A stretch of DNA of 64,000 nt. It comes from Chromobacterium violaceum ATCC 12472 (GTDB taxonomy: Bacteria; Pseudomonadota; Gammaproteobacteria; Burkholderiales; Chromobacteriaceae). A model generated the notes under the pieces. It made no database searches. It was not told where the DNA came from and saw only the letters and a program-made list of their open reading frames with translations. This document shows, piece by piece, positions 1 through 64,000 of the stretch. The DNA is taken from NCBI RefSeq assembly GCF_000007705.1, contig NC_005085.1:620001-684000 (forward strand), in the 5' to 3' direction. Within the stretch, counting starts at the first letter, position 1, and every line of letters begins with the position of its first letter. Both the position numbers and the translations under genes were made by a program.

Positions 1-351
1 CTCGGCGTCGCTGAAGTGCTCGCGCAGCGGCTGGTAGAGGCTGTCCGGCGCGCGGGTTTCTCCTATCCGGGTCACCGCTTCGGTCCAGGCGATGGCGGCC
101 GCCTCGCGCGGGCTCAGCGCGTCCGCCGCGTCCCAGCCGGCCAATTGGTCCAGTTTTTCCTGGCTTTCGCCGCGGCGGCGCAGCGCCTGGCTGTGCAGCT
201 TCAGGCAGAAGGCGCAGCCGTTCAGTTGCGCCACGCGCAGATAGGCCAGTTCGATCAGCGGCAGGCCCAGGCCGCTTTCCGCCAGCGCGTTCTTGCAGGC
301 GAGCAATCCCTGATAAGCCTTGGGCGACAGCTGGGTGTAGTCCAGTCTCAT
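1..351 (-). CDS. AhpD-like carboxymuconolactone decarboxylase family protein (3' end outside window)
   Basis: The first 117 residues are visible and the C-terminus lies beyond position 1. The protein has the AhpD-like core: a helical stretch 'ELAYLRVAQLNGCAFC' with a CxxC pair at residues 46 and 49 and a histidine at 53, followed by a conserved 'EAAAIAWTEAVT' helix. In this family the CxxC/His site supports thiol-based peroxidase activity. The start ATG at 351 is five bases from the end of the DUF2798 gene, so the two are probably cotranscribed and divergent from the LysR gene. The substrate is unknown. A simple carboxymuconolactone decarboxylase role is less likely given the CxxC motif. Confidence 0.85.
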   Translation of the reverse strand, partial: MRLDYTQLSPKAYQGLLACKNALAESGLGLPLIELAYLRVAQLNGCAFCLKLHSQALRRRGESQEKLDQLAGWDAADALSPREAAAIAWTEAVTRIGETRAPDSLYQPLREHFSDAE

Positions 352-355
352 GATT

Positions 356-625
356 TCATCCTTTCTGGTTCAGCGCCGGCTGGCCGGCGGCGGCTTGTGC
401 GCGTCCGCTCAGCAGGCGTTGTGTAAGGCGGTGGATGGGCGGCGCCAGCAGCAGCACCGCGCAGAAGGCGGCGGGCCAGGCGGAGGCGAAGGCGTGCAGC
501 CAGCGGCCGATGAAGTCCGGACGCAGGCCCAGGTTCAGCCAGCAGACCCAGGCGGTCATCAGGAAAGACATCGCCGCCGACATCAGCAGCGAGAACAGCA
601 GGCGTTGTCTCAGGGCGAGGCTCAT
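356..625 (-). CDS. DUF2798 family small membrane protein
   Basis: This 89-residue protein has two predicted membrane helices, at about residues 8-30 and 45-65. The pattern of short loops and 'SFLMTAWVCWLNLG' and 'WLHAFASAWPAAF' segments matches the DUF2798 family as I recall it. The function of that family is unknown. It is the first gene of a two-gene unit with the AhpD-like gene, divergent from the LysR regulator across about 100 bases, which suggests that regulator controls it (inference). Confidence 0.75.
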   Translation of the reverse strand: MSLALRQRLLFSLLMSAAMSFLMTAWVCWLNLGLRPDFIGRWLHAFASAWPAAFCAVLLLAPPIHRLTQRLLSGRAQAAAGQPALNQKG

Positions 626-723
626 GATGGCGCTCCGTTCGGTTAACGATGAGCCGAGTCTAGCCAGGAGCGAATTGTGAAAATAGAATCAAAAAATAAA
701 TTTCAAATTCCATTTTTGCAATC

Positions 724-1617
724 ATGCTGGATGATCTGGATTTATTCGTCGCGATTGTGGACGCCGGCAGCTTGAGCGCGGCGGCCAAACGCATGGCGAT
801 GCCGGCGGCGACGCTGACCCGCCGCCTGCAGGCGCTGGAGGCCGAGCTGGGGTGCAAGCTGCTGAACCGCAGCGCGCGCAGGCTGGTGCCGACCAATGAG
901 GGCTGGCAGTACTACGAGCAGTGCAAACCCTTGCTGGCGGCGTTGCGCCAGGCCGCCGACTCGCTGGACGCGACCCTGAACCGGGTGGAGGGCGTGGTGC
1001 GGGCGATGGCGCCGGTGAGCATGGCCAACAGCCTGCTGCTGCCGGTGTGGCAGCGCTTGCTGCAGCGCCATCCGGCGGTGCGCTTGGAGCTGGTCTTGAG
1101 CAATGGCACCGAGGATGTGTGGGCGATGGGGGGCGACCTGGCGATACGGGTCGGGCCGCAGCCGGACTCGCAGTTGAATCAGCGCAAGCTGGGCCAGGTG
1201 AGCGCGGTGCTGGCGGCGGCGCCGTCGTATCTTGAGGCGCGCGGACGGCCGCAGGCGTTCGAGCAGTTGGCCGGGCACGACCTGTTGCTGACCACGCCGC
1301 TGCAGAACTGGAAACTGCATCGCGTCGACGGCGATGAGGAGAGAAGTTTGCCGGACGGCGCGCGGCTGCTGGTCAACGACATGCTGCTGGGGGTGAGAAT
1401 GGCGGAGGCCGGCTGCGGCGTGGTGCTGTGTCCGCTGAGCCAATGCCATCGCGAGCTGGCGGATGGCCGCCTGGAGAGGATATTGCAGGACTGGTGGATT
1501 CCGCCGCGTCCGGTGTATGCGGTGTGGCCGCAGCGCCGGGCGATGCCGGCCCGGGTGCGGGCGTTGCTGGACATCTTGCTGGAATTCGCGGCCGAGGAGC
1601 CGCTGCTGCGGTCTTGA
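724..1617 (+). CDS. LysR family transcriptional regulator
   Basis: This 297-residue protein is of normal LysR length. Residues 1-60 form the winged helix-turn-helix ('LFVAIVDAGSLSAAAKRMAMPAA', then 'RRLQALEAELGCKLLNR'). Residues from about 90 to 295 form the substrate-binding-like effector domain. It is transcribed away from the DUF2798/AhpD-like pair, the classic arrangement in which a LysR regulator controls its divergent neighbours from the shared AT-rich gap at about 650-723. The effector is unknown. It resembles the CrgA/YafC-type subgroup in overall pattern. Confidence 0.92.
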   Translation: MLDDLDLFVAIVDAGSLSAAAKRMAMPAATLTRRLQALEAELGCKLLNRSARRLVPTNEGWQYYEQCKPLLAALRQAADSLDATLNRVEGVVRAMAPVSMANSLLLPVWQRLLQRHPAVRLELVLSNGTEDVWAMGGDLAIRVGPQPDSQLNQRKLGQVSAVLAAAPSYLEARGRPQAFEQLAGHDLLLTTPLQNWKLHRVDGDEERSLPDGARLLVNDMLLGVRMAEAGCGVVLCPLSQCHRELADGRLERILQDWWIPPRPVYAVWPQRRAMPARVRALLDILLEFAAEEPLLRS

Positions 1618-1635
1618 GGCGCGCCGTCGCCGGCT

Positions 1636-2151
1636 TTATTTCCGAACCGGCTTGGGCAGCAGTTCCAGCCGGGTGCCGGACAGGCGGTCGTGCAGGTGGC
1701 GGCGGTCCTTGTCGTAGTAGCGGGCCAGAAAGGGCACCAGCCACCAGACCAGCGCCAGCCATTTCGCCGCCGGATGGTCGCCGTAGCTGCGCTGCCATCC
1801 CAGATAGGAGATCACCGGCAAGCCGACGAACAGCATCGCCGCGACGGCGAAGCGCATCAGCGCCTGCTGCCAGTTGAGCAGCCGGCCGTCGGCGGTCACC
1901 AGCCGGATGTGCCAGGTCTTCATCGCCGCGGTCTGGCCGCTGCGGGTCCAGCAATAGCCGAAATAGGCGAACAGCACGCCGGCGGCGGCCAACTGGATCA
2001 GGCTGTGCAGCAGCCAGGCGTCTTGGCCCAGCGCCAGCTGCAGCGGAGTGATCGCGGCGCTGGTGATCAGCAGCATGGCGATGATCAGCAGCGATTCGTA
2101 GAACAGGCTGGCGAGGCAGCGGGCGAGACTGGGGACGGCGAGTTCGGTCAT
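1636..2151 (-). CDS. RDD family membrane protein
   Basis: This 171-residue protein begins MTELAVPSLARCLASLFYES, the typical RDD opening in which R-x(n)-D and a following aspartate give the family its name. Hydrophobic helices lie at about residues 15-40 and 50-70, a 'KTWHIRLVTADGR' segment follows, and the C-terminus has 'RRHLHDRLSGTRL', the usual RDD ending. Its start overlaps the stop of the DUF3106 gene by four bases, so it is the last gene of the sigma factor operon. RDD proteins are proposed to be transport or envelope proteins; no substrate can be given. Confidence 0.85.
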   Translation of the reverse strand: MTELAVPSLARCLASLFYESLLIIAMLLITSAAITPLQLALGQDAWLLHSLIQLAAAGVLFAYFGYCWTRSGQTAAMKTWHIRLVTADGRLLNWQQALMRFAVAAMLFVGLPVISYLGWQRSYGDHPAAKWLALVWWLVPFLARYYDKDRRHLHDRLSGTRLELLPKPVRK

Positions 2152-2546
2152 GGGGCGGAGGCGGCGGGTGGTTTGGCGGTGTGCGAGCGCAACCGGCGCA
2201 ACGCGAGTTCGCGTTGCCCGGGCGGCAGTTGCTGCAGTTTTTTCCAGTTGGCGCGGATCTCGTCGCGCTGTTGTTCGCTCAGCTCGGTCCAGGCCTTGAG
2301 CCGCCGCTGCAGCCGCTGCTGTTCGCCGGGCGTCAGGTCGGCGAAGCGGGGGACGATGGTCAGCAGATCCTGCTTCTTGTCGGGCGCGTAACGGTTCCAG
2401 TCGGCCGCCAGCGGCGCCAGCACTTGCTGTTGCTCGCTGTTGAGTTGTTCCCAGCGGGGATCGGCCAGGGGGGAGGCGTGGGCGAGGTTCGGTATCAGCA
2501 GACCGGCCAGGCACGCGGCGCTGGCCAGCCATCCGGCCTTATTCAT
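2148..2546 (-). CDS. DUF3106 domain-containing exported protein
   Basis: This 132-residue protein has a signal peptide at about residues 1-25 (ending near AHASP). A charged helical domain follows with repeated W/L spacing ('WEQLNSEQQQVLAPLA', 'WTELSEQQRDEIRANWKK'), which is the DUF3106 signature. It probably sits in the periplasm. It lies in the operon sigma factor, DUF3619, DUF3106, RDD, overlapping both neighbours by a few bases. This gene order is common in betaproteobacteria. Function is unknown; by position it may belong to an envelope stress or anti-sigma module (inference). Confidence 0.8.
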   Translation of the reverse strand: MNKAGWLASAACLAGLLIPNLAHASPLADPRWEQLNSEQQQVLAPLAADWNRYAPDKKQDLLTIVPRFADLTPGEQQRLQRRLKAWTELSEQQRDEIRANWKKLQQLPPGQRELALRRLRSHTAKPPAASAP

Positions 2547-2919
2547 GCAACCCCCGGCTGAAATGCGGCTCCAGCAAGGAATCCAGCGGTAGGTCCTGGG
2601 ACAGTACCGAGGCGTCCACGGCGTCGGTTTCGGCGATCAGGCCCTCCGCCAGCATCAGGCCGGCGCCGGTGATCACGGCGAAGCCCAGCGCGGCGCTGCC
2701 GCGCTTCAGCAGCAGGGTGTGGCGTTGCGCCCAGAGCAGGATCTTTTCCTGCAGGCTGCAGTCTTCGGCGGCGCGTTGTTCGAAGCGGCGCAGCGCGGCG
2801 GCGCGCGCCTGTTTCAGGCGGGCCATCTGGCGGGCGCTCGGGTCGGAGTGGGGATTGTCCAGGATGCGGGCGATGTGGACGGGCAAATGCTCTCCCTGCC
2901 CGTCGTTGGCGTGTTTCAT
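2539..2919 (-). CDS. DUF3619 family membrane protein
   Basis: The start ATG at 2919 gives a 126-residue protein overlapping the sigma factor stop by four bases. The N-terminal half is cytoplasmic and charged ('VHIARILDNPHSDPSARQMARLKQARAAAL'). One membrane helix lies at about residues 75-95, and the C-terminal tail would be periplasmic. The arrangement of a cytoplasmic N-terminus, single helix and sigma-linked position resembles an anti-sigma factor, but no zinc-binding anti-sigma motif is visible. Role as a sigma partner is therefore inference from position and topology. Confidence 0.75.
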   Translation of the reverse strand: MKHANDGQGEHLPVHIARILDNPHSDPSARQMARLKQARAAALRRFEQRAAEDCSLQEKILLWAQRHTLLLKRGSAALGFAVITGAGLMLAEGLIAETDAVDASVLSQDLPLDSLLEPHFSRGLHE

Positions 2920-3482
2920 AGCAATACTCCCTTCTGCGCAAGAATGGCCGCCAGGGTGTGGTTGGCCCGCGAGCAGTGCGTCTTCACGCTGCCCTCGGAG
3001 CAACCCATGACCAGAGCGGTTTCGGCAACATCCAGTCCCTCCCAGTAACGCAGCAGGAAGGCCTCGCGTTGACGGGCGGGCAGGAGCTGCAGCGACGCGT
3101 CTATCATCTGCGCCACTTCCTTGCGCTGGTACCACTGTTCCGGGTTGGTGTGCGCCTCGTCGGCTGCGACGTCCAGGGTTTCGAGCGGATCGAGGGAGTC
3201 GTCCTCGGCGTGGGTGGGAATCAGCGACGACAGCAGGGTGCTGACGAAGCTGCGCACCTTGCTGCGGCGATAATGATCGCGGATGGTGTTTTGCAGGATG
3301 CGCTGGAAAATCAGCGGCAGCTCGTGCGCGGGCGCGTGCGCGTAGCGGTCGGCCAGCTTCATCATCGAGTCTTGCACGATGTCGAGCGCATTGTCTTCCT
3401 GCCGCACCGCGTACAGCGCCTGCTTGAAGGCGCGCTTCTCCACCGACTCGAGGAAGTCGGCCATTTCCTTGCGGCTTGCCAT
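2916..3482 (-). CDS. RNA polymerase sigma factor, ECF type
   Basis: This 188-residue protein has sigma-70 region 2 at about residues 15-80 ('EDNALDIVQDSMMKLAD' with 'RILQNTIRDHYRR') and region 4 at about residues 125-180 ('LQLLPARQREAFLLRYWEGL', then 'AETALVMGCSEGSVKTHCSRA'). That is a compact ECF-like sigma factor. It heads a leftward operon of DUF3619, DUF3106 and RDD genes with overlapping reading frames. The divergent neighbour is ilvI. The regulon cannot be seen from the sequence. Confidence 0.9.
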   Translation of the reverse strand: MASRKEMADFLESVEKRAFKQALYAVRQEDNALDIVQDSMMKLADRYAHAPAHELPLIFQRILQNTIRDHYRRSKVRSFVSTLLSSLIPTHAEDDSLDPLETLDVAADEAHTNPEQWYQRKEVAQMIDASLQLLPARQREAFLLRYWEGLDVAETALVMGCSEGSVKTHCSRANHTLAAILAQKGVLL

Positions 3483-3675
3483 CTGTGCATTTCAGGTTGA
3501 TGCCAACCAAAGATGTTAGCAGAGCATGATTCACTAGGCTAGTGGCAGTTTTTCTTCTGAAATAACCGTGGCTTAGCGGCATTTTGCACCTGCACAAAAT
3601 CACTTGACCATGCTTTGAGCAATACGCTAAGGTCTTTGAGCAAACGGGATGAAATCAACACGAAATAGAGGCGAT

Positions 3676-5442
3676 ATGCAGATATCGGGCGCCGAAATTG
3701 TAGTCCGCTGCCTGCAGGAAGAGGGGGTCGAATTCGTCTTCGGCTATCCGGGTGGCGCGGTACTGGAAATCTACGATGCCATCTTCCGGCAGGACAAGTT
3801 CAAACACGTGCTGGTAAGGCACGAACAGGCGGCGGTCCATGCCGCCGACGCCTATTCGCGCTCCAGCGACAAGGTGGGCGTGGCGCTGGTGACCTCCGGT
3901 CCCGGCGCGACCAATGCCGTGACCGGCATCGCCACCGCCTACATGGATTCCATCCCGATGGTGGTGATCTCCGGCCAGGTGCCTTCCCCGGCCATCGGCC
4001 TGGACGCGTTCCAGGAAGTGGACATGGTGGGCATCACCCGTCCCTGCGTGAAGCACAACTTCCTGGTCAAGGACGTGAACGAGATCGCCGCGACCATCAA
4101 GAAGGCGTTCTACATCGCCAAGAGCGGCCGTCCCGGCCCGGTGGTGGTGGACATCCCCAAGGACGTGACCCAGGCGCGCGCCGAGTTCCGCTATCCGGAC
4201 AGCGTGCACATCCGCTCCTACGTGCCGGCCACCCGCGGGCACAGCGGACAGATCAAGAAAGCGGTGAACCTGCTGCTTGAGGCCAAGCGTCCTTATATCT
4301 ACGTCGGCGGCGGCGCCGTGCAGGGCCGCGCCGAAGCCGAGGTGACCGAGCTGGTGCGGTCCTTGAACCTGCCGTGTACCAACACCCTGATGGGCCTGGG
4401 CGCCTATCCGGGTTCGGACCGGCAGTTCCTGGGCATGCTGGGCATGCACGGCACCTACGAAGCCAATATGGCGATGCAGTACTGCGACGTGCTGGTGGCG
4501 GTGGGCGCGCGTTTCGACGACCGCGTGATCAGCGTGCCCTCGCACTTCCTCGGCCAGGCCAAGAAAATCATCCACATCGACGTGGATCCGTCGTCGATCT
4601 CCAAGCGCGTCAAGGCCGACATCCCCATCGTCGGCGACGTCAAGCTGGTGCTGCGCGAGATGCTGGACCAACTGAAGCAGGCCGGCCAGAAGCCGGACGG
4701 CTCGGCGCTGAACCAGTGGTGGAAGCAGATCGAGGAATGGCGCGGCCACGACTGTCTGCTGTACGCGCCGTCGGACGAGCTGATCAAGCCGCAGATGGTG
4801 GTAGAGACGCTGTACGACATCACCGGCGGCCAGGCCATCGTCACCTCCGACGTCGGCCAGCACCAGATGTGGGCGGCGCAGTACTACAAGTTCGACCGGC
4901 CCAAGCAGTGGCTGAATTCCGGCGGCCTCGGCACCATGGGCTTCGGCCTGCCGGCGGCCATCGGCGCGCAGCTGGCCAACCCCAACGCGCAGGTGGCCTG
5001 CATCACCGGCGAGGGATCGATCCAGATGAACATCCAGGAACTGTCCACCGCCAAGCAGTATCACACCCCGGTAAAGGTGGTGGCGCTGAACAACCGCTAC
5101 CTGGGCATGGTGCGCCAGTGGCAGGAGTTCTTCTACGGCACCCGCTACTCCGAGTCCTACATGGACGCGCTGCCGGACTTCGTCAAGATCGCCGAGGCCT
5201 ACGGCCACATCGGCTTCAAGGTGGAGAATCCGGCCGACGTGGAGCCGGTGCTGCGCGAGGCGTTCAGCGACAAGCTGAAGGAGCGCCTGGTGTTCCTGGA
5301 TTTCCGCACCGACCAGTCGGAGAACGTGTTCCCGATGATCCAGAACGGCAAGGGCCTGGATCAGATGGACCTGCCGGCGCACATGCGCGCCGTCCAGCAG
5401 GTGCCTTTCGAGAACAACCGTGACTACGGCAACATGTGCTAA
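3676..5442 (+). CDS. ilvI: Acetolactate synthase large (catalytic) subunit
   Basis: Catalyses the thiamine diphosphate-dependent condensation of pyruvate to acetolactate (or with 2-oxobutyrate), the first common step of valine, leucine and isoleucine synthesis. The start ATG at 3676 (MQISGAEIVVRCLQEEGV) matches the family N-terminus and follows an AGAGGCG ribosome site; an in-frame upstream ATG at 3649 is less likely. The cofactor-activating glutamate is Glu50 ('VRHEQAAVHAA'). The thiamine diphosphate/Mg motif is the 'GEGSIQMN...LNN' stretch at about residues 448-475. It is about 588 residues long, as usual. The regulatory subunit follows directly. Confidence 0.97.
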   Translation: MQISGAEIVVRCLQEEGVEFVFGYPGGAVLEIYDAIFRQDKFKHVLVRHEQAAVHAADAYSRSSDKVGVALVTSGPGATNAVTGIATAYMDSIPMVVISGQVPSPAIGLDAFQEVDMVGITRPCVKHNFLVKDVNEIAATIKKAFYIAKSGRPGPVVVDIPKDVTQARAEFRYPDSVHIRSYVPATRGHSGQIKKAVNLLLEAKRPYIYVGGGAVQGRAEAEVTELVRSLNLPCTNTLMGLGAYPGSDRQFLGMLGMHGTYEANMAMQYCDVLVAVGARFDDRVISVPSHFLGQAKKIIHIDVDPSSISKRVKADIPIVGDVKLVLREMLDQLKQAGQKPDGSALNQWWKQIEEWRGHDCLLYAPSDELIKPQMVVETLYDITGGQAIVTSDVGQHQMWAAQYYKFDRPKQWLNSGGLGTMGFGLPAAIGAQLANPNAQVACITGEGSIQMNIQELSTAKQYHTPVKVVALNNRYLGMVRQWQEFFYGTRYSESYMDALPDFVKIAEAYGHIGFKVENPADVEPVLREAFSDKLKERLVFLDFRTDQSENVFPMIQNGKGLDQMDLPAHMRAVQQVPFENNRDYGNMC

Positions 5443-5452
5443 GGCGGCCGGC

Positions 5453-5944
5453 ATGCGACACATCCTATCCATACTTCTGGAAAACGAGGCGGGCGCGCTG
5501 TCGCGCGTCGTCGGGCTGTTTTCGGCCCGCGCCTACAACATCGATTCGCTGACAGTGTCCACCACCGAGGACCCGACATTGTCGCGGATGACCATCGTCA
5601 CCCACGGTTCCGACGAAGTCATCGAGCAGATCACCAAGCAGCTCAACAAGCTGATCGAGGTGGTCAAGGTGATAGACCTCAACGAATCCGAGCACATCGA
5701 ACGCGAGATGATGCTGATCAAGGTCCGCGCCGTAGGCAAGGACCGCGAGGAGATGAAGCGCATGGCCGACATCTTCCGCGGACGCATCATCGACGTGACG
5801 GAAAAGACTTACACCATCGAGCTGACTGGTACGAGCGACAAGCTCGGCGCCTTTATCGAGGCGGTGGACCGCACAGTGATCCTGGAAACGGTCCGTACCG
5901 GCGCATCCGGCATCGGTCGAGGCGAGCGGGTTCTGAAAATCTGA
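5453..5944 (+). CDS. ilvH: Acetolactate synthase small (regulatory) subunit
   Basis: A protein of 163 residues, the same length as E. coli IlvH. It has an N-terminal ACT domain ('MRHILSILLENEAGALSRVVGLFSARAYNIDSL') and a C-terminal ALS_ss_C domain ('REMMLIKVRAVGKDREEM'). It binds valine for feedback inhibition and activates the IlvI catalytic subunit. The ATG at 5453 lies ten bases after the ilvI stop. An extended in-frame start at 5420 would overlap ilvI and lacks family support. Confidence 0.97.
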   Translation: MRHILSILLENEAGALSRVVGLFSARAYNIDSLTVSTTEDPTLSRMTIVTHGSDEVIEQITKQLNKLIEVVKVIDLNESEHIEREMMLIKVRAVGKDREEMKRMADIFRGRIIDVTEKTYTIELTGTSDKLGAFIEAVDRTVILETVRTGASGIGRGERVLKI

Positions 5945-5967
5945 GCAGGGCTTGAGAAGTCCCTTAG

Positions 5968-7008
<1,041 letters not shown>

Positions 7009-7035
7009 TCGATCAACAGTCTGTTGTGGATGACG

Positions 7036-7060
7036 AAGCCGGGCGCAAGCCCGGCTTTTT
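7036..7060 (+). terminator. Rho-independent terminator of ilvIHC
   Basis: A perfect nine-base stem (AAGCCGGGC / GCCCGGCTT) with a GCAA tetraloop, followed by TTTTT, lies 27 bases after the ilvC stop. Confidence 0.9.
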
Positions 7061-7186
7061 CACGCTAATAACATAAAGGCATAAGGGTAGAAATTATTTT
7101 TGTAAGAAATGTTAATTTTCATTAAGATCTTGGGTTCCGAGTAATTGATCTACTGCTGAAAAGCTGTTGAAAACCAAGATAAATTC

Positions 7187-7549
7187 ATGAAGCACAAAAT
7201 CTGTTTGCCGTTGTGGGTGGGTGTTGTCGCGGCGTTGTCGGCATGCTCTTCTTTCAAAGCCACCATCCTGCCGCAGCAGCAGGGGACCTACACGGCTGTT
7301 GCCGCTTCCGGCACCTACAAGGGCGCGATAGAGAACGCGGTCGGCAAGGCCGGCGAAGTTTGCAAGAAGCAGGACAGGAAACTGGTCGTCCTCGACCGCA
7401 AGGAAGAGTCCAAGGGCCAGGATGATGGGGAGCTGGTCAAAGTGGCGAAGACCGCCACCGACGTGATGCTCAGGCTTTCCACGCTGGGCATGGTTTCCAT
7501 CAGCAGCGACGAAGACTACAAGGTCTCGCTGCTGTTCAAATGCGAGTAA
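7187..7549 (+). CDS. Putative lipoprotein of unknown function
   Basis: This 120-residue protein has a lipoprotein signal peptide; the lipobox LSAC places the modified cysteine at residue 20. The mature part is small and mostly beta and charged, with a second cysteine pair near 'GEVCKKQDRK' and the C-terminal 'LLFKCE'. I do not recognise a family. It overlaps the next lipoprotein gene by ten bases, and both proteins end in a short 'FKC/FRC' motif, so they may be related or act together. An AT-rich upstream region (7061-7186) could hold the promoter. Confidence 0.7.
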   Translation: MKHKICLPLWVGVVAALSACSSFKATILPQQQGTYTAVAASGTYKGAIENAVGKAGEVCKKQDRKLVVLDRKEESKGQDDGELVKVAKTATDVMLRLSTLGMVSISSDEDYKVSLLFKCE

Positions 7550-7869
7550 GCCGTATGAGCCTGTGTCGGGGACTGGGCCTGGTCTTGCTGCTGTCGCTGG
7601 CGGGCTGCGCCAGCCTGGAGCGCGCGCTGGCCCCCGAGGTAGGCATCACTACCCGCCAGCAGGCCGATGGCGGATATGAGATGCGCGCTCAGGGGCAGAA
7701 CGGCTATATCGCGATCAAGAAGGCGAACCATGCCACGCACAAGCTGTGCATGAACCAGGGCATGAAAGTGGCGGATCTGAACCAGGAAGAGCTGGACAAG
7801 CTGTCAGCATCTGAGGCGCAGCCGGGCGCGGTGATCCAGCTTCGCTTTCGTTGCGTCAAGTACGACTGA
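7540..7869 (+). CDS. Putative lipoprotein of unknown function
   Basis: This protein of 104-109 residues has a lipoprotein signal ending in LAGC. Start could be ATG 7540 or ATG 7555; the latter gives a more typical short signal. The mature part contains 'LCMNQGMKVADLNQEELDKL' and ends 'QLRFRCVKYD', resembling the end of the preceding gene. It is translationally coupled to that gene. Function unknown; a small outer-membrane-anchored periplasmic protein is the best description. Confidence 0.65.
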   Translation: MRVSRMSLCRGLGLVLLLSLAGCASLERALAPEVGITTRQQADGGYEMRAQGQNGYIAIKKANHATHKLCMNQGMKVADLNQEELDKLSASEAQPGAVIQLRFRCVKYD

Positions 7870-7891
7870 TAGACTGGCGTCGGTTTAGGCG

Positions 7892-7942
7892 AACGGCTGT
7901 CCGGCCTGGGGTAAGCGCCCCGGAGCCGCGACAGCCGTTTTG
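7892..7942 (+). terminator. Candidate terminator after the lipoprotein pair
   Basis: Arms AACGGCTGT (7892-7900) and ACAGCCGTT (7931-7939) close a longer structured loop that contains a smaller GGGG/CCCC helix, followed by a short T run. The unusually long loop lowers confidence. Confidence 0.5.
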
Positions 7943-7992
7943 TCCATCCTTGAGCGGCAGCGCTTGCGCGCCGAGCGGGAAACGCGTCCGGC

Positions 7993-8835
7993 TCAGGACG
8001 CCATCGCCTCGCCCATCCGCACCGGGCTGGCGGCTTGCCACTGCGGATTGAATTTGAGCGGACCAGCCGGGTACAGCAGCACCACGGTGGAGCCGAGCAG
8101 GAAGCGGCCCATTTCCTCGCCCTTGGCCAGGCGGATGTCCTGGCCGCGGTAATCCCATTTTTCCACCGCCGGCCGGCGCGGCGGATTGACCACGCCATGC
8201 CAGACGGTGGCCATGCTGCCGACGATGGTGGCGCCGACCAGCACCATCACGAAGGGCTGGCTTTGCTCGTCCTCGAACACGCATACCACCCGCTCGTTGC
8301 GGGCGAACAGACGGTCCACGCCGCGTGCGGTGGCGGGATTCACCGAGTACAGGTCGCCGGGCACATACGTCATTTCCAGCAGCCTGCCGGCGCAAGGCAT
8401 GTGGATGCGGTGATAGTCGCGCGGGCTGAGGTAGATGGTGGCGAAGTGGCCGTCGGCGAAGCGGGCGGCGAGATCGGCATCGCCGGCCAATAGCGCGGTG
8501 GCGCTGTAATCGCGGCCCTTGGCTTGGAAGATGCGGCCGCTGTCGATGGCGCCGAGCTGGCTGACCGCGCCGTCCACCGGGCAGACGAGGCGAGCGTCGG
8601 CCACGGGGCGGACGCCCGGCTTGAGCGCGCGAGTGAAGAAATCATTGAAGGTGGCGTAGGCCGCCGGATCGCTGTCGGCGGCTTCGCCCATGTCCACGTT
8701 GTAGCGGGCGATGAAACGGCGGATGGCGGCCGTGGTGATGCCGCCGCCCTTCCAGTCTGCGAAGCGGCCCGCCAGCCGGGTCAGCGCCAGTTTGGGCAGG
8801 ATATGTTGAGACAGCACGAACAGGCGCTCGGACAC
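7993..8835 (-). CDS. psd: Phosphatidylserine decarboxylase proenzyme
   Basis: Makes phosphatidylethanolamine from phosphatidylserine at the inner membrane. The 280-residue protein has the family blocks 'NDFFTRALKPGVRP', 'PVDGAVSQLG', 'LSPRDYHRIHMPCAG' and 'YSVNPATARGVDRLFARNERV'. It ends with the self-cleavage motif LGST at about residue 248, where cleavage between Gly and Ser creates the pyruvoyl cofactor on the small alpha chain. The aspartate in 'PVDGA' and the histidine in 'DYHRIHMP' are the catalytic partners. It appears monocistronic. Confidence 0.96.
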   Translation of the reverse strand: MSERLFVLSQHILPKLALTRLAGRFADWKGGGITTAAIRRFIARYNVDMGEAADSDPAAYATFNDFFTRALKPGVRPVADARLVCPVDGAVSQLGAIDSGRIFQAKGRDYSATALLAGDADLAARFADGHFATIYLSPRDYHRIHMPCAGRLLEMTYVPGDLYSVNPATARGVDRLFARNERVVCVFEDEQSQPFVMVLVGATIVGSMATVWHGVVNPPRRPAVEKWDYRGQDIRLAKGEEMGRFLLGSTVVLLYPAGPLKFNPQWQAASPVRMGEAMAS

Positions 8836-8891
8836 GGGCGTTTCCTGATAATGGTAGTGAACCTCGCATTATATCGCAGCTAGCCGGAACC

Positions 8892-8914
8892 GGCCCGCCG
8901 TCTGGCGGCGGGCC
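8892..8914. repeat. GC-rich inverted repeat between psd and the DUF2860 gene
   Basis: Nine-base arms GGCCCGCCG and CGGCGGGCC flank a five-base loop. No T run follows on either strand, so it may only be a weak terminator or an mRNA 3' end structure for the leftward outer membrane protein gene. Confidence 0.4.
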
Positions 8915-9018
8915 AATCCATCCTTGCGCGCCCCTAGCGCTGGCCGCGGGGCCGCCGCCGCCGCGCCACGTCGAATGACGGGTCGCCGGCGCGGCGAAGG
9001 AAGCGTGTTTCGGCTTGA

Positions 9019-10008
9019 TCAGAAACGGTAGCCCAAGCCCACGGATATCTCGCGGACATGCGCGTCGAAATAGGCGAGATCGGAACTTGAGCGTCCATAG
9101 TTGCCGCTGAGAAAGGCGGACCAAGCCTTGGCGCCGAACAGGTTTTTCCGGGTCAGGCCCAGGCTGAGCAAGGCCTCGCGGCTATCCGCCTTCTGGCTGG
9201 CGAACAGCGGGTTGCCCGCTTGATAGCGGGTGCTGGCGGCTGCGAGGGAAGCGTTTCCTTCCCAGTCCACGCCCTTGTAGGCGTAAGCCAGCTGCATGCC
9301 GTAACGCTTAGTGCTCATGGCCTTGCCATCCAGATCGCTGCGCGCATAAATCAGACCGGGCGTCAGCGTGTGCTCGCCTGCTCCATCCAGTTTCCAGGCG
9401 TAGCCCAGTTGCGCGCCATAGTTGTTGCCGTTGCGTTTGAGCAGGGCTTGATTGGCAAGGGACGCGCCTTGCGCCTGCCCGCTTTGCTCATTGTCCAGCT
9501 TTTGGCGAGAGTAGTTGATGCTGACGCGGAACGGTGTTTCCAGAATCTCGGACCAGCCCAGCATCAGGCCGACGTTTTTGAGCTTGCCGTCTTGGCGGAC
9601 GCGATTCAGCGCATAGGGGTCAAGCCAGACTTCGCTTTCGCCATAGGTTAGCGCCGCGGCGAACGTGCCGGCTTGCGGCAGTTGCTGTCGGACGCCGAGT
9701 TGCAGGCCGCCGCCGGCGGCGAAAGTACTGGTATTCGTGGGAGATATGAATAGTTGGGTGCCTGTGTTCGCCAGGGTATAGCTGAACTCGCCGTCGATAA
9801 GAGGCGCGGTTCCGGATTGCGATGCGGGCGATTGCGTCAGGCTGTTGGCGATGGGATGGCCATCATTGGGCGCTTTGAGAAAGTTGCTGGCCAGCTGGTA
9901 GTGGCTGACGCCTAGCTGAAGGTGGCCGGAAAAACCGTTTTGTTCGTTTTCCGCCGCGGCAGCCAGCATGGGTGCGCTCAACAATATTAATAGGGCATAA
10001 TGTTTCAT
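9019..10008 (-). CDS. DUF2860-like outer membrane beta-barrel protein
   Basis: This 329-residue protein has a signal peptide (cleavage near AAAA-EN, residue 19). The rest consists of alternating amphipathic beta strands, ending with aromatic 'VGLGYRF', the C-terminal signal for outer membrane barrel assembly. The opening 'GFSGHLQLGVSHYQLASNF' resembles DUF2860 proteins, known mainly from Vibrio. It is divergent from a two-component system across about 220 bases, so regulation by that system is plausible but unproven. Substrate unknown; it could be a porin or small-molecule channel. Confidence 0.75.
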   Translation of the reverse strand: MKHYALLILLSAPMLAAAAENEQNGFSGHLQLGVSHYQLASNFLKAPNDGHPIANSLTQSPASQSGTAPLIDGEFSYTLANTGTQLFISPTNTSTFAAGGGLQLGVRQQLPQAGTFAAALTYGESEVWLDPYALNRVRQDGKLKNVGLMLGWSEILETPFRVSINYSRQKLDNEQSGQAQGASLANQALLKRNGNNYGAQLGYAWKLDGAGEHTLTPGLIYARSDLDGKAMSTKRYGMQLAYAYKGVDWEGNASLAAASTRYQAGNPLFASQKADSREALLSLGLTRKNLFGAKAWSAFLSGNYGRSSSDLAYFDAHVREISVGLGYRF

Positions 10009-10232
10009 TGAATCATTCTCTTGATGTCATCAGAAAGGCGCGGCGGTTGGGCAGCGTGTCCATTTCGTTGGTTTGAGATGGCTGGATTGCTCGCTTGCCC
10101 CTGCAATGTCATTGTAATTTTTGTCTGTGCCAGCAAATGAAATGGCAAGACACAACCATCCTGTCCGCGTGGCCCTAGTATGAGGGGGGCAACCTTTAGC
10201 TAAGCCAAAGATTTCACTGGCGAGAACGACAT

Positions 10233-10889
10233 ATGCATTTATTGATCATTGAGGATGATTTGGATCTGGGTCGGGCCTTGCAGGCCGCGCTGAAGGCTGA
10301 GGCGGCGACGACCGAGTGGGCGCGCAAGCTGGCGGATGCCGATGCCTTGTTCGAGCCGGACCGTTTCGATTGCGTGTTGCTGGATTTGAGCCTGCCAGAC
10401 GGCAGCGGCTTGGAATTATTGCGCGCCTGGCGCGCCAGGCAAATCACCGTGCCGGTGATCATGATCACGGCCAGCGCCGATTTGAGCGACAAATTGGCGG
10501 GGCTGGACGATGGCGCCGATGATTATCTGTGCAAGCCATTCGCGGTGTCGGAAATGGTGTCGCGGGTGCGGGCGGTGTGCCGCCGCAGCGCGCGGCAGGC
10601 TAGCGAAATATGGAGTCTGGGCGCGCTCAGCCTCAAACCCAGCGCGCATCTGGCTTGGCTGGATGGTTCGGCGCTGGACTTGTCGCCGCGTGAGTTCCGC
10701 TTGCTAGTGGAACTGGCGCGCGATCCCAGCCGCATCGTGTCGAAAACTTTGTTGGGCCAGCGCCTGGAGCCGCTGGGCGATGTCGTGGATGGCGCGACCA
10801 TAGAAGTGCATCTGTCGAATCTGCGGCGCAAGATAGGCGCCGAACGCATCCGCACCGTGCGCGGCGTGGGTTATCAATATGTGGTTTAA
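10233..10889 (+). CDS. OmpR/PhoB-type response regulator
   Basis: This 218-residue protein has a receiver domain at residues 1-115 with acidic Glu7/Asp8/Asp9, phosphoacceptor Asp51 in 'VLLDLSLPDGSG' and Lys in 'YLCKPF' near residue 101. A winged-helix DNA-binding domain follows ('LSPREFRLLVELARDPSRIVS' to 'RTVRGVGYQYVV'). It overlaps the histidine kinase gene by 11 bases. The divergent DUF2860 outer membrane gene is a likely target (inference). Confidence 0.95.
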   Translation: MHLLIIEDDLDLGRALQAALKAEAATTEWARKLADADALFEPDRFDCVLLDLSLPDGSGLELLRAWRARQITVPVIMITASADLSDKLAGLDDGADDYLCKPFAVSEMVSRVRAVCRRSARQASEIWSLGALSLKPSAHLAWLDGSALDLSPREFRLLVELARDPSRIVSKTLLGQRLEPLGDVVDGATIEVHLSNLRRKIGAERIRTVRGVGYQYVV

Positions 10890-12282
10890 GCGGCTGGCGG
10901 ACGGTTTGGCGCCGTCGCTGACGAGGCGAGTCTTGCTGGCGTTGTTGCTGGCTTTCGCCTTGATCTGGCTGGTGCTGGTCGGGCGGGAATACCAGGAGTC
11001 AAGGTCATCGGAATCCCGCCGCCAAGTTTTGTGGAGAGTGGCCGATCTGATTTCCGTGGCGCTGTCGCCTGGCCGAATGGAGCGCAATCGACAGGCCTTG
11101 GAGACGGCGGATCGCTTGTTCAACGCATCGCGGCGCATCAATGTGGCTTCCAAGGTCGAGGTCGATTACCCGGGCGATTTGTTGATTTCCGCGCGCACGC
11201 GGCAAGGCGAGCGGATCTACGCTTCGCCGGGCGTCCCAACCATCGCGTTGCCAGCCCGCGATTTGAATAAGGGCGTGGTGCAGCTGCGAGGAAAAGCGTA
11301 TCGGGTGGCGGAGCGTCTCTATCCTGCTGGATATTTGACGGTGTTCGAGCCGGTGATTCCAGACGAGGAAGTGCTGCCTTTTCTCACGAAGCAATATATC
11401 GCGCCCCTGGCTATCTCTTTTTCCTTAGTCCTGCTGCCGCTGTGGCTCGCCATTTCGCGCGGCTTGCTGCCGCTGAGGCGCTTGGCCGATTATCTGAACC
11501 GTCGCGCCTCCGATGATTTTTCTCCTTTGTCCATGCGCTTGCCTTACCGGGAGTTGAAGCCGATTGTTCAGGCGCTGGACCAGCTGCTAAGGCGCAGCCG
11601 CGACAGCATCGCCCGCGAACGCGCCATCGTGCAGGATGCCGCGCATGAGATGTGTACGCCGTTGGCGGTGATTTCCACGCAGGCGCATGCTTTGGTCCGC
11701 GAGGCGGATGCCGAAGCCAGGCAGCAAAACCTGGCCGCTTTGGAGCAGGCTTTGGCCCGCCATTCGCATTTGGTGCAGCAGCTGTTGCGGCTGGCGGCGC
11801 TGGAGAGGGGTGAGGGCGAGCGTCCGCAGATGGTGGATCTGGTCGAGGTGGCGCGCAATGCCTTGATCGGTCTGTCGCCACGGGCGGAGGCGAAGGGCAT
11901 GGAGCTGGAACTGGACTCCCCTGACGGCTTGCCGGTTAACTTGGCCCAGATTTCCTTTCTTTCCATTCTGGACAATTTGCTGTCCAACGCGGTGGCGTAT
12001 GGACGCGCAGGTGGGCGCATTCGCGTGCGTCTAGCCGTTATTGGCGAGCGAGTCGAGCTGGAGGTGGCGGATGATGGGCCGGGCATCGCGCTTGAGGACA
12101 GGCCGCATTTATTCGAACGCTTCTATCGCGGCAAGGCAGTGTCCGCGCCGGGTTCAGGTTTGGGGCTGGCTATTGTCTGGCAAGCCGCGCATGCTCAGGG
12201 CGGCCGCGTGCAATTGAAAGAGGGCTTGGAGGGGCGAGGCGTCGCTTTTTGTGTCAGTTTGCCCTTGTCGAGGCCGGTTTAG
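10879..12282 (+). CDS. Sensor histidine kinase
   Basis: This 467-residue inner membrane kinase has membrane helices at about residues 18-36 and 170-190 enclosing a periplasmic sensor region, then a HAMP-like linker. The phosphoacceptor is His256 in 'DAAHEMCTPLAVI'; the usual H-box has R rather than C before TPL. Nucleotide-binding boxes are an N box 'SILDNLLSNAVAYGR', G1 'VADDGPGIA' and G2 'GSGLGLAI'. It is cotranscribed with the response regulator. The stimulus is unknown. Confidence 0.95.
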   Translation: MWFKRLADGLAPSLTRRVLLALLLAFALIWLVLVGREYQESRSSESRRQVLWRVADLISVALSPGRMERNRQALETADRLFNASRRINVASKVEVDYPGDLLISARTRQGERIYASPGVPTIALPARDLNKGVVQLRGKAYRVAERLYPAGYLTVFEPVIPDEEVLPFLTKQYIAPLAISFSLVLLPLWLAISRGLLPLRRLADYLNRRASDDFSPLSMRLPYRELKPIVQALDQLLRRSRDSIARERAIVQDAAHEMCTPLAVISTQAHALVREADAEARQQNLAALEQALARHSHLVQQLLRLAALERGEGERPQMVDLVEVARNALIGLSPRAEAKGMELELDSPDGLPVNLAQISFLSILDNLLSNAVAYGRAGGRIRVRLAVIGERVELEVADDGPGIALEDRPHLFERFYRGKAVSAPGSGLGLAIVWQAAHAQGGRVQLKEGLEGRGVAFCVSLPLSRPV

Positions 12283-12383
12283 CGGCGGACTCAAGCTTGT
12301 CCAAGCGCCAGAAGGCGCTTTTCTTTTGCATAAAATTATACAATTTGTCTAAAAAATAATGTTGGACATGTCTTGTGACGAAT

Positions 12384-12438
12384 TTGACACACAGATTTCC
12401 TATCTGATTTGACCTTATGTCACACGTTTGAGTAGTCT
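12384..12438 (+). promoter_or_regulatory. Candidate leuA promoter region
   Basis: The AT-rich gap upstream of leuA contains TTGACA at 12384-12389 and TTGACC at 12409-12414. The second has a possible -10 (TAGTCT, 12433-12438) after an 18-base spacer. The -10 match is modest, so this is a candidate only. Confidence 0.35.
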
Positions 12439-12467
12439 GATTCAAAACATGCTGCAGGAGCACATTG

Positions 12468-14255
<1,788 letters not shown>

Positions 14256-14451
14256 GCCGACTGGCTGAAGTTTCCCGGCGCGGCGGTTCGCCGCCGAGGG
14301 GAGGCGGCAAGGTTTTCCATCCCGTTCTTGTCGTTGCGCCCCGCGGCTCGAGCCGCCAAGCCAAAAGGCTTTCACTCCATCCCGCGTGAAATCCTGCGCA
14401 GGCCTATCCGGCCGAACTCATCGCGCCCACGCCCACAAGGCCGACGGCACG

Positions 14452-14474
14452 ACGCCGACCCACAAGGTCGGCGT
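14452..14474. repeat. Inverted repeat between leuA and a membrane protein gene
   Basis: Arms ACGCCGACC and GGTCGGCGT flank a five-base loop near the convergent ends of leuA and the leftward membrane protein gene. No T run follows, so it is at best a weak bidirectional terminator. The rest of the 14256-14503 gap shows nothing else clear apart from a GGCGG-TTCG-CCGCC hairpin near 14282. Confidence 0.45.
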
Positions 14475-14503
14475 TGGCACGTCGAGGGCGCGATCCCCCC
14501 GAC

Positions 14504-14947
14504 TCAGGAAAACTGGAACGATTGCGCCGGCTGCAGCTGTTTGCGCAGCGCCGCCATCTTGGTCCAGTGGATGACCCACATCACGATCGCCGGAATGAAG
14601 ACCAGCAGATTGAGATAGGGGATGAAACACAGCGCCTGCAGGATCACCAGGGCCAGACTGATGCCGAAGCCGCCGTCGCCGCCCGCCTGGCGCGCGGACA
14701 GATCCTTCTTGATCGAGGTGGACAGCAGCAGCGCGAAAACCATCCACCAGACCAGGCCCAGCACGGGGATCAGCGCCAGCCAGATCAGCGCGCCGTTGAA
14801 CGGCCGGTTCTGCTCGCTGACCGCGTCCATGGTCTTGTGCAGTGTGAGAAAGTAGAACACCTGGGCAATCAGCGCCAGAACGCCGAGCGCCAGCATCGCC
14901 ATGATGCCCATGCCCGCGATCAAGGTGACGATGTCGTCATCCGCCAT
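14504..14947 (-). CDS. Small integral membrane protein of unknown function (paralogue A)
   Basis: This 147-residue protein has about four membrane helices (near residues 10-35, 50-75, 90-110 and 110-130). Diagnostic blocks shared with the next gene are 'IFYFLTLH(K/Q)TM', 'LIWLALIPVLGL', 'GISLALVILQALCFIPYLNLL' and 'IHWTKMAALRKQLQPAQ'. I do not recognise the family. The two genes are the same length and adjacent, so they arose by tandem duplication. Confidence 0.75.
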   Translation of the reverse strand: MADDDIVTLIAGMGIMAMLALGVLALIAQVFYFLTLHKTMDAVSEQNRPFNGALIWLALIPVLGLVWWMVFALLLSTSIKKDLSARQAGGDGGFGISLALVILQALCFIPYLNLLVFIPAIVMWVIHWTKMAALRKQLQPAQSFQFS

Positions 14948-15094
14948 GCTTGTCTCCGGAAAGTCGTGAAAACTTTCGATCGTATCATGACGATGGTTTC
15001 ATTATCACGATTTGTTAATATTTTTGACATGGCCGCGAGTGGGCCGGCATGTGACGCCGGGTGGAACGGGAGCGCATTCCGGCCTTGCCGGCGG

Positions 15095-15538
15095 CTATAC
15101 CGCCAGCGCCGCCTGGGCGGGCTGCAGCAGCTTGCGGTAGCCGGCCATCTTCACCCAGTGGACGATCCAGAGCACCAACGCCGGGATGGCGGCCAGCAGG
15201 TTGACGTAGGGTATGAAGCACAGCACCTGCAGGATCACCAGCGCCAGGCTGACGCCGAAAGCGCCGTTGCCCGGCAGCTGCCGCTGCGCCAGCTCCTTTT
15301 TCAGCGCGCTGGACAGGAGCAGGATGTAGACCATGTACCAGATCAGGCCCAGGCCGGGCGCCAGCGCCAGCCAGATCAAGCCACCAGCCAGCGGACGGCG
15401 CGTTTCGTCCACCGAATTCATCGTCTGATGCAGGGTCAGGAAATAGAAGATGCTGACGGCCAGCACCAGCGCGCCTACCACCACCAGCACCATGATGCCC
15501 ATGCCGGCCAGCGCGGCCAACGCTTCGTTCTCTTTCAT
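15095..15538 (-). CDS. Small integral membrane protein of unknown function (paralogue B)
   Basis: This 147-residue paralogue of the neighbouring gene has the same helix layout and the same blocks ('IFYFLTLHQTM', 'GVSLALVILQVLCFIPYVNLL', 'VHWVKMAGYRKLLQPAQ'). Start ATG at 15538 follows an AGGAA site; a longer in-frame start at 15553 is possible. The conserved C-terminal 'LLQPAQ' tail and conserved prolines in the loops may matter for function. The 147-base gap between the copies suggests separate transcription is possible. Confidence 0.75.
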   Translation of the reverse strand: MKENEALAALAGMGIMVLVVVGALVLAVSIFYFLTLHQTMNSVDETRRPLAGGLIWLALAPGLGLIWYMVYILLLSSALKKELAQRQLPGNGAFGVSLALVILQVLCFIPYVNLLAAIPALVLWIVHWVKMAGYRKLLQPAQAALAV

Positions 15539-15756
15539 CGGAGTTCCTAGCAAATTGGGGAAAGTGATTTTGGCATGGCGACGGCCTACCCATTTGTGGA
15601 CACCTGACCTTTATGCTTGAGCGGCACGGCATGCCGAATCTTCGGCGACGGGCGCCGCTAGGAAGAGAGGGCTGGAAGATCGGCGGCGGTTGGTGTAGAA
15701 CGTCGGTCCCGGCGCACGAGAAACGCCGGCAAGGACAAACCATATCGGGAGCAAGC

Positions 15757-16389
15757 ATGAGCCAAGGCTATTTCATCACCGGCACCGACACCGAGATCGG
15801 CAAGACCCATGCCGCCGTCGAGCTGATCCATCTGCATCAGGGCCAGGGCAAGACCGTGCTGGCGATGAAGCCGGTGGCGTCCGGCTGCGAGGTCCTGCCC
15901 GATGGCCGCTGGCTGAACGATGATGTGGCGAGGCTGACCGCCGCCACCGGGCAGACCGACCTGGAGCTGATGAACCCCTATCGCTTCCTGCCCCCGGTAT
16001 CGCCCCACATCGCCGCGCGCGAGGCCGGCGTGGAAATCGAGCTGCCGCGCATCGCCGATCATTACCGACGCTTGAGCGGCCAGGCCGACATCGTGCTGGT
16101 GGAGGGGGCGGGCGGCTGGCTGGCCCCGTTGTCCGACAGCCTCTTCATGGCTGACCTGGCGCAGGCGCTGGCCTTGCCGGTGATCCTGGTCGTCGGCATG
16201 CGGCTGGGCTGCATCAATCACGCCTTGCTGACGGCGCGGGCGGTGCGGGACAGCGGGCTGGAGCTGGCCGGCTGGGTGGCGAACTGCGTCCAGCCGCCGC
16301 AAGCGGCGTACGCGGAAAACCTGGACACCTTGCGGCGGCACATCCCGGCGCCGCTGCTGCTGGAAATCCCCTACCGGCCGGCGGACTAA
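15757..16389 (+). CDS. bioD: ATP-dependent dethiobiotin synthetase
   Basis: Closes the ureido ring to make dethiobiotin from diaminopelargonate, CO2 and ATP in biotin synthesis. The protein has 210 residues. The P-loop is 'GTDTEIGKT' at about residues 8-16, the catalytic lysine is in 'AMKPVASGC', and 'VEGAGGWLAPLS' is the family motif. ATG 15757 follows GGGAG; an in-frame upstream start at 15613 lacks support. No other bio gene is adjacent, so bioD is separated from the rest of the pathway here. Confidence 0.95.
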   Translation: MSQGYFITGTDTEIGKTHAAVELIHLHQGQGKTVLAMKPVASGCEVLPDGRWLNDDVARLTAATGQTDLELMNPYRFLPPVSPHIAAREAGVEIELPRIADHYRRLSGQADIVLVEGAGGWLAPLSDSLFMADLAQALALPVILVVGMRLGCINHALLTARAVRDSGLELAGWVANCVQPPQAAYAENLDTLRRHIPAPLLLEIPYRPAD

Positions 16390-16563
16390 GCGCTTTCCAT
16401 GCGGGCGGCCCCGCCGCCCATGCCTTTGTCCGCGCGCATTGCGCCGCGTCATGACGTCTTCTTGTTTTTCTTGACATTGCTCCTACGATGAAAGCATGCC
16501 GGCGACAAGCCGGTGCTTGTGCATGCAGTGCATTGTGTCGGTCGTTTTGACCTAGGGGGCAAC

Positions 16564-17679
16564 ATGTCTTGTTTGCGCATACCGCTATGCCTGCTGCTGG
16601 CCATTCAGAGCGCGGCCGCGGCCGAATTCAATCTGCAGCAGCCGGTCACCCCTCTGGCCCGGACTGAATATCACCTGCATACCATGTTGCTGGTCGTCAC
16701 CGGCGTGATCTTCGCCGTGGTGTTCCTGGTAATGCTGTATTCCATCTTCCATCACCGCAAGTCGGCCGGCAACGAGGCCAAGCAGTTCCATGAGAACACC
16801 ACGGTGGAAATCATCTGGACCGTGGTGCCGCTGCTGATTCTGGTGATCATCGCGGTGCCGGCCACCCGCGCGGTGCTGGCGCAGAAGAGCACGCGCAGCG
16901 AGGACATGACCATCAAGATCACCGGCTACCAGTGGAAGTGGCGCTACGACTACCTGGACGACAATTTCGGCTATGTCAGCCATCTCGCCACGCCGCGCGA
17001 GGCGATAGCCGGCACGGCCCAGAAACCGGCGAATTACCTGCTGGAGGTCGACGAGCCGCTGGTGGTGCCGACCGACCGCAAGATCCGCCTGCTGTTGACC
17101 GCCAACGACGTGATCCACTCCTGGTGGGTGCCGCAGCTGGGCGTCAAGCAGGACGCCATTCCCGGCTTCCTGCGCGACAGCTGGATGCTGATCGAAAAGC
17201 CCGGGGTCTACCGCGGCCAGTGCTCGGAGCTGTGCGGCAAGGACCACGGCTTCATGCCCATCGTGGTGGAAGCCAAGGCGCCGGCCGATTATGAGAAATG
17301 GCGCGCGGCCAAGCTCAAGCAGATGGCCGCCGCCGCGGACGATCCCAACAAGGTATGGAAGCTGGAAGACCTGAAGGCGCGCGGCGAGAAGGTGTACGCC
17401 CAGAACTGCGTGCCCTGTCACCAGGCCAACGGCAAAGGGATCCCGGGGACGTTCCCGGCGCTGGACGGCTCCCCCATCGCCACCGGCGACAAGGCCGGCC
17501 ACATCGAGATCGTGCTGTTCGGCGGCAAGAAGAATCCGGCGATGGCGGCCTGGGGCAAGCAATTGTCCGATACCGACATCGCGGCTGTGATCACCTACGA
17601 GCGCAACAGCTGGGGCAACCATACCGGCCAGGCCGTGCAGCCCAAGGAAGTGAAGGCTGCGCGCGGCAAGGCGGCATAA
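16564..17679 (+). CDS. coxB: Cytochrome c oxidase subunit II with fused cytochrome c domain (caa3 type)
   Basis: Electron entry subunit of an aa3/caa3-type terminal oxidase. The 371-residue protein has a signal peptide (MSCLRIPLCLLLAIQSAAAA) and two membrane helices at about 45-70 and 85-110. The CuA domain has ligands in 'HSWWVPQLG' and 'QCSELCGKDHGFMPI'. A C-terminal class I cytochrome c domain has 'CVPCH' haem attachment and a distal Met in 'NPAMAAW'. Start ATG 16564 follows a GGGGG site. The fused haem domain suggests soluble cytochrome c docking is partly bypassed. Confidence 0.95.
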   Translation: MSCLRIPLCLLLAIQSAAAAEFNLQQPVTPLARTEYHLHTMLLVVTGVIFAVVFLVMLYSIFHHRKSAGNEAKQFHENTTVEIIWTVVPLLILVIIAVPATRAVLAQKSTRSEDMTIKITGYQWKWRYDYLDDNFGYVSHLATPREAIAGTAQKPANYLLEVDEPLVVPTDRKIRLLLTANDVIHSWWVPQLGVKQDAIPGFLRDSWMLIEKPGVYRGQCSELCGKDHGFMPIVVEAKAPADYEKWRAAKLKQMAAAADDPNKVWKLEDLKARGEKVYAQNCVPCHQANGKGIPGTFPALDGSPIATGDKAGHIEIVLFGGKKNPAMAAWGKQLSDTDIAAVITYERNSWGNHTGQAVQPKEVKAARGKAA

Positions 17680-17692
17680 GGAGTCGGATCTC

Positions 17693-19330
17693 ATGGCAAT
17701 CGCGGAAACCACCCACGCCGGCGGCGCCCATCACGGCAAGCCGCACGGCATCGCCCGCTGGCTGATGGCCACCAACCACAAGGACATCGGCACGATGTAC
17801 CTGTGGTTTTCGTTCACGATGTTCCTCACCGGCGGCGTGCTGGCGCTGTGCATACGCGCCGAGCTGTTCAGCCCAGGCCTGCGCTTCTTTGAGCCGGAGC
17901 TGTTCAATCAGCTCACCACGCTGCACGGCCTGATCATGGTGTTCGGCGCCATCATGCCGGCCTTCACCGGCATGGCCAACTGGATGCTGCCGCTGATGAT
18001 AGGCGCGCCGGACATGGCCTTCGCGCGGATGAACAACTGGAGCTTCTGGCTGCTGCCGCCGGCGGCGCTGTTGCTGCTGCTGTCGTTCGCGGTGCCGGGC
18101 GGCGCGGCCGCGGCCGGCTGGACGCTGTACGCGCCGCTGTCCACGCAGATGGGCATGGGCATGGATCTGACCATCTTCGCCATCCACATCCTGGGCATCA
18201 GCTCCATCATGGGATCGATCAACATCATCGTCACCATCCTGAACCTGCGCGCGCCGGGCATGACGCTGATGAAGATGCCGATGTTCGCCTGGGCTTCGCT
18301 GATCACCGCCTACCTGATCATCGCCGTGATGCCGGTGCTGGCCGGCGCGGTGACCATGGTGCTGACCGACCGCCACTTCGGCACTCACTTCTTCAACGCG
18401 GCCGGCGGCGGCGACCCCATCCTCTACCAGCATGTGTTCTGGTTTTTCGGCCATCCCGAGGTCTACATCATGGCGCTGCCGGCCTTCGGCATCGTCAGCC
18501 AGGTGATTCCCACCTTCTCCCGAAAGCCGCTGTTCGGCTACACCTCGATGGTGTACGCCACCAGCTCCATCGGCATCCTGTCCTTCATGGTGTGGGCGCA
18601 CCACATGTTCGTCACCGGCATGGCGGCCACCGCGCAGCTGTTCTTCATGTACGCGACGATGCTGATCGCCGTGCCTACCGGCGTGAAGGTGTTCAACTGG
18701 ATCGCCACCATGTGGGAGGGGGCGATGAGCTTCGAGACGCCGATGCTGTTCGCTATCGGCTTCATCCTGCTGTTCACCATCGGCGGCCTGTCCGGCATCA
18801 CGCTCAGCGTGGCGGCGGTGGACATCCAGCTGCACGCCAGCTACTACGTGGTCGCCCACTTCCATTACGTGCTGGTGGCCGGCGCGCTGTTCAGCCTGTT
18901 TTCCGCGATCTACTACTGGTTCCCCAAGATGAGCGGCCGGATGTACGACGAGAAACTGGGTAAGCTGCATTTCTGGTGGTCGATGATCTGGTTCAACGTC
19001 ACCTTCTTCCCGATGCACTTCCTGGGTCTGGCCGGCATGCCGCGGCGCATCCCCGACTACGCGCTGCAATTCACCGACTTCAACCGCATCGCCAGCGTCG
19101 GCGCCTTCATGTTCGGCCTGGGCCAGCTGATCTTCCTGTACAACATCCTGCATGCGCTGCGCCACGGCGAGAAAGCGCCGCACAAGCCCTGGGAAGGCGC
19201 CAACACGCTGGAGTGGGAGCTGCCGACGCCGGCGCCCTACCACAGCTTCGAGCAGGCGCCCAAGGTGGAGGCCGGCGAGAACGGCGTGATCCTGTCCTGC
19301 CAGGAGGGCGGGGCCGGGCATTCTCACTGA
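17693..19330 (+). CDS. ctaD: Cytochrome c oxidase subunit I
   Basis: This 545-residue catalytic subunit has twelve predicted membrane helices. It carries the low-spin haem a ligand ('TTLHGLIMVFGAIMP'), the His-Tyr CuB centre ('FWFFGHPEVYIMALPAFGI'), the two CuB histidines ('VWAHHMFVTG') and the haem ligands in 'ASYYVVAHFHYVLV'. It reduces O2 to water coupled to proton pumping. It lies 13 bases after coxB, in the operon coxB-ctaD-ctaG-DUF2970-ctaE. Confidence 0.98.
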   Translation: MAIAETTHAGGAHHGKPHGIARWLMATNHKDIGTMYLWFSFTMFLTGGVLALCIRAELFSPGLRFFEPELFNQLTTLHGLIMVFGAIMPAFTGMANWMLPLMIGAPDMAFARMNNWSFWLLPPAALLLLLSFAVPGGAAAAGWTLYAPLSTQMGMGMDLTIFAIHILGISSIMGSINIIVTILNLRAPGMTLMKMPMFAWASLITAYLIIAVMPVLAGAVTMVLTDRHFGTHFFNAAGGGDPILYQHVFWFFGHPEVYIMALPAFGIVSQVIPTFSRKPLFGYTSMVYATSSIGILSFMVWAHHMFVTGMAATAQLFFMYATMLIAVPTGVKVFNWIATMWEGAMSFETPMLFAIGFILLFTIGGLSGITLSVAAVDIQLHASYYVVAHFHYVLVAGALFSLFSAIYYWFPKMSGRMYDEKLGKLHFWWSMIWFNVTFFPMHFLGLAGMPRRIPDYALQFTDFNRIASVGAFMFGLGQLIFLYNILHALRHGEKAPHKPWEGANTLEWELPTPAPYHSFEQAPKVEAGENGVILSCQEGGAGHSH

Positions 19331-19340
19331 GGAGGCGGGC

Positions 19341-19883
19341 ATGGACGCGATGGCGATGCGGCAGCGCAATCTACGGCTGGTGAAAAGGCTGGTGCTGATC
19401 GTCGCGCTGATGTTCGCTTTCGCCTGGGCGATGATCCCGCTGTACCGGATCGTCTGCGAACAGACCGGCCTCAACGACATCGTCAAGGCCGACGAGCTGG
19501 AGCGCGGCGATCTGGCCGCCGGCGACGGCGAGGTGCGGATGACCTTCGACTCCACGGTGCAGGCGGGTCTACCCTGGCAGGTGCAGCCGCTGACAACGCA
19601 TCTCAAGGTCAAGCCTGGCACTTTCGTCCAGGTGCAGTACCGGATCACCAATGCCAGCGCGCGCGAAGTGGTGGGGCAGGCGCTGCCGCGCTATCTGCCG
19701 GCAGAGGCGGGAGAGTATGTCAAAAAGCTGGAATGTTTCTGTTTCACCCAGCAGCGTTTCAAGCCGGGCGAGACCCGCACCTTTCCGGTCGTGTTCGTGA
19801 TAGACCGCAAGCTGCCTGCCTCGATCACCAGCATCACGCTGGCCTATACCGTGTTTGACGTGCCGGGCCAGGGAAAGGGATGA
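19341..19883 (+). CDS. ctaG: Cytochrome c oxidase assembly protein CtaG (Cox11 family)
   Basis: Delivers copper to the CuB site of subunit I. The 180-residue protein has one N-terminal membrane helix at about 18-38 and a periplasmic immunoglobulin-like domain. The copper-binding 'KLECFCFTQQRFKPGE' carries the conserved CxC pair at about residues 131-133. A strong GGAGG site precedes the ATG. The stop overlaps the next gene by four bases. Confidence 0.97.
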   Translation: MDAMAMRQRNLRLVKRLVLIVALMFAFAWAMIPLYRIVCEQTGLNDIVKADELERGDLAAGDGEVRMTFDSTVQAGLPWQVQPLTTHLKVKPGTFVQVQYRITNASAREVVGQALPRYLPAEAGEYVKKLECFCFTQQRFKPGETRTFPVVFVIDRKLPASITSITLAYTVFDVPGQGKG

Positions 19884-20062
19884 CCATGAGCTGGGGGCAG
19901 GGAGTCAAGGCGGTGCTGGGCGCTTTCATCGGCGTGCGCAAGGGAGAGGCCTCACAGGTCGACCAGGCGCTCAAGCCGTGGCAGTTGATCGTCACCGCGC
20001 TGGCGCTGGCGGCCGGGCTGATCGCGGCCCTGTTGCTGCTGGTGTCCTGGGTGACCCGCTAG
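19880..20062 (+). CDS. DUF2970 domain small membrane protein
   Basis: This 60-residue protein has an amphipathic N-terminal half ('GVKAVLGAFIGVRKGEASQVD') and one C-terminal membrane helix. DUF2970 genes sit between ctaG and ctaE in many betaproteobacterial oxidase operons, as here. A role in oxidase assembly or as an accessory subunit is inferred from position only. Either of two near-adjacent ATGs (19880 or 19886) could start it. Confidence 0.8.
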   Translation: MTMSWGQGVKAVLGAFIGVRKGEASQVDQALKPWQLIVTALALAAGLIAALLLLVSWVTR

Positions 20063-20072
20063 GAGGAGTGAG

Positions 20073-20930
20073 ATGGCAAGCGTAGAAGAGCAGGACCGTT
20101 ATTTCGTGCCGTCGCCGTCGCGCTGGCCCATGGTGGGTTCGCTGGCGCTGTTCTGCATCGGCCTGGGGGCGGCGTTCGCCGTCAACGGCATGTTGCTGGG
20201 CAAGGTGTCGCTGGCGCTGGGCATGCTGATCCTGGTGGCGATGCTGGTGGGCTGGTTCGGCGACGTGATCCGGGAAAGCCGGCTGGGCGTGTACCTGGGA
20301 CGCGAGGACATGTCCTTCCGCTGGGGCATGGGCTGGTTCATCTTCTCCGAAGTGATGTTCTTCGGCGCCTTCTTCGGCGCGCTGTTCTGGGTGAGGACGG
20401 TGTCGGTGCCGGAGCTGGGCTCGCTGGACTACAAGATGCTGTACCCGGATTTCGAGGCGTCCTGGCCGCTGTCGACCGGGCCCGGCATCACGCAGGCCTA
20501 TCAGGCGATGGAGGCCTGGGGCCTGCCGTCATTGAACACGCTGATCCTGCTGACATCCGGCGCCACCGTCACCTGGGCGCACTGGGGATTGCTGCAAGAG
20601 AACCGCAACCAGTTCAAATTGGGGCTGTTGCTGACCGTGGTGCTGGGCTGCACCTTCCTGGCGCTGCAGATGCACGAATACGGCCACGCCTTCAGCAAGC
20701 TGAACCTGACGCTGGCTTCAGGAGCCTACGGCATGACCTTCTTCATGCTGACCGGGTTCCACGGCCTGCATGTGCTGCTGGGCTCGATCATCCTGTTCGT
20801 GGTGTGGCTGCGCAGCATGAGCGGGCATTTCGATGCGCGGCATCACTTCGCTTTCGAAGCGGCCAGCTGGTACTGGCACTTTGTCGACGTGGTGTGGCTG
20901 CTGCTGTTTATCTTCGTGTACTGGCTGTGA
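20073..20930 (+). CDS. ctaE: Cytochrome c oxidase subunit III
   Basis: This 285-residue protein has seven predicted membrane helices. Family motifs are 'FRWGMGWFIFSEVMFFGAFFGALFW' (with the conserved carboxylate), 'HEYGHAF' and the C-terminal 'FEAASWYWHFVDVVWL'. It stabilises subunit I and supports proton uptake. A GGAGG site lies just upstream, ten bases after the DUF2970 gene. Confidence 0.97.
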   Translation: MASVEEQDRYFVPSPSRWPMVGSLALFCIGLGAAFAVNGMLLGKVSLALGMLILVAMLVGWFGDVIRESRLGVYLGREDMSFRWGMGWFIFSEVMFFGAFFGALFWVRTVSVPELGSLDYKMLYPDFEASWPLSTGPGITQAYQAMEAWGLPSLNTLILLTSGATVTWAHWGLLQENRNQFKLGLLLTVVLGCTFLALQMHEYGHAFSKLNLTLASGAYGMTFFMLTGFHGLHVLLGSIILFVVWLRSMSGHFDARHHFAFEAASWYWHFVDVVWLLLFIFVYWL

Positions 20931-20936
20931 GGGGAG

Positions 20937-21134
20937 TCAGACGTGATGCGGGCGCCACCAGCCGAACAAGGCGCCCAGCAGCAGCAGCAGGAACAATCCG
21001 ATGGACAGTCCGACCCGCAGGGTCAGCGAGCGGACCAGGCGCTGAGAGCCGTGCTCGGCTTTCATCAGGCCGGTCAGGCCCCAGAACAGAGCTAGAACGA
21101 TACAGGCAAGCAACAACAGGATGACGAGTTTCAT
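20937..21134 (-). CDS. DUF2909 twin transmembrane protein
   Basis: This 65-residue protein has two membrane helices (residues 2-20 and 40-60) joined by a charged hairpin ('MKAEHGSQRLVRSLTLRVG'). This matches the DUF2909 'twin transmembrane' proteins found next to surf1 in betaproteobacterial cox loci. It is on the opposite strand and its 5' end overlaps the 5' end of the SURF1 gene by 14 bases. Function unknown. Confidence 0.8.
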   Translation of the reverse strand: MKLVILLLLACIVLALFWGLTGLMKAEHGSQRLVRSLTLRVGLSIGLFLLLLLGALFGWWRPHHV

Positions 21135-21852
21135 GACCGTATCCTCCACGCATACTGATCCGGAACATAAGCCGAAGTCTAAATGGCAACGAGCGCCATG
21201 GCTGTTTCTTTTGGTAATCAACTTATTACCATATGTACTGGCAGTATGGCAGTGGCAAAGGGGACAAGACAAGGAAGTGCTGCTGCGCTCCTTGACCAGC
21301 GCGATGAGCGTGGCGCCGGTCGGCCTGGTTTACCGCGAGGCGGAGCCGCCGCCGGAATTCACTCGCGTCAAGCTGAGCCGGGCCGAGCCGGCGGGGCCGG
21401 TGATCGAGCTGCGCAACAGCTTCATGGCCGGCCAGAGCGGCAGACGCATCCTGCAGCCGTGGCGGCAGGGAGACGACCGCTCGCTGGTGCTGCTGGACCT
21501 GGGGTGGCTGGTCGACGGCGCGCGCCTGCCGGCGTTCCGCCCGGAGCAGATTCTGGCGCAGGGCTACCGCATGCCGACACCGCATCATTTCGTGCTCTCT
21601 GGCGCGGTCAGGGGCTCGGAAGGCCCCGTCGACGCGGTGGACGAATCGGCGTTGCGGCGGCGTTACCCGGGACACTGGTTCCAGGGCGTGGTGGTGCTGG
21701 AGAACTCGCCGGCGCCGCTGCTCCATTGGCCGGTGGTGCCGGAGTTCATGCCCGACCGCCACTACGCTTACGCGTTGCAATGGCTGTTGCTGGGCGTTTG
21801 CATCAGCGGCGCCAGCTGGCTGATGTGGAGGCGACGACATGAAATCCATTAA
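21121..21852 (+). CDS. SURF1 family cytochrome oxidase assembly protein
   Basis: This protein of about 243 residues has membrane helices at each end (about residues 26-44 and 218-236) and a periplasmic domain, the SURF1 topology. The motifs 'LAVWQWQRGQDKEVLL' and 'HYAYALQWLLLGV' are typical. It is involved in haem a insertion into subunit I. Starts at 21121 or 21133 are both possible and both overlap the divergent DUF2909 start. The stop overlaps the next gene by 14 bases. Confidence 0.9.
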   Translation: MTSFMTVSSTHTDPEHKPKSKWQRAPWLFLLVINLLPYVLAVWQWQRGQDKEVLLRSLTSAMSVAPVGLVYREAEPPPEFTRVKLSRAEPAGPVIELRNSFMAGQSGRRILQPWRQGDDRSLVLLDLGWLVDGARLPAFRPEQILAQGYRMPTPHHFVLSGAVRGSEGPVDAVDESALRRRYPGHWFQGVVVLENSPAPLLHWPVVPEFMPDRHYAYALQWLLLGVCISGASWLMWRRRHEIH

Positions 21853-22348
21853 CCGGGGACGGATGGCGCTGCTGGCGATGGGCCTGCTGTGCCTGGTGCC
21901 CGTGATCGCCGCCTGGCTGGCCTACTGGCTGCTGCCGCCGCAAGGCGGACGCAGCTACGGCCAACTGCTGCCCACCCATCCGTTCGAGGCGGCATCGCAG
22001 CAGGCATGGCCGCGCGGCAAATGGGTGCTGGCCGCGGTGCTGGGGGCGGAATGCCAAAGCCGCTGCCAGCAACGCTGGCATGCGATGCGCCAGATAGAAA
22101 AAGCCCAGGGCGAAGCGGCCTCCCGCCTGACCCGGGTGGCATTGCAGGTGTCGGACCCCGCCGCCCGGGTGGAGGTGCCGCACCGGCTGCCGCATGCGCC
22201 GCAGAGCCCGCTGCCGGCCGGCAATCAGGGTTTCTATCTAGTTGACCCGTTGGGCAACCAGGTGATGTTCTACCGGGACGGCGCGGACCCGCGCCGGATC
22301 ATCGATGAAGTGGCCAAGGTGTTGAAGGTGAACAACGGGCTGGGCTGA
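21839..22348 (+). CDS. Membrane-anchored protein of the cox locus, possibly SCO-like thioredoxin fold
   Basis: This 169-residue protein has one N-terminal membrane helix (about residues 9-31) and a periplasmic domain. A CxxxC motif ('GAECQSRCQQRW') lies near residues 71-75, and the C-terminus 'GFYLVDPLGNQVMFYRDGADP' resembles the end of thioredoxin-fold SCO proteins. I do not assign a named family. Sitting between SURF1 and haem A synthase, it is probably an oxidase assembly factor; copper or thiol handling is inference from CxxxC. Confidence 0.75.
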   Translation: MKSINRGRMALLAMGLLCLVPVIAAWLAYWLLPPQGGRSYGQLLPTHPFEAASQQAWPRGKWVLAAVLGAECQSRCQQRWHAMRQIEKAQGEAASRLTRVALQVSDPAARVEVPHRLPHAPQSPLPAGNQGFYLVDPLGNQVMFYRDGADPRRIIDEVAKVLKVNNGLG

Positions 22349-22395
22349 GCCGGCGGCTGGCCGGCGGACACGCTGTGCACTGGGGGGCGCTCGCC

Positions 22396-23427
22396 ATGCG
22401 GAAACTGGTTTGGCTGGCCTTGCTGCTGGCCGTTATCGTGGTGCCGTTCGGCGCCTATGTCAGATTGTCCCACGCCGGCTTGGGCTGCCCGGACTGGCCA
22501 GGCTGCTACGGCCGGATATCGCCGGCCCACGCCGCCGACGACATCCGCCAGGCCCAGACTCTGGCGCCGGACGGTCCGGTCAGCCCGGGCAAGGCTTGGC
22601 GCGAGATGTCGCACCGCTACCTGGCCGGCACCCTCGGCGCGCTGATCGCGCTGATCGCCTGGCGCGCCTGGCGGGAAAAGCGCCAGCGCCTGCCTGCCGG
22701 CCTGCTGCTGGCCGCGCTGGGCCTGCAGGGCCTGCTGGGCATGCTGACCGTCACCTTGCTGCTCAAGCCCGTCATCGTCACCTCCCATCTGCTGGGCGGC
22801 ATGGCGGTGCTGCAGATCCTGGCCTGGATGGCGCTGTCTCCCAGCCTGCAGCCGGTCCCCGTTCCCGCGCGGCTGGTCAGGCTGGCGGGCCTGCTGGCCT
22901 TGGCATTGACGCTGCAGCTGGCGCTGGGCGGCTGGGTGTCCAGCAACTACGCGGCGCTGGCCTGCCAGGGGTTCCCCGCGTGCAATGGTGAAAGCTGGCC
23001 GGCCTTGCGCTTCAACCACGCTTTCCACCTGCTGCGCGAGCTGGGCGAGGCGCCCGATGGCAGCTTGCTCGATTTCGCCAGCCTGGTGACCATACACTGG
23101 CTGCACCGGCTTGGCGCCCTGCTGGTGTCGCTCTTGCTGGCGTCGCTGCTGTGGCTGGGCTGGCGCGAGCGCCCGCTGCGCCGGCACCTGCTGTGCCTGG
23201 CCGCGGCGTGGGCCATCCAGGTGGGCCTGGGCATCGCCAATGTGCTGCTGCAGCTGCCGTTGCCGCTGGCGGTGGCGCACAACGCCGGCGCGGCCCTGCT
23301 GCTGGGCGCATCGCTGCTGTTGCTGTCCCGGCTGCAGGCCCAGCAGACGGCCAGGCGGCGCGCGCTCAGGCCGCGATGGCCTCTCTTCCCGCATGGGCGC
23401 CTGAGCGGGCCGGGAGAGGGTCGATGA
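22396..23427 (+). CDS. ctaA: Haem A synthase (COX15/CtaA family)
   Basis: Oxidises the methyl group of haem O to the formyl group of haem A. The 343-residue protein has eight predicted helices. The signature 'GAYVRLSHAGLGCPDWPGCYG' includes the cysteine pair, and haem-ligand histidines are in 'MSHRYLAG', 'TSHLLGG', 'IHWLHRLGA' and 'VAHNAGA'. ATG 22396 (MRKLVWLALLLAV) matches the family start better than GTG 22375. It overlaps ctaB by four bases. Confidence 0.95.
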   Translation: MRKLVWLALLLAVIVVPFGAYVRLSHAGLGCPDWPGCYGRISPAHAADDIRQAQTLAPDGPVSPGKAWREMSHRYLAGTLGALIALIAWRAWREKRQRLPAGLLLAALGLQGLLGMLTVTLLLKPVIVTSHLLGGMAVLQILAWMALSPSLQPVPVPARLVRLAGLLALALTLQLALGGWVSSNYAALACQGFPACNGESWPALRFNHAFHLLRELGEAPDGSLLDFASLVTIHWLHRLGALLVSLLLASLLWLGWRERPLRRHLLCLAAAWAIQVGLGIANVLLQLPLPLAVAHNAGAALLLGASLLLLSRLQAQQTARRRALRPRWPLFPHGRLSGPGEGR

Positions 23428-24323
23428 GCGCCGTAGGCCTGCCGCTGTGGCGGCAACATGCGCATGCCTTGTGGCAGCTGTCCAAGCCGCGGGTGGTGGC
23501 GCTGATCGTGTTCTGCGCGGTGATCGGCATGTTTCTCGCCAGCCCGGGCGTGCCGGATGCCGCGGTGGTGGTGCCGGCCACGCTGGGCATCGCCTTGGTG
23601 GCCGGCGCGGCGGCCATGGTCAACTGCCTGGTCGAGCGCGGCGTTGATGTCAGGATGCGCCGCACCGCGTGGCGGGCCACGGCCACCGGCGAAGTGGGCG
23701 CGCGGGAGACGCTGCTGGTGGCGTTGGCCGTCGGCGGCATGGGGCTGGCGCTGTTGCTGGCCTGTTGCAACGCGCTGACCGCCTGGCTGACCCTGGGAAC
23801 TTTTGTCGGCTACGCCATTGTCTACACCTTGTTGCTCAAGCCGAACACGCCGCAGAACATCGTGATCGGCGGCGCCAGCGGCGCGATGCCGCCGGTGCTG
23901 GGCTGGACGGCGGTGAACGGCCAGATCGACGCGTTCGCGCTGGCGCTGTTCCTGATCATCTATACCTGGACGCCGCCGCATTTCTGGGCGCTGGCGCTGT
24001 ACCGGCGCGACGATTACGCCCGCGCCGGCCTGCCGATGCTGCCGGTCACGCATGGCCAGCGCTACACCACGCTGTCCATCGTGCTGTATGGTTTCCTGCT
24101 GACGGCGGTCACGCTGTTGCCGGTGGCGCTGGGCGAGGCCGGAGCGATATATCTGGGCGCGGTTCTGCTGCTGGACGGCAGATTGTTGTTCCTTGCCGTC
24201 AGGCTGCATCGCCAGTATGCTGACGCTTTGGCGCGCCGCCTGTTCGCCTGGTCGATCTGGTATCTGACCTGGCTGTTCGCGGCGCTTTTGCTTGACCATT
24301 ACTACCTGATTCCATTGAACTGA
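23424..24323 (+). CDS. ctaB: Protohaem IX farnesyltransferase (haem O synthase)
   Basis: This 299-residue UbiA-family prenyltransferase adds a farnesyl group to protohaem to make haem O. The first prenyl-binding region is 'MVNCLVERGVDVRMRRTAWR'; the N, E and D spacing is kept, but the usual 'ERDID' is 'ERGVD' and the following RP is RA. The second region is 'YTWTPPHFWALALYRRDDYARAGLPMLP', which is typical. It is translationally coupled to ctaA (ATGA) and to the SCO gene. Confidence 0.94.
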   Translation: MSAVGLPLWRQHAHALWQLSKPRVVALIVFCAVIGMFLASPGVPDAAVVVPATLGIALVAGAAAMVNCLVERGVDVRMRRTAWRATATGEVGARETLLVALAVGGMGLALLLACCNALTAWLTLGTFVGYAIVYTLLLKPNTPQNIVIGGASGAMPPVLGWTAVNGQIDAFALALFLIIYTWTPPHFWALALYRRDDYARAGLPMLPVTHGQRYTTLSIVLYGFLLTAVTLLPVALGEAGAIYLGAVLLLDGRLLFLAVRLHRQYADALARRLFAWSIWYLTWLFAALLLDHYYLIPLN

Positions 24324-24901
24324 TGTCCCGATTCCTGAAGCGTCTGCTAGGCTTGTTCATCGTGCTGGTTTTGTCCGCCTGCGCGCAAAAAATCGATTTC
24401 AAGGGCACCGCCATCGAGGACGCCTCGATGGGCGGCAACTTCAAGCTGACCGACTTCCACGGCCAGCCGCGCGCGCTGGACGAGTTCCGCGGCAAGGTGG
24501 TGGCGCTGTTCTTCGGCTATACCAGCTGCCCCGACGTCTGCCCGACCACGATGCTGGAGTACGCGTCGGTGATGAAACAGCTGGGCGCCGACGGCGACAA
24601 GGTGCAGGTGCTGTTCGTCAGCGTCGATCCCGAGCGCGATACGCCGCAGGTGCTGGCGGGCTATGTGCCGCATTTCGACAAGCGCTTCATCGGCCTGACC
24701 GGCGGCGCCGCCGACATCGAAAAAGTGATGAAGCAGTACAAGGTCGTCGCGCAGAAGGTGAAGAACGAGGAAGGCGGCTACACTGTCGATCACAGCGCCG
24801 GCTCCTATCTGCTGGACAAGGAAGGCAAGCTCCGGGTGTATGAAGCTTATGGCACGCCGTCGGCCAACCTTGCATCTGATATCCGGCAGTTGCTACGCTA
24901 A
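24323..24901 (+). CDS. SCO family copper chaperone lipoprotein
   Basis: This 192-residue protein has a lipobox LSAC near residue 20 and a thioredoxin-like domain with the SCO copper motif 'TSCPDVCPTT' at about residues 70-79. The distal histidine is in 'YTVDHSAGSYLLD' (about residue 157). It delivers copper to the CuA site of subunit II or reduces its cysteines. It is the last gene of the oxidase locus, beginning on the final base of the ctaB stop codon. Confidence 0.95.
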   Translation: MSRFLKRLLGLFIVLVLSACAQKIDFKGTAIEDASMGGNFKLTDFHGQPRALDEFRGKVVALFFGYTSCPDVCPTTMLEYASVMKQLGADGDKVQVLFVSVDPERDTPQVLAGYVPHFDKRFIGLTGGAADIEKVMKQYKVVAQKVKNEEGGYTVDHSAGSYLLDKEGKLRVYEAYGTPSANLASDIRQLLR

Positions 24902-24946
24902 ACTTGGCGTATCACTCAACCCCGCAGACATGAAGGCCGGAATATC

Positions 24947-25711
24947 GTGAGCAACGACAATACGCCAGCCATGCCGGCAAGTTCGCATCAGCCGCTGGAT
25001 CTGGCCAAGTTCACCCTGAGCTCGCCGACCGAGATCGCGCAGCATCTGTCCAACATCGCCAAGCATGGCCACATGGTGACGGTTTTTGCCAACAAGGGTA
25101 AAAACTTCATCCTGACGCGGCTGTTGGAGGTGGATTACCAGGCCGGCGTGTTCACTTTCGACTGGGGCGCGGAGGAGGAAACCAACACCCAGGTGCTGAA
25201 CAGCGAGCGCAATGTGTTCGTTTGTTCGCCCGAAGGGGTGAAGACCCAATTCGTCGCCGGCCAGATCAGCCAGGTGATGGTGGATGACCGGCCCGCGTTC
25301 CAATGCCGGCTGCCGGAGCAGGTGATCAAGCTGCAGCGGCGCGAATTCTTCCGCATCCAGACGCCGCTGGGTTCGCCGGTGTTTTGCCGCATCGGGGATT
25401 TCAACCAGCGCTCGATAGACCTGGCGCTGTTCGACATCAGCCTGGGCGGCATGAGCCTGTGGCTGCCGGGCATCGACACGCCTGGTTTCGACATCGGCCA
25501 GCAGTATCTGCAGTGTTCGATCGACTTGAAGCCGTTCGGCACGCTGGCGCTGGGCATAGAAGTGCGCCACCGTTTGACCGCGCGCATGCGCAACGGCAAC
25601 GAGGCGATGCGGATCGGGTGCTCCTATCTCAATCTGTCCGCGCCGATGGAAACCATCATCCAGCGTTACGTCGGCTTCCTGGAGCGCGAACGCCGCGCGA
25701 TGGTAGGCTGA
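24947..25711 (+). CDS. ycgR: YcgR-type flagellar brake protein, PilZ domain
   Basis: This 254-residue protein has an N-terminal YcgR domain (about residues 20-120) and a C-terminal PilZ domain binding cyclic di-GMP. The RxxxR motif is in 'KLQRREFFRIQTP' (about residue 130) and the second motif is 'LFDISLGGMSLW' (about residue 165). YcgR proteins slow flagellar rotation at high cyclic di-GMP. It starts with GTG, since no well-placed ATG is in frame. It stands alone, just upstream of the his array. Confidence 0.9.
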   Translation: MSNDNTPAMPASSHQPLDLAKFTLSSPTEIAQHLSNIAKHGHMVTVFANKGKNFILTRLLEVDYQAGVFTFDWGAEEETNTQVLNSERNVFVCSPEGVKTQFVAGQISQVMVDDRPAFQCRLPEQVIKLQRREFFRIQTPLGSPVFCRIGDFNQRSIDLALFDISLGGMSLWLPGIDTPGFDIGQQYLQCSIDLKPFGTLALGIEVRHRLTARMRNGNEAMRIGCSYLNLSAPMETIIQRYVGFLERERRAMVG

Positions 25712-25743
25712 CCTTATCGACCTTCTTTTCGCAGTAGAAAACC

Positions 25744-26385
25744 ATGAAGCTGACCATCGCCCTGTCCAAGGGCCGCATCTTTGAAGAAACGCTGCCGCTG
25801 TTGGCGGCCGCCGGCATCGTGCCGGCCGAAAACCCGGAATCCTCGCGCAAGCTGATCATCGGCACCAACCACCCGGACGTGCAACTGGTGATCGTGCGCG
25901 CGTCCGACGTGCCCACCTATGTGCAATACGGCGCGGCCGACCTCGGCATCGCCGGCCGCGACGTGCTGATCGAGCATGGCGGCGCCGGCCTGTACCAGCC
26001 GCTGGACCTGAACATCGCCAAGTGCAAGATGATGGTGGCGGTGCAGGAAGGCTTCGATTACGACGCGGCGGTGCGCCGCGGCGCGCGACTGAAAATCGCC
26101 ACCAAATACCCGCAGATCGCCCGCGAGCACTTCGCCAAGAAGGGCGTGCACGTCGACATCATCAAGCTGTACGGCTCGATGGAGCTGGCGCCGCTGGTCG
26201 GTCTGGCCGACGCCATCGTCGACCTGGTCTCCACCGGCGGCACGCTGCGCGCCAACAAGCTGGCGGCGGTCGAGCACATCATCGACATCAGCTCGCGCCT
26301 GGTGGTCAACCAGGCCGCGCTGAAGCTCAAATACGACGCGATCCAGCCGGTGCTGGACGCTTTCGCCGGCGCCGTGCCGGCCTGA
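25744..26385 (+). CDS. hisG: ATP phosphoribosyltransferase catalytic subunit, short form
   Basis: First enzyme of histidine synthesis, joining ATP and PRPP. At 213 residues it is the short HisG_S form, which lacks the C-terminal regulatory ACT-like domain and normally requires HisZ for activity and feedback. HisZ is not in this window. Motifs include '[18 protein letters not shown]', '[14 protein letters not shown]' and the PRPP loop '[16 protein letters not shown]'. It starts the his array. Confidence 0.96.
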
Positions 26386-26475
26386 CCGCTTCCAACCCAT
26401 GACGCGCCGCCGGTCAACCGATTGCCGGCGGCCGGCGTTGCCCACTGTTCAGGCTCCACGCATCAGAGAATCATC

Positions 26476-27780
26476 ATGTTGAAACTGTCCTCCTCCCAGC
26501 CCGACTTCGCCGAGCGCCTGAAAGCGCTGCTGGCCTTCGAAACCGCGCAGGACCCCGCAGTCGACGCCGCCGTGGCGTCCATCTGCGCCGACGTCCATCA
26601 TCGCGGCGACGCGGCGCTGGTGGAGCACACCAACCGTTTCGACCGCATGCAGGCGGCCGGCATGGCCGATCTGACGCTGAGCCGCGAGCAGCTGGAAGCG
26701 GCGTGGCTGCGTCTGCCGGCCGACGTGCGCGACGCGCTGTCCGCCGCCGCCGAGCGCGTGCGCCGCTACCACGAGAAGCAGCTGGCGCATTCCTGGAGCT
26801 ACGAGGACGAGGACGGCACCTTGCTGGGCCAGCAGGTGACGCCGCTGGACCGCGTCGGCATCTACGTGCCGGGCGGCAAGGCCGCCTATCCGAGCTCGGT
26901 GCTGATGAACGCGCTCCCAGCCAAAGTGGCAGGCGTCGGCGAAATCATCATGGTGGTGCCGACGCCGGGCGGCGAGCGCAACGACCTGGTGCTGGCCGCG
27001 GCCTACATCGCCGGCGTCGACAAGGTGTTTACCGTCGGTGGCGCCCAAGCCGTCGCCGCGCTGGCCTACGGCACCGAGACGGTGCCGCAGGTGGACAAGA
27101 TCACCGGCCCCGGCAACGCCTACGTCGCCGCCGCCAAGCGCCGCGTGTTCGGCGTGGTCGGCATCGACATGGTGGCCGGCCCGTCCGAGATCCTGGTGAT
27201 CTGCGACGGCGCCACCGATCCGGACTGGGTGGCGATGGACCTGTTCAGCCAGGCCGAACACGACGAGATCGCCCAGGCCATCCTGCTGTGCCCGTCGGCG
27301 GATTACATCGCGCAGGTGGAAGCCAGCATCGCCAAGCTGCTGCCGTCCATGCCGCGCCGCGCCATCATCGAAGCCAGCCTGGCGGGCCGCGGCGCGCTGA
27401 TCCAGGTCAGCGATCTGGCGGAAGCTTGCGAGATCAGCAATTACATCGCGCCGGAGCACCTGGAGTTGTCGGTGGCCGATCCGGACGCGCTGCTGCCGCA
27501 ACTGCGCCACGCCGGCGCCATCTTCATGGGCCGCTTCACCTCGGAAAGCCTGGGCGACTACTGCGCCGGCCCCAACCACGTGCTGCCGACCAGCCGCACC
27601 GCGCGCTTCGCCAGCCCGCTGGGCGTCTACGACTTCCAGAAGCGCAGCAGCCTGATCCGGGTGTCGCAGGCCGGCGCGCAGAAGCTGGGCCGCATCGCCA
27701 GCCTGCTGGCGCACGGCGAGGGCCTGACCGCCCACGCCCGCGCCGCCGAGCTGCGGCTGGAGGACGGGACGCCGCGCTAG
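26476..27780 (+). CDS. hisD: Histidinol dehydrogenase
   Basis: Oxidises histidinol to histidine in two NAD+ steps. At 434 residues it equals the E. coli enzyme. The zinc site and active motifs are '[16 protein letters not shown]', '[15 protein letters not shown]' and '[20 protein letters not shown]'. ATG 26476 begins the family N-terminus; the longer in-frame start at 26422 has no support. Confidence 0.97.
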
Positions 27781-27837
27781 GGCATTTCCGCGCCGTCTTC
27801 TACCCTGAAAGCTGGAACATCGGAAAAGGGGACGGAG

Positions 27838-28824
27838 ATGGCGAGGATAGGCGTCTGGCTGGCGGCGGGGCTGCTGTGCCTGGCCGCGGCGGCGTTCGGC
27901 GCGGAAAAGAAGGTATTCCTGCTCGAGAGCTATCACAGCGACTACCAATGGGACCGCGACTACCGCGCGGCGCTGTTCGAAAAGCTGTCCGGGCGCTGCG
28001 AACTGGCGGTGTACACGCTGGACAGCAAGCGCCTGCCGCGCGAGCAAGTGCTGATCCGGGCTGACGAGGCGCGCAAGCGCATCGCCGCTTTCCAGCCCGA
28101 CCTTGTCATCGTCGGCGACGATGCCGCGTTACAACTGGTTGGGAGCAAACTGGCCGAAGCCGGCGCGCCGGTCATCTATCTCGGCATCAACAACAACCCG
28201 CGCAATTATTTCCAGTCCACGCCCAGCAATATCAGCGGCGTGCTGGAGCGGCCGCTGATCCTGCGCAATATTTTCGAGCTGGGACGCATGGTGCCCGGCT
28301 TGAAGCGCGCGCTGGCCCTGTTCGACAGCGACCTGACTTCGCGCATCATCCGCGACGAGGTCTTCATCGGGCGGGACAATATCCGGCTGGGCGGCATAGA
28401 CGTCGACATCGCGCTGCCCTACACCTTCGCCGAGTGGCAGCAGCGGGTGCTGCAGGCGCCGCAGCGTTACCAGGCGATCTGGGTCGGGCTGTATTTCACG
28501 CTGCGCGACGACAACGGCAAGGTCGTGCCCAGCGACGAAGTGATGCGCTGGACCGCGGCCAACAGCAAATTGCCGATGTTCGCGTTCTGGAATTTCGCGG
28601 TCGGCAAGGGCAAGGCCATGGGCGGCCGGGTGCTGACCGGGCGCGAGCAGGGACTGGAGGCCGCGCGGATGGCCCAGGCGATGCTGTTCGAGAACCGCAG
28701 CCTGTCCTCGTTGTTCCCGGTGACGCCGTCGGAAGGCGAATACCTGTTCAGCCGCAGCGAGCTGGCGCGCTCCGGCCTGTCGTTGCCGCCGCAGGTGGCG
28801 CGCAAGGCGCATTGGGTCGAGTAG
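27838..28824 (+). CDS. Periplasmic ABC-type substrate-binding protein, unknown ligand
   Basis: This 328-residue protein has a signal peptide (cleavage after AAAAFG-A, about residue 21) and a two-lobed periplasmic binding fold. It starts 'KKVFLLESYHSDYQWDRDYRAALFEKL' and contains 'PDLVIVGDDAALQLV' and 'VIYLGINNNPRNYF', which match the TrpX/COG2984-type binding proteins often seen with sensors or orphan transporters. No permease or ATPase gene is nearby. It lies between hisD and hisC on the same strand, with a good ribosome site. Confidence 0.8.
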   Translation: MARIGVWLAAGLLCLAAAAFGAEKKVFLLESYHSDYQWDRDYRAALFEKLSGRCELAVYTLDSKRLPREQVLIRADEARKRIAAFQPDLVIVGDDAALQLVGSKLAEAGAPVIYLGINNNPRNYFQSTPSNISGVLERPLILRNIFELGRMVPGLKRALALFDSDLTSRIIRDEVFIGRDNIRLGGIDVDIALPYTFAEWQQRVLQAPQRYQAIWVGLYFTLRDDNGKVVPSDEVMRWTAANSKLPMFAFWNFAVGKGKAMGGRVLTGREQGLEAARMAQAMLFENRSLSSLFPVTPSEGEYLFSRSELARSGLSLPPQVARKAHWVE

Positions 28825-28903
28825 CCCAAAACCAGTGAAACTTGTAGGATGGACGTTCCGGCCTGGCGCGCGCCGCGCGGCCGGCAAGGGACGGGAAAGA
28901 TAA

Positions 28904-29974
28904 ATGAAACTGACAGTGCAACAACTGGTGCGGCCGGAGATCGCCGCCATCGGCGCCTACCACGTGGCGGCCGCCGATGGCTTCATCAAGCTGGATGCGA
29001 TGGAGAACCCGTGGCCGCTGCCGATCGAACTGCAGCACGAGTTGGCCGCGGAATTGGCCCAGGTGGCGCTGAACCGCTACCCCGACGCCGACGGCGGCGG
29101 GCTGAAGGCCGCGCTGCGCGCCGCTTTCGCCATTCCCGCGGCGGCCGGCATCGTGCTCGGCAACGGCTCGGACGAGTTGATCACGCTGGTCACACAGGCG
29201 CTGGCGCGTCCCGGCGCCAAACTGCTGGCGCTGGAGCCGTCGTTCGTGATGTACAAGATGAACGCGCTGTTCTCCGGCCTGCAGTATGTCGGCGTGCCGC
29301 TGCGCGCGGATTTCACGCTGGACCTGCCGGCCACGCTGGCCGCCATCGAGCGCGAACAGCCGGCGGTGGTGTTCGTGTCCTATCCGAATAACCCGACCGG
29401 TCCGCGCTATGGCCGCGACGAGGTGATGGCCATCTGCCGCGCCGCGCCGGGGCTGGTGGTGGTGGACGAGGCTTACCAGAGCTTCGCCTCCGACAGTTTC
29501 ATGGACCTGGCCGGCGAGCTGGACAACCTGCTGGTGATGCGCACGTTGTCCAAGCTGGGCCTGGCCGGCATCCGCCTCGGCTACGCCGCGGCCAGTCCGG
29601 CCTGGATCAACGAGTTGAACAAGGTGCGGCCGCCGTACAACGTCAACGTGCTGACCATCGCCGCCGCCCGTTTCGCGCTGAAGCACCTGGACGTGTTCAA
29701 CCGCCAGGCGGCCGAGCTGCGCGCCGAGCGCGCGAAGCTGTCCGCCGCGCTGGCCGCCTTGCCGCAGCTGGCGGCGTTTCCGTCCGAGGCCAATTTCGTC
29801 ACCGTCCGCGCGCCGGACGCGCCGGCTTTGTTCCAGCATCTGAAAGCGTCCGGCATCCTGATCAAGCAGCTGCACGGCAGCCACCCGCTGCTGGAAAACT
29901 GCCTGCGCCTGACCGTCGGCAGCCCGGACGAGAACGCCGCGCTGCTGTCAGCCATCCAACGTTTTTTCGTCTGA
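28904..29974 (+). CDS. hisC: Histidinol-phosphate aminotransferase
   Basis: Pyridoxal phosphate enzyme of fold type I that converts imidazole acetol phosphate to histidinol phosphate. It has 356 residues. The cofactor lysine is in '[17 protein letters not shown]' (about residue 215), the Asp partner in '[13 protein letters not shown]' and the Asn in '[12 protein letters not shown]'. It is followed four bases later by hisB. Confidence 0.96.
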
Positions 29975-29978
29975 AGCC

Positions 29979-30572
29979 ATGAGAACCGCAACCGTCACCC
30001 GCAACACGCTGGAAACCCAGATCACCGTCAGCCTGAACCTGGACGGCACCGGCGTCGGCCGCTTTGAAACCGGCGTGCCCTTCCTCGACCACATGATGGA
30101 CCAGATCGCCCGCCACGGCTTGATCGACCTGGACGTCAAGGCGGTGGGCGACCTGCACATCGACGCCCACCACACGGTGGAGGACATCGGCATCACGCTG
30201 GGGCAGGCTTTCGCCAAGGCCATCGGCGACAAGAAGGGCATCCGCCGCTACGGCCACGCCTACGTGCCGCTGGACGAGGCGCTGAGCCGGGTGGTGATCG
30301 ACCTGTCCGGCCGCCCGGGCCTAGTCTACAACGTCGACTATACCCGCGCCTGCATCGGGCAGTTCGACGTGGACCTGTTCTCCGAGTTCTTCCACGGTTT
30401 CGTCAACCACAGCATGGTCACGCTGCATATCGACAACCTGCGCGGCCACAACAGCCACCATCAGGCGGAAACCATCTTCAAGGCCTTCGGCCGCGCGCTG
30501 CGCATGGCTTGCGAGCACGATGAGCGCATGGCCGGCATCACGCCGTCCACCAAGGGCACGCTGAGCGTATGA
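29979..30572 (+). CDS. hisB: Imidazoleglycerol-phosphate dehydratase
   Basis: This 197-residue monofunctional enzyme (no phosphatase domain, unlike E. coli HisB) has metal-binding motifs '[11 protein letters not shown]' and '[16 protein letters not shown]'. It dehydrates imidazoleglycerol phosphate. It overlaps the following VOC gene by four bases. A histidinol-phosphate phosphatase must be encoded elsewhere. Confidence 0.97.
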
Positions 30573-30985
30573 GCCGGGTCGATCCCGGCATCGCCGGCCT
30601 CAACCACCTGTGCCTGTCGGTGCCCGATCTGGACGCGGCCCTGGCCTTCTATGACCGGCTGATGCCGGCCATGGGCTGGCGGGAGCGCAGCAGCGCCGAC
30701 TCGCGCGCCTACGTCGCCGGCAACTACGAAATCTACCTGCAGCAGAGCCGGATCGAGGGAGCGGGTTTCGTCCGCCATGGCGTCGGCCTGCAGCACCTGG
30801 CCTTCAACGCGCCCAGCCGGCAGGCTGTGGACGCGCTGCATGCGCTGCTGCTGGAGATCGGCGCGCGGGTCACCGACGCGCCGGCCGAGTATCCGCATTA
30901 CAGCGACGGCTATTACGCCGTCTTTTTCCAGGACCCGGGCGGCATCGCGCTGGAGTTCTGCCACACCCCGAACATGAGCTTGTAG
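30569..30985 (+). CDS. VOC superfamily protein (glyoxalase/bleomycin resistance fold)
   Basis: This 138-residue protein has two beta-alpha-beta-beta-beta repeats. Metal ligands are likely His ('[19 protein letters not shown]'), His/Gln in '[13 protein letters not shown]' and Glu near the end ('[11 protein letters not shown]'). The fold covers lyases, dioxygenases and binding proteins, so no reaction can be assigned. It is embedded in the his array with a four-base overlap to hisB and four bases to hisH, implying tight cotranslation. Confidence 0.88.
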
Positions 30986-30989
30986 CAAG

Positions 30990-31628
30990 ATGAAAGTCGC
31001 AGTCATCGACTACGGCATGGGCAATCTGCACTCGGTGCTGAAGTCCCTGCAGGCCGTCAACGAAAACGGCGCCGATATTTTCCTCACCCGCGACCCGGAA
31101 GCGGTGGTGAAGGCCGACAAGGTGGTCTTTCCCGGCCAGGGCGCGATGCCCGACTGCATGCGCGAATTGAACCGCCACGGCTTGGCCGAGGCGGTCCGTG
31201 AAACCACGCAAAGCAAGCCGTTTTTTGGAATCTGCGTCGGCGCGCAGCTATTGTTCGAACATAGCGAAGAAGGAGACACCGCCGGCCTGGGCCTGTTCCC
31301 GGGCAAGGTGGTCCGCTTCGCCGACGACCAGGTCGCCGGCGGCGAGCGTCTGAAAGTGCCGCATATGGGTTGGAACCAGGTTTACCAGACTCGGTCCCAC
31401 CCCTTGTTCGCCGGCATCGCCGACGGCGAGCGCTTCTATTTCGTTCACAGCTACCATTTTGCGCCGGCCGACGCGGCGCTGACGCTGGCGGAAAGCGATT
31501 ATCCGCAGCGGTTTGCCTGTATCGTCGGGCGTGGCAATATATTCGCCACGCAGTTTCACACCGAAAAGAGCCACCGGGCCGGACTTCAGATGATGAAGAA
31601 CTTCCTGGCCTGGGACGGCAATGTTTAA
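30990..31628 (+). CDS. hisH: Imidazole glycerol phosphate synthase glutamine amidotransferase subunit
   Basis: This 212-residue class I glutaminase supplies ammonia to HisF. The nucleophile Cys is in 'FFGICVGAQLLFEHSEE' (about residue 80; the motif is GICVGAQ rather than GICLGMQ). The catalytic His and Glu are in 'FATQFHTEKSHRAG'. It forms a complex with HisF, encoded two genes downstream. Confidence 0.96.
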   Translation: MKVAVIDYGMGNLHSVLKSLQAVNENGADIFLTRDPEAVVKADKVVFPGQGAMPDCMRELNRHGLAEAVRETTQSKPFFGICVGAQLLFEHSEEGDTAGLGLFPGKVVRFADDQVAGGERLKVPHMGWNQVYQTRSHPLFAGIADGERFYFVHSYHFAPADAALTLAESDYPQRFACIVGRGNIFATQFHTEKSHRAGLQMMKNFLAWDGNV

Positions 31629-31649
31629 CTCACGTTTCGACTTAGCACC

Positions 31650-32390
31650 ATGCTGCTGATACCCGCGATAGACCTGAAAGACGGTCAATGCGTGCGCCTG
31701 AGACAGGGCGCGATGGACGATGCCACCATCTTCTCCGACGATCCGGTCAAGGTTGCCGCCCATTGGCGCGACCAGGGCGCGCGACGCCTGCATCTGGTGG
31801 ACCTGAACGGCGCCTTCGCCGGCAAGCCCAAGAACCTGGCGGTGATCCGCGACATCCTCGGCGAAGTCGGCGAGGACATGCCGGTGCAGCTGGGCGGCGG
31901 CATCCGCGACCTGGACACCATCGAGGCCTACCTCGACATGGGCCTGGCCTACGTGATCATCGGCACCGCCGCGGTCAAGACGCCGGGCTTCCTGCACGAC
32001 GCCTGCGACGCCTTCCCCGGCCAGGTCATCGTCGGCCTGGACGCCAAGGACGGCATGGTGGCGATCGACGGCTGGGCCAAGATCACCAACCATAACGTGA
32101 TCGATCTGGCCAAGCGCTTCGAGGATTACGGCGTCAACTCGGTGATCTACACCGACATCGGCCGCGACGGCATGATGACCGGCGTCAACATCGAGGCCAC
32201 CGTCAAGCTGGCGCAGGCGCTGACCATTCCGGTGATCGCCTCCGGCGGCCTGACCAACCTCGACGACATCCGCGCGCTGTGCGCGGTGGAGGACGAGGGC
32301 ATCGAAGGCGCCATCACCGGCCGCGCGATCTACGAGGGCAGCATCGATTTCGCCGCCGCGCAGACGCTGGCGGACGAACTGGCCGGCTGA
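31650..32390 (+). CDS. hisA: Phosphoribosylformimino-5-aminoimidazole carboxamide ribotide isomerase
   Basis: This 246-residue beta-alpha barrel carries out the Amadori rearrangement of ProFAR. Catalytic aspartates are in '[15 protein letters not shown]' (Asp8) and '[14 protein letters not shown]' (about residue 170). Phosphate-binding loops are 'GGGIRD' and '[12 protein letters not shown]'. Confidence 0.97.
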
Positions 32391-32400
32391 GCCGGCTGAC

Positions 32401-32439
32401 CGCGCCGAAGCGGCGGGCGAGTCCCGCCGCTTCGGCGCG
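32401..32439 (+). repeat. Perfect 17-base stem-loop between hisA and hisF
   Basis: Arms of 17 bases (32401-32417 and 32423-32439) pair perfectly around a five-base loop (CGAGT). The stem is GC-rich and is not followed by a T run, so it is unlikely to be a full terminator. It lies in the only sizeable gap of the hisH-hisI section. Confidence 0.85.
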
Positions 32440-32462
32440 CCTGAAGCTTTCTGGAAACGCAC

Positions 32463-33227
32463 ATGCTTGCCAAACGCATCATCCCTTGCCTGGACGTGAC
32501 CGCCGGCCGCGTGGTCAAGGGCGTCAACTTTCTCGGCCTGCGCGACGCCGGCGATCCGGTCGAGATCGCCCGCCGCTACAACGAGCAGGGCGCCGACGAG
32601 CTGACCTTCCTCGACATCACCGCCAGTTCCGACCAGCGCGACATCATCCTGCACGTGATCGAGGCGGTGGCCGACCAGGTGTTCATCCCGCTGACGGTCG
32701 GCGGCGGCGTGCGCAGCATCGCCGACATCCGCCGCCTGCTGAACGCCGGCGCCGACAAGGTCAGCATCAACACCGCCGCGGTGACCCACCCCGAATTCGT
32801 CCAACAGGCGTCCGAGCACTTCGGCAACCAGTGCATCGTCGTCGCGCTGGACGCCAAGGCGGTGACGCCCGAGAACGACCGCTGGGAGATCTTCACTCAC
32901 GGCGGCCGCAACCGCACCGGGCTGGACGCCGTCGAATGGGCGCGCAAGATGCAGCAACTGGGCGCCGGCGAAATCCTGCTGACCAGCATGGACCGCGACG
33001 GCACCAAGGCAGGCTTCAACCTGCCGCTGACCCGCGCGGTGTCCGACGCGGTGAACATTCCGGTGATCGCCTCCGGCGGCGTCGGCAACCTTCAGCACCT
33101 GGTCGACGGCGTGAAGGAGGGCCACGCCGACGCGGTGCTGGCCGCCAGCATCTTCCATTTCGGCGAATACACGGTGGATCAGGCCAAGCAAGCGATGCGC
33201 GCCGCCGGCATCGAGGTCAGGCTGTGA
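32463..33227 (+). CDS. hisF: Imidazole glycerol phosphate synthase cyclase subunit
   Basis: This 254-residue beta-alpha barrel closes the imidazole ring using ammonia from HisH and releases AICAR. Catalytic Asp11 is in '[18 protein letters not shown]' and the second Asp is in '[16 protein letters not shown]'. Phosphate loops are 'VGGGVRS' and 'IASGGVGN'. It overlaps the next gene by four bases. Confidence 0.98.
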
Positions 33228-33634
33228 AAGGCCTGGCCGCGGCCTTGCTCGCGCTGTCGGTCGGGACGGCCGGCGCGGCGGGCGCGCCCAGGCTGGCGGC
33301 CGGGCTTTGGCGGATGGATGTGAACAGCGGCGACATGCAGTCCGGCAGCGCGACGCTGTGCGAGAAAGCGCCGATGACGGCGCTGGAGATGGCGGCCCAG
33401 ATGATCGGGGTGCCCGCCGGCGCGGAATGCGCGATTTCCGGCACGGTGGAGGCGCCGGGCCTCAGCCGCTACAGCTGCAAGCTGAAAGACGGCGTGGAGA
33501 TGGAAACGGTATTTTTCTGGCAGCGGCTGCAAGCGGACGAGTGGTCCGCCGGCAGCGTGGTCAAGTTGCGGCCGGCCAATCAGGAAGCCGCCGTTTTGCA
33601 ATTGCGGCTGCGCCGCGTGGGAGAATGCAAGTGA
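33224..33634 (+). CDS. DUF3617-like exported protein
   Basis: This 136-residue protein starts at GTG, overlapping the hisF stop. It has a signal peptide (cleavage near GAAGA, about residue 19). A short domain opens '[18 protein letters not shown]' and has spaced cysteines ('ATLCEKAPM', 'AECAISG', 'YSCKL', C-terminal 'VGECK'), the pattern of periplasmic DUF3617 proteins. Its function is unknown. It is inserted between hisF and hisI with overlaps on both sides, so it travels with the operon. Confidence 0.75.
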
Positions 33635-34029
33635 GCAGTGTGAGCGCGTCCTGGCTGGACGAAGTGAAGTGGGACGACAAGGGACTGGTGACCGCGATCG
33701 CCCAGGACGCCGCCAGCGGACGCGTGCTGATGGTGGCGTGGATGAACCGCGAAAGCCTGCAACTGACCGCGGACACCGGCATCGCCCACTACTGGAGCCG
33801 CTCGCGGCGCAAGCTGTGGAAAAAGGGCGAGGAGTCCGGCCACCTGCAGACCGTCAGGGAGCTGCGACTGGACTGCGACGGCGACGTGATCGTGATGCAG
33901 ATCGAACAAATCGGCGGCATCGCCTGTCACACTGGACGGGAGAGCTGCTTCTACCGCCGTTTCGAGAACGGCGGCTGGACGACGGTGGACGCGGTGCTGA
34001 AAGACCCGCGCGCGATCTACCATCCTTGA
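33631..34029 (+). CDS. hisI: Phosphoribosyl-AMP cyclohydrolase
   Basis: This 132-residue enzyme opens the adenine ring of PR-AMP. The metal motif '[20 protein letters not shown]' and the downstream '[13 protein letters not shown]' carry the zinc cysteines. '[11 protein letters not shown]' and '[18 protein letters not shown]' are family blocks. It starts at GTG 33631 after a GGGAGA site, overlapping the stop of the DUF3617 gene. HisE is a separate gene here, as in many betaproteobacteria. Confidence 0.95.
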
Positions 34030-34163
34030 GTTGCGGCCGGTCAACGCCGCCGCCGCCGCCCGGGTTACAATGGCGGCCGGTTTTGCCAGAATGTCATGCC
34101 CGCGCCGTATACTGGAAGGCTGGCGGGCAAAAGGGCCTGGAGAGGGCTCGAAAGGATAACGAT

Positions 34164-34490
34164 ATGACCCCGGATGTGTTGAAGAACATAGCCGATACGC
34201 TGGAGGCGCGCCGCGAAGCCGCGCCGCAGTCGTCTTACGTGGCCTCGCTGTTCCACAAGGGCGAGGACGCCATCCTGAAGAAGGTGGCGGAAGAGGCGGC
34301 CGAGACACTGATGGCGTCCAAGGACAAGGACAAGCTGCATCTGGTGCGGGAAGTGGCCGATTTGTGGTTCCACACCATGGTGCTGTTGACATATCATGGC
34401 CTGCGCCCGGAAGACGTGGTGATGGAACTGCACCGCCGCGAGGGCATTTCCGGCCTGGACGAGAAGGCCTCGCGCAAACCCACAGCCTGA
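34164..34490 (+). CDS. hisE: Phosphoribosyl-ATP pyrophosphatase
   Basis: This 108-residue all-helical MazG-like enzyme hydrolyses PR-ATP to PR-AMP. The metal-binding acidic cluster is '[16 protein letters not shown]' and '[14 protein letters not shown]'. The ATG follows an AAAGGA site. It is about 130 bases from hisI and is followed closely by hinT. Confidence 0.96.
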
Positions 34491-34506
34491 TTACGGAACA
34501 CTCACG

Positions 34507-34830
34507 ATGAGCGACTGCCTTTTCTGCAAGATCGTGGCGGGCCAGATCCCCGCCAACAAGGTTTACGAAGACGACGACGTGCTGGCCTTCCACGACATCC
34601 GCCCGATCGCGCCGGTGCATTTCATGATCATTCCCAAGCGGCACGTCGACTCGCTGGCCCACTGCGGCCCCGAGCACGAGGCGGTGCTGGGCAAGATCCT
34701 GACGCTGGCGCCCCGGCTGGCGAAGGAGCAGGGCCTGGCGTCCGGCTTCAAGACCGGCATCAACACCGGCCGCGGCGGCGGCCAGGAAGTGTTCCACCTG
34801 CACGTGCACGTGTTCGGCCACAAGGGCTGA
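34507..34830 (+). CDS. hinT: Histidine triad (HIT) nucleotide-binding protein
   Basis: This 107-residue purine nucleoside phosphoramidase has the histidine triad 'FHLHVHVFGHKG' at the C-terminus and the N-terminal 'CLFCKIVAGQIPANKVYEDDDVLAFHDI'. It sits between hisE and tatA, a common betaproteobacterial order. Confidence 0.95.
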   Translation: MSDCLFCKIVAGQIPANKVYEDDDVLAFHDIRPIAPVHFMIIPKRHVDSLAHCGPEHEAVLGKILTLAPRLAKEQGLASGFKTGINTGRGGGQEVFHLHVHVFGHKG

Positions 34831-34865
34831 GCGCGGCCACCGTTTTTTCATAAGGAAGAGTCACA

Positions 34866-35072
34866 ATGGGTTCTCTGAGCATCTGGCACTGGCTGATCGT
34901 GCTGCTGATCGTGGTTCTGGTGTTCGGCACCAAGAAGCTGCCCGGCATCGGCAAAGATCTGGGCAATGCGGTCAAGGGCTTCAAGGAAGGCATGAACGAA
35001 GGCGCCAAGGACGGCCAGCCGCCGGCCAAGGACGCCGGCCGCATCATAGACGGCGAAGCCGACAAGAAATAA
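34866..35072 (+). CDS. tatA: Twin-arginine translocase subunit TatA
   Basis: This 68-residue protein has the TatA topology: a short N-terminal membrane helix (about residues 5-20), the '[14 protein letters not shown]' hinge, then an amphipathic helix and a charged tail. It forms the pore of the Tat system for folded proteins. AAGGAAGAG ribosome site. Confidence 0.97.
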
Positions 35073-35087
35073 ACACGGTGACGCGGC

Positions 35088-35612
35088 GTGCTTGACATCA
35101 GTTTCGGCGAATTCGTCCTGATCGGCGTGGTGGCGCTGGTGGTGCTGGGCCCGGAGCGGCTGCCCACGGTGGCGCGCACCGTCGGCGCGCTGGTGGCGCG
35201 CGCCCAGCGCTTCGTCGCCAACGTGAAGGCGGACATGCAGCAGCAGGCCAACCTGCAGGGGCTGGACAGCCTGCGCCAGGATCTGCAGGACGCCGCGCAC
35301 AGTTTCCGCGGCCAGCTGGAGGCCGAGGTGCAGCAGGTCCGCGATGCGATAGACCAGAACGCCGCCGACGCGCGCGCGCTGGCCGAGCAGGCGGCCGAGC
35401 CGTTCCACGAGGCCGAGCGCACGATACACGGCGGGCTGGCGCCGGATGCCGAAGCCGAGGCGCGGGAGGCCGAGACGCATCCCGCCGAGCCGGCGCCGGC
35501 CGCGCAGGCCGACGTTCCGCCGCGCGACGAAAACCAGCTGGACCTGTTCGACGATCTGCCGCCGCATCGTCCGCCCGCTTCCCAACCCTCCGCATCTCAA
35601 GCCCGCGAATGA
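35088..35612 (+). CDS. tatB: Twin-arginine translocase subunit TatB
   Basis: This 174-residue protein starts at GTG (V/M-LDISFGEFVLIGVVALVVLGPERLPTVARTVG), the TatB signature with the conserved Glu in the helix and the GPERLP hinge. A long amphipathic and acidic helical tail follows. It forms the receptor complex with TatC for twin-arginine signal peptides. It overlaps tatC by four bases. Confidence 0.96.
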   Translation: MLDISFGEFVLIGVVALVVLGPERLPTVARTVGALVARAQRFVANVKADMQQQANLQGLDSLRQDLQDAAHSFRGQLEAEVQQVRDAIDQNAADARALAEQAAEPFHEAERTIHGGLAPDAEAEAREAETHPAEPAPAAQADVPPRDENQLDLFDDLPPHRPPASQPSASQARE

Positions 35613-36352
35613 ACGAACAACCGCTGCTCGCGCACCTGATCGAGCTGCGCACCCGGCTGGTGCGCGCGCTGCTCGGCATCGCCCTGGTCTTCCTGGGGCT
35701 GTTCCACTGGTCGTCCGACATCTACCACCTGTTGGCCAAGCCGCTGCTGGACGCTTTGCCGCAGGGCGGCAGCATGATCGCCACCGAGGTGACCTCCACC
35801 TTCTTCGTGCCGATGAAGGTGACCATGCTGGTGGCCTTCCTGATCTCGCTGCCCAACACGCTGTACCAGATCTGGGCCTTCGTCGCTCCCGGCCTGTACA
35901 GCCACGAGAAAAAGCTGGTGCTGCCGCTGGTGCTGGCCAGCCTGCTGCTGTTCCTCACCGGCATGGCCTTCGCCTATTTCCTGGTGTTTCCGGTGGTGTT
36001 CCACTTCATGTCGGCGGTGACGCCGGCCGGCGTCAGCATGATGACGGACATCGACAAATACCTGTCCTTCGTCCTGGGCATGTTCCTGGCCTTCGGCACC
36101 ACGTTCGAGGTGCCGGTGCTGGTGGTGCTGCTGACGAGGATGGGGGTGGTGACGGTGGCCAAGCTGCGCGAGGCGCGGCCCTACGTGATCGTCGGCGCCT
36201 TTGTTGTCGCCGCCATCGTCACGCCGCCCGACGTGCTGTCGCAGACGCTGCTGGCGGTGCCGCTGTGGCTGCTGTTCGAGGCCGGGGTGCTGGTGGCGGC
36301 GCTGCTGGAGCGCAAGGCGCGCGCCCGCGAACAGGCGGAGTCCGCGCCTTGA
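35609..36352 (+). CDS. tatC: Twin-arginine translocase subunit TatC
   Basis: This 247-residue protein has six membrane helices. Conserved blocks are 'HLIELRTRLVRALLGI' at the N-terminus, 'PFFVPMKVTMLVAF'-type helix 2 residues and 'FGTTFEVPVLVVLLTRMGVV' with the Glu in helix 4. It binds signal peptides carrying the twin arginines. Confidence 0.97.
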   Translation: MNEQPLLAHLIELRTRLVRALLGIALVFLGLFHWSSDIYHLLAKPLLDALPQGGSMIATEVTSTFFVPMKVTMLVAFLISLPNTLYQIWAFVAPGLYSHEKKLVLPLVLASLLLFLTGMAFAYFLVFPVVFHFMSAVTPAGVSMMTDIDKYLSFVLGMFLAFGTTFEVPVLVVLLTRMGVVTVAKLREARPYVIVGAFVVAAIVTPPDVLSQTLLAVPLWLLFEAGVLVAALLERKARAREQAESAP

Positions 36353-36696
36353 GCCGCGAAACCTGCCGCGCCGGCGCGGCCGCCGCCCTGATCGCCCTGA
36401 TCGCGCTGACCCTGGCCTGGGAGCTGTGGCTGGCGCCATTGCGGCCCGGCGGCTCCTTCCTGGCGTTCAAGGCGCTGCTGTTGTTGCTGCCGCTGCGGGG
36501 CGTCCTGGCCGGCCGGCTTTACACCTACCAGTGGTCCAGCATGTTCATCCTGGCTTTCTTCACCGAGGGGGTGATGCGCGGCTGGGCCGACCATGGCCTG
36601 TCGCAGCGATTGGCATGGTGTGAAGTGCTGATCAGTACACTATTCTTTATCTGTGTATTGGGATACGCCAGAAGCTTCAAGAAGCTCAAGGCCTGA
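36349..36696 (+). CDS. DUF2069 family membrane protein
   Basis: This protein of about 115 residues starts at TTG 36349, overlapping the tatC stop (TTGA). It has four predicted membrane helices and the motif 'LRGVLAGRLYTYQWSSMFILAFFTEGVMRGWAD', typical of DUF2069. Its function is unknown. It ends the his-tat array just before a strong terminator. The unusual TTG start is the only start giving the full family N-terminus. Confidence 0.82.
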   Translation: MSRETCRAGAAAALIALIALTLAWELWLAPLRPGGSFLAFKALLLLLPLRGVLAGRLYTYQWSSMFILAFFTEGVMRGWADHGLSQRLAWCEVLISTLFFICVLGYARSFKKLKA

Positions 36697-36716
36697 AGCC
36701 AGCAAGCAAAGACAAG

Positions 36717-36746
36717 ACCGGCATCTCATGATGCCGGTTTTTTTTT
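36717..36746 (+). terminator. Rho-independent terminator after the his-hinT-tat array
   Basis: Arms ACCGGCATC and GATGCCGGT with a TCAT loop are followed by eight or more T residues, 21 bases after the DUF2069 stop. Confidence 0.95.
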
Positions 36747-36894
36747 GAGCTTTTTTCCACTGATATCGCGTGAATTTAACCGTCCAGAATGCCGCCGCTG
36801 GCAGGACGGCGGGGCGCTCATCTAGAATCGCAGCACAAAACGGACCGGGCCCAGCCTGGCCACTATCTATCCATCGGGTGTGGGGAAGTAAACA

Positions 36895-38526
36895 ATGCGG
36901 AATTTGTCCATCGCGGCCAGGATCACCCTTGGCTTCGGGCTGCTGCTGGCGGCCCTGGTGCTCACCGGCGTGCTCACGCAGCTGGGCCTGAACAAGATTT
37001 CCTCGCGGGTGGCGGAAGTCAGTTCGCACGAACTGGTGTTCTACACCGACATCGTCGACTTGCAGCGGGGCATGGGCAACCTGCGCCGCTTCGAGAAAGA
37101 CTATCTCATCAATATCGCCAGCGACGCCAAGCGCGCCGAATACCTGGGCAAGTGGAAGGACGCGCTGGCCGGCGCGCAGAAGGCGATCCAGCAGGCGGAT
37201 ACCCATCCGCTGGACGACGGCGCCAAGCAGAAGCTGGCCAAGCTGGGCGCGCTGCTTTCCGGTTACGCCGACGGCTTCGGCAAGGTGTCGGCCCAGGTGG
37301 AGGCCAGGCAGCTGACCGCCACCGCGGACGCCAACAAGGAACTGGACAAGTACAAGGAGAACATCCATCAGATGGAGGGCGTGAGCGCCGAGCTGGCCAA
37401 GGCCGCGGCCGACGCGGTCGGCCTGCTGGATGACCAGATCGACGCGACCGCCAGCGCGGTGCGCGCCCAGCTGATGACCGAGATCATCATCGCGCTGGCG
37501 GTCGGCGCGCTGTTCGCCTGGTACATCATCTCCTCCATCCGCCAGCCGCTGCTGAAGATGCGCGACGCCAGCCAGGAGCTGGCCGACCAGCGCAATCTCA
37601 GGCTGCAGCTGCCGGACTTCGGCCGGAACGAGCTGGGCAGCGTCGCCGGCTCGCTGGCCAAGCTGGTGGACAGCGTGCGCGCGGTGGTGGTGGAGTCGCA
37701 GCAGCACTCCGCCAGCCTGGCGCAGGCGGCCGGCCAGCTGTCCGGCGTCAGCGACCACGTGTCGTCGGCCTCGGTCCACCAGTCCGAAGCCGCGTCCAGC
37801 GGCGCGGCGGCGATCGAGCAGATGTCGGTCAGCATCAACCTGGTGGCGGACAGCACCCAGGATGTGGAGCGCCAGGCGCGGCTGACCATGGAGCAGGCGA
37901 CGGCCGGCAGCGAGCTGGCGCAGAAAGCCGCCGGCGAGATCCGCCAGATCGCCACCAGCATCACCGAGACCTCGACCATGATGGACGGGCTCAACCAGCG
38001 CTCGGCCGATATCGGCGACATCGTGCGCGTGATCCACGACATCGCCGACCAGACCAATCTGTTGGCGCTGAACGCGGCGATCGAGGCGGCGCGCGCCGGC
38101 GAGATGGGCCGCGGCTTCGCGGTGGTGGCGGACGAGGTGCGCAAGCTGGCCGAACGCACCAGCCAGGCCACCACCGAGATATCCAGCCACATCGACGGGG
38201 TGCTGGCCGACACCCAGCGCGCCTACCACAGCATGCAGCAGGCGAACAGCCGGATCGAGAGCGGCGTGGTCAGCGCCTCCAGCGTCGCCGACGCGTTGCT
38301 GCAGATCCGCGACCTGGCCGCGCAATCGGTGCAGCGCATCGCCGACATCGCCAACGCGATCAAAGAGCAGAGCCAGGCCAGCCAGTCGGTGGCGCGCAAC
38401 GTCGAACAGATCGCGCAGATGAACGGCCAGACCACCGAGGCGGCCACCGAGGCCAGCAAGCTGGCCACCGAGCTCAGTTCGCTGTCCGAGGAGCTGGACG
38501 CCTGCCTGCAGCGTTTCCGCACCTGA
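36895..38526 (+). CDS. Methyl-accepting chemotaxis protein
   Basis: This 543-residue receptor has membrane helices at about residues 10-30 and 195-215. The periplasmic domain is a helical four-helix or HBM-like domain ('[19 protein letters not shown]'). HAMP follows, then a signalling domain with the tip '[21 protein letters not shown]' and flanking '[22 protein letters not shown]'. There is no C-terminal CheR-binding pentapeptide. Ligand unknown. It is monocistronic between two terminators. Confidence 0.95.
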
Positions 38527-38549
38527 GCGGCCTCATTTTGGCGCACAAC

Positions 38550-38575
38550 AAAGCCCCGGCTGGTCCGGGGCTTTT
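38550..38575 (+). terminator. Rho-independent terminator of the chemotaxis receptor gene
   Basis: Ten-base arms AAAGCCCCGG and CCGGGGCTTT with a CTGGT loop and a TTTTT run. It may also serve the convergent tatD gene. Confidence 0.92.
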
Positions 38576-38589
38576 TGTCGGCCGGACAC

Positions 38590-39378
38590 TCAGTTCAAGG
38601 CCAGCGCCGCCAAGGTGTTGTCGCGCAGCGCGCGCCGCAGCGGCGCCACCTGCATGCCGCGCAATCCGGCCCATACCTCGATGAAACGCGCCAGCTGGAA
38701 GGGTTCGTTGGGCACGTCCTGCGCGTATTCCGGCCGGATGTCCGGCGCGTCGGTTTCCAATACCAGGCTGGAGAGCGGCAGGGTCGCCGCCAGCGCGCGG
38801 ATGCGGCGCGAGCCGCTGTAGGTCATCGCGCCGCCGAAGCCCAACTTGAAGCCCTGGCGGATGAAGGCCTGCGCCTGCTGCTCGCTGCCGTTGAAGGCGT
38901 GGGCGATGCCGCATTCGATCCTCTGCTCGCGCAGGTATTTCAGCACCCGGTCCACCGAGCGGCGCACGTGCAGCACCACCGGCAGGCCGTGCTTGCGCGC
39001 CAGCTTCAGTTGCTCGACCAGCAGCGCTTCCTGCCGGGCGGGATCGAGGGCAGGCAGGTAGAAATCCAGGCCGATTTCGCCGACGGCGACCGGCGCGTGC
39101 GCGGCCAGCGCCGCGTCCAGCAGGTCGAGGTGCTCGTCCAGGTGCCGGTCCAGGTAGATCGGGTGCAGGCCGAAGGCGATCCAGCAGCCGTAGCGCTCCC
39201 GCATCGCCAGCACGTCGGCGAAGGCGCCGGCCGTCACCGCGGGCACCAGCAGCTGGCCGACGCCGGCCGCCCGGGCGCGCGCCACCACGCCGTCAACGTC
39301 CGGCGCCAGTTCCGGCGCGTCCAGATGGCAGTGGCTGTCTATCAGGCAGTCTGCGGCCGGCAGCGGATCGAAGCGCAT
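38590..39378 (-). CDS. TatD family metal-dependent deoxyribonuclease/hydrolase
   Basis: This 262-residue TIM-barrel hydrolase has the metal motif 'LIDSHCHLDAPEL' at the N-terminus, 'AVGEIGLDFYLP', 'VVLHVRRSVDRVL', 'IAHAFNGSEQQ' and 'LVLETDAPDIRPE'. TatD enzymes are 3'-5' exonucleases acting on DNA; the name comes from the tat operon but export is not involved. The start overlaps the upstream stop (TGATG). Confidence 0.94.
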   Translation of the reverse strand: MRFDPLPAADCLIDSHCHLDAPELAPDVDGVVARARAAGVGQLLVPAVTAGAFADVLAMRERYGCWIAFGLHPIYLDRHLDEHLDLLDAALAAHAPVAVGEIGLDFYLPALDPARQEALLVEQLKLARKHGLPVVLHVRRSVDRVLKYLREQRIECGIAHAFNGSEQQAQAFIRQGFKLGFGGAMTYSGSRRIRALAATLPLSSLVLETDAPDIRPEYAQDVPNEPFQLARFIEVWAGLRGMQVAPLRRALRDNTLAALALN

Positions 39379-40061
39379 CACAGCTTCCAGGTGAAGCCCA
39401 GCAGCGTCTGCCAGCCGGCGGTGTGCTCGCCGGTGTTTTCCGCCGCCCAGCGGCTGCCGGCGCCCAGGTCCAGCGTCCAGTGGCGGGATAATGGATACGA
39501 CATCACCAGCATGAGATTGCTCTGCTCCAGCTGCCAGCCTGATCCGGCGTCATGGTGATTCAAACCCAGCCGCCGTTTCTGGTTGGCCAGGCTGGCCCAG
39601 CCCAGCAGCGAGAACTTCTGGCCCATCCACTCGCCCAGCGGCGCGTCCAGCGTGGCCGCCAGCAGCTGGCCGGGATGGCTGTCGCCGATGCGGCTGGCGT
39701 AGCCGAAGGACAGGCTGCCGTCGCGCGGCAGGTCGAAACCGTAGCGCGCGATGGACAGGCTTTGCGACACGCCGCCGCCCAGGCTCCAGGCCGGCTCGCT
39801 GGCCACGCCCAGCGACACCCATCCGCCCGGCGCCGGCAGCGCCCAGCCGCCTTCGCCGTCCTGCACGTACAGCGCGCCGAAACGGGTGCGGTACTGCAAG
39901 TCCACGCTGGGTTGCAGCCGCGAGGAGTTGCCGTAGGAAGTCTGCCGCGTCATCAGCTCGGTGCTGATGGAAAGGTCCAGGTCTTTGCCGCCGTCGGCGC
40001 GGCAGAGCGGGGCGGCCAGCAGCAGACTGCACAGACTGGCGAAGATGAGCGGACGTGGCAT
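39378..40061 (-). CDS. Putative outer membrane beta-barrel protein, MipA/OmpV-like
   Basis: This 227-residue protein starts at ATG 40061 (MPRPLIFASLCSLLLA) with a signal peptide cleaved near CRADG. It has alternating beta strands ('YGNSSRLQPSVDLQYRTRFGALYVQDGEGGW') and a C-terminal 'LLGFTWKL' barrel-type end. The pattern resembles MipA/OmpV proteins, though I cannot confirm the family. It is coupled to tatD by a one-base stop/start overlap. Confidence 0.65.
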   Translation of the reverse strand: MPRPLIFASLCSLLLAAPLCRADGGKDLDLSISTELMTRQTSYGNSSRLQPSVDLQYRTRFGALYVQDGEGGWALPAPGGWVSLGVASEPAWSLGGGVSQSLSIARYGFDLPRDGSLSFGYASRIGDSHPGQLLAATLDAPLGEWMGQKFSLLGWASLANQKRRLGLNHHDAGSGWQLEQSNLMLVMSYPLSRHWTLDLGAGSRWAAENTGEHTAGWQTLLGFTWKL

Positions 40062-40200
40062 CGGGACTCCGGTATGGGAAGGGCCGCGGCGCGGCCCGGT
40101 CAAGCGCTTATCTTAGCCAACTTGGCGGCGAAGCGCGCGAGATGCGGATCGTTGCCGGCCGGCATCCCGCGGAATGATGGCGGCCGCATACCGCCGCCGC

Positions 40201-41961
40201 TTACGCTTCCTCCTCGGGTTGCAATTGTTGCAGCAAGTAGAGCTTGTGGTAGATGCCGCCCTGGCGCATCAGCGCGTCGTGGTCACCGGATTCGGCGATG
40301 CGGCCGTGGTTGAGCACGACGATGGTGTCGGCGTCGCGGATGGTGGACAGCCGGTGGGCGATGGAGATCAGCGTGATCTTGCCGGCCAGCTTGGCCAGCG
40401 CCTGCTGCACCAGTTGCTCGGTTTCGCTGTCGATGTGCGAGGTGGCCTCGTCCAGCAGCAGGATGCGCGGCTTGCCCGCCAGCGCGCGGGCGATGGCGAT
40501 CAGCTGCTTCTGGCCGCTGGACAGCCGCGCGCCGCTCTCGCCCATATCGCTGTCGTAGCCGTTTTCCAGCGACAGGATCAGTTCGTGCACGCCGGCGGCG
40601 CGGGCGGCTTCCTCGATCTCGTCTTGCGGCAGGCCGCGGCCCATGTCTATGTTTTCGCGCGCGCTGGCGGCCAGCAGGAACGGGTCTTGCGGCACCAGGC
40701 CTATGCCGGCGCGAAAGGCGGCGTCGCCTATCGCGTCCAGCGGCTGGCCGTCGACCAGGATCTCGCCCTGCTGCGGCCGATAGAAGCGCAGCAGCAGCGA
40801 CAGCAGCGTCGATTTGCCGCTGCCGGTATGGCCGACGATGCCGACGAAGCCGCCGGCGGGAATCTCCAGGCTCAGATCGTGCAGCACCGGGTGCTCGGGC
40901 TGGTAGCCGAAGCGCAGGCCGCGGAAGCTGACCGCGCCGTCGCAGACGCGGCCGGTTTCCGCCGGGCCCGGCGCGGGCGACTCGGCCAGCAGCTGGCTGA
41001 CGCGGCTGGCGGCCACCACCGCCTGCTGCAACTGGCCGAATTGCAGCGTGATCTGGATCAGCGGCTCCACCACCCGGCCAATGTAGCCGACGAAGGCGTA
41101 CAGCACGCCGATCTCCAGCCCGTCCAGCGGCCGCTGGCCGTAGCTGTGGATCACGGCGATCAGCAGCAGCACGTTGAGCAGGTCCAGCGCCGGGCGCAGC
41201 AGCCAGGCGTTGGCGCGCAGCTCGCGCAGCCGCGCCTGGTAATAGCGCTGGTTGGTGTCGTCGAAGCGGGCGATGAAGCGGCCCTCGGCGTTGCTGGCCT
41301 GCAGCACGGCGATGCCGGAGATGGATTCCGCCATCTGGGCGTTGATGTCGCTGCGCAGCGCGCGCGCGCGCGCCACCGACGGCGCGCTCAGCCGCTGGTA
41401 CAGCCAGACGATGGCGAAGGTGGCGGGGAACAGCAGCAGGGTGACCAGCATCAGCCGCCAGTCCAGCCAGGCCATCGCCGCCAGCGCGCCGAGCACCACG
41501 ATGCTGCTGTTGAGGATGACGAACAGCGCCTGCACATACAGCGCCTTGACGGACTCGGTGTCGTTGGTGACGCGGCTGACCAGCTGGCCGGTGATGGCCT
41601 TGTCGAAGAAGGCCATCGGCAGCCGCATCACGTGGCCGTACACCCGCTCGCGCAGCCGCAGCACCGCGCGCATCGCCACGCCGGCCAAGCGCACCAGCTG
41701 CCGGTAGCGCAGCGCGGCGGCGGCGAGGCCCAGCAGCAGGCTGCCGGCCAGCAGGCCGGCGATGGCGCTCCAGTCCAGCCGGTGCGGCAGCAGGTAGCTG
41801 TCGATGAACACCTTGCCCAGCAGCGGCGCGCCGGCCTCCAGCAGGGCGGCGATCAGCAGCCAGAAGCCGCCCAGCCACAGGTGGCGGCGGTCGGGACGGG
41901 CGGCGTCGGCCAGCAGCGCGACGGCTTCGCGGGTTTGCAGACGGCTGGCGTCAGATTTCAT
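40201..41961 (-). CDS. ABC exporter half-transporter, MdlB-like
   Basis: This 586-residue protein has six membrane helices in the first 310 residues and a nucleotide-binding domain with Walker A 'GHTGSGKST', signature 'LSSGQKQLIAIARAL' and Walker B 'ILLLDEATSHIDSETE' with the catalytic Glu intact. It pairs with the upstream half-transporter, overlapping its stop by 11 bases, to form a heterodimeric exporter like E. coli MdlAB/SmdAB. The substrate is unknown, probably hydrophobic compounds. Start ATG 41961; an upstream in-frame extension overlaps the partner gene. Confidence 0.9.
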   Translation of the reverse strand: MKSDASRLQTREAVALLADAARPDRRHLWLGGFWLLIAALLEAGAPLLGKVFIDSYLLPHRLDWSAIAGLLAGSLLLGLAAAALRYRQLVRLAGVAMRAVLRLRERVYGHVMRLPMAFFDKAITGQLVSRVTNDTESVKALYVQALFVILNSSIVVLGALAAMAWLDWRLMLVTLLLFPATFAIVWLYQRLSAPSVARARALRSDINAQMAESISGIAVLQASNAEGRFIARFDDTNQRYYQARLRELRANAWLLRPALDLLNVLLLIAVIHSYGQRPLDGLEIGVLYAFVGYIGRVVEPLIQITLQFGQLQQAVVAASRVSQLLAESPAPGPAETGRVCDGAVSFRGLRFGYQPEHPVLHDLSLEIPAGGFVGIVGHTGSGKSTLLSLLLRFYRPQQGEILVDGQPLDAIGDAAFRAGIGLVPQDPFLLAASARENIDMGRGLPQDEIEEAARAAGVHELILSLENGYDSDMGESGARLSSGQKQLIAIARALAGKPRILLLDEATSHIDSETEQLVQQALAKLAGKITLISIAHRLSTIRDADTIVVLNHGRIAESGDHDALMRQGGIYHKLYLLQQLQPEEEA

Positions 41962-43693
41962 CGAGGCTGGCCTCCAGTTGTTGATAGCGCCATTGGCCGG
42001 CATACCAGCCGTCCAGCCGCAGCAGTTCGTCGTGGCTGCCCTGTTCGGCGATGCGGCCGTGATTGAGCACCACGATGTGGTCGGCGTCGGCCACCGCCGA
42101 CAGCCGGTGGCTGACGATGATCACGCTGCGGCCGCGCCGGGCCTCGCGCAGGTGGCCCAGGATGCGGCTTTCGGTATCGGTGTCCACCGCCGACAGCGCG
42201 TCGTCCAGCAGCAGCAGCGGGGCGTCGGCCAGCAGCGCGCGGGCGATGGCCAGGCGCTGGCGCTGGCCGCCGGACAGGGCGACCCCTTTTTCGCCGACCG
42301 GCGTCGCGTAGCCTTGCGGCAGGCGCAGGATGTCGTCGTGCACCGCCGCCAGCCGCGCCACCCGCTCGATGTCCTGCTGGCTGGCGTCCGGCCGCGCCAG
42401 CGCGATGTTTTCCGCCACGCTGGCGGAGAACAGGAACGCTTCCTGCGGCACCCAGCTGATCGCGCCGCGCAGGGTTTGCAGACGGTAGTCGGCGACGTCG
42501 GCGCCGCTCCAGCGTATCGCGCCCTGCTGCAGCGGATATTGCCGCATCAGCAGCTTCAGCAGCGTGGACTTGCCGCTGCCGGTGGGGCCGACCACGCCCA
42601 GCGTCTGGCCGGGGGGCAGCTGCGCCGACACCTGGCGCAGCGCGGCGGCGGCGTCGTCGGAATAGTGAAAGGTGAGATTGTCGAAAACCAGCGCGCCCGG
42701 CGCGAGTTCGGTGCTGCGGCCGTCGTCGGCGACGTCGGGCTCGGCGTCCAGCACCGGCTGCAGCCGGCGCCAGGCGGCGGCGCCGCGCTGCAGCAGCGAC
42801 AGCACCCAGCCGGCGGCGAACATCGGCCAGATCAGCTGCACCAGATACATGCTGAAGCTGGTCAACGCGCCTATGGTCAGCTGGCCGTGCCAGACCAGGT
42901 AGCCGCCCAGCGCCAGCGCGATGGCGGTGGAGGTGACCAGGGCGACGCCCACCGTCGGCTCGAAGGCCGCCTCCCAGCGCTGGGCCTCGAAGCTGCTGTC
43001 CGACGCCGCCGCCGCCAGCCGCGACAGCTCGGCGTCGTTGCGCGCCTCCAGTCCCAGCGCCCGCAGCGTGCGCACGCCGGACAAGGTTTCCTGCACGTGA
43101 TCGTTCAGCTTGCCGAAGCGGGACAGCGCCTCGCCCCATTCGCGGTGGATGTGGTTGGAGATGCGGGAGAAGGCCCAGGCCATGAAGGGGAAGGGCAGCA
43201 GCGCCGCCAGCGCCAGCCGCCAATCCACGCCCAGCGTCATCATCGCCAGCACCAGCACCAGGGTCAGCAGGCCGTCGAAGCCGGCCAGCACCGCCTCGCC
43301 GGCGGCCATCTCGACCGAGTCGATGTCGTTGGTGGCGCGCGCCATCAGATCGCCGGTGCGCTGGCGCTGAAAGAAGGCCGGCCCTTGCGTGGCGAGGCGC
43401 TGGTACAGTTGGCCGCGCAGCTCCACGCCCAGCGTGTAGGAGGCCGTGAACAGCTGCAGCCGCCAACCCACGCGCAGGCCGTAGATGGCCACGCCCATCG
43501 CCAGCAACTGGGCCAGCTCCAGCAGCAAGGCGTCGCCCGTGAGCCGCCGCGCGGCCAGCGCGTCGACGATGTGGCCCACCTGGCGCGGGATCATGACGGT
43601 CAGCACCGCCACCGCGGCCAGCATCAGCGCGGCCAGAATGTAGGAGCGCCAATGGCGGGAGACGAAACTGAACAGCAGGCGGGTCAGGGACAT
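41951..43693 (-). CDS. ABC exporter half-transporter, MdlA-like with a degenerate ATP site
   Basis: This 580-residue half-transporter has the MdlA block 'FFQRQRTGDLMARATNDIDSVEMAAGEAVLAGFDG' in the membrane domain. Walker A is 'GPTGSGKST', the signature is 'LSGGQRQRLAIARAL' and Walker B is 'LLLLDDALSAVDTDTE', where the catalytic glutamate is aspartate. That matches the known asymmetry of MdlA-type heterodimers, in which only one of two composite sites hydrolyses ATP well. It is the first gene of the two-gene exporter operon. Confidence 0.92.
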   Translation of the reverse strand: MSLTRLLFSFVSRHWRSYILAALMLAAVAVLTVMIPRQVGHIVDALAARRLTGDALLLELAQLLAMGVAIYGLRVGWRLQLFTASYTLGVELRGQLYQRLATQGPAFFQRQRTGDLMARATNDIDSVEMAAGEAVLAGFDGLLTLVLVLAMMTLGVDWRLALAALLPFPFMAWAFSRISNHIHREWGEALSRFGKLNDHVQETLSGVRTLRALGLEARNDAELSRLAAAASDSSFEAQRWEAAFEPTVGVALVTSTAIALALGGYLVWHGQLTIGALTSFSMYLVQLIWPMFAAGWVLSLLQRGAAAWRRLQPVLDAEPDVADDGRSTELAPGALVFDNLTFHYSDDAAAALRQVSAQLPPGQTLGVVGPTGSGKSTLLKLLMRQYPLQQGAIRWSGADVADYRLQTLRGAISWVPQEAFLFSASVAENIALARPDASQQDIERVARLAAVHDDILRLPQGYATPVGEKGVALSGGQRQRLAIARALLADAPLLLLDDALSAVDTDTESRILGHLREARRGRSVIIVSHRLSAVADADHIVVLNHGRIAEQGSHDELLRLDGWYAGQWRYQQLEASLDEI

Positions 43694-43760
43694 GGGGACG
43701 CCGGGGATCGTTCGGAGCCGTCCATTCTATGCAAACTCCAATGTCATTTCCACCCGGCGC

Positions 43761-44678
43761 TCAATGCAGGTATATGCCGCGCCTGGGCGGCGGCGGCGCT
43801 TCCAGCGGCAGGCCCTGCATTTCGCGCAGCGACGATTCTATGGTGTGGCACAGCGTGGACAGCGGCAGGTCGTTGCCCTCGGTGCCGAACGGCTCTTCCA
43901 GCTCCTCGGCGATCTGCTCCAGCGCGAAATAGGTATAGGCGATGAATACCGCGATCGGCGGCGTCAGCCAGCCTATGCTGCTGGCCAGCCCGGCCGGCAG
44001 CAGCAGGCAATAGATGGTGACCGTGCGGTTCAGCAGCACGCGGTAGGTAAAGGGCATGGGCGTGGTGGCGATGCGCTCGCAGCCGCCCAGGATTTCCGAC
44101 AGCGTGTTCAGGTTGCGGTCCAGCGCGTGCCATTGCAGCTCGCTCAGCCGGCCCGCGCGCTGCAGCCGCTGCGCCTCGCGTCCCAGCCAGGCCAGAATCA
44201 GCGCCGGTCGGAAGCTGCCGGCCATGATCCGCTCCCGTTCTTGCGCCGGCAGCAGCCGCTGCAGATGCGCGTCGGCGTCGTCGCCGCGCAGCTGCGCTTT
44301 CAGCGCGTAGGCGAACGCGCAGATGGCGTCGACGAAGCGGCGGCTGTCGGCGTCGTCGCCCAGCGCCGCCAGCATTTGCCGGCCCAGCGAGCGGCTGGCG
44401 ATCAGCAGGCTACCCCACAGTTTGCGGGCTTCCCAGAAGCGGTCGTAGCTGACCGAGTTGCGGAAGCCGAGGAAGATCGCCAGCGATACCCCCAACAGCG
44501 TGAAGGTGGGGATGCCCAGCGACGATTCGCGCAGGCTGGCCAGCCACCAATGGCGGATGGATGCCGCGGCGACCGCCACCGCCAGCACCAGCAGCAGCCG
44601 CGGCAGGATGCGCGGCAGCACCGAGCCGTGCCAGACGAACAGCAGGCGGAACCAGGACGGGATGTTGCGGACTATCAT
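43761..44678 (-). CDS. Bestrophin family (UPF0187) channel protein
   Basis: The start at ATG 44678 (MIVRNIPSWFRLLFVWHGSVLPR) gives 305 residues. Family motifs are 'GIPTFTLLGVSLAIFLGFRNSVSYDRFWEARKLWG' and the C-terminal 'IAEELEEPFGTEGNDLPL', which in bestrophins binds cation near the pore. Bacterial members form pentameric ion channels. A longer in-frame extension to 44894 has low coding quality and is not used. Confidence 0.9.
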   Translation of the reverse strand: MIVRNIPSWFRLLFVWHGSVLPRILPRLLLVLAVAVAAASIRHWWLASLRESSLGIPTFTLLGVSLAIFLGFRNSVSYDRFWEARKLWGSLLIASRSLGRQMLAALGDDADSRRFVDAICAFAYALKAQLRGDDADAHLQRLLPAQERERIMAGSFRPALILAWLGREAQRLQRAGRLSELQWHALDRNLNTLSEILGGCERIATTPMPFTYRVLLNRTVTIYCLLLPAGLASSIGWLTPPIAVFIAYTYFALEQIAEELEEPFGTEGNDLPLSTLCHTIESSLREMQGLPLEAPPPPRRGIYLH

Positions 44679-44863
44679 GGCAGCGACCGGACGGATAAAT
44701 GCCAAATGGTACCAAATATCCGCGTGGCCACCATGCCGATTCAGCCTTTCCCGGCGATGGCGCAGCCGGCTGGATGGAAAAGGGCGCGCGTCATGATATT
44801 GCAGCGTGCGTGTTGCCAAGCCTGCATTCAGGCTTCGTTTCGGCCTGCCAACCCCAGGGTGGC

Positions 44864-45223
44864 TCAATCCCACTGCAGCGCGCCCTTTTTCCACTCATAG
44901 ACGAAGCCTATGGTGAGGATGCCGAGGAATACCGCCATCGCCCCCAGGCCGAACAGGCCCAACTCGTCCCTGAGCGTCACCGCCCACGGGATCATGAATG
45001 CCACTTCCAGGTCGAACAGGATGAACAGGATGGCCACCAGGTAGTAGCGTACGTCGAAGCGCATCCGCGCGTCCTCGAACGCCTCGAAGCCGCACTCGTA
45101 CGGCGACAGCTTTTCCGGGTCAGGACGGTTGGGGCCGAGGAATCGGCCCAGCATCATGGGCAGCACGCCCACCAAGAGTCCCACCACGATGAATAGCAGG
45201 ATGGGGAAGTAATTCTCCAGCAT
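44864..45223 (-). CDS. nuoA: NADH-quinone oxidoreductase subunit A (isolated copy)
   Basis: This 119-residue protein has three membrane helices. The family loop '[44 protein letters not shown]' carries the conserved Cys and acidic residues. It is part of the membrane arm of complex I. No nuoB lies downstream: the next gene on the strand is the bestrophin. So this is an orphan gene, either a second copy or split from the main nuo operon. Confidence 0.94.
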
Positions 45224-46081
45224 GTCGGTCTGTTTCCTGTCCTATCGGCAAAGGGAAAGAGACTGTTCCGGTCCGGCAAGTTGCCTGCGGGAAAGTAAAA
45301 CTTCGTAAACGGGGTGGCCGGAAAGCCCGGCCTGGCGCAGCGGCGGGGCTGAACCGGGCGGCTTTTCGAGATGGAGAAGGCGGCGCGATGCGGAGGAATA
45401 ACGAAGGCCATCCGTTTTCGGATGGCCTGTTTGTGGACTGGCGGGCAGTCGGGCGTCGCCGCTCGCCGCCGTTCGCAGCTTGACCGACGCCGGCGTTCAG
45501 GGCTCCTGGCCTGAGGGCGCGGTCTGGTGGGTTCTGCGAAAGGGGCGGGCGTCGGCGCGGAATGGAATGCACGAGATGGAAGTGTGTCCGCGTTCGCCGC
45601 TAACGGTTCTCCATGGTGAGACTATCGGATGCTGCTGTACCTAATATCGGCATGGCCGGGGAAAATTAAATCCCTGTTTTGGTTACGTTTTGCATCAGTT
45701 TGTAGCGGACGCCTAACTGCAAGGCTTCGGCGACAACGCGGTCCAGCCGCCGGCGGAAGGCAGACTCCGACCGGGGCAGCCGGCTCATGAGACCAGGGTC
45801 AGCGATAGCCGCCGGGCAAGGAGCGTCTGGCCGGCATGGCGATGCCTGCGGCGTCGACACGCCGCGCGGCTGCCCAGGTCGGCGCGGTGAGAGAGCTCGG
45901 TGATCAACGGGAAGGGCGGCGCCGGATGTCTTCAGCGCTGGCATGGACCGCTGCGCGGCAGCAGGCGCATCTTGCCATGCGGCCAGATAAATGGCGTTTC
46001 AGTGGCCGCCAGGGCTTTCAAGAAAATGCCTTTCGTTCGCATACCGCGTTGCGTTGAAGACAAGGGCCAAGTTGTCAGTTT
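45224..46081. other. Long intergenic region with one hairpin
   Basis: No convincing gene is seen over about 860 bases. A perfect ten-base hairpin (AGGCCATCCG / CGGATGGCCT, TTTT loop) lies at 45405-45428 and could terminate leftward transcription entering nuoA or act as a bidirectional terminator. Short open frames here have poor codon bias and no recognisable motifs. Confidence 0.6.
45405..45428. terminator. Candidate bidirectional hairpin terminator upstream of nuoA
   Basis: Perfect ten-base arms around a TTTT loop. On the + strand it is followed by GTTTGTGG and on the - strand by TCGTTATT, so the T run is weak on both strands. Confidence 0.45.
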
Positions 46082-46834
46082 TCAGCTGGGCATGCGGAGC
46101 GGTATTAGGCCATATGCAGCGGCGCGCTCCAATAACTGGCTTGTCGTGTTGACATCGAACTTCACATACAGTCTGTCGCTGATTGCGGTTTGCACCGCGC
46201 GCACCGAGATGTCTTTATCATGGATGATCGATAGTATTCTTGCTATTTCTTTGGGCGATTTGTAGATGGAAAGATAATATATGATCTCTTGTTCCCGACA
46301 GCTCAGACTGATCTGTTGCCTGTTTATCTTGTTGCCTTTGTGACTGATTCCAAGGCGTTGATCGACAATGGATAGCTTGGTGTGCTGAGCTTCGTTCATG
46401 AACTTGTCAACCAGGTCGGCTAGCTTCAAATGCAGTTTGTCGATGCTTCTTTCCCGCTCTATTTCCTGCAGCCTTCTCTCGATAGTCACGTCTTTGCAAA
46501 AGCCGACCAGTCCCACTATCTTGCCATCCCGGATAATGGGGTGCTTGATGGTTTCAGACCATACGACGCCGCCTTCGCCGGATGGAATCTGCTCCAGTCT
46601 CGATACGGTCTGACCGGTTTCCAGAACCTGCCTATCGTCTTTTTCGAACAATTCCCAATTACGCGCCCAAGGCAGGTCGATATCCAGTTTCTCAATGAGG
46701 CTGCCCACATCTTCGACTTCAACCATGTCCAGAAACTTCTGGTTGCAGCCCATGAAGTATCGCTCGGAATTTTTCCAGAAAGTCGGGATGGGACTATGGT
46801 TTATGATTTGAAGATAATCATCGGTCTTGTTCAT
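46082..46834 (-). CDS. PAS domain transcriptional regulator with LuxR-type helix-turn-helix
   Basis: This 250-residue protein has a PAS domain at about residues 1-125 ('DDYLQIINHSPIPTFWKNSERYFMGCNQKFLDMV' and 'VGLVGFCKDVTIERRLQEIE'). A short coiled coil follows, then a C-terminal LuxR-type helix-turn-helix ('LSCREQEIIYYLSIYKSPKEIARIL', 'VRAVQTAISDRLYVKF'). Start ATG 46834 has GGGAAG upstream and overlaps the end of the cupin gene, so the two are coupled. The signal sensed by the PAS domain is unknown. Lower GC than the neighbours suggests acquisition. Confidence 0.85.
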   Translation of the reverse strand: MNKTDDYLQIINHSPIPTFWKNSERYFMGCNQKFLDMVEVEDVGSLIEKLDIDLPWARNWELFEKDDRQVLETGQTVSRLEQIPSGEGGVVWSETIKHPIIRDGKIVGLVGFCKDVTIERRLQEIERERSIDKLHLKLADLVDKFMNEAQHTKLSIVDQRLGISHKGNKINRQQISLSCREQEIIYYLSIYKSPKEIARILSIIHDKDISVRAVQTAISDRLYVKFDVNTTSQLLERAAAYGLIPLRMPS

Positions 46835-47327
46835 ACCGCTTCCCAATGTCTGCATCTTTAAGCCAGGCGACAAAGGCTTCCGCTTCTTTTTCGCCTTCAT
46901 CGGGCGCCCAGCTGGCGAAGGTGCGATCCGCTTCCGGCCGGCCGTAAATGAATCTGCAGTTTCTGATTTCCAGATATGAGCAGTCGGACAGAGGGATGTA
47001 GCTATGATACTGATTTCTTTGTATTTCGAAGACTCGATTGCCCTGCTGGCTCATTTCGACCTTGCTCAATATCCTCCCCGAGTCATCGAAGATGACGACA
47101 AGCAGCTCGCCTGAAATCCACGTGACCAGCTCCCACTGGTTGTCGTTTTCATGCTTGTGCGGCCTGATGTACGAGTCTGACGCCATGCAATTCACGAAAC
47201 GTTGCGGAATCTCGTCGTAACTATTGTGCACGAGTATTGGCGTGCGTTTCCGCGGAGCGTCTCTGCTTGCCTTTATTACCGCCTCGATATGGTCATTGCT
47301 GATAAGCTTCGATGTAATTGGCTGCAT
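46818..47327 (-). CDS. WbuC-family cupin protein
   Basis: This 169-residue protein has a cupin fold: metal-binding 'YIRPHKHENDNQWELVTWISGELLVVIFDDSGRIL' (H-x-H and downstream residues) and a second histidine in 'IQRNQYHSYIPLSDC'. The C-terminal 'FASWAPDEGEKEAEAFVAWL' is typical of WbuC-family proteins, first named from polysaccharide loci. Here it sits upstream of a PAS-LuxR regulator rather than in a sugar cluster. Enzymatic role unknown. Confidence 0.82.
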   Translation of the reverse strand: MQPITSKLISNDHIEAVIKASRDAPRKRTPILVHNSYDEIPQRFVNCMASDSYIRPHKHENDNQWELVTWISGELLVVIFDDSGRILSKVEMSQQGNRVFEIQRNQYHSYIPLSDCSYLEIRNCRFIYGRPEADRTFASWAPDEGEKEAEAFVAWLKDADIGKRYEQDR

Positions 47328-47470
47328 TAGAATTGTTCTTTCTAGAACTATTTAGGCAACACTTTCAAAATACCATGCTTTTATGCTGTTGGGAACAGTT
47401 GTTATTGCGTCATGGAAAATTTTTAAACCATATAAGATGTCATCACCCTTGCTCAGTGGAATTTATTGCC

Positions 47471-47842
47471 ATGAATCCCGAAGAATATGCATACAAAAAT
47501 CCCTCCTGCATGAGCTTGCTGTCATTCAAGGACATGTTCGCCGAAGTGGTCGAGCAGCATGTCCTGTCCTTGCCCGAGGAGGAGCGATTCCAGTTCGAAA
47601 GCTGTACGCAACGATACGGCAAGATATCCGATATGGTTTGCATTGATGAGGTTTCGATCAGCGATATGCTCGGATCGCCTTTTTATCAGCCGAGAGCGGC
47701 CGTCATCGACTACATCGATTTCAAGCCCGTGTTTTATTACACCGGCGCCGGCATCTATCAGTGGAGCGACACGCTCGATAAGGAATGTTTGTCCTACTGG
47801 ATAAGCTATCCGGATCTGCCGCCAGGCTGGGAGATCAATTGA
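47471..47842 (+). CDS. Hypothetical protein
   Basis: ATG 47471 gives 123 residues (MNPEEYAYKNPSCMSLLSF). The protein is acidic, without signal peptide or membrane helices, with 'EVVEQHVLSLPEEERFQFESC' and a C-terminal 'CLSYWISYPDLPPGWEIN'. I recognise no family. An upstream in-frame extension to 47318 is in AT-rich, poorly coding sequence and is rejected. It is divergent from the cupin operon and coupled to a small gene one base later. Confidence 0.6.
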   Translation: MNPEEYAYKNPSCMSLLSFKDMFAEVVEQHVLSLPEEERFQFESCTQRYGKISDMVCIDEVSISDMLGSPFYQPRAAVIDYIDFKPVFYYTGAGIYQWSDTLDKECLSYWISYPDLPPGWEIN

Positions 47843-47843
47843 A

Positions 47844-48029
47844 ATGATCATCAATTTTCCGCAAGCTAGGATGCTTAGGCTGGAGAGCGAGGAGGATAGC
47901 GCCAACGCCATTGTGCTGTTCACCGGTGGCGCGAAACCCAAGCCGGCAAGCGTGGATAGCGTAGATGTCGATTGTTACAAGATTAGCTATGCGGATATGG
48001 CATTGATCCGCGATGCTTTTAAGAGATGA
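47844..48029 (+). CDS. Hypothetical small protein
   Basis: This 61-residue protein begins MIINFPQARMLRLESEEDS and ends 'YADMALIRDAFKR'. It follows the previous gene by one base and has a GGGAG site inside that gene's end. No family recognised. Codon use is moderately good for this genome. Confidence 0.5.
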   Translation: MIINFPQARMLRLESEEDSANAIVLFTGGAKPKPASVDSVDVDCYKISYADMALIRDAFKR

Positions 48030-48483
48030 CAAGAAGAGGCGCCAGGCGAGAAAACCGGCCCGCTCCCGCATTGCGGGCATGCGCCGGCAGTTGCATAGCC
48101 TTCTTTTCCGATGGTCCTGGCATGGCGCGTTGTTCGCCAGTGGCTTGGCGATGAAGGCCGGTTCAGGGCATGCGGATCCTGGGTCGCTTGCGCGGCAGGG
48201 ATCATTCATGGGCGGACACGGGCGGCATTCCGTTGCAATCCCGGTTTCAACTGGGAGGATGGCGCAAGGCGACGGGTTTTGGGTCTGTCGGGCTGCGCCT
48301 TTTATCCATACGTCCTTGGACGCCGCAGTCAGACTGTCGGAGCGATGCGTGGCGTCGGCAAGTGCCCGATGGCTCGCAGGGCGACCGCTGCCTCGAGTCT
48401 TTTTTGGCATTGGCGTCGGCAGAGGCGCTATTCGCAGGGCTTGAGCCGGTTTTGATGGAATGGCGCAGGGAGAAGGCGAAAAC
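48030..48483. other. Intergenic region without recognised gene
   Basis: This GC-rich stretch runs between the hypothetical pair and the element boundary. Several overlapping open frames exist on both strands, none with a recognisable motif or good ribosome site. It may be a decayed gene. Confidence 0.5.
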
Positions 48484-48513
48484 AAAAAAACCGCAGGGCT
48501 GAGCCGTGCGGTT
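48484..48513 (-). terminator. Rho-independent terminator at the left element boundary, probably the original tRNA-Leu terminator
   Basis: Arms AACCGCA (48489-48495) and TGCGGTT (48507-48513) surround a GC-rich loop. Read on the - strand, the hairpin is followed by seven T residues. It lies just outside the left repeat of the integrated element, in the position and orientation expected for the terminator that followed the tRNA gene before insertion (inference). Confidence 0.7.
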
Positions 48514-48536
48514 GTTTTGCGTTGCATGATGTCTTG

Positions 48537-48557
48537 TGGTGCAGAGTCTCTCTCGAA
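48537..48557 (+). repeat. Candidate left attachment core (attL-like), imperfect copy of the tRNA-Leu 3' end
   Basis: The stretch contains TGGTGC, AGAGTC and CTCGAA in the same order and orientation as 62034-62056 at the tRNA 3' end, with two bases missing and three mismatched. AT content rises sharply immediately to the right. The imperfect match keeps confidence moderate. Confidence 0.5.
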
Positions 48558-48610
48558 AACATAACTCAATATATTGAAATTGTTGAATAATTTTTTATTT
48601 TAAAAATTAA

Positions 48611-48633
48611 ATACCAACAAATGTACCAACATT
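48611..48633 (+). repeat. Left arm-type integrase sites
   Basis: ATACCAACA (48611-48619) and GTACCAACATT (48623-48633), followed by GATGCGC. The same motif, including the trailing TGCGC, recurs near the right end (61872-61921). Arm-type sites at both ends are expected for a tyrosine integrase. Confidence 0.6.
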
Positions 48634-49282
48634 GATGCGCTTTTGGTCAAAGCGGAGCCTGGTTGTGCCCAAGCCGCGTGAAGGTCGGTAGCTTTTGAAG
48701 AGATCGCATTGGTTGTTTAACGTATTGAAATTATTTATTTTAATTTTTATCTGCTATTTCATTGAACCCGACAGAGATTGAGTTGAATTCGTAAGGCATT
48801 GATAATTATTAATTATTCTTTTTGTGATTTTATAGATGCCCCCGATTATGCCCCCGGAGACCAATTTTACCCATAGATTGAGTGCTATTAGTGAACAGGT
48901 ACTCTTGTTCGATTGAAAGGTTTGCTTTTCACTATAGGGTAATAGATTATATCAAAGTCAGGTCCAAGCACGTCTCTCAATCAGTGCATCAGGTGCTGTA
49001 GAATCAAATCGATTAATTTCTTCCTTGTGTCAAGGGCAGGTTTTGGTAGGCAGTCTCGATTGAGCGCTTGGTTATGCTGGTCAGGCATGTTGGTAGGTTT
49101 GCTTTTGTTGGTCTTCGACAGCGGCGGTTATCTTCATTGTTTAACCTGCCTAGTCGGCGAGTTGACTTGCATTATTGCCTACTAATCTGACAGATATTTA
49201 CCATGCAGTATAATCTCTGCATTAGATGCAGAAATTTTAACAATAGCACTGAACCTCGCTGAAAATACTTTATAAGGCTAGC
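48634..49282. other. AT-rich left end of the element, no gene seen
   Basis: No coding frame of quality is visible. ATGCCCCCG is repeated twice in direct orientation near 48835-48858 and may mark another recombination site. The rest is low-GC sequence with no clear promoter or RNA gene. Confidence 0.5.
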
Positions 49283-49879
49283 CTAGCAAGATGCATATTC
49301 AATACTTGTTTGGTCCTTGGAGTACATTCCTATTCGGGAAATCCTGCCATCGCTAGCAGATTTTAGAATTTTTACGATTCCTTCTTTTGTACAACTGACA
49401 GCTGTATTTTTAACGAGAAAGCCTTCTATGTTTTTCAAGTCTGCAATTGTAACTGCGGCATTAAGCGCCTCTGCGAATTGACGATTTTCTCTGCCTCGAT
49501 ACAATACCGCATATCTGAAGTCAATGTTCACGAAATCAATAATGCTAAGTAGGTTATGTTTTCTACAAAACTGAAATAATGTATTTACCCCTTCATGCAC
49601 TTTTTGCCGAAGTTCATCACGGTCGAATTTTCCTTCTTTAAATTCTATCAAATAGATGATATCCCCTTTCACAAATAGAGCATCAGGAGTTTTTTCTTTT
49701 TTCTCGATGCGATGGCTCGGCGAAATGTTGTAAACTAAATCGAAATTAAAAGCAGTTTCGCTGCATTCAATAAAAAATCTATTTGCATCGGTATTTTTGC
49801 TTAATTGGGTAATATCTTGCAGGGCATCTGGGTATGCCTCGCATAACTTATCAAACAATTTTTTTGCATCAGAACTCAT
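49283..49879 (-). CDS. PD-(D/E)XK nuclease-like protein, partner of the adjacent ATPase
   Basis: ATG 49879 gives 198 residues. A plausible nuclease core is present: Asp66 in 'KTPDALFVKGDIIYLIEFKEGKF' with Glu79-x-Lys81 on the next strand, the PD-(D/E)XK spacing, followed by a helix ('DRDELRQKVHEGVNTLFQF'). The assignment rests on this motif only. The start overlaps the stop of the ATPase gene by 11 bases, so the two are translationally coupled and probably work as one complex. AT-rich and foreign in composition. Confidence 0.7.
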   Translation of the reverse strand: MSSDAKKLFDKLCEAYPDALQDITQLSKNTDANRFFIECSETAFNFDLVYNISPSHRIEKKEKTPDALFVKGDIIYLIEFKEGKFDRDELRQKVHEGVNTLFQFCRKHNLLSIIDFVNIDFRYAVLYRGRENRQFAEALNAAVTIADLKNIEGFLVKNTAVSCTKEGIVKILKSASDGRISRIGMYSKDQTSIEYASC

Positions 49880-51113
49880 TATTATCTTCCACGATGTCCC
49901 AAAGTGGTTGTGCCAAGTCCTCAATGATTGCCCCAACATTCATGCTTAAGTCAATAAAATCAACATCGTCAGGATTTGCTATGCTTTTACAAGCTAAATA
50001 AAAGTTGGATTTTATACCGCTCACATTTGCATAGTAATGCAAAGCTTCAATCATATAGGGGCTGTGAGTAGTTAGAAGTATGTATACTCCAGCTTGATGT
50101 AGTTCGCAAATTATTTTCGCTAACTGTGTTTGCCATTTGGGATGAAGATTAATTTCGGGTTCATCCAAGACTAGTAATGAACCATCGCAAATGACCCCCT
50201 TTTTTACTAGCAAGTCAAGCACACCGATATTCTTAATGCCGCTTGCTATATTGTTCAGGCAAACCCTATAGCCTCCTTTGTCAAAGTAGAAGCTGTTTTG
50301 CGTTTCATCAAAAACCAAGCGTCCTTTGTAAATGTCAGCCAAGTTACTACTTCCACCTCTTACGAGAGTTGGGCTAATTAATTTCCTCGCAAGATCTGTG
50401 ATGTGAAATGGAAGACGTGGGTCGGAATCGTTTAAGTTAATTAAATGTGCGTATTGAAGTATTGATGCGCCATCGATGTAAGTGGCATCACCTAGCCCTA
50501 ACCCTAGACCTCCTGAATATATGCCATCGGTGATGATGCCATCGCTAAATTTTGCCGAAATTACAGTTGTTTCGCCATCATTTATTTCAAATGATGGTGG
50601 GCGAGAGTCTTGTTTCCTATCTATCTCACCGCCAAACTCAGACTGCATTAGGTCTGTAATGGATTCAAAAATATCATCCGACTCTGATAGGGAGTCAATT
50701 TCTCTTTGAATCCCATATAGCCGCGATTTGAGCTTAATAAGGGTTTCCAGTTTTTCCGGGTATGATTCTTCAAGCTTGTCTAATACGCCCCTTATCTCAT
50801 AAAGCGCATCATCTGGATCTGCCATGATATGATTAACGAATGAAAAAGACATCATTTGTCTAAGGCTGTCATGCTTTGTTAAATCAAAATTTCTTCTGAG
50901 CTCTGTAATGAAAAATCTAAGAGAATGTGAAGTTTTACGTCTAATTTTTTCTTTTCTAAACTGTGGGTATATTGAAAAGGCCTGTATAATTGAATAAACA
51001 ATTTTCCCAACAGTGCTCTTTCCCGAGTCATTTTCACCCGCAATAACCGTAAACCCATCTAGCAATATGCTGGTGCTTTTTATCTTCCCAATGTTCTCAA
51101 TTGAGATTTTCAT
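49869..51113 (-). CDS. AAA (ABC-type) ATPase, OLD/RecF-like, without TOPRIM domain
   Basis: This 414-residue protein has Walker A 'GENDSGKST' at residues 26-34, Walker B 'SLLVLDEPEINLHPKWQ' with Asp/Glu at about 317-318, and the switch histidine in 'LLTTHSPYMIEALHYY' near residue 351. A helical insertion lies between. This is the AAA15/OLD-like fold of many defence ATPases, but the C-terminal TOPRIM nuclease of OLD is missing; the next gene supplies a different nuclease fold. Two-gene organisation is like PARIS (AriA/AriB), whose effector is TOPRIM, so this would be a variant or a separate system. Confidence 0.8.
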   Translation of the reverse strand: MKISIENIGKIKSTSILLDGFTVIAGENDSGKSTVGKIVYSIIQAFSIYPQFRKEKIRRKTSHSLRFFITELRRNFDLTKHDSLRQMMSFSFVNHIMADPDDALYEIRGVLDKLEESYPEKLETLIKLKSRLYGIQREIDSLSESDDIFESITDLMQSEFGGEIDRKQDSRPPSFEINDGETTVISAKFSDGIITDGIYSGGLGLGLGDATYIDGASILQYAHLINLNDSDPRLPFHITDLARKLISPTLVRGGSSNLADIYKGRLVFDETQNSFYFDKGGYRVCLNNIASGIKNIGVLDLLVKKGVICDGSLLVLDEPEINLHPKWQTQLAKIICELHQAGVYILLTTHSPYMIEALHYYANVSGIKSNFYLACKSIANPDDVDFIDLSMNVGAIIEDLAQPLWDIVEDNNEF

Positions 51114-52117
51114 ATTTAAAATTCCTAATTTTGTTGATTCTATAGAAGTAGTTCTTGTTGTGTTCCAGAATAAAATTAGTTGTTTTATTGGGTTTGATAG
51201 TATCTATTTAAAATATTGCATATTCGATAGTGATGAATTGCTACCACATAATTGCATGTTAAAATTCGAGTGTTCGTGAAGGAGTATATATCACATCTTT
51301 GTAAAACTTATATGGAAGTGCGTGTTCCTTGTGGAGTCCTTGCTTCTTGGGACTACGTTGGTGTCTATCATACTGAACGTTTGTTCGCAATTCCATGTTG
51401 AATGTGGTCAGTTCGATCGATGAGTCATCGTTTCAGTCAAGATTTTTACAATTTTGCGAAGATCATGCCTCTGTGACGGTATTTATAGGGAGGAGAATTC
51501 ATCCGAAACCGTGGATTGGACTCTAAGTCCTTGTCCTGCAATGGCTTTTCATCCACGGCTTGTCCACCACCTCTCCCCCCGATTCCGTGGATGTTCCAGA
51601 AAACTCAATAAAATCAATGCCATGAAGGGAAGGGCGAATCCACCATTTCCACCACACTGGCCGACAAACCCGTGGATTAAATTTTAAGCAGCTGTCCGAA
51701 ACCGTGGATCGCCCCTGTCTTCCTTTTTCACTGCTTTCCTTCTCTATCTCTTTGTTTTTTATAAAAGAAGAAGAGAAGAAGAGGGGCGAAACCGTAAAAC
51801 GGCGATGTGGAAGAATCGGGGCAAACCGTGGAAGTGGGAGGCGAAACCGTGGATTTTTGAGGGCAAACCGTGGATGGCTTGTTCTCAACAATCAATGACT
51901 TAGGTGTGATGTAGGGGCTAATCCACGGGTTTTTTTCGCATCCTCCCACACCCAATGGCGCGGAAAGCGGCGATTTCCGGCCGTTCTCGCCGGCTTGCGC
52001 TTGCCAATGTCATATTTCATATAGGGAAGGGTTTGTTGTTTCGCAGTTTGAGCGGGGCAAAGCGTGACAGCCCACGCAAGGCGGGCTGTCGAGGGGATGG
52101 GGCGGGCGGTTTGAGGC
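51114..52117. other. Non-coding region with an iteron array, candidate replication origin
   Basis: No gene of quality is visible over about 1 kb between the ATPase start and the primase stop. The right half (about 51506-51934) holds repeated copies of AAACCGTGGAT and near-matches, listed separately, plus an AT-rich, strand-biased stretch at 51720-51780. The left half (51114-51500) is AT-rich without recognised features and probably contains the ATPase promoter. Confidence 0.65.
51506..51934 (+). repeat. Iteron-like repeats AAACCGTGGAT
   Basis: Exact copies at 51506-51516, 51699-51709, 51844-51854 and 51865-51875. Near copies lie at 51585-51592 (CCGTGGAT), 51666-51677 (one extra C), 51789-51795 (truncated) and 51823-51832 (ends GAA). 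Inverted near copies lie at 51551-51559 and 51921-51932. A polypyrimidine then polypurine AT-rich stretch at 51722-51782 separates two groups. In P4, the alpha primase-helicase binds iterons at ori and crr; adjacency to the primase gene here supports an origin role (inference). Confidence 0.7.
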
Positions 52118-54919
52118 TTAGGGCTGGACGTCGGGCGCGGCGTACAAGCCCAGCTTCTCCAGCTGCGCCAGGCTGATGGCGGTCAGATGGCCCTGGCGGC
52201 GGCCGTGGATGGTCTTCTCGACGCCATCGGCCAGCACCACCGGGCTTTGCAGCAGCTGATTCTTGAAGATGCGGCCGGTCTTCACCGGCAGCGCGTCGAA
52301 CTTGGCCCGTAGATGCGGCGCGGTGGAAAGATGGTCCATCACATGGTTCGGCCGGATGAACAGCGCCATTTCGGTGTGGCCATCGGGATGCTTCACCCGG
52401 TCCCAGCAGTGCGGGTAGTCATAGCGTCGGGCCTCCAGCTCGGACAGCAGGATTTCCATGATCCAGACCCAGGGCAGGCGGCTGCCGTCGGTGTCCACGA
52501 TGTGGCTGTTCATTTCTGCCAGCAGGTCTTCGATGAAGCTGCCTTGCTGCGGGTCGAGGTCGGCGAACTCGCACAGCAAGGCCCAGCTGCACAGCAGGGC
52601 GGCGTAGTTCTCCATCATCCGCCGCGCGGTGGCGTCGCCGGCCGGGGCGCGGCTGTGCCGCTCGCACACGCCCAGGTAATGGCGATGCAGATCGCGCAGC
52701 CGGGCCGGCTCGATGTCGGCGAGGAACTGCAACCACGGCCACAGCGGAAACACCGGCAGATCGTGCGGGATGATCACCCCTTGCCGCTCCTTCGACAGGC
52801 TGCTGCGGCATAGCTTGGATTGCAGGCTCTGCGCGTCCACCTCTTCGCCGGCCAGCAGCACCGGCGCGCACATCAGGTAGGGCGTCAGGCTGGCGCCGAC
52901 GCGGGTGAACTCGAAGCGATAGGTCGATTGCAGCAGCGCGTCGATGTCCGACAGCACCGTCTTCGGCAGCTTGGAGAATTCATCCCAGCCCACCGGCTGC
53001 GAGGTGAAGGAGACCGACGCGCGGCGGCGGTGGTCGGTTTTCAGCATCTGCCCGGACAGCACCTGAAACGCCAAGGTGGTTTGCAGGCTCTCCAGCAGCT
53101 TGGACTTGCCCGATCCCTTCTCGGCCTGCATCTGGAAATGCGGATAGAAGCCCAGCAGGTTCTTCAGATGGGTGCCCAAGCCCCAGACCAACACGATGGC
53201 GGCCGCATTGTCGCGGAAGGTGTCCTGATAGGCTTGAATCACCGTCCGCGCCTGTTGCTGCGTGCCGCGCGGGAAGGTCAGGTTGTAGTACAGGCATTGC
53301 TTCTGCGGCTCGACGAAATAGCAGTCTTGTCCCTCCTGCGCCGCCAGCGCGCCGGCCTTCCACGACAGGCCGACGAAGTTGACCACATCGCGCGCGCCCA
53401 GGTCGGCCGCCCGCTCCATCAGATTGACCAGCCGTTGGAACTGCGCCGGCTTCCAGATCGCGCCGAATCGCCCCTTCCACCATTCCAGGTTGTACAGCTT
53501 GTCGTCGGTGGCCACCTCGCGATGCAACACCGTGCCATGGCGCGCCAGCTGGGCGCTGATGCCGAACACCGTTTCCGGCTGATGGTCGGCCGCGCCGCTG
53601 ATGGTGGCCAGGTGGCTCTGAATGCGCAGCCGCGACAGGCTGGCCACGCGGAAGGAACACAGATCGCCCAGGGTTTCCGAGCGCTTGCCGTCGTCGTCGG
53701 TCTTGAACTCGTCTATGTATTGGGTGAAGTCCTCCTTCACCCGGAAGCGCCAGTACACCGCGAAGTCATGGCCAGGCAGCTGTACCCGCCGCGTCCCCTC
53801 CAAACGCTCGCCGCCGCCCGGCATGCCCGGCACCAGCCACGGTTCCAGCTTGCGCAAGCGCGCGGTCAGCTCGTCCTTGCCATGGCGCTGCAGCACATCA
53901 TTGATGTCCTCGCCTTCGTCCCATTCCTGCATGTCCACCAGCAAATGGCCGATGTCGGCGGCAATCAGCTTTTCCGATAGCCGCCAGGCGGCGGCCAGGC
54001 CCGGCCGCAAGCCGGTCGCCGGGTTGACCGGGTCGCTGTGGTCCAGCGCCACCAGCACCCGCTTGCCGCGCAAGGCGGTCCAGTCGATGCTGTCCACATT
54101 GCCGACGCCGCGCAGCACCAGCGCAGCCACATCGGATGACGCGCAGCACTCCACCGACAAGGCATTGATCGGACTTTCCACGATCACCACCATCCGCGCC
54201 CGCTTCAGCCGCGCCGGATCGCTGCACCAGCCGTGGCCCTCGCGCTCGCCCTGGCATTGCGTCTTCACGCCGCCATTCAAGGCTGGATTGACATAGCGCA
54301 GATCCACCGCCGCCAGCCGGCTGCCGCTGCGCACCAGGAAGGCGGCGGCCGGGCCGCCGTGGCCCACTTCGCCGGCCGCCACCTTGGCGCTGTGCCAATC
54401 ATTCCAGCCCAGCGTCTTGCACTGGATGGCGCGGCGGATCACCGCCTCGTCTATGCCTCGGCCGGCCAGGTAGGCCACGGCGGCATCGGCTTGAGCCAGG
54501 CAGCGCTCGGCGATGTAGTCGAGGGTGGACTTGCGCGCCGGCGCGGCCCTTTCCTTCATCGCCGGTTTCGGTTGCGGCATGCCGTACCAGTCGCCCAGCA
54601 GCCGCGCGGCCGCCAGCGGGGTGTCCAGCTCCGGCCGGCAATAGCGCAGCAAGTCGATGCAGCTGCCGCCGGCGTCGCCGCTCCAGTCCTTCCAGCCGCG
54701 GCCGTCGGCGAAGATCGACAGCGAGGCGCTGCTGTCCGGGTGATGCGGGCTGTGATAGTTGCCCTTGCCCTGGCGCTTCAGGTCCAGCCGGGCCGCCAGG
54801 TCGTACAAGTCGATGCTGTCCTTCAACTGGTCGAACCATTGGCCGAGCGCGGTGGACGAACCGCCAGACAAGCCGGGGGCGTCTCGCCCGGTGCGCGGGA
54901 GAGGGTTTCTAGCATTCAT
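52118..54919 (-). CDS. Primase-helicase with TOPRIM domain, functional analogue of P4 alpha
   Basis: This 933-residue protein has an N-terminal DnaG-type zinc-finger-like domain (about residues 35-95: 'LKRQGKGNYHSPHHPDSSASLSI', 'WKDWSGDAGGSCIDLLRYC') that lacks the usual zinc ligands. A TOPRIM domain follows ('MVVIVESPINALS' at about 245, 'VLVALDHSDPVNP' at about 290). The C-terminal half is DUF927-like with a P-loop 'AEKGSGKSKLLESL' at about residue 605. It probably primes and unwinds the element's DNA from the iteron region just downstream. It is the third gene of a leftward operon. Confidence 0.85.
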   Translation of the reverse strand: MNARNPLPRTGRDAPGLSGGSSTALGQWFDQLKDSIDLYDLAARLDLKRQGKGNYHSPHHPDSSASLSIFADGRGWKDWSGDAGGSCIDLLRYCRPELDTPLAAARLLGDWYGMPQPKPAMKERAAPARKSTLDYIAERCLAQADAAVAYLAGRGIDEAVIRRAIQCKTLGWNDWHSAKVAAGEVGHGGPAAAFLVRSGSRLAAVDLRYVNPALNGGVKTQCQGEREGHGWCSDPARLKRARMVVIVESPINALSVECCASSDVAALVLRGVGNVDSIDWTALRGKRVLVALDHSDPVNPATGLRPGLAAAWRLSEKLIAADIGHLLVDMQEWDEGEDINDVLQRHGKDELTARLRKLEPWLVPGMPGGGERLEGTRRVQLPGHDFAVYWRFRVKEDFTQYIDEFKTDDDGKRSETLGDLCSFRVASLSRLRIQSHLATISGAADHQPETVFGISAQLARHGTVLHREVATDDKLYNLEWWKGRFGAIWKPAQFQRLVNLMERAADLGARDVVNFVGLSWKAGALAAQEGQDCYFVEPQKQCLYYNLTFPRGTQQQARTVIQAYQDTFRDNAAAIVLVWGLGTHLKNLLGFYPHFQMQAEKGSGKSKLLESLQTTLAFQVLSGQMLKTDHRRRASVSFTSQPVGWDEFSKLPKTVLSDIDALLQSTYRFEFTRVGASLTPYLMCAPVLLAGEEVDAQSLQSKLCRSSLSKERQGVIIPHDLPVFPLWPWLQFLADIEPARLRDLHRHYLGVCERHSRAPAGDATARRMMENYAALLCSWALLCEFADLDPQQGSFIEDLLAEMNSHIVDTDGSRLPWVWIMEILLSELEARRYDYPHCWDRVKHPDGHTEMALFIRPNHVMDHLSTAPHLRAKFDALPVKTGRIFKNQLLQSPVVLADGVEKTIHGRRQGHLTAISLAQLEKLGLYAAPDVQP

Positions 54920-54928
54920 GGGGGTTCC

Positions 54929-55255
54929 TTAGAGAATTTGGCCGATTTCGGAGCAGGCGTGGACCACCTGCTGTTGCAGCGGGGCCAGTAGGCCGGCGAC
55001 GCGATTGGCCGGCAACGGCCGGTCCTCGGCATGGCGCAGCAGATCGAGCAGCCCTTGCAGCGTCTCGCTGGTGCCGGACAAGCGGCAGATGCCGCCGGAC
55101 ACCACGTCTTCGACCGATTCGCACAGGCCGGCCAGCTGAGCCACCGGCTCGCGCAAGGCGGCGTGTTCCGGCTGGGTGGCCAGTTGCTGCAGGAGGATCA
55201 GTTCGCGTTGGATGGCGGCGAGGGCCAGCGGGGCGAGAAGGGGCAGGGCGCTCAT
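54929..55255 (-). CDS. Small helical protein upstream of the primase gene (possibly DUF1484)
   Basis: The start ATG 55255 (MSALPLLAPLALAAIQRELILLQQL) gives 108 residues, mostly amphipathic helices. The spacing and 'CESVEDVVSGGICRLSGTSETLQGLLDLL' are reminiscent of DUF1484, but I cannot confirm. It overlaps the stop of the small upstream gene (ATGA) and ends ten bases before the primase start. A regulatory or replication accessory role is inferred from the operon. Confidence 0.65.
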   Translation of the reverse strand: MSALPLLAPLALAAIQRELILLQQLATQPEHAALREPVAQLAGLCESVEDVVSGGICRLSGTSETLQGLLDLLRHAEDRPLPANRVAGLLAPLQQQVVHACSEIGQIL

Positions 55256-55428
55256 ACGATCACCTCCACGGCGAAACCGGCGGCGGTGCGATGAATCAAG
55301 GCGCGTTGCCCCTGGGCGACCAGCAAAGCGGCGAGCGCGCGAGCTTGGGCCTCGTTGGGCAGCGTGGAAACGGGACGGGTAACTTGCGGAAATAGGGCGC
55401 GGATGGCGCGCAGGGCGATATGGGGCAT
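55252..55428 (-). CDS. Small protein at the start of the primase operon
   Basis: A 58-residue reading frame (MPHIALRAIRALFPQVTRPV to GFAVEVIV) begins after a strong GGGAGG site and overlaps the next start by four bases. It is basic and hydrophobic with 'LPNEAQARALAALLVAQGQRALIHR', a helix that could bind nucleic acid. No family recognised. The ribosome site and coupling are the main support. Confidence 0.6.
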   Translation of the reverse strand: MPHIALRAIRALFPQVTRPVSTLPNEAQARALAALLVAQGQRALIHRTAAGFAVEVIV

Positions 55429-55439
55429 GTTGAGCCTCC

Positions 55440-55700
55440 CTACTGAGCGTTAAGCCCGGTCCTCGTCGCCAAACGAGGGTGGCGGGCGCATGGCAGGGTT
55501 GGCGAACCGGCAGTAAGGAACCGGCATACCCGTAGGTATCCCCACCACGGCCCGCCATAGAAAAGGACGCACCAACGGTGTGTGACGGACGTAAAAATAG
55601 CCGCAATAGGCGGCTGTCCGCCTTACTGTTCAGGTCGCCAAACCCGGTCGCGCTATTGAACACGACGCGGTAATGGTGCGGCAATCGGATGGGGCTGTCA
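55440..55700 (-). ncRNA. Ash/P4-like leader region with attenuator-type structure
   Basis: Read leftward, this region matches from memory the conserved block upstream of replication operons in P4-like elements, sometimes annotated as an 'Ash family protein' (a frame with 'SHTVGASFSMAGRGGDT' runs through it). It contains a terminator-like hairpin (AGCCGC-CTATT-GCGGCT then ATTTTT; 55593-55615), a small hairpin ATACC-GGTAT (55526-55539) and a repeated GAACCGG (55504-55510 and 55518-55524). P4 uses such a leader for RNA-based immunity by early termination. Whether this one makes an RNA or a peptide is unresolved. Confidence 0.5.
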
Positions 55701-55703
55701 AGC

Positions 55704-55752
55704 ATGTGATTCACATATTGCGTTTGAGCGGTGCATTTCATCGGGATATAAT
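55704..55752 (+). promoter_or_regulatory. Promoter of the zinc-finger gene with upstream palindrome
   Basis: TTGAGC (55724-55729) and a perfect TATAAT (55747-55752) are separated by exactly 17 bases. Upstream is a palindrome ATGTGA-T-TCACAT at 55704-55716, a possible operator or activator site about 50 bases before the start of transcription. Confidence 0.65.
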
Positions 55753-55786
55753 GGCGCTGGATGGTTTGATTTAGTTTTGCTGTACC

Positions 55787-55812
55787 CAAGGCCCTGGCAG
55801 GGGCCTTTTTAT
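55787..55812 (+). terminator. Hairpin with T run between promoter and zinc-finger gene
   Basis: Arms AAGGCCC and GGGCCTT are followed by TTTTTATTTTT. It lies after the promoter at 55724-55752 and just before the ribosome site of the zinc-finger gene, so it would act as an attenuator rather than end an upstream gene. Confidence 0.75.
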
Positions 55813-55825
55813 TTTTGGAGCGGTG

Positions 55826-56221
55826 ATGAAAGAATTATTTGGCGATGTGGCATGTCCTAAATGTGGTAAAGCGGGAGGCGTTAAAATCAGGACGAGTCGC
55901 CCGATAACTAAAACCTTTGTCGAATACTATTTGCGTTGCAAACATTGCGAAGAAAAAATGAAAGCGGTTTATTCGATTGAAGGGAGTATTTGGCCAAGCA
56001 AGCTTTGGGATGAACAAAAAATACGTAGTGAATTTAAACCCTGGCAGGTGGTGGAACATATCGAAGAAATCTATAAGGTTTATGTTGAACGGGCTGGCGA
56101 GGCAAAAGCTAATATCGCTAGACTGAAAACTGAGCTGAAAGCCGCCAAGCTCGAAGCTCAACAGGTTGAAGAAACCTATGATTTATTGCTGAGTATCGGC
56201 AGTGAATATAAAGCTCAGTGA
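55826..56221 (+). CDS. Ogr/Delta-related zinc-finger protein with coiled-coil tail
   Basis: This protein of 131 residues begins at ATG 55826 after GGAG. Four cysteines (10, 13, 38, 41) frame 'IRTSRPITKTFVEYYLRC'. This matches the Ogr/Delta pattern CPxC...RTSRxITxT..E.Y..C, although the last pair is CxxC rather than Cx4C. The C-terminal half (about residues 75-125) is a coiled coil rich in Lys, Glu and Ala. It is lower in GC than its neighbours, on the opposite strand and convergent with the canonical Ogr/Delta gene. It could be an antagonist or a second activator. Confidence 0.75.
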   Translation: MKELFGDVACPKCGKAGGVKIRTSRPITKTFVEYYLRCKHCEEKMKAVYSIEGSIWPSKLWDEQKIRSEFKPWQVVEHIEEIYKVYVERAGEAKANIARLKTELKAAKLEAQQVEETYDLLLSIGSEYKAQ

Positions 56222-56266
56222 AACTTGAAGCGTAGAAATGGCCCGCCCTCCAGCGGGCCATTTTCA

Positions 56267-56548
56267 TTACTTCAAGACTCTGTGCTGAATCCGGCCGACT
56301 TGTACCGTCAGCGCCGGCGGCGGCGCGGGTTTGGCCAAACTAGACAGTGTGCGCAGCCGCTCGGGCGGAATCTGCGCGCCACCCTTGATCGGCTGGGCCA
56401 CGGTGCGCGGCTCGCTTTCCATCGTCTTGTACTGGTGGCAGCAGTCGTCGTTGCTGCAGTTGTAGTAAATCTCCTTGGCGGTGGCGGTCAGCATGCGGCT
56501 GGTCCGCACTCTCGACACCGCGCCGCACAGCGGGCAGGGAAAGGCCAT
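56267..56548 (-). CDS. Ogr/Delta-like zinc-finger late transcription activator
   Basis: This 93-residue protein has zinc cysteines 5, 8, 31 and 36 (CPLC ... CSNDDC) and the motif 'VRTSRMLTATAKEIYYNC', the hallmark of P2 Ogr and P4 Delta. Those proteins bind upstream of phage late promoters and recruit RNA polymerase. It is the last gene of the leftward unit alpA, Sid-like, capsid, ogr. In P4, Delta lets the satellite switch on helper late genes; a similar role is expected here. Confidence 0.92.
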   Translation of the reverse strand: MAFPCPLCGAVSRVRTSRMLTATAKEIYYNCSNDDCCHQYKTMESEPRTVAQPIKGGAQIPPERLRTLSSLAKPAPPPALTVQVGRIQHRVLK

Positions 56549-56560
56549 CTTCGATCTCCT

Positions 56561-57541
56561 TCAGTCCACGATTTCCACGTCTTCAATCAGCGCGCAGGCG
56601 GCCAGGTTCTCGACCACGTAGGCGTCTTCGCTGGAGTGGTAGAACAGCACGCTGTTGATGGCGGGGTCTTCCTGATAGCGGTAGCGCACGGCGTTTTGGT
56701 TGAAGTACAGCGACAGGTTGTCCAGGCGGGTAATCAGGATGCTGTCGCCGGGAAAGAAGGCGGCCGTCGCGGCTTGCAGGCCGCCCAGGCGCTGCTTGTG
56801 GAACACCAGATCGTCTCCCGGCTCGTTCGACTCGCACACCGCATCCGGCAGCAGGTCAGCGCCCACCAGTGCCACCAACTGCGGATCATCGCGCCAGGCC
56901 GGCGCAAGCAGGGTGTTGACCGCATGGCGCACCAGGCGGTGCAGGCTATGGAAACGCTGGCCTTCGCCGACGCGGATGCTTTCCGTGCAGGCTTGTGGCG
57001 CTTGCTCGCGGATCTGCTGCAGCCAGCCGACATTGACGTCTTCCAGTTGCGGATATTTGGCCCGGTCGGAGTCTGCGGCGCGCATCAGGCCGCGGAAACC
57101 GATCATCACCCGGTCCAGCAAGATGCGGCGCTCCAGCGTCTGCCGCGCGCGGGCTTCGAATAGCGCTTGGTCTTGCGTCTCGCTCATCCAGGCATCCAGC
57201 GTCTCGTAATCAAACGCTGCATCGAAGTTGGTCTGTCGGCAGAAGTATTGCGCCGGCTGCCAGATCTTTTGCGCCGGCTGGCGGGGATGGTGGTTGGTGT
57301 CCACCGTGGCGGCCAGCGTGCCGGCGATGTCGAAGTTTTGCGAACGGCCTTTGACGTTCGCCACGCCGAGAATGTTGATGGCGGACAGCAGCCGGCTATT
57401 GCTCTTCAACGCATTGATGCGGGCCTGCGCCTCCTTCGGTCCAGGGGCCGCATAGTGGCTGTCCTGAGCTTGGTGCGCGTCCATATGGCTGAAGTAGCGG
57501 CCGATGAAGTGGTCCAGGGCTTGGCGGGTCGTGTTTTGCAT
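56561..57541 (-). CDS. P2 gpN-family major capsid protein
   Basis: This 326-residue protein shows clear gpN blocks: N-terminal 'TRQALDHFIGRYFSHM', 'INILGVANVKGRSQNFDIAGTLAATVDT', 'QTNFDAAFDYETLDAW', 'LDRVMIGFRGLMRAADSDR', 'YPQLEDVNVGWLQQIREQAP' and 'FFPGDSILITRLDNLSLYF'. gpN is the HK97-fold shell protein of P2-like phages. Length is slightly below P2 gpN (about 357). Standard P4 satellites have no capsid gene and resize helper capsids; this element therefore brings its own shell subunit. It lies 14 bases after the Sid-like gene, so they are probably cotranslated. Confidence 0.92.
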   Translation of the reverse strand: MQNTTRQALDHFIGRYFSHMDAHQAQDSHYAAPGPKEAQARINALKSNSRLLSAINILGVANVKGRSQNFDIAGTLAATVDTNHHPRQPAQKIWQPAQYFCRQTNFDAAFDYETLDAWMSETQDQALFEARARQTLERRILLDRVMIGFRGLMRAADSDRAKYPQLEDVNVGWLQQIREQAPQACTESIRVGEGQRFHSLHRLVRHAVNTLLAPAWRDDPQLVALVGADLLPDAVCESNEPGDDLVFHKQRLGGLQAATAAFFPGDSILITRLDNLSLYFNQNAVRYRYQEDPAINSVLFYHSSEDAYVVENLAACALIEDVEIVD

Positions 57542-57555
57542 GATGGCGGTCTCGC

Positions 57556-58281
57556 TTAACGGTTGATCAGGGCTTGGTATTGCTCGTCGCGTTCGGCTTG
57601 ATAGCGCATGCGGGCGATGGGGTTGTGGTGCTGGCTGGCCGGCGTTGCCAGCGGCGGCAGCGGTTGGCTAAGCAGGGCCAGCAATGCGTCCGGCTCCGCC
57701 TGGGGAGCGGTTTGCAGCGCCTGTTGCAGCTCGCCGGGCAGCTGCGCGGCAAAGAATTCTTCGTGATTTCTGCGCAGCTCGGCGCGGCCGAACAGCCGCT
57801 CGATGCACGTCTTGGGGGCTTGCTCCAGCAGCAGGGCCAAGACCGGCAGCTGTTGCCCCCATTGGGCGATTTGGTCGTCCAGCACCGCGTCCCAATACTG
57901 GCGGCGCAGCGCGTCGCGTTCCTTGACCAGGGTTTGGCGCTGTTCGAACAGCGTCTCCTGCTGCATTTCCGCCAGAATCTTTTCTTCCTCGGCGATCTTC
58001 AGCGTTTCCTCGGCCAATTCCAGATTGGCCATTTCCTTGCCTTTCAGCTCGCGCACCGCCTTGGTGGGAATGCCCAAGCTCGAGCGCATCGCCTGGCGGC
58101 AATCCTTGCGCGCCTGCTCGGCTTCGCTGCGTAGCGCCTCGGCGGTTTGAACGCGGCGCGCGGCGTTGTCGGCCAGCGATTGCCAGGCGTTCAGGTCTTG
58201 CTCGAAAGCGGCCAGGCGTTCCGTCAGGCCGGCCACGGCGAAAGCGACGGTTTCTTGGGTGTGGGGGTTCTGGATATGCAT
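57556..58281 (-). CDS. Helical coiled-coil protein, candidate Sid/Psu-like scaffold or size factor
   Basis: This 241-residue protein is almost all helix, with a long coiled coil at about residues 20-135 ('VQTAEALRSEAEQARKDCRQ', 'ANLELAEETLKIAEEEKILA') and a C-terminal 'RMRYQAERDEQYQALINR'. In P4 the external scaffold Sid is about 244 residues and Psu about 190, both helical and next to delta. P2 gpO scaffold lies just before gpN. Position before a capsid gene plus length and fold fit Sid- or gpO-like function, but I see no diagnostic motif, and no gpO protease triad. Confidence 0.7.
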   Translation of the reverse strand: MHIQNPHTQETVAFAVAGLTERLAAFEQDLNAWQSLADNAARRVQTAEALRSEAEQARKDCRQAMRSSLGIPTKAVRELKGKEMANLELAEETLKIAEEEKILAEMQQETLFEQRQTLVKERDALRRQYWDAVLDDQIAQWGQQLPVLALLLEQAPKTCIERLFGRAELRRNHEEFFAAQLPGELQQALQTAPQAEPDALLALLSQPLPPLATPASQHHNPIARMRYQAERDEQYQALINR

Positions 58282-58311
58282 GTTCTGAGTCCGGGTGCGT
58301 TGATTGGGGTT

Positions 58312-58530
58312 TTAGGCGTGGCGCGCCGCGATGCGTCCAGCCATCCAGACATCGATTTCAGACGACAGCCAGGCCACGCTTTTACCGCCCAGCGGCACCG
58401 GGGCCGGAAAGCTGCCGCGCTTGATGGCGTCGTACACCGACGAGCGGGACAGGCCGCACGTAGAGATGACTTCCGGCAAGCGCAGAAAGCGCAGCGGCTG
58501 GGCGGTGAGCGAAGGGGCATTAGCGGTCAT
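58312..58530 (-). CDS. AlpA family DNA-binding regulator
   Basis: This 72-residue protein starts at ATG 58530 after AAGGA. The motif 'PLRFLRLPEVISTCGLSRSSVYDAIKRGSFPAPVPLGGKSVAWLSSEIDVWM' is the AlpA/MerR-like helix-turn-helix found in P4-like elements, where it controls excision or late genes. It heads the capsid-ogr unit and is preceded by the palindromic activator-type site. Confidence 0.93.
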   Translation of the reverse strand: MTANAPSLTAQPLRFLRLPEVISTCGLSRSSVYDAIKRGSFPAPVPLGGKSVAWLSSEIDVWMAGRIAARHA

Positions 58531-58589
58531 GGGGTTGTCCTTATCGTTTTGTCTGAATAACTGTGGATGCAATCGGACACGCCGATCAG

Positions 58590-58658
58590 CGAACGCAGTA
58601 TTTCAGAAATTTCAAATCGAGTTTGGCGGGCTTGTTGTGTGGAATCGCCACACAACAA
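58590..58658 (-). promoter_or_regulatory. Candidate Ogr/Delta-type late promoter upstream of alpA
   Basis: A perfect 11-base palindrome TTGTTGTGTGG-N5-CCACACAACAA (58632-58658) is centred at 58645. On the - strand AATACT (58602-58597) could be a -10, putting the start near 58590, exactly 55 bases away. Ogr/Delta boxes (TGT-N12-ACA) are centred near -55 in P2/P4 late promoters. Here TGT/ACA spacings are 11 or 13, not 12. Confidence 0.55.
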
Positions 58659-59164
58659 CAAAACTTGAAAAGCCGAAAAAACGCGGATTTGGCTATTGAC
58701 GACAGGCGAGGAAACGGAAAGCAGCGGGGCGATTTTTGAATAGCTGGACGGTATCGGACCAATATGGACGCAATCGGACATACTCGGCGGCCAATTTAAG
58801 CGGGAGAGGAGAGAGAAGGGCGGAAACGTCAGTCAGCCAAAACGGCGACTGCATGCATAGACTGCATGAAAACGCATGAATCAGGGCAGGGGAAAAACAG
58901 CGCGCCAGGCCATACGGCAAGGGCCTGGCGCAGGTTCATGCAGGTGCATGATTAGCGGCACATGAAGCGCGGGGGCGAGGCGGGGCTTCGATAGCGCGCG
59001 CTGGGGGTAAGTGAGTATTGGCAATGCATGCCGTGGTAGGACGTAACCCAAAGCAGCTGTTTCGGTGTGTTGAAAAAAACAAACTTGTAACGTTAGTCAT
59101 AGCTGAGGCCAAGAAGCAGCGAGAAGCACAAACGACTCTTTAATTGGATCAAGGGGTTGTAGAA
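58659..59164. other. Regulatory intergenic region with repeats
   Basis: No gene is seen. The motif GGA(T/C)GCAATCGGACA occurs at about 58563-58577 and 58765-58779. A nested dyad occupies 58863-58942, listed separately. Open frames on the - strand here lack motifs. Confidence 0.55.
58863..58942. repeat. Nested dyad symmetry with TGCATGAA outer arms
   Basis: Outer inverted repeats TGCATGAA (58863-58870) and TTCATGCA (58935-58942) enclose a perfect ten-base hairpin GCGCCAGGCC (58902-58911) / GGCCTGGCGC (58922-58931). Further GCATGA copies lie at 58874-58879 and 58946-58951. Could be an operator, a second replication site like P4 crr, or a transcription-blocking structure. Confidence 0.55.
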
Positions 59165-60436
59165 TTACAATTTTTCAAGATTAATCTTAAAGTTTATTTC
59201 TCTTTCAATGTTTTCAGAGAAGTCGATGAAACTAAATCCATTATTAGAGCAAACATGCTTAAAGCAATTCAAAAAATCACGATACTCTTGATCGTCAATG
59301 AAGCAGTGTGTGTCTTTACTAGAAAGCGGAACAATAAAAATATACAGGTAGCATGTAAGTCTAAATTCCCCAACCAGATATGGCAGTGTTGTATTGTCAT
59401 TATTTCTTAAGTGCAAAGTGATCTCAGGTCGGGTCGTAAAGAATGCAGCGCTATTCAATATCGCCACTTTGGGTAAAATATTCACTTCTTTCTGGTTTTT
59501 TATCCATTGAATGGTGTCTTCAAAATTACTTAAGTGCTTTGAATCGATTACGCTTAACGCGAATTTGCATAGGGCTTTGTAAAGATTCTGTATCTTTATC
59601 TTATTTCCAGTTTTAAAAGACACATTCTCCGGCATCTCGGCGTTATCATCGCCTGGATTGTTTTGTACGATGGCTATAGATAGATTGCCTTGTTCCGTGT
59701 AAGAAATTTCAAAATCTTTTCCTTTCAGTTTTGGAGGGGCGTTGGTTTTGTTTTTTACCCCATATAATGTCCTTGCCATGTCGTGATAATAAATAAAGTC
59801 TCTTTCAATGTTTTCATCAAAAAAATCATTGCATCTATCACACTCATCGTTCAGGATTAGGATTTTATTGCCGAGAGCCTCGGAGATCGCATGAGCTTCT
59901 TTGTTGAAGGTTATGTCAGGAATTTTATTATAACAAAACCTGCATACTCTATTAGCTTTTAAACCCTCGCCAATCTTTATCTTTTTGCCTTTGTCTAAAT
60001 CGAAAGTCACTATTTCATAGTTTTCCATCACGCCGCCAAATATAGATTTTAATTCACTTTCGCTGAAATCGTTTTGGCATCCATTCAGGCAATTTAATTC
60101 TTTCTCAAGTTCATACTGTTGTGCAGTCGTTAATTCTATGGGTGAGAGGGTAAAGAACCATTCACCAGGGTTTAGTTTATTGAATTGTGAGCCTAGCTGT
60201 TGAATCTGAGGTAGCACATTCTTGTATTTTGATATAAATCTCCCCAAATTTTCTTTGAACTCTTCAGTATTCTGATGCTTGTAATCCATTTTTATAGCTT
60301 GGCTTTTTTCTTCATACTTCGCACCGAATACCGAAAGAAAATCAATAGCTATCTTGCTGTGCTCTACAGCATAGCCAATATCAATAACTCCTCCTAATTG
60401 GTTGGTAGAGAAAAATTGAATTCTAAGGTGCTCCAT
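59165..60436 (-). CDS. HNH-type zinc protein of unknown function, candidate defence gene
   Basis: This 423-residue protein is AT-rich. It has a central HNH-like zinc module: Cys164 and Cys167 in 'VCRFCYNKIPDITFNKEAHAISEALGNK', with the AHAISE helix supplying the catalytic His, and a second pair near residues 199-202 ('DECDRCNDFF'). The N-terminal domain (1-150) and the C-terminal domain (about 225-423) match nothing I know. It lies between integrase and the capsid unit, where P4-like satellites carry variable defence genes. A nuclease that kills or blocks phage is an inference. Confidence 0.7.
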   Translation of the reverse strand: MEHLRIQFFSTNQLGGVIDIGYAVEHSKIAIDFLSVFGAKYEEKSQAIKMDYKHQNTEEFKENLGRFISKYKNVLPQIQQLGSQFNKLNPGEWFFTLSPIELTTAQQYELEKELNCLNGCQNDFSESELKSIFGGVMENYEIVTFDLDKGKKIKIGEGLKANRVCRFCYNKIPDITFNKEAHAISEALGNKILILNDECDRCNDFFDENIERDFIYYHDMARTLYGVKNKTNAPPKLKGKDFEISYTEQGNLSIAIVQNNPGDDNAEMPENVSFKTGNKIKIQNLYKALCKFALSVIDSKHLSNFEDTIQWIKNQKEVNILPKVAILNSAAFFTTRPEITLHLRNNDNTTLPYLVGEFRLTCYLYIFIVPLSSKDTHCFIDDQEYRDFLNCFKHVCSNNGFSFIDFSENIEREINFKINLEKL

Positions 60437-60662
60437 TGCTTACCTTTCTAAGACGTATAGTTTACGCGTGGGGCTGCGTAACAATTGATAGTGATGACAC
60501 AAGCAGCGTCGCCAGGAAATCCATTGTATTCATTATTTTGGTATATTAGTTCACGTGCAATAAGATAAATATGCCATTGATGTAGTTGGCAATGTGACTA
60601 TTTTGGGTGATTTAGGGTAAAGGTCTGCTCTTGGCCGGGTGCGGACATTTTTCTTTACGTTG

Positions 60663-61856
60663 CTAGTCAATACTGCTTTTTTGATGGCGACCTAAGAATT
60701 CAGCCCACCACTGCATCATTTTCCTGCGCTCTTCCAAATATTCCGCTCGATGGTAAGCAGCACGCACTTTGTTGCGCTCTGCATGTGCGAGCTGCTTTTC
60801 TATGATATCTGGATCAAAGCCTTCTTCGTTAAGAACTGTTGAAGCCAGAGCACGGAAGCCGTGAGGGGTCGCCGTGCCTTTGTAGCCCATGCGGCCCATG
60901 GCATAGCCAAGCGTGTTTTCGGACATGGGCTTCTTGAGGTCTGTCACGGCCGGGAAGAGCAGGGCGCTTTTGCCAGTCAGCGGCCGCAACTCCTTCAGCA
61001 GTTCCAGCGCCTGGCGCGATAGCGGTACAAGGTGAGGCTCGCGCATCTTCATGCGCTCGGCCGGGATGCGCCATTCTGCGCGTTCTTCGTCAAACTCTTC
61101 CCAGCGCGCGGCGCGTAGTTCGCCTGGGCGAACAAAGGTCAGCATCAGCAGGTGCATGGCAATGCGGGTCGGAATATAGAGCGGTTCGGCCGCCAGGCGC
61201 CGGTAGAACTCGCGGAGCTCGCCGCGCGGCAGCGCAGGGCGGTGTTCCACCTTCTTGGCACGTATCGCGCCTGTAAGGTCCGTTGCCGGGTTGTGGACGG
61301 CTCGGCCGGTCTGGATGGCATAGCGGATGACGGCGCTGATTCTTTGCAGCACGCGTTGGGCGGTTTCCACTGCGCCGCGTTTTTCTATCTTGCGGATGGT
61401 ATCCAAGATCACCGGTGCGGTTAGTTGGGAAACCGGCAGCTTGCCTAGGTCGGGGAAGGCGTCAGCCTTGAGGGAGTCGAGGATTCTGACTGCGTGGTCA
61501 TCGGTCCAGCGTGGCAGCTGTTTGTCGTACCACTCGCGGGCGACAATTTCGAAGGAATTTTCAACGGTGAGCTGCCGCTCGCGCTTCTGCTCTTTCTTGG
61601 CTGCGTTGGGGTCGGTTCCTGCTGCCAGCAGTTTTCGCGCAGCTTCACGCTTCTCGCGCGCGTCTTTCAGCGAAGTAGTGGGGTAGACGCCAAAGGCGAG
61701 GGTTTTCTGTTTGCCGTCGAAGCGGTAGGCCATGCGCCAGTACTTCGCCCCGTTGGGCATGACCCAAAGAAAGAGGCTGCCGCCGTCTGCCAACTTGGCA
61801 GGTTTTCCGTCTTCCCTGGGCTTGGCATTGCGGATGGCGGTGTCGGTGAGCGGCAT
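60663..61856 (-). CDS. P4-family tyrosine integrase
   Basis: The start ATG 61856 (MPLTDTAIRNAKPREDGKPAKLADGGSLFLWV) is the N-terminal DUF4102 arm-binding domain of P4-type integrases. The 397-residue protein has the catalytic first Arg in 'LTFVRPGELRAARWEEF', the second box 'HGFRALASTVLNEEG', His in 'QLAHAERNKVRAAY' and the nucleophile Tyr373 in 'RAEYLEERRKM'. It lies beside tRNA-Leu(CAA), transcribed away from it, and inserts or excises the element there. A longer in-frame extension toward 62063 runs into the tRNA and is rejected. Confidence 0.95.
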   Translation of the reverse strand: MPLTDTAIRNAKPREDGKPAKLADGGSLFLWVMPNGAKYWRMAYRFDGKQKTLAFGVYPTTSLKDAREKREAARKLLAAGTDPNAAKKEQKRERQLTVENSFEIVAREWYDKQLPRWTDDHAVRILDSLKADAFPDLGKLPVSQLTAPVILDTIRKIEKRGAVETAQRVLQRISAVIRYAIQTGRAVHNPATDLTGAIRAKKVEHRPALPRGELREFYRRLAAEPLYIPTRIAMHLLMLTFVRPGELRAARWEEFDEERAEWRIPAERMKMREPHLVPLSRQALELLKELRPLTGKSALLFPAVTDLKKPMSENTLGYAMGRMGYKGTATPHGFRALASTVLNEEGFDPDIIEKQLAHAERNKVRAAYHRAEYLEERRKMMQWWAEFLGRHQKSSID

Positions 61857-61871
61857 GTTGGCATTTCCTGC

Positions 61872-61921
61872 TGTTGGTATCAGCGTGATGGTATCTTCGT
61901 ACCAATATATATACCAACATT
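61872..61921. repeat. Right arm-type integrase sites
   Basis: Inverted copy TGTTGGTAT (61872-61880), GTACCAATA (61899-61907) and ATACCAACATT (61911-61921) followed by TTGCGC. They match the left-end sites at 48611-48633 and overlap the integrase promoter region, so integrase may repress its own gene. Confidence 0.6.
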
Positions 61922-61965
61922 TTGCGCCGGCTTTGCCTGGATGGTGCCGGACGGAAATGGACAAC

Positions 61966-61999
61966 AAAAAACCCGCAAAGCCTTGTGCTGTGCGGGTTT
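61966..61999 (-). terminator. Element-encoded terminator downstream of tRNA-Leu
   Basis: Arms AAACCCGCA (61969-61977) and TGCGGGTTT (61991-61999) are followed on the - strand by a T run (complement of 61966-61971). It ends transcripts of the tRNA, replacing the terminator at 48484-48513 that the insertion moved away. Confidence 0.85.
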
Positions 62000-62033
62000 C
62001 CTGGTACTTCTCGGACTCTCTCGGAGTTGTCGC

Positions 62034-62118
62034 TGGTGCCCAGAGTCGGACTCGAACCGACACGCCTTGCGGCGGGGGATTTTGAATCCCCTGCGTCTAC
62101 CAATTTCGCCATCCGGGC
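62034..62118 (-). tRNA. tRNA-Leu (anticodon CAA)
   Basis: This 85-base tRNA with an encoded CCA has acceptor stem GCCCGGA paired with TCTGGGC (one G-T). The anticodon stem GGGGA/TCCCC has loop TTCAAAA, giving anticodon CAA, which reads UUG. There is a long variable arm typical of leucine tRNAs, and the T loop is GTTCGAGTC. It is the same isoacceptor as E. coli leuX, the attachment site of phage P4. The integrated element abuts its 3' end, leaving the tRNA intact. Confidence 0.97.
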
Positions 62119-62176
62119 GACATCTGCGAGAGAACGGATATTAACCTTGCGCCCACTGCTTGTAAATAGTTGGCGC

Positions 62177-63073
62177 TCAGTCTTTCTTCATTTTCAGCGC
62201 GTGGTCGTACAGTTGCTTGCGGTTGGCGCCGCTGATCTGCGCGGCCAGCGTGGCCGCCTGCTTGGTGGGCAGTTCGGCGGCCAGGATCTCCAGCACGCGC
62301 AGCGCTTCGGCCGGCGGCGCATCGGCGTCCGCCTCCGCGGCGGGGGCGGCGTCTATGATCAGCGCGATCTCGCCGCGCTGCTGGTTGGCGTCGGCTCTCA
62401 CCCACTCCAGCAGCTCGGCCGCCGGCAGCGCGTGGAAGGTTTCGAAGGTCTTGGTCAGCTCGCGGGCCATCATCACCCGGCGCTCGCCGCCCAGTTCGGC
62501 CACGATGTCCTGCAGCGCGTCGACGATGCGGTGCGGCGCTTCGTAGCAGACGGTGAGGTGGGGCGCGGACAGCCACTGCTGCAGCGTCCTGCGGCGTTCG
62601 CCGCTCTTGGGCGGCAAAAAGCCGTGGAACAAAAAGGTGGGCGCGGTGAAGCCGCTGGCGGACAGCGCGGCGATCACGGCGCTGGCGCCGGGCAGCGGGC
62701 GCACCGGGTGGCCGGCGGCCCGCACCGCCTCCACCAGCCGCGCGCCGGGGTCGGACACCGCGGGGGTGCCGGCATCGGACACCTGCACCACGATCTGGCC
62801 TTCGGACAGCCAGCGCGCCACCTGTTCCGCCATGCCGCGCTCGTTGTGTTCGCGCAGGCTGACCAGCCGCTTGGCGCGGATGCCGTAGGCGGACAAGAGC
62901 TGGCCGGTGACGCGGGTGTCCTCGGCGCAGACCACGTCCGCCGCCTCGAACGATGCCAGCGCGCGGGCGCTGATGTCGGCCAGATTTCCAATGGGCGTGG
63001 CCACCACATATAATGTCCCGCTACAGAAACTATCCCTGGCGGCATCGATAAGGTGGGCGAACGAGGTATGCAA
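62177..63073 (-). CDS. rsmI: 16S rRNA (cytidine1402-2'-O)-methyltransferase
   Basis: Methylates C1402 in the ribosomal P site. It has about 298 residues. Family motifs are 'GTLYVVATPIGNLADISARAL', 'VCAEDTRVTGQLL', 'VQVSDAGTPAVSDPGARLV', 'PLPGASAVIAALSASG' and 'FLPPKSGERRRTL'. The start is uncertain: TTG 63073 has a GGAG site seven bases upstream and overlaps the divergent lpoA start by six bases, whereas the next in-frame ATG at 63157 would overlap lpoA by 90 bases. Confidence 0.92.
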   Translation of the reverse strand: MHTSFAHLIDAARDSFCSGTLYVVATPIGNLADISARALASFEAADVVCAEDTRVTGQLLSAYGIRAKRLVSLREHNERGMAEQVARWLSEGQIVVQVSDAGTPAVSDPGARLVEAVRAAGHPVRPLPGASAVIAALSASGFTAPTFLFHGFLPPKSGERRRTLQQWLSAPHLTVCYEAPHRIVDALQDIVAELGGERRVMMARELTKTFETFHALPAAELLEWVRADANQQRGEIALIIDAAPAAEADADAPPAEALRVLEILAAELPTKQAATLAAQISGANRKQLYDHALKMKKD

Positions 63074-64000
63074 AGACTGACTCCGCTGTTGTTGGTTGGC
63101 GTCTTGCTGACGTGGTTGACGCCGGTCGCGGCGCAAACCCCCGACTATATCATTCAAAGCAACGGCGCGCCGATGCGCGCGCTGGTGCAGCCGCCCGGCT
63201 ATACGCCGAGACTGGCGCCGGCGACGGCGGCCGCCGTCCCGGCCGCGCCTGCGGCCAGGGCCGATCTGCCGGCATCCGGCGCATTGGCGGCGAAACCGGC
63301 GGCCGCCCGGCCCAAGGTGAGAATCGGCGTGATCCTGCCGGCGGAATCGTCGGCGCTGGGCGAGGCGGCGGCCGTGGTGCGCAGCGGCGTCGAGGCCGCG
63401 GCCCAGGTGGATCAGAGCGCCGAGCTCTACAGCGTGGATGCCACCGGCGACAACGTGGTGGAGCGCTACCGCGCGGCGGTGGCGGACGGCGTCAACGTGG
63501 TGATCGGCCCGCTGTCGCGCGACTCCATCGTCAAGCTGGCGCCGTCGGTGACGGTGCCGACGCTGGCGCTGAACTCCGTCGGCCGCGAGGCGGCGGCCAA
63601 TCCCAAGCTGTATTCGCTGTCGCTGATCGTCGAGGGCGAGGCCCGCCAGCTGGCGCGGCTGATGCGCGACGACAGCCGCGCCGCGCCGTTGCTGGTGGTC
63701 GGTGGCGACGCGCTGTCGCAGCGGCTGGGCAAGGCCTTCGCCGACGAGTGGCGCGCGGCGGCCGGCAAGCCGGTGCGGCAGATGGCTTTCGACGCCAACG
63801 ACATGGCCCCGCTGCTGCAGGCGGCCGGCCAGGCCGACGCGGTCGCGCTGGCGCTGGACGTGGCGCAGGCGGCCAGGCTGAAGTCCGCGCTGACGCCCGA
63901 TGTGCCGGTGTACGGCACTTCGCAGCTGAACGTCGGCGGCATGCAGCCGGAACTGGCCGGCGTGCGCTTCATCGACATGCCGTGGTTCCTGATGCCCGCC
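63068..64000 (+). CDS. LpoA/LppC family penicillin-binding protein activator (3' end outside window)
   Basis: The first 311 residues are visible. A signal peptide (MQRLTPLLLVGVLLTWLTPVAAQ) without a clear lipobox cysteine is followed by an Ala/Pro-rich linker. A periplasmic-binding-like domain begins 'VRIGVILPAESSALGEAAAVV', with 'NVVIGPLSRDSIVKLAPSV' and 'PLLVVGGDALSQRLGKAFADEW' as in LppC/LpoA C-terminal domains. LpoA activates PBP1a in Gammaproteobacteria. The gene is divergent from rsmI, the usual genomic partner of this family. Confidence 0.88.
   Translation, partial: MQRLTPLLLVGVLLTWLTPVAAQTPDYIIQSNGAPMRALVQPPGYTPRLAPATAAAVPAAPAARADLPASGALAAKPAAARPKVRIGVILPAESSALGEAAAVVRSGVEAAAQVDQSAELYSVDATGDNVVERYRAAVADGVNVVIGPLSRDSIVKLAPSVTVPTLALNSVGREAAANPKLYSLSLIVEGEARQLARLMRDDSRAAPLLVVGGDALSQRLGKAFADEWRAAAGKPVRQMAFDANDMAPLLQAAGQADAVALALDVAQAARLKSALTPDVPVYGTSQLNVGGMQPELAGVRFIDMPWFLMPA

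What the first reader, a model, noticed from the sequence alone, without database searches (positions are those of the whole stretch)
48537..62056. P4-type phage satellite in tRNA-Leu(CAA) that carries its own P2-type capsid gene
Seen directly: tRNA-adjacent P4-family integrase, AlpA, TOPRIM primase-helicase, Ogr/Delta zinc finger, capsid protein with clear P2 gpN blocks, and no portal, terminase, tail or lysis genes. Known: P4 integrates at leuX (tRNA-Leu CAA) and resizes helper capsids with Sid but has no capsid gene; capsid-forming PICIs do encode capsids but with their own packaging genes. Inferred: this element mixes the two strategies, bringing shell subunits while borrowing tail and packaging from a P2-like helper.
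Basis: partly seen in the sequence, partly recalled or inferred. Interest (0 to 1): 0.88.

Follow-up and report, generated by a model that had tools for sequence, protein, structure and literature searches.

The report
Phage satellite with own capsid gene
A 13.5 kb piece of parasitic DNA in a Chromobacterium genome looks built to hijack P2-like viruses, as the classic satellite P4 does, but unusually it also carries its own copy of the virus shell protein, which may help it build its own small shells.

Summary
The finding holds. A 13.5 kb element sits in tRNA-Leu(CAA), with ends fixed against empty sites in relatives. It carries int, alpA, a 241-aa Sid homologue, a P2-type capsid gene (gpN), ogr and a primase; no scaffold, portal, terminase or tail protein tested matched. 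Added here: a P2-type cos shared with the genus's P2-like prophages; a palindrome upstream of alpA that also marks those prophages' late operons; and resemblance of the 241-aa protein to P4 Sid by fold (first Foldseek match, but E 0.16) and profile (first of 160). gpN recurs in 9 copies in 7 of 19 Chromobacterium genomes, in the same operon, under purifying selection. Seven related alpA-Sid loci lack gpN, so gpN looks inserted into a P4-type backbone. Best reading: Sid plus a Ccm-like capsid homologue that co-assembles with helper gpN into small heads. The element's identity is well supported; gpN's role is inferred. Closest precedents: P4 and SaPIbov5 Ccm.

The parts
48537..48548 (.). left att junction (TGGTGC|AGAGTC), element-chromosome boundary
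   Evidence: In G004, G006, G008 and G017 the same left flank runs straight into the tRNA end.
62034..62118 (-). tRNA-Leu(CAA), integration site; right att core at 62034-62047
   Evidence: ARAGORN; empty-site comparison.
60663..61859 (-). tyrosine integrase (start taken at MPLTDTAIRNAK)
   Evidence: PF22022, PF13356, PF00589; 80-98% identical in L014-L017 and L020, 47-49% in the five tRNA-Arg loci.
59165..60436 (-). HNH-nuclease-like cargo gene (423 aa)
   Evidence: PF14279 33.8 bits; no match in the 11 related stretches; no PADLOC match.
58974..58992 (+). cos site GGCGAGGCGGGGCTTCGAT, inside a 58930-59007 block shared with P2-like prophages
   Evidence: P2 and P4 cos share the first 12 bases; block 75-93% identical in 8 of 8 P2-like prophages of the genus; single match in window within 3 mismatches, 0.08 expected.
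58634..58656 (.). Ogr-type late-operon palindrome GTTGTG-N11-CACAAC
   Evidence: Single match in window, 0 mismatches, 0.03 expected; same dyad at late operon starts of 8 of 8 prophages.
58312..58572 (-). alpA excisionase/regulator
   Evidence: PF05930 70.9 bits.
57556..58281 (-). Sid homologue (241 aa, helical)
   Evidence: AlphaFold2 model pLDDT 78.4; first Foldseek match is P4 Sid 7jw1_E, TM 0.64/0.66, E 0.16; profile comparison first of 160.
56561..57541 (-). P2-family major capsid protein gpN (326 aa)
   Evidence: PF05125 245.7 bits; family profile 213 bits to P2 gpN chain 7jw1_A, residues 1-343 of 357; dN/dS median 0.184.
56267..56548 (-). Ogr/Delta-type activator
   Evidence: PF04606 68.2 bits; 43% to P2 Ogr.
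55823..56221 (+). second Ogr-like zinc-finger ORF, opposite strand
   Evidence: PF04606 24.6 bits, below cut-off 26.3; 83% identical in L017, 27-36% in three others.
55252..55428 (-). conserved small ORF (58 aa)
   Evidence: Same place in 7 of 8 gpN-bearing relatives.
54929..55255 (-). conserved small ORF (108 aa) just upstream of the primase
   Evidence: Same place in 7 of 8 gpN-bearing relatives.
52118..54919 (-). CHC2/Toprim primase (933 aa), Burkholderia KS5/KS14 type
   Evidence: phrog_5629 1028.5 bits; 46-49% to Burkholderia P2-like phages; full-length match in 4 of 8 gpN-bearing relatives.
49283..51113 (-). cargo pair: AAA ATPase (414 aa) plus 218-aa ORF, defence-like
   Evidence: PF13304 73.4 bits; PADLOC HEC-02A 6.7e-31 and PD-T4-4_A 2.7e-30 for the ATPase; no match in the 11 related stretches.

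Best explanation
This is an integrated P4-type phage satellite that parasitises P2-like phages of Chromobacterium. Shown by comparison: defined ends, an integrase, a primase, a helper-type cos site, a helper-type late-operon palindrome before alpA-sid-gpN-ogr, and no match to other head, packaging or tested tail proteins. Inferred: when a P2-like phage is active, its Ogr switches on this operon together with the phage's own late operons; AlpA and Int excise the element and the primase replicates it; helper terminase cuts at the shared cos and fills heads that use helper portal, scaffold-protease and tail. Inferred, less certain: head size is set by two satellite proteins, a Sid homologue that cages helper gpN hexamers and a divergent gpN that enters the same shell beside helper gpN, as SaPIbov5 Ccm does (pentamers are the likeliest place), favouring small heads that fit 13.5 kb and exclude the helper genome.
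For: cos: block 58930-59007 is 75-93% identical in 8 of 8 P2-like prophages of the genus and holds the P2/P4 cos core GGCGAGGCGGGG. Palindrome: 0 mismatches in the window and 10 of 11 related loci (L024 has 1); 24 sites in 8 of 8 prophages, 23 of them at the terminase/scaffold, V or FI operon starts (positions), against 0.065 expected per shuffled sequence. Sid: first Foldseek match; hhalign first of 160, score 35.3 against 18.9 for the next, 222 columns. gpN: P2 family over nearly the whole length; 49 of 81 phage-invariant residues kept in all 9 copies and dN/dS median 0.184 over 36 pairs, so it is kept as a working protein. No gpO, portal or terminase match, so gpN should not build a filled head without a helper. 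gpN lies between sid and ogr with 14- and 12-base gaps. Precedent: Ccm forms the pentamers of small SaPIbov5 shells (PMC8569155, passages); Sid touches only one of the four gpN positions, in hexamers (PMC7552001, passages).
Confidence: 0.6

Rival explanations
1. Full replacement: the satellite gpN alone, with helper gpO, portal and terminase, makes the satellite's shell, and the Sid homologue cages the satellite's own gpN. A stripped-down capsid-forming satellite.
For: gpN and sid are neighbours in one operon in all 9 gpN-bearing loci found (window); most of the protein aligns to P2 gpN and is under purifying selection.
Against: No gpO-like scaffold or protease match. The residues at the gpO cleavage point (F31 and V33 in 11 of 11 phage gpNs compared) are replaced in 9 of 9 satellite gpNs, residue 206 is R in 9 of 9 and in no phage compared, and an A-domain stretch is replaced and shortened. 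Sid homologues also occur without gpN.
Confidence: 0.22
2. Poison subunit: the satellite gpN is a dominant-negative decoy that lowers helper yield, while satellite DNA travels in helper gpN shells sized by Sid alone, as in P4.
For: Loss of the conserved cleavage residues and of an A-domain stretch could stall maturation; Sid-bearing relatives without gpN exist.
Against: Purifying selection and 49 of 81 phage-invariant residues kept; the gene lies in the operon with sid, downstream of the palindrome.
Confidence: 0.12
3. A decayed P2-like prophage that has lost most of its genes.
For: The primase is of a P2-like phage type; gpN and ogr are P2-type genes.
Against: The same compact gene order recurs at two tRNA sites in 7 genomes under purifying selection; gpN is a clade of its own, 1.19 substitutions per site from 11 phage gpNs with support 1.0; no portal, terminase, scaffold or tested tail match; Sid-bearing relatives without gpN have a similar backbone.
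Confidence: 0.04

Closest known systems
Enterobacteria satellite phage P4
   Same: tyrosine integrase with arm-binding domain, AlpA, Sid homologue, Delta/Ogr activator after sid, primase, P2-type cos.
   Different: Own gpN here; no Psu found; different primase family; alpA and sid in one direction (divergent in P4); cos lies beside alpA.
SaPIbov5 and its Ccm protein
   Same: A cos-type satellite with a lone, divergent homologue of its helper's capsid protein (24% identity for Ccm, PMC8569155 passages; 31-36% to genus prophages here).
   Different: No Sid is described for SaPIbov5 in the passages read; here gpN accompanies a Sid homologue. Co-assembly is proven for Ccm, only inferred here.
PICIs PmCI172 and EcCICFT073
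   Same: Gram-negative satellites reported to encode a capsid-like protein of undetermined role; PmCI172 makes small capsids (PMC6893505 passages).
   Different: No Sid-like protein was identified in PmCI172, and its resident prophage is Mu-like (same passage). Sequences not compared here.
Capsid-forming PICIs (cfPICI)
   Same: Satellites that produce their own capsids (PMC11389934 passages).
Burkholderia P2-like phages KS5/KS14
   Same: Primase of the same family (46-49%), gpN 33-35% identical; KS5 has the same sir-loop deletion.
   Different: Complete phages with head, tail and lysis genes.

Membership tests
P4-like satellites (component list of PMC8628076, passages) | integrase | tested here: met
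   Pfam integrase domains; NCBIfam PRK09692 315 bits, below its cut-off of 434; at a tRNA.
P4-like satellites (component list of PMC8628076, passages) | alpA | tested here: met
   PF05930 70.9 bits.
P4-like satellites (component list of PMC8628076, passages) | delta (Ogr/Delta zinc finger) | tested here: met
   PF04606 68.2 bits; 93 aa, whereas P4 Delta has 166.
P4-like satellites (component list of PMC8628076, passages) | sid | tested here: met
   As a remote homologue: first Foldseek match, E 0.16; hhalign first of 160; no direct sequence match.
P4-like satellites (component list of PMC8628076, passages) | psu | tested here: not met
   No Psu family among Pfam hits of the 10 proteins scanned; P4 Psu ranks 87 of 160 against the Sid-family profile. 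Psu-less P4-like elements are reported.
P4-like satellites (component list of PMC8628076, passages) | alpha primase-helicase | tested here: not met
   Primase is phrog_5629 / KS5 type; P4 is not among the 20 phage records matched. The element is therefore called P4-type by how it works, not a member of the described P4-like family.
P4-like satellites (component list of PMC8628076, passages) | epsilon | tested here: inconclusive
   The small ORFs (58 and 108 aa) have no PHROG family; no direct comparison with P4 epsilon was made.
P2 helper dependence | shared cos | tested here: met
   (sequence only; cutting not tested).
P2 helper dependence | Ogr-type late-operon site | tested here: met
   (sequence only; binding not tested).
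P2 helper dependence | P2-like prophage in the same genome | tested here: not met
   None in the window's genome (no gpO, only the satellite gpN); present in 3 of the 7 genomes with satellite gpN.
Capsid-forming PICI (cfPICI) | own head and packaging genes beyond the capsid protein | tested here: not met
   No portal, terminase or scaffold-protease match with P2 and KS14 proteins.
Ccm-type capsid redirection | divergent helper-capsid homologue without the rest of the head operon | tested here: met
Ccm-type capsid redirection | homologue sits in pentamers of a small mixed shell | not testable with these tools
   Needs virion mass spectrometry and cryo-EM.
P2-like prophage (decayed) | portal, terminase, scaffold or tail genes or remnants | tested here: not met
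   Of 20 P2 and KS14 proteins only gpN and Ogr match.

The most novel reading that the evidence does not exclude
A P4-type satellite that controls head size with two unrelated tools at once: an external Sid cage on hexamers of helper gpN, and its own gpN as a dedicated shell subunit (pentamers) that no longer carries the helper protease's cleavage residues, giving a mosaic two-gene capsid. It belongs to a satellite group with Sid homologues outside Enterobacterales in which the slot between sid and ogr swaps between gpN and other genes.
Probability: 0.35. Interest if true: 0.88.

Novelty: new variant of a known kind. Interest (0 to 1): 0.72.

Why it matters
P4 and P2 are the textbook case of one element shrinking another's capsid. 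Passages read say that P4-like satellites are spread across Enterobacterales, that Psu and Sid have no sequence homologues, and that it is unknown whether the Sid/Psu fold exists outside P4 elements. Here a Sid homologue appears in Chromobacterium and related genera with helper-type cos and promoter signals, and in one genus the satellite has a capsid protein as well. That joins two size-control strategies known apart (Sid and Ccm), and Sid-bearing relatives without gpN give a natural before-and-after comparison. Strains that hold both satellite and helper exist, so how a satellite gains and uses a capsid gene is directly testable.

Tried and rejected
Decayed P2 prophage: rejected. Chance neighbourhood of unrelated genes: rejected by recurrence and selection. 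A gpO-derived scaffold instead of Sid: a gpO profile from 9 phages finds nothing in the element or the 11 stretches, and the three gpO proteins among the controls score below Sid; the one weak hint was phrog_595, head maturation protease, E 0.037, in a helical stretch.
Full report
OBSERVATION. The window is part of a single 4,751,080-base contig. Related loci with matching contig lengths carry Chromobacterium titles: G013 is C. vaccinii MWU205, G007 C. subtsugae PRAA4-1, G003 C. amazonense DSM 26508, G001 C. haemolyticum DSM 19808, G002 C. aquaticum DSM 19852. From recall, 4,751,080 bases is the size of C. violaceum ATCC 12472; no call named it.

ENDS. In four relatives (G004, G006, G008, G017) the chromosome runs from the same left flank directly into the tRNA-Leu end. 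The window has this flank up to 48536, then TGGTGC|AGAGTC at 48537-48548, and the tRNA end TGGTGCCCAGAGTC at 62034-62047. The element is thus about 13.5 kb; P4 is 11.6 kb.

RECURRENCE. The 241-aa protein was found in 8 of 61 genomes searched, all 8 among the 19 of the genus (12 places, the own one included). I fetched stretches around the other 11 places (10.4-20 kb). Eight of the 11 (L014-L021) have alpA, the 241-aa gene, gpN and ogr in that order (in L015 only the first 31 residues of ogr match); with the window that makes 9 gpN copies in 7 genomes. The other three lack gpN: L022 and L023 have a truncated 241-aa gene, and L024 has a distant version of it, a HAD-like ORF (motif recalled, not searched) and an insertion sequence. 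Two sites are used, tRNA-Leu(CAA) in 4 and tRNA-Arg(CCT) in 5 of the 11 stretches; L017 and L019 show no tRNA. Integrases of the tRNA-Arg loci are 47-49% identical to the window's, while in L014-L021 alpA, the 241-aa protein, gpN and ogr are 70-97% identical. The primase is less constant: 90-98% and nearly full length in L014, L017, L018 and L021, only the first 37 and 19 residues in L016 and L020, no match in L015 and L019.

HELPER. Full P2-like prophages (gpN 471-500 bits, with gpO) occur in 8 of 19 genus genomes, not in the window's own; one of three copies in G016 has gpN in two pieces. Three of the 7 genomes with satellite gpN also hold one (G003, G007, G015). DNA comparison of the element with one prophage from each of the 8 genomes and with KS14 and KS5 showed, besides matches in gpN, int, primase and the tRNA gene and short matches near chance level, one non-coding block: 58930-59007, 75-93% identical in 8 of 8 prophages. 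It contains GGCGAGGCGGGG, the first 12 bases of the 19-base cohesive ends of P2 and P4. The 19-mer here is GGCGAGGCGGGGCTTCGAT; P2 and P4 have GGCGAGGCGGGGAAAGCAC. The 12-mer is exact in the window, in 10 of 11 related stretches (L015 has one mismatch) and in 6 of 8 prophages, where it lies 0.2-3.1 kb beyond the end of the portal gene. G006 carries a variant; G014 matches only by blastn.

CONTROL SITE. Upstream of alpA the element has GTTGTGTGGAATCGCCACACAAC (58634-58656), the only match in the window within 3 mismatches (0.03 expected). GTTGTG-N11-CACAAC is present with 0 mismatches in 10 of 11 related loci, 62-125 bases from the start of the alpA match, and with 1 mismatch in L024 at 62. In the 8 prophages it occurs 24 times with up to 1 mismatch (0.065 expected per mononucleotide shuffle). 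Held against the gene positions, 8 of 8 prophages have it between terminase and scaffold genes, 7 of 8 just before V and 8 of 8 just before FI; one further site (G007) lies elsewhere. P2's annotated activator sites lie at the same three operon starts. KS5 has 3 such sites and KS14 none. The pattern was chosen after seeing the sequences, so the satellite counts are not independent of it; the prophage positions are the stronger test.

RELATED SATELLITES WITHOUT gpN. A profile including two distant members finds the Sid family in 4 genomes besides the own one among 399 of the order (G024, G057 three times, G343, and G146, which was one of the profile's members). All 6 of those loci, and L024, have alpA next to it, and a gpN profile finds none in them (it finds only L185, a P2-like prophage of G057). 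Five of the 6 (L180, L181, L182, L183, L085) have a cos-like 12-mer with one mismatch within 0.6 kb of alpA; L180 has two more elsewhere, so single hits are near chance (0.23 expected in 16 kb). L024 has an exact one, and L184, a 3.2 kb contig, none. All of L180, L181, L182, L183, L085 and L024 have the palindrome within 2 mismatches; L184 was not examined. L180 and L181 carry the same primase family (82% and 70%). In L180 the slot between sid and ogr holds a HAD-like ORF. So a common backbone is cos - palindrome - alpA - sid - ogr, often with this primase, and gpN looks like an insertion in the Chromobacterium branch.

THE CAPSID PROTEIN. In a sample of 200 genomes of the order, the 9 gpN genes other than the window's all have gpO next to them and score 473-507 bits; the window's scores 245 and has none. 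Satellite gpNs are separated from 11 phage gpNs by a branch of 1.19 substitutions per site with support 1.0 (FastTree). All 9 keep 49 of the 81 residues invariant in those phages; dN/dS is 0.184 at the median of 36 pairs (0.237 for the Sid homologue). Differences: F31 and V33 at the cleavage point (11 of 11 phages) are replaced in 9 of 9; residue 206 is R in 9 of 9 and in no phage (D in 9 of 11); the A-domain stretch beginning DKYFP or DKLFP is replaced and shortened in 9 of 9; part of the sir loop is missing, but KS5 shares this. The paper on the P4 procapsid places the sir mutations in gpN 183-224, cleavage between 31 and 32, and Sid on only one of four gpN positions (PMC7552001, passages).

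HOW IT LIKELY WORKS. The cos and the palindrome tie the element to P2-like helpers for packaging and timing; Sid gives a P4-like way to make small heads; gpN needs a further role. The nearest precedent is Ccm of SaPIbov5, a helper-capsid homologue that makes the pentamers of small shells and cannot form shells alone (PMC8569155, passages). Gram-negative PICIs with a capsid-like protein of undetermined role are also reported (PMC6893505, passages). Since Sid touches hexamers only, a satellite gpN in pentamers would not conflict with it. This part is inference.

NOVELTY. The paper searches gave listings, some of them capped, in which I saw no P4-type satellite with gpN and no Sid homologue outside Enterobacterales. 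Of the papers, passages of six were seen (PMC6893505, PMC8628076, PMC7552001, PMC8569155, PMC4936722, PMC11389934), none in full. The library is partial, and one key survey (PMC10085698) is not held. Each part has a precedent, so I file it as a new variant of a known kind. Because psu and P4 alpha were tested and not met, I do not call it a member of the described P4-like family, only an element that works like P4.

Noticed in passing
L180, L181, L182, L183, L184, L085: Sid homologues next to alpA in gpN-less loci of four other genomes of the order, with a cos-like motif near alpA in 5 of 6 and the palindrome in 5 of 5 examined; they suggest a Sid-bearing satellite group outside Enterobacterales.
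   Followed up: partly
window 49283-51113: AAA ATPase (nearest PADLOC models HEC-02A and PD-T4-4_A) plus a 218-aa ORF that by eye has a nuclease-like stretch (IEFKEGK); looks like anti-phage cargo at the end far from int.
   Followed up: partly
window 59165-60436: HNH-type gene between int and cos with no match in the 11 related stretches; this looks like a variable cargo slot.
   Followed up: no
L024 7948-8346 and L180 10366-10763: An ORF of about 130 aa starting MSKWI(G/A)VDLDGTLAEV (HAD-like by recalled motif) lies after sid where Chromobacterium elements have gpN.
   Followed up: no
L015 (G015): Probably a decaying copy: one mismatch in the cos 12-mer, a shortened ogr match and no primase match, in a genome that also holds a fuller copy (L017) and a P2-like prophage.
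   Followed up: no
L014-L021: The primase gene differs between gpN-bearing copies: full matches in L014, L017, L018 and L021, only the first 37 or 19 residues in L016 and L020, none in L015 and L019; replication modules seem to be swapped.
   Followed up: no
window 55823-56221: A second, divergent Ogr-like zinc-finger ORF on the opposite strand, varying strongly between copies (83% to 27%); possibly a regulator opposing Ogr.
   Followed up: no
L166 9893-10900: The only viral-contig gpN of the 81 places examined without a gpO match within 3 kb and not near a contig edge; may have a divergent scaffold.
   Followed up: no
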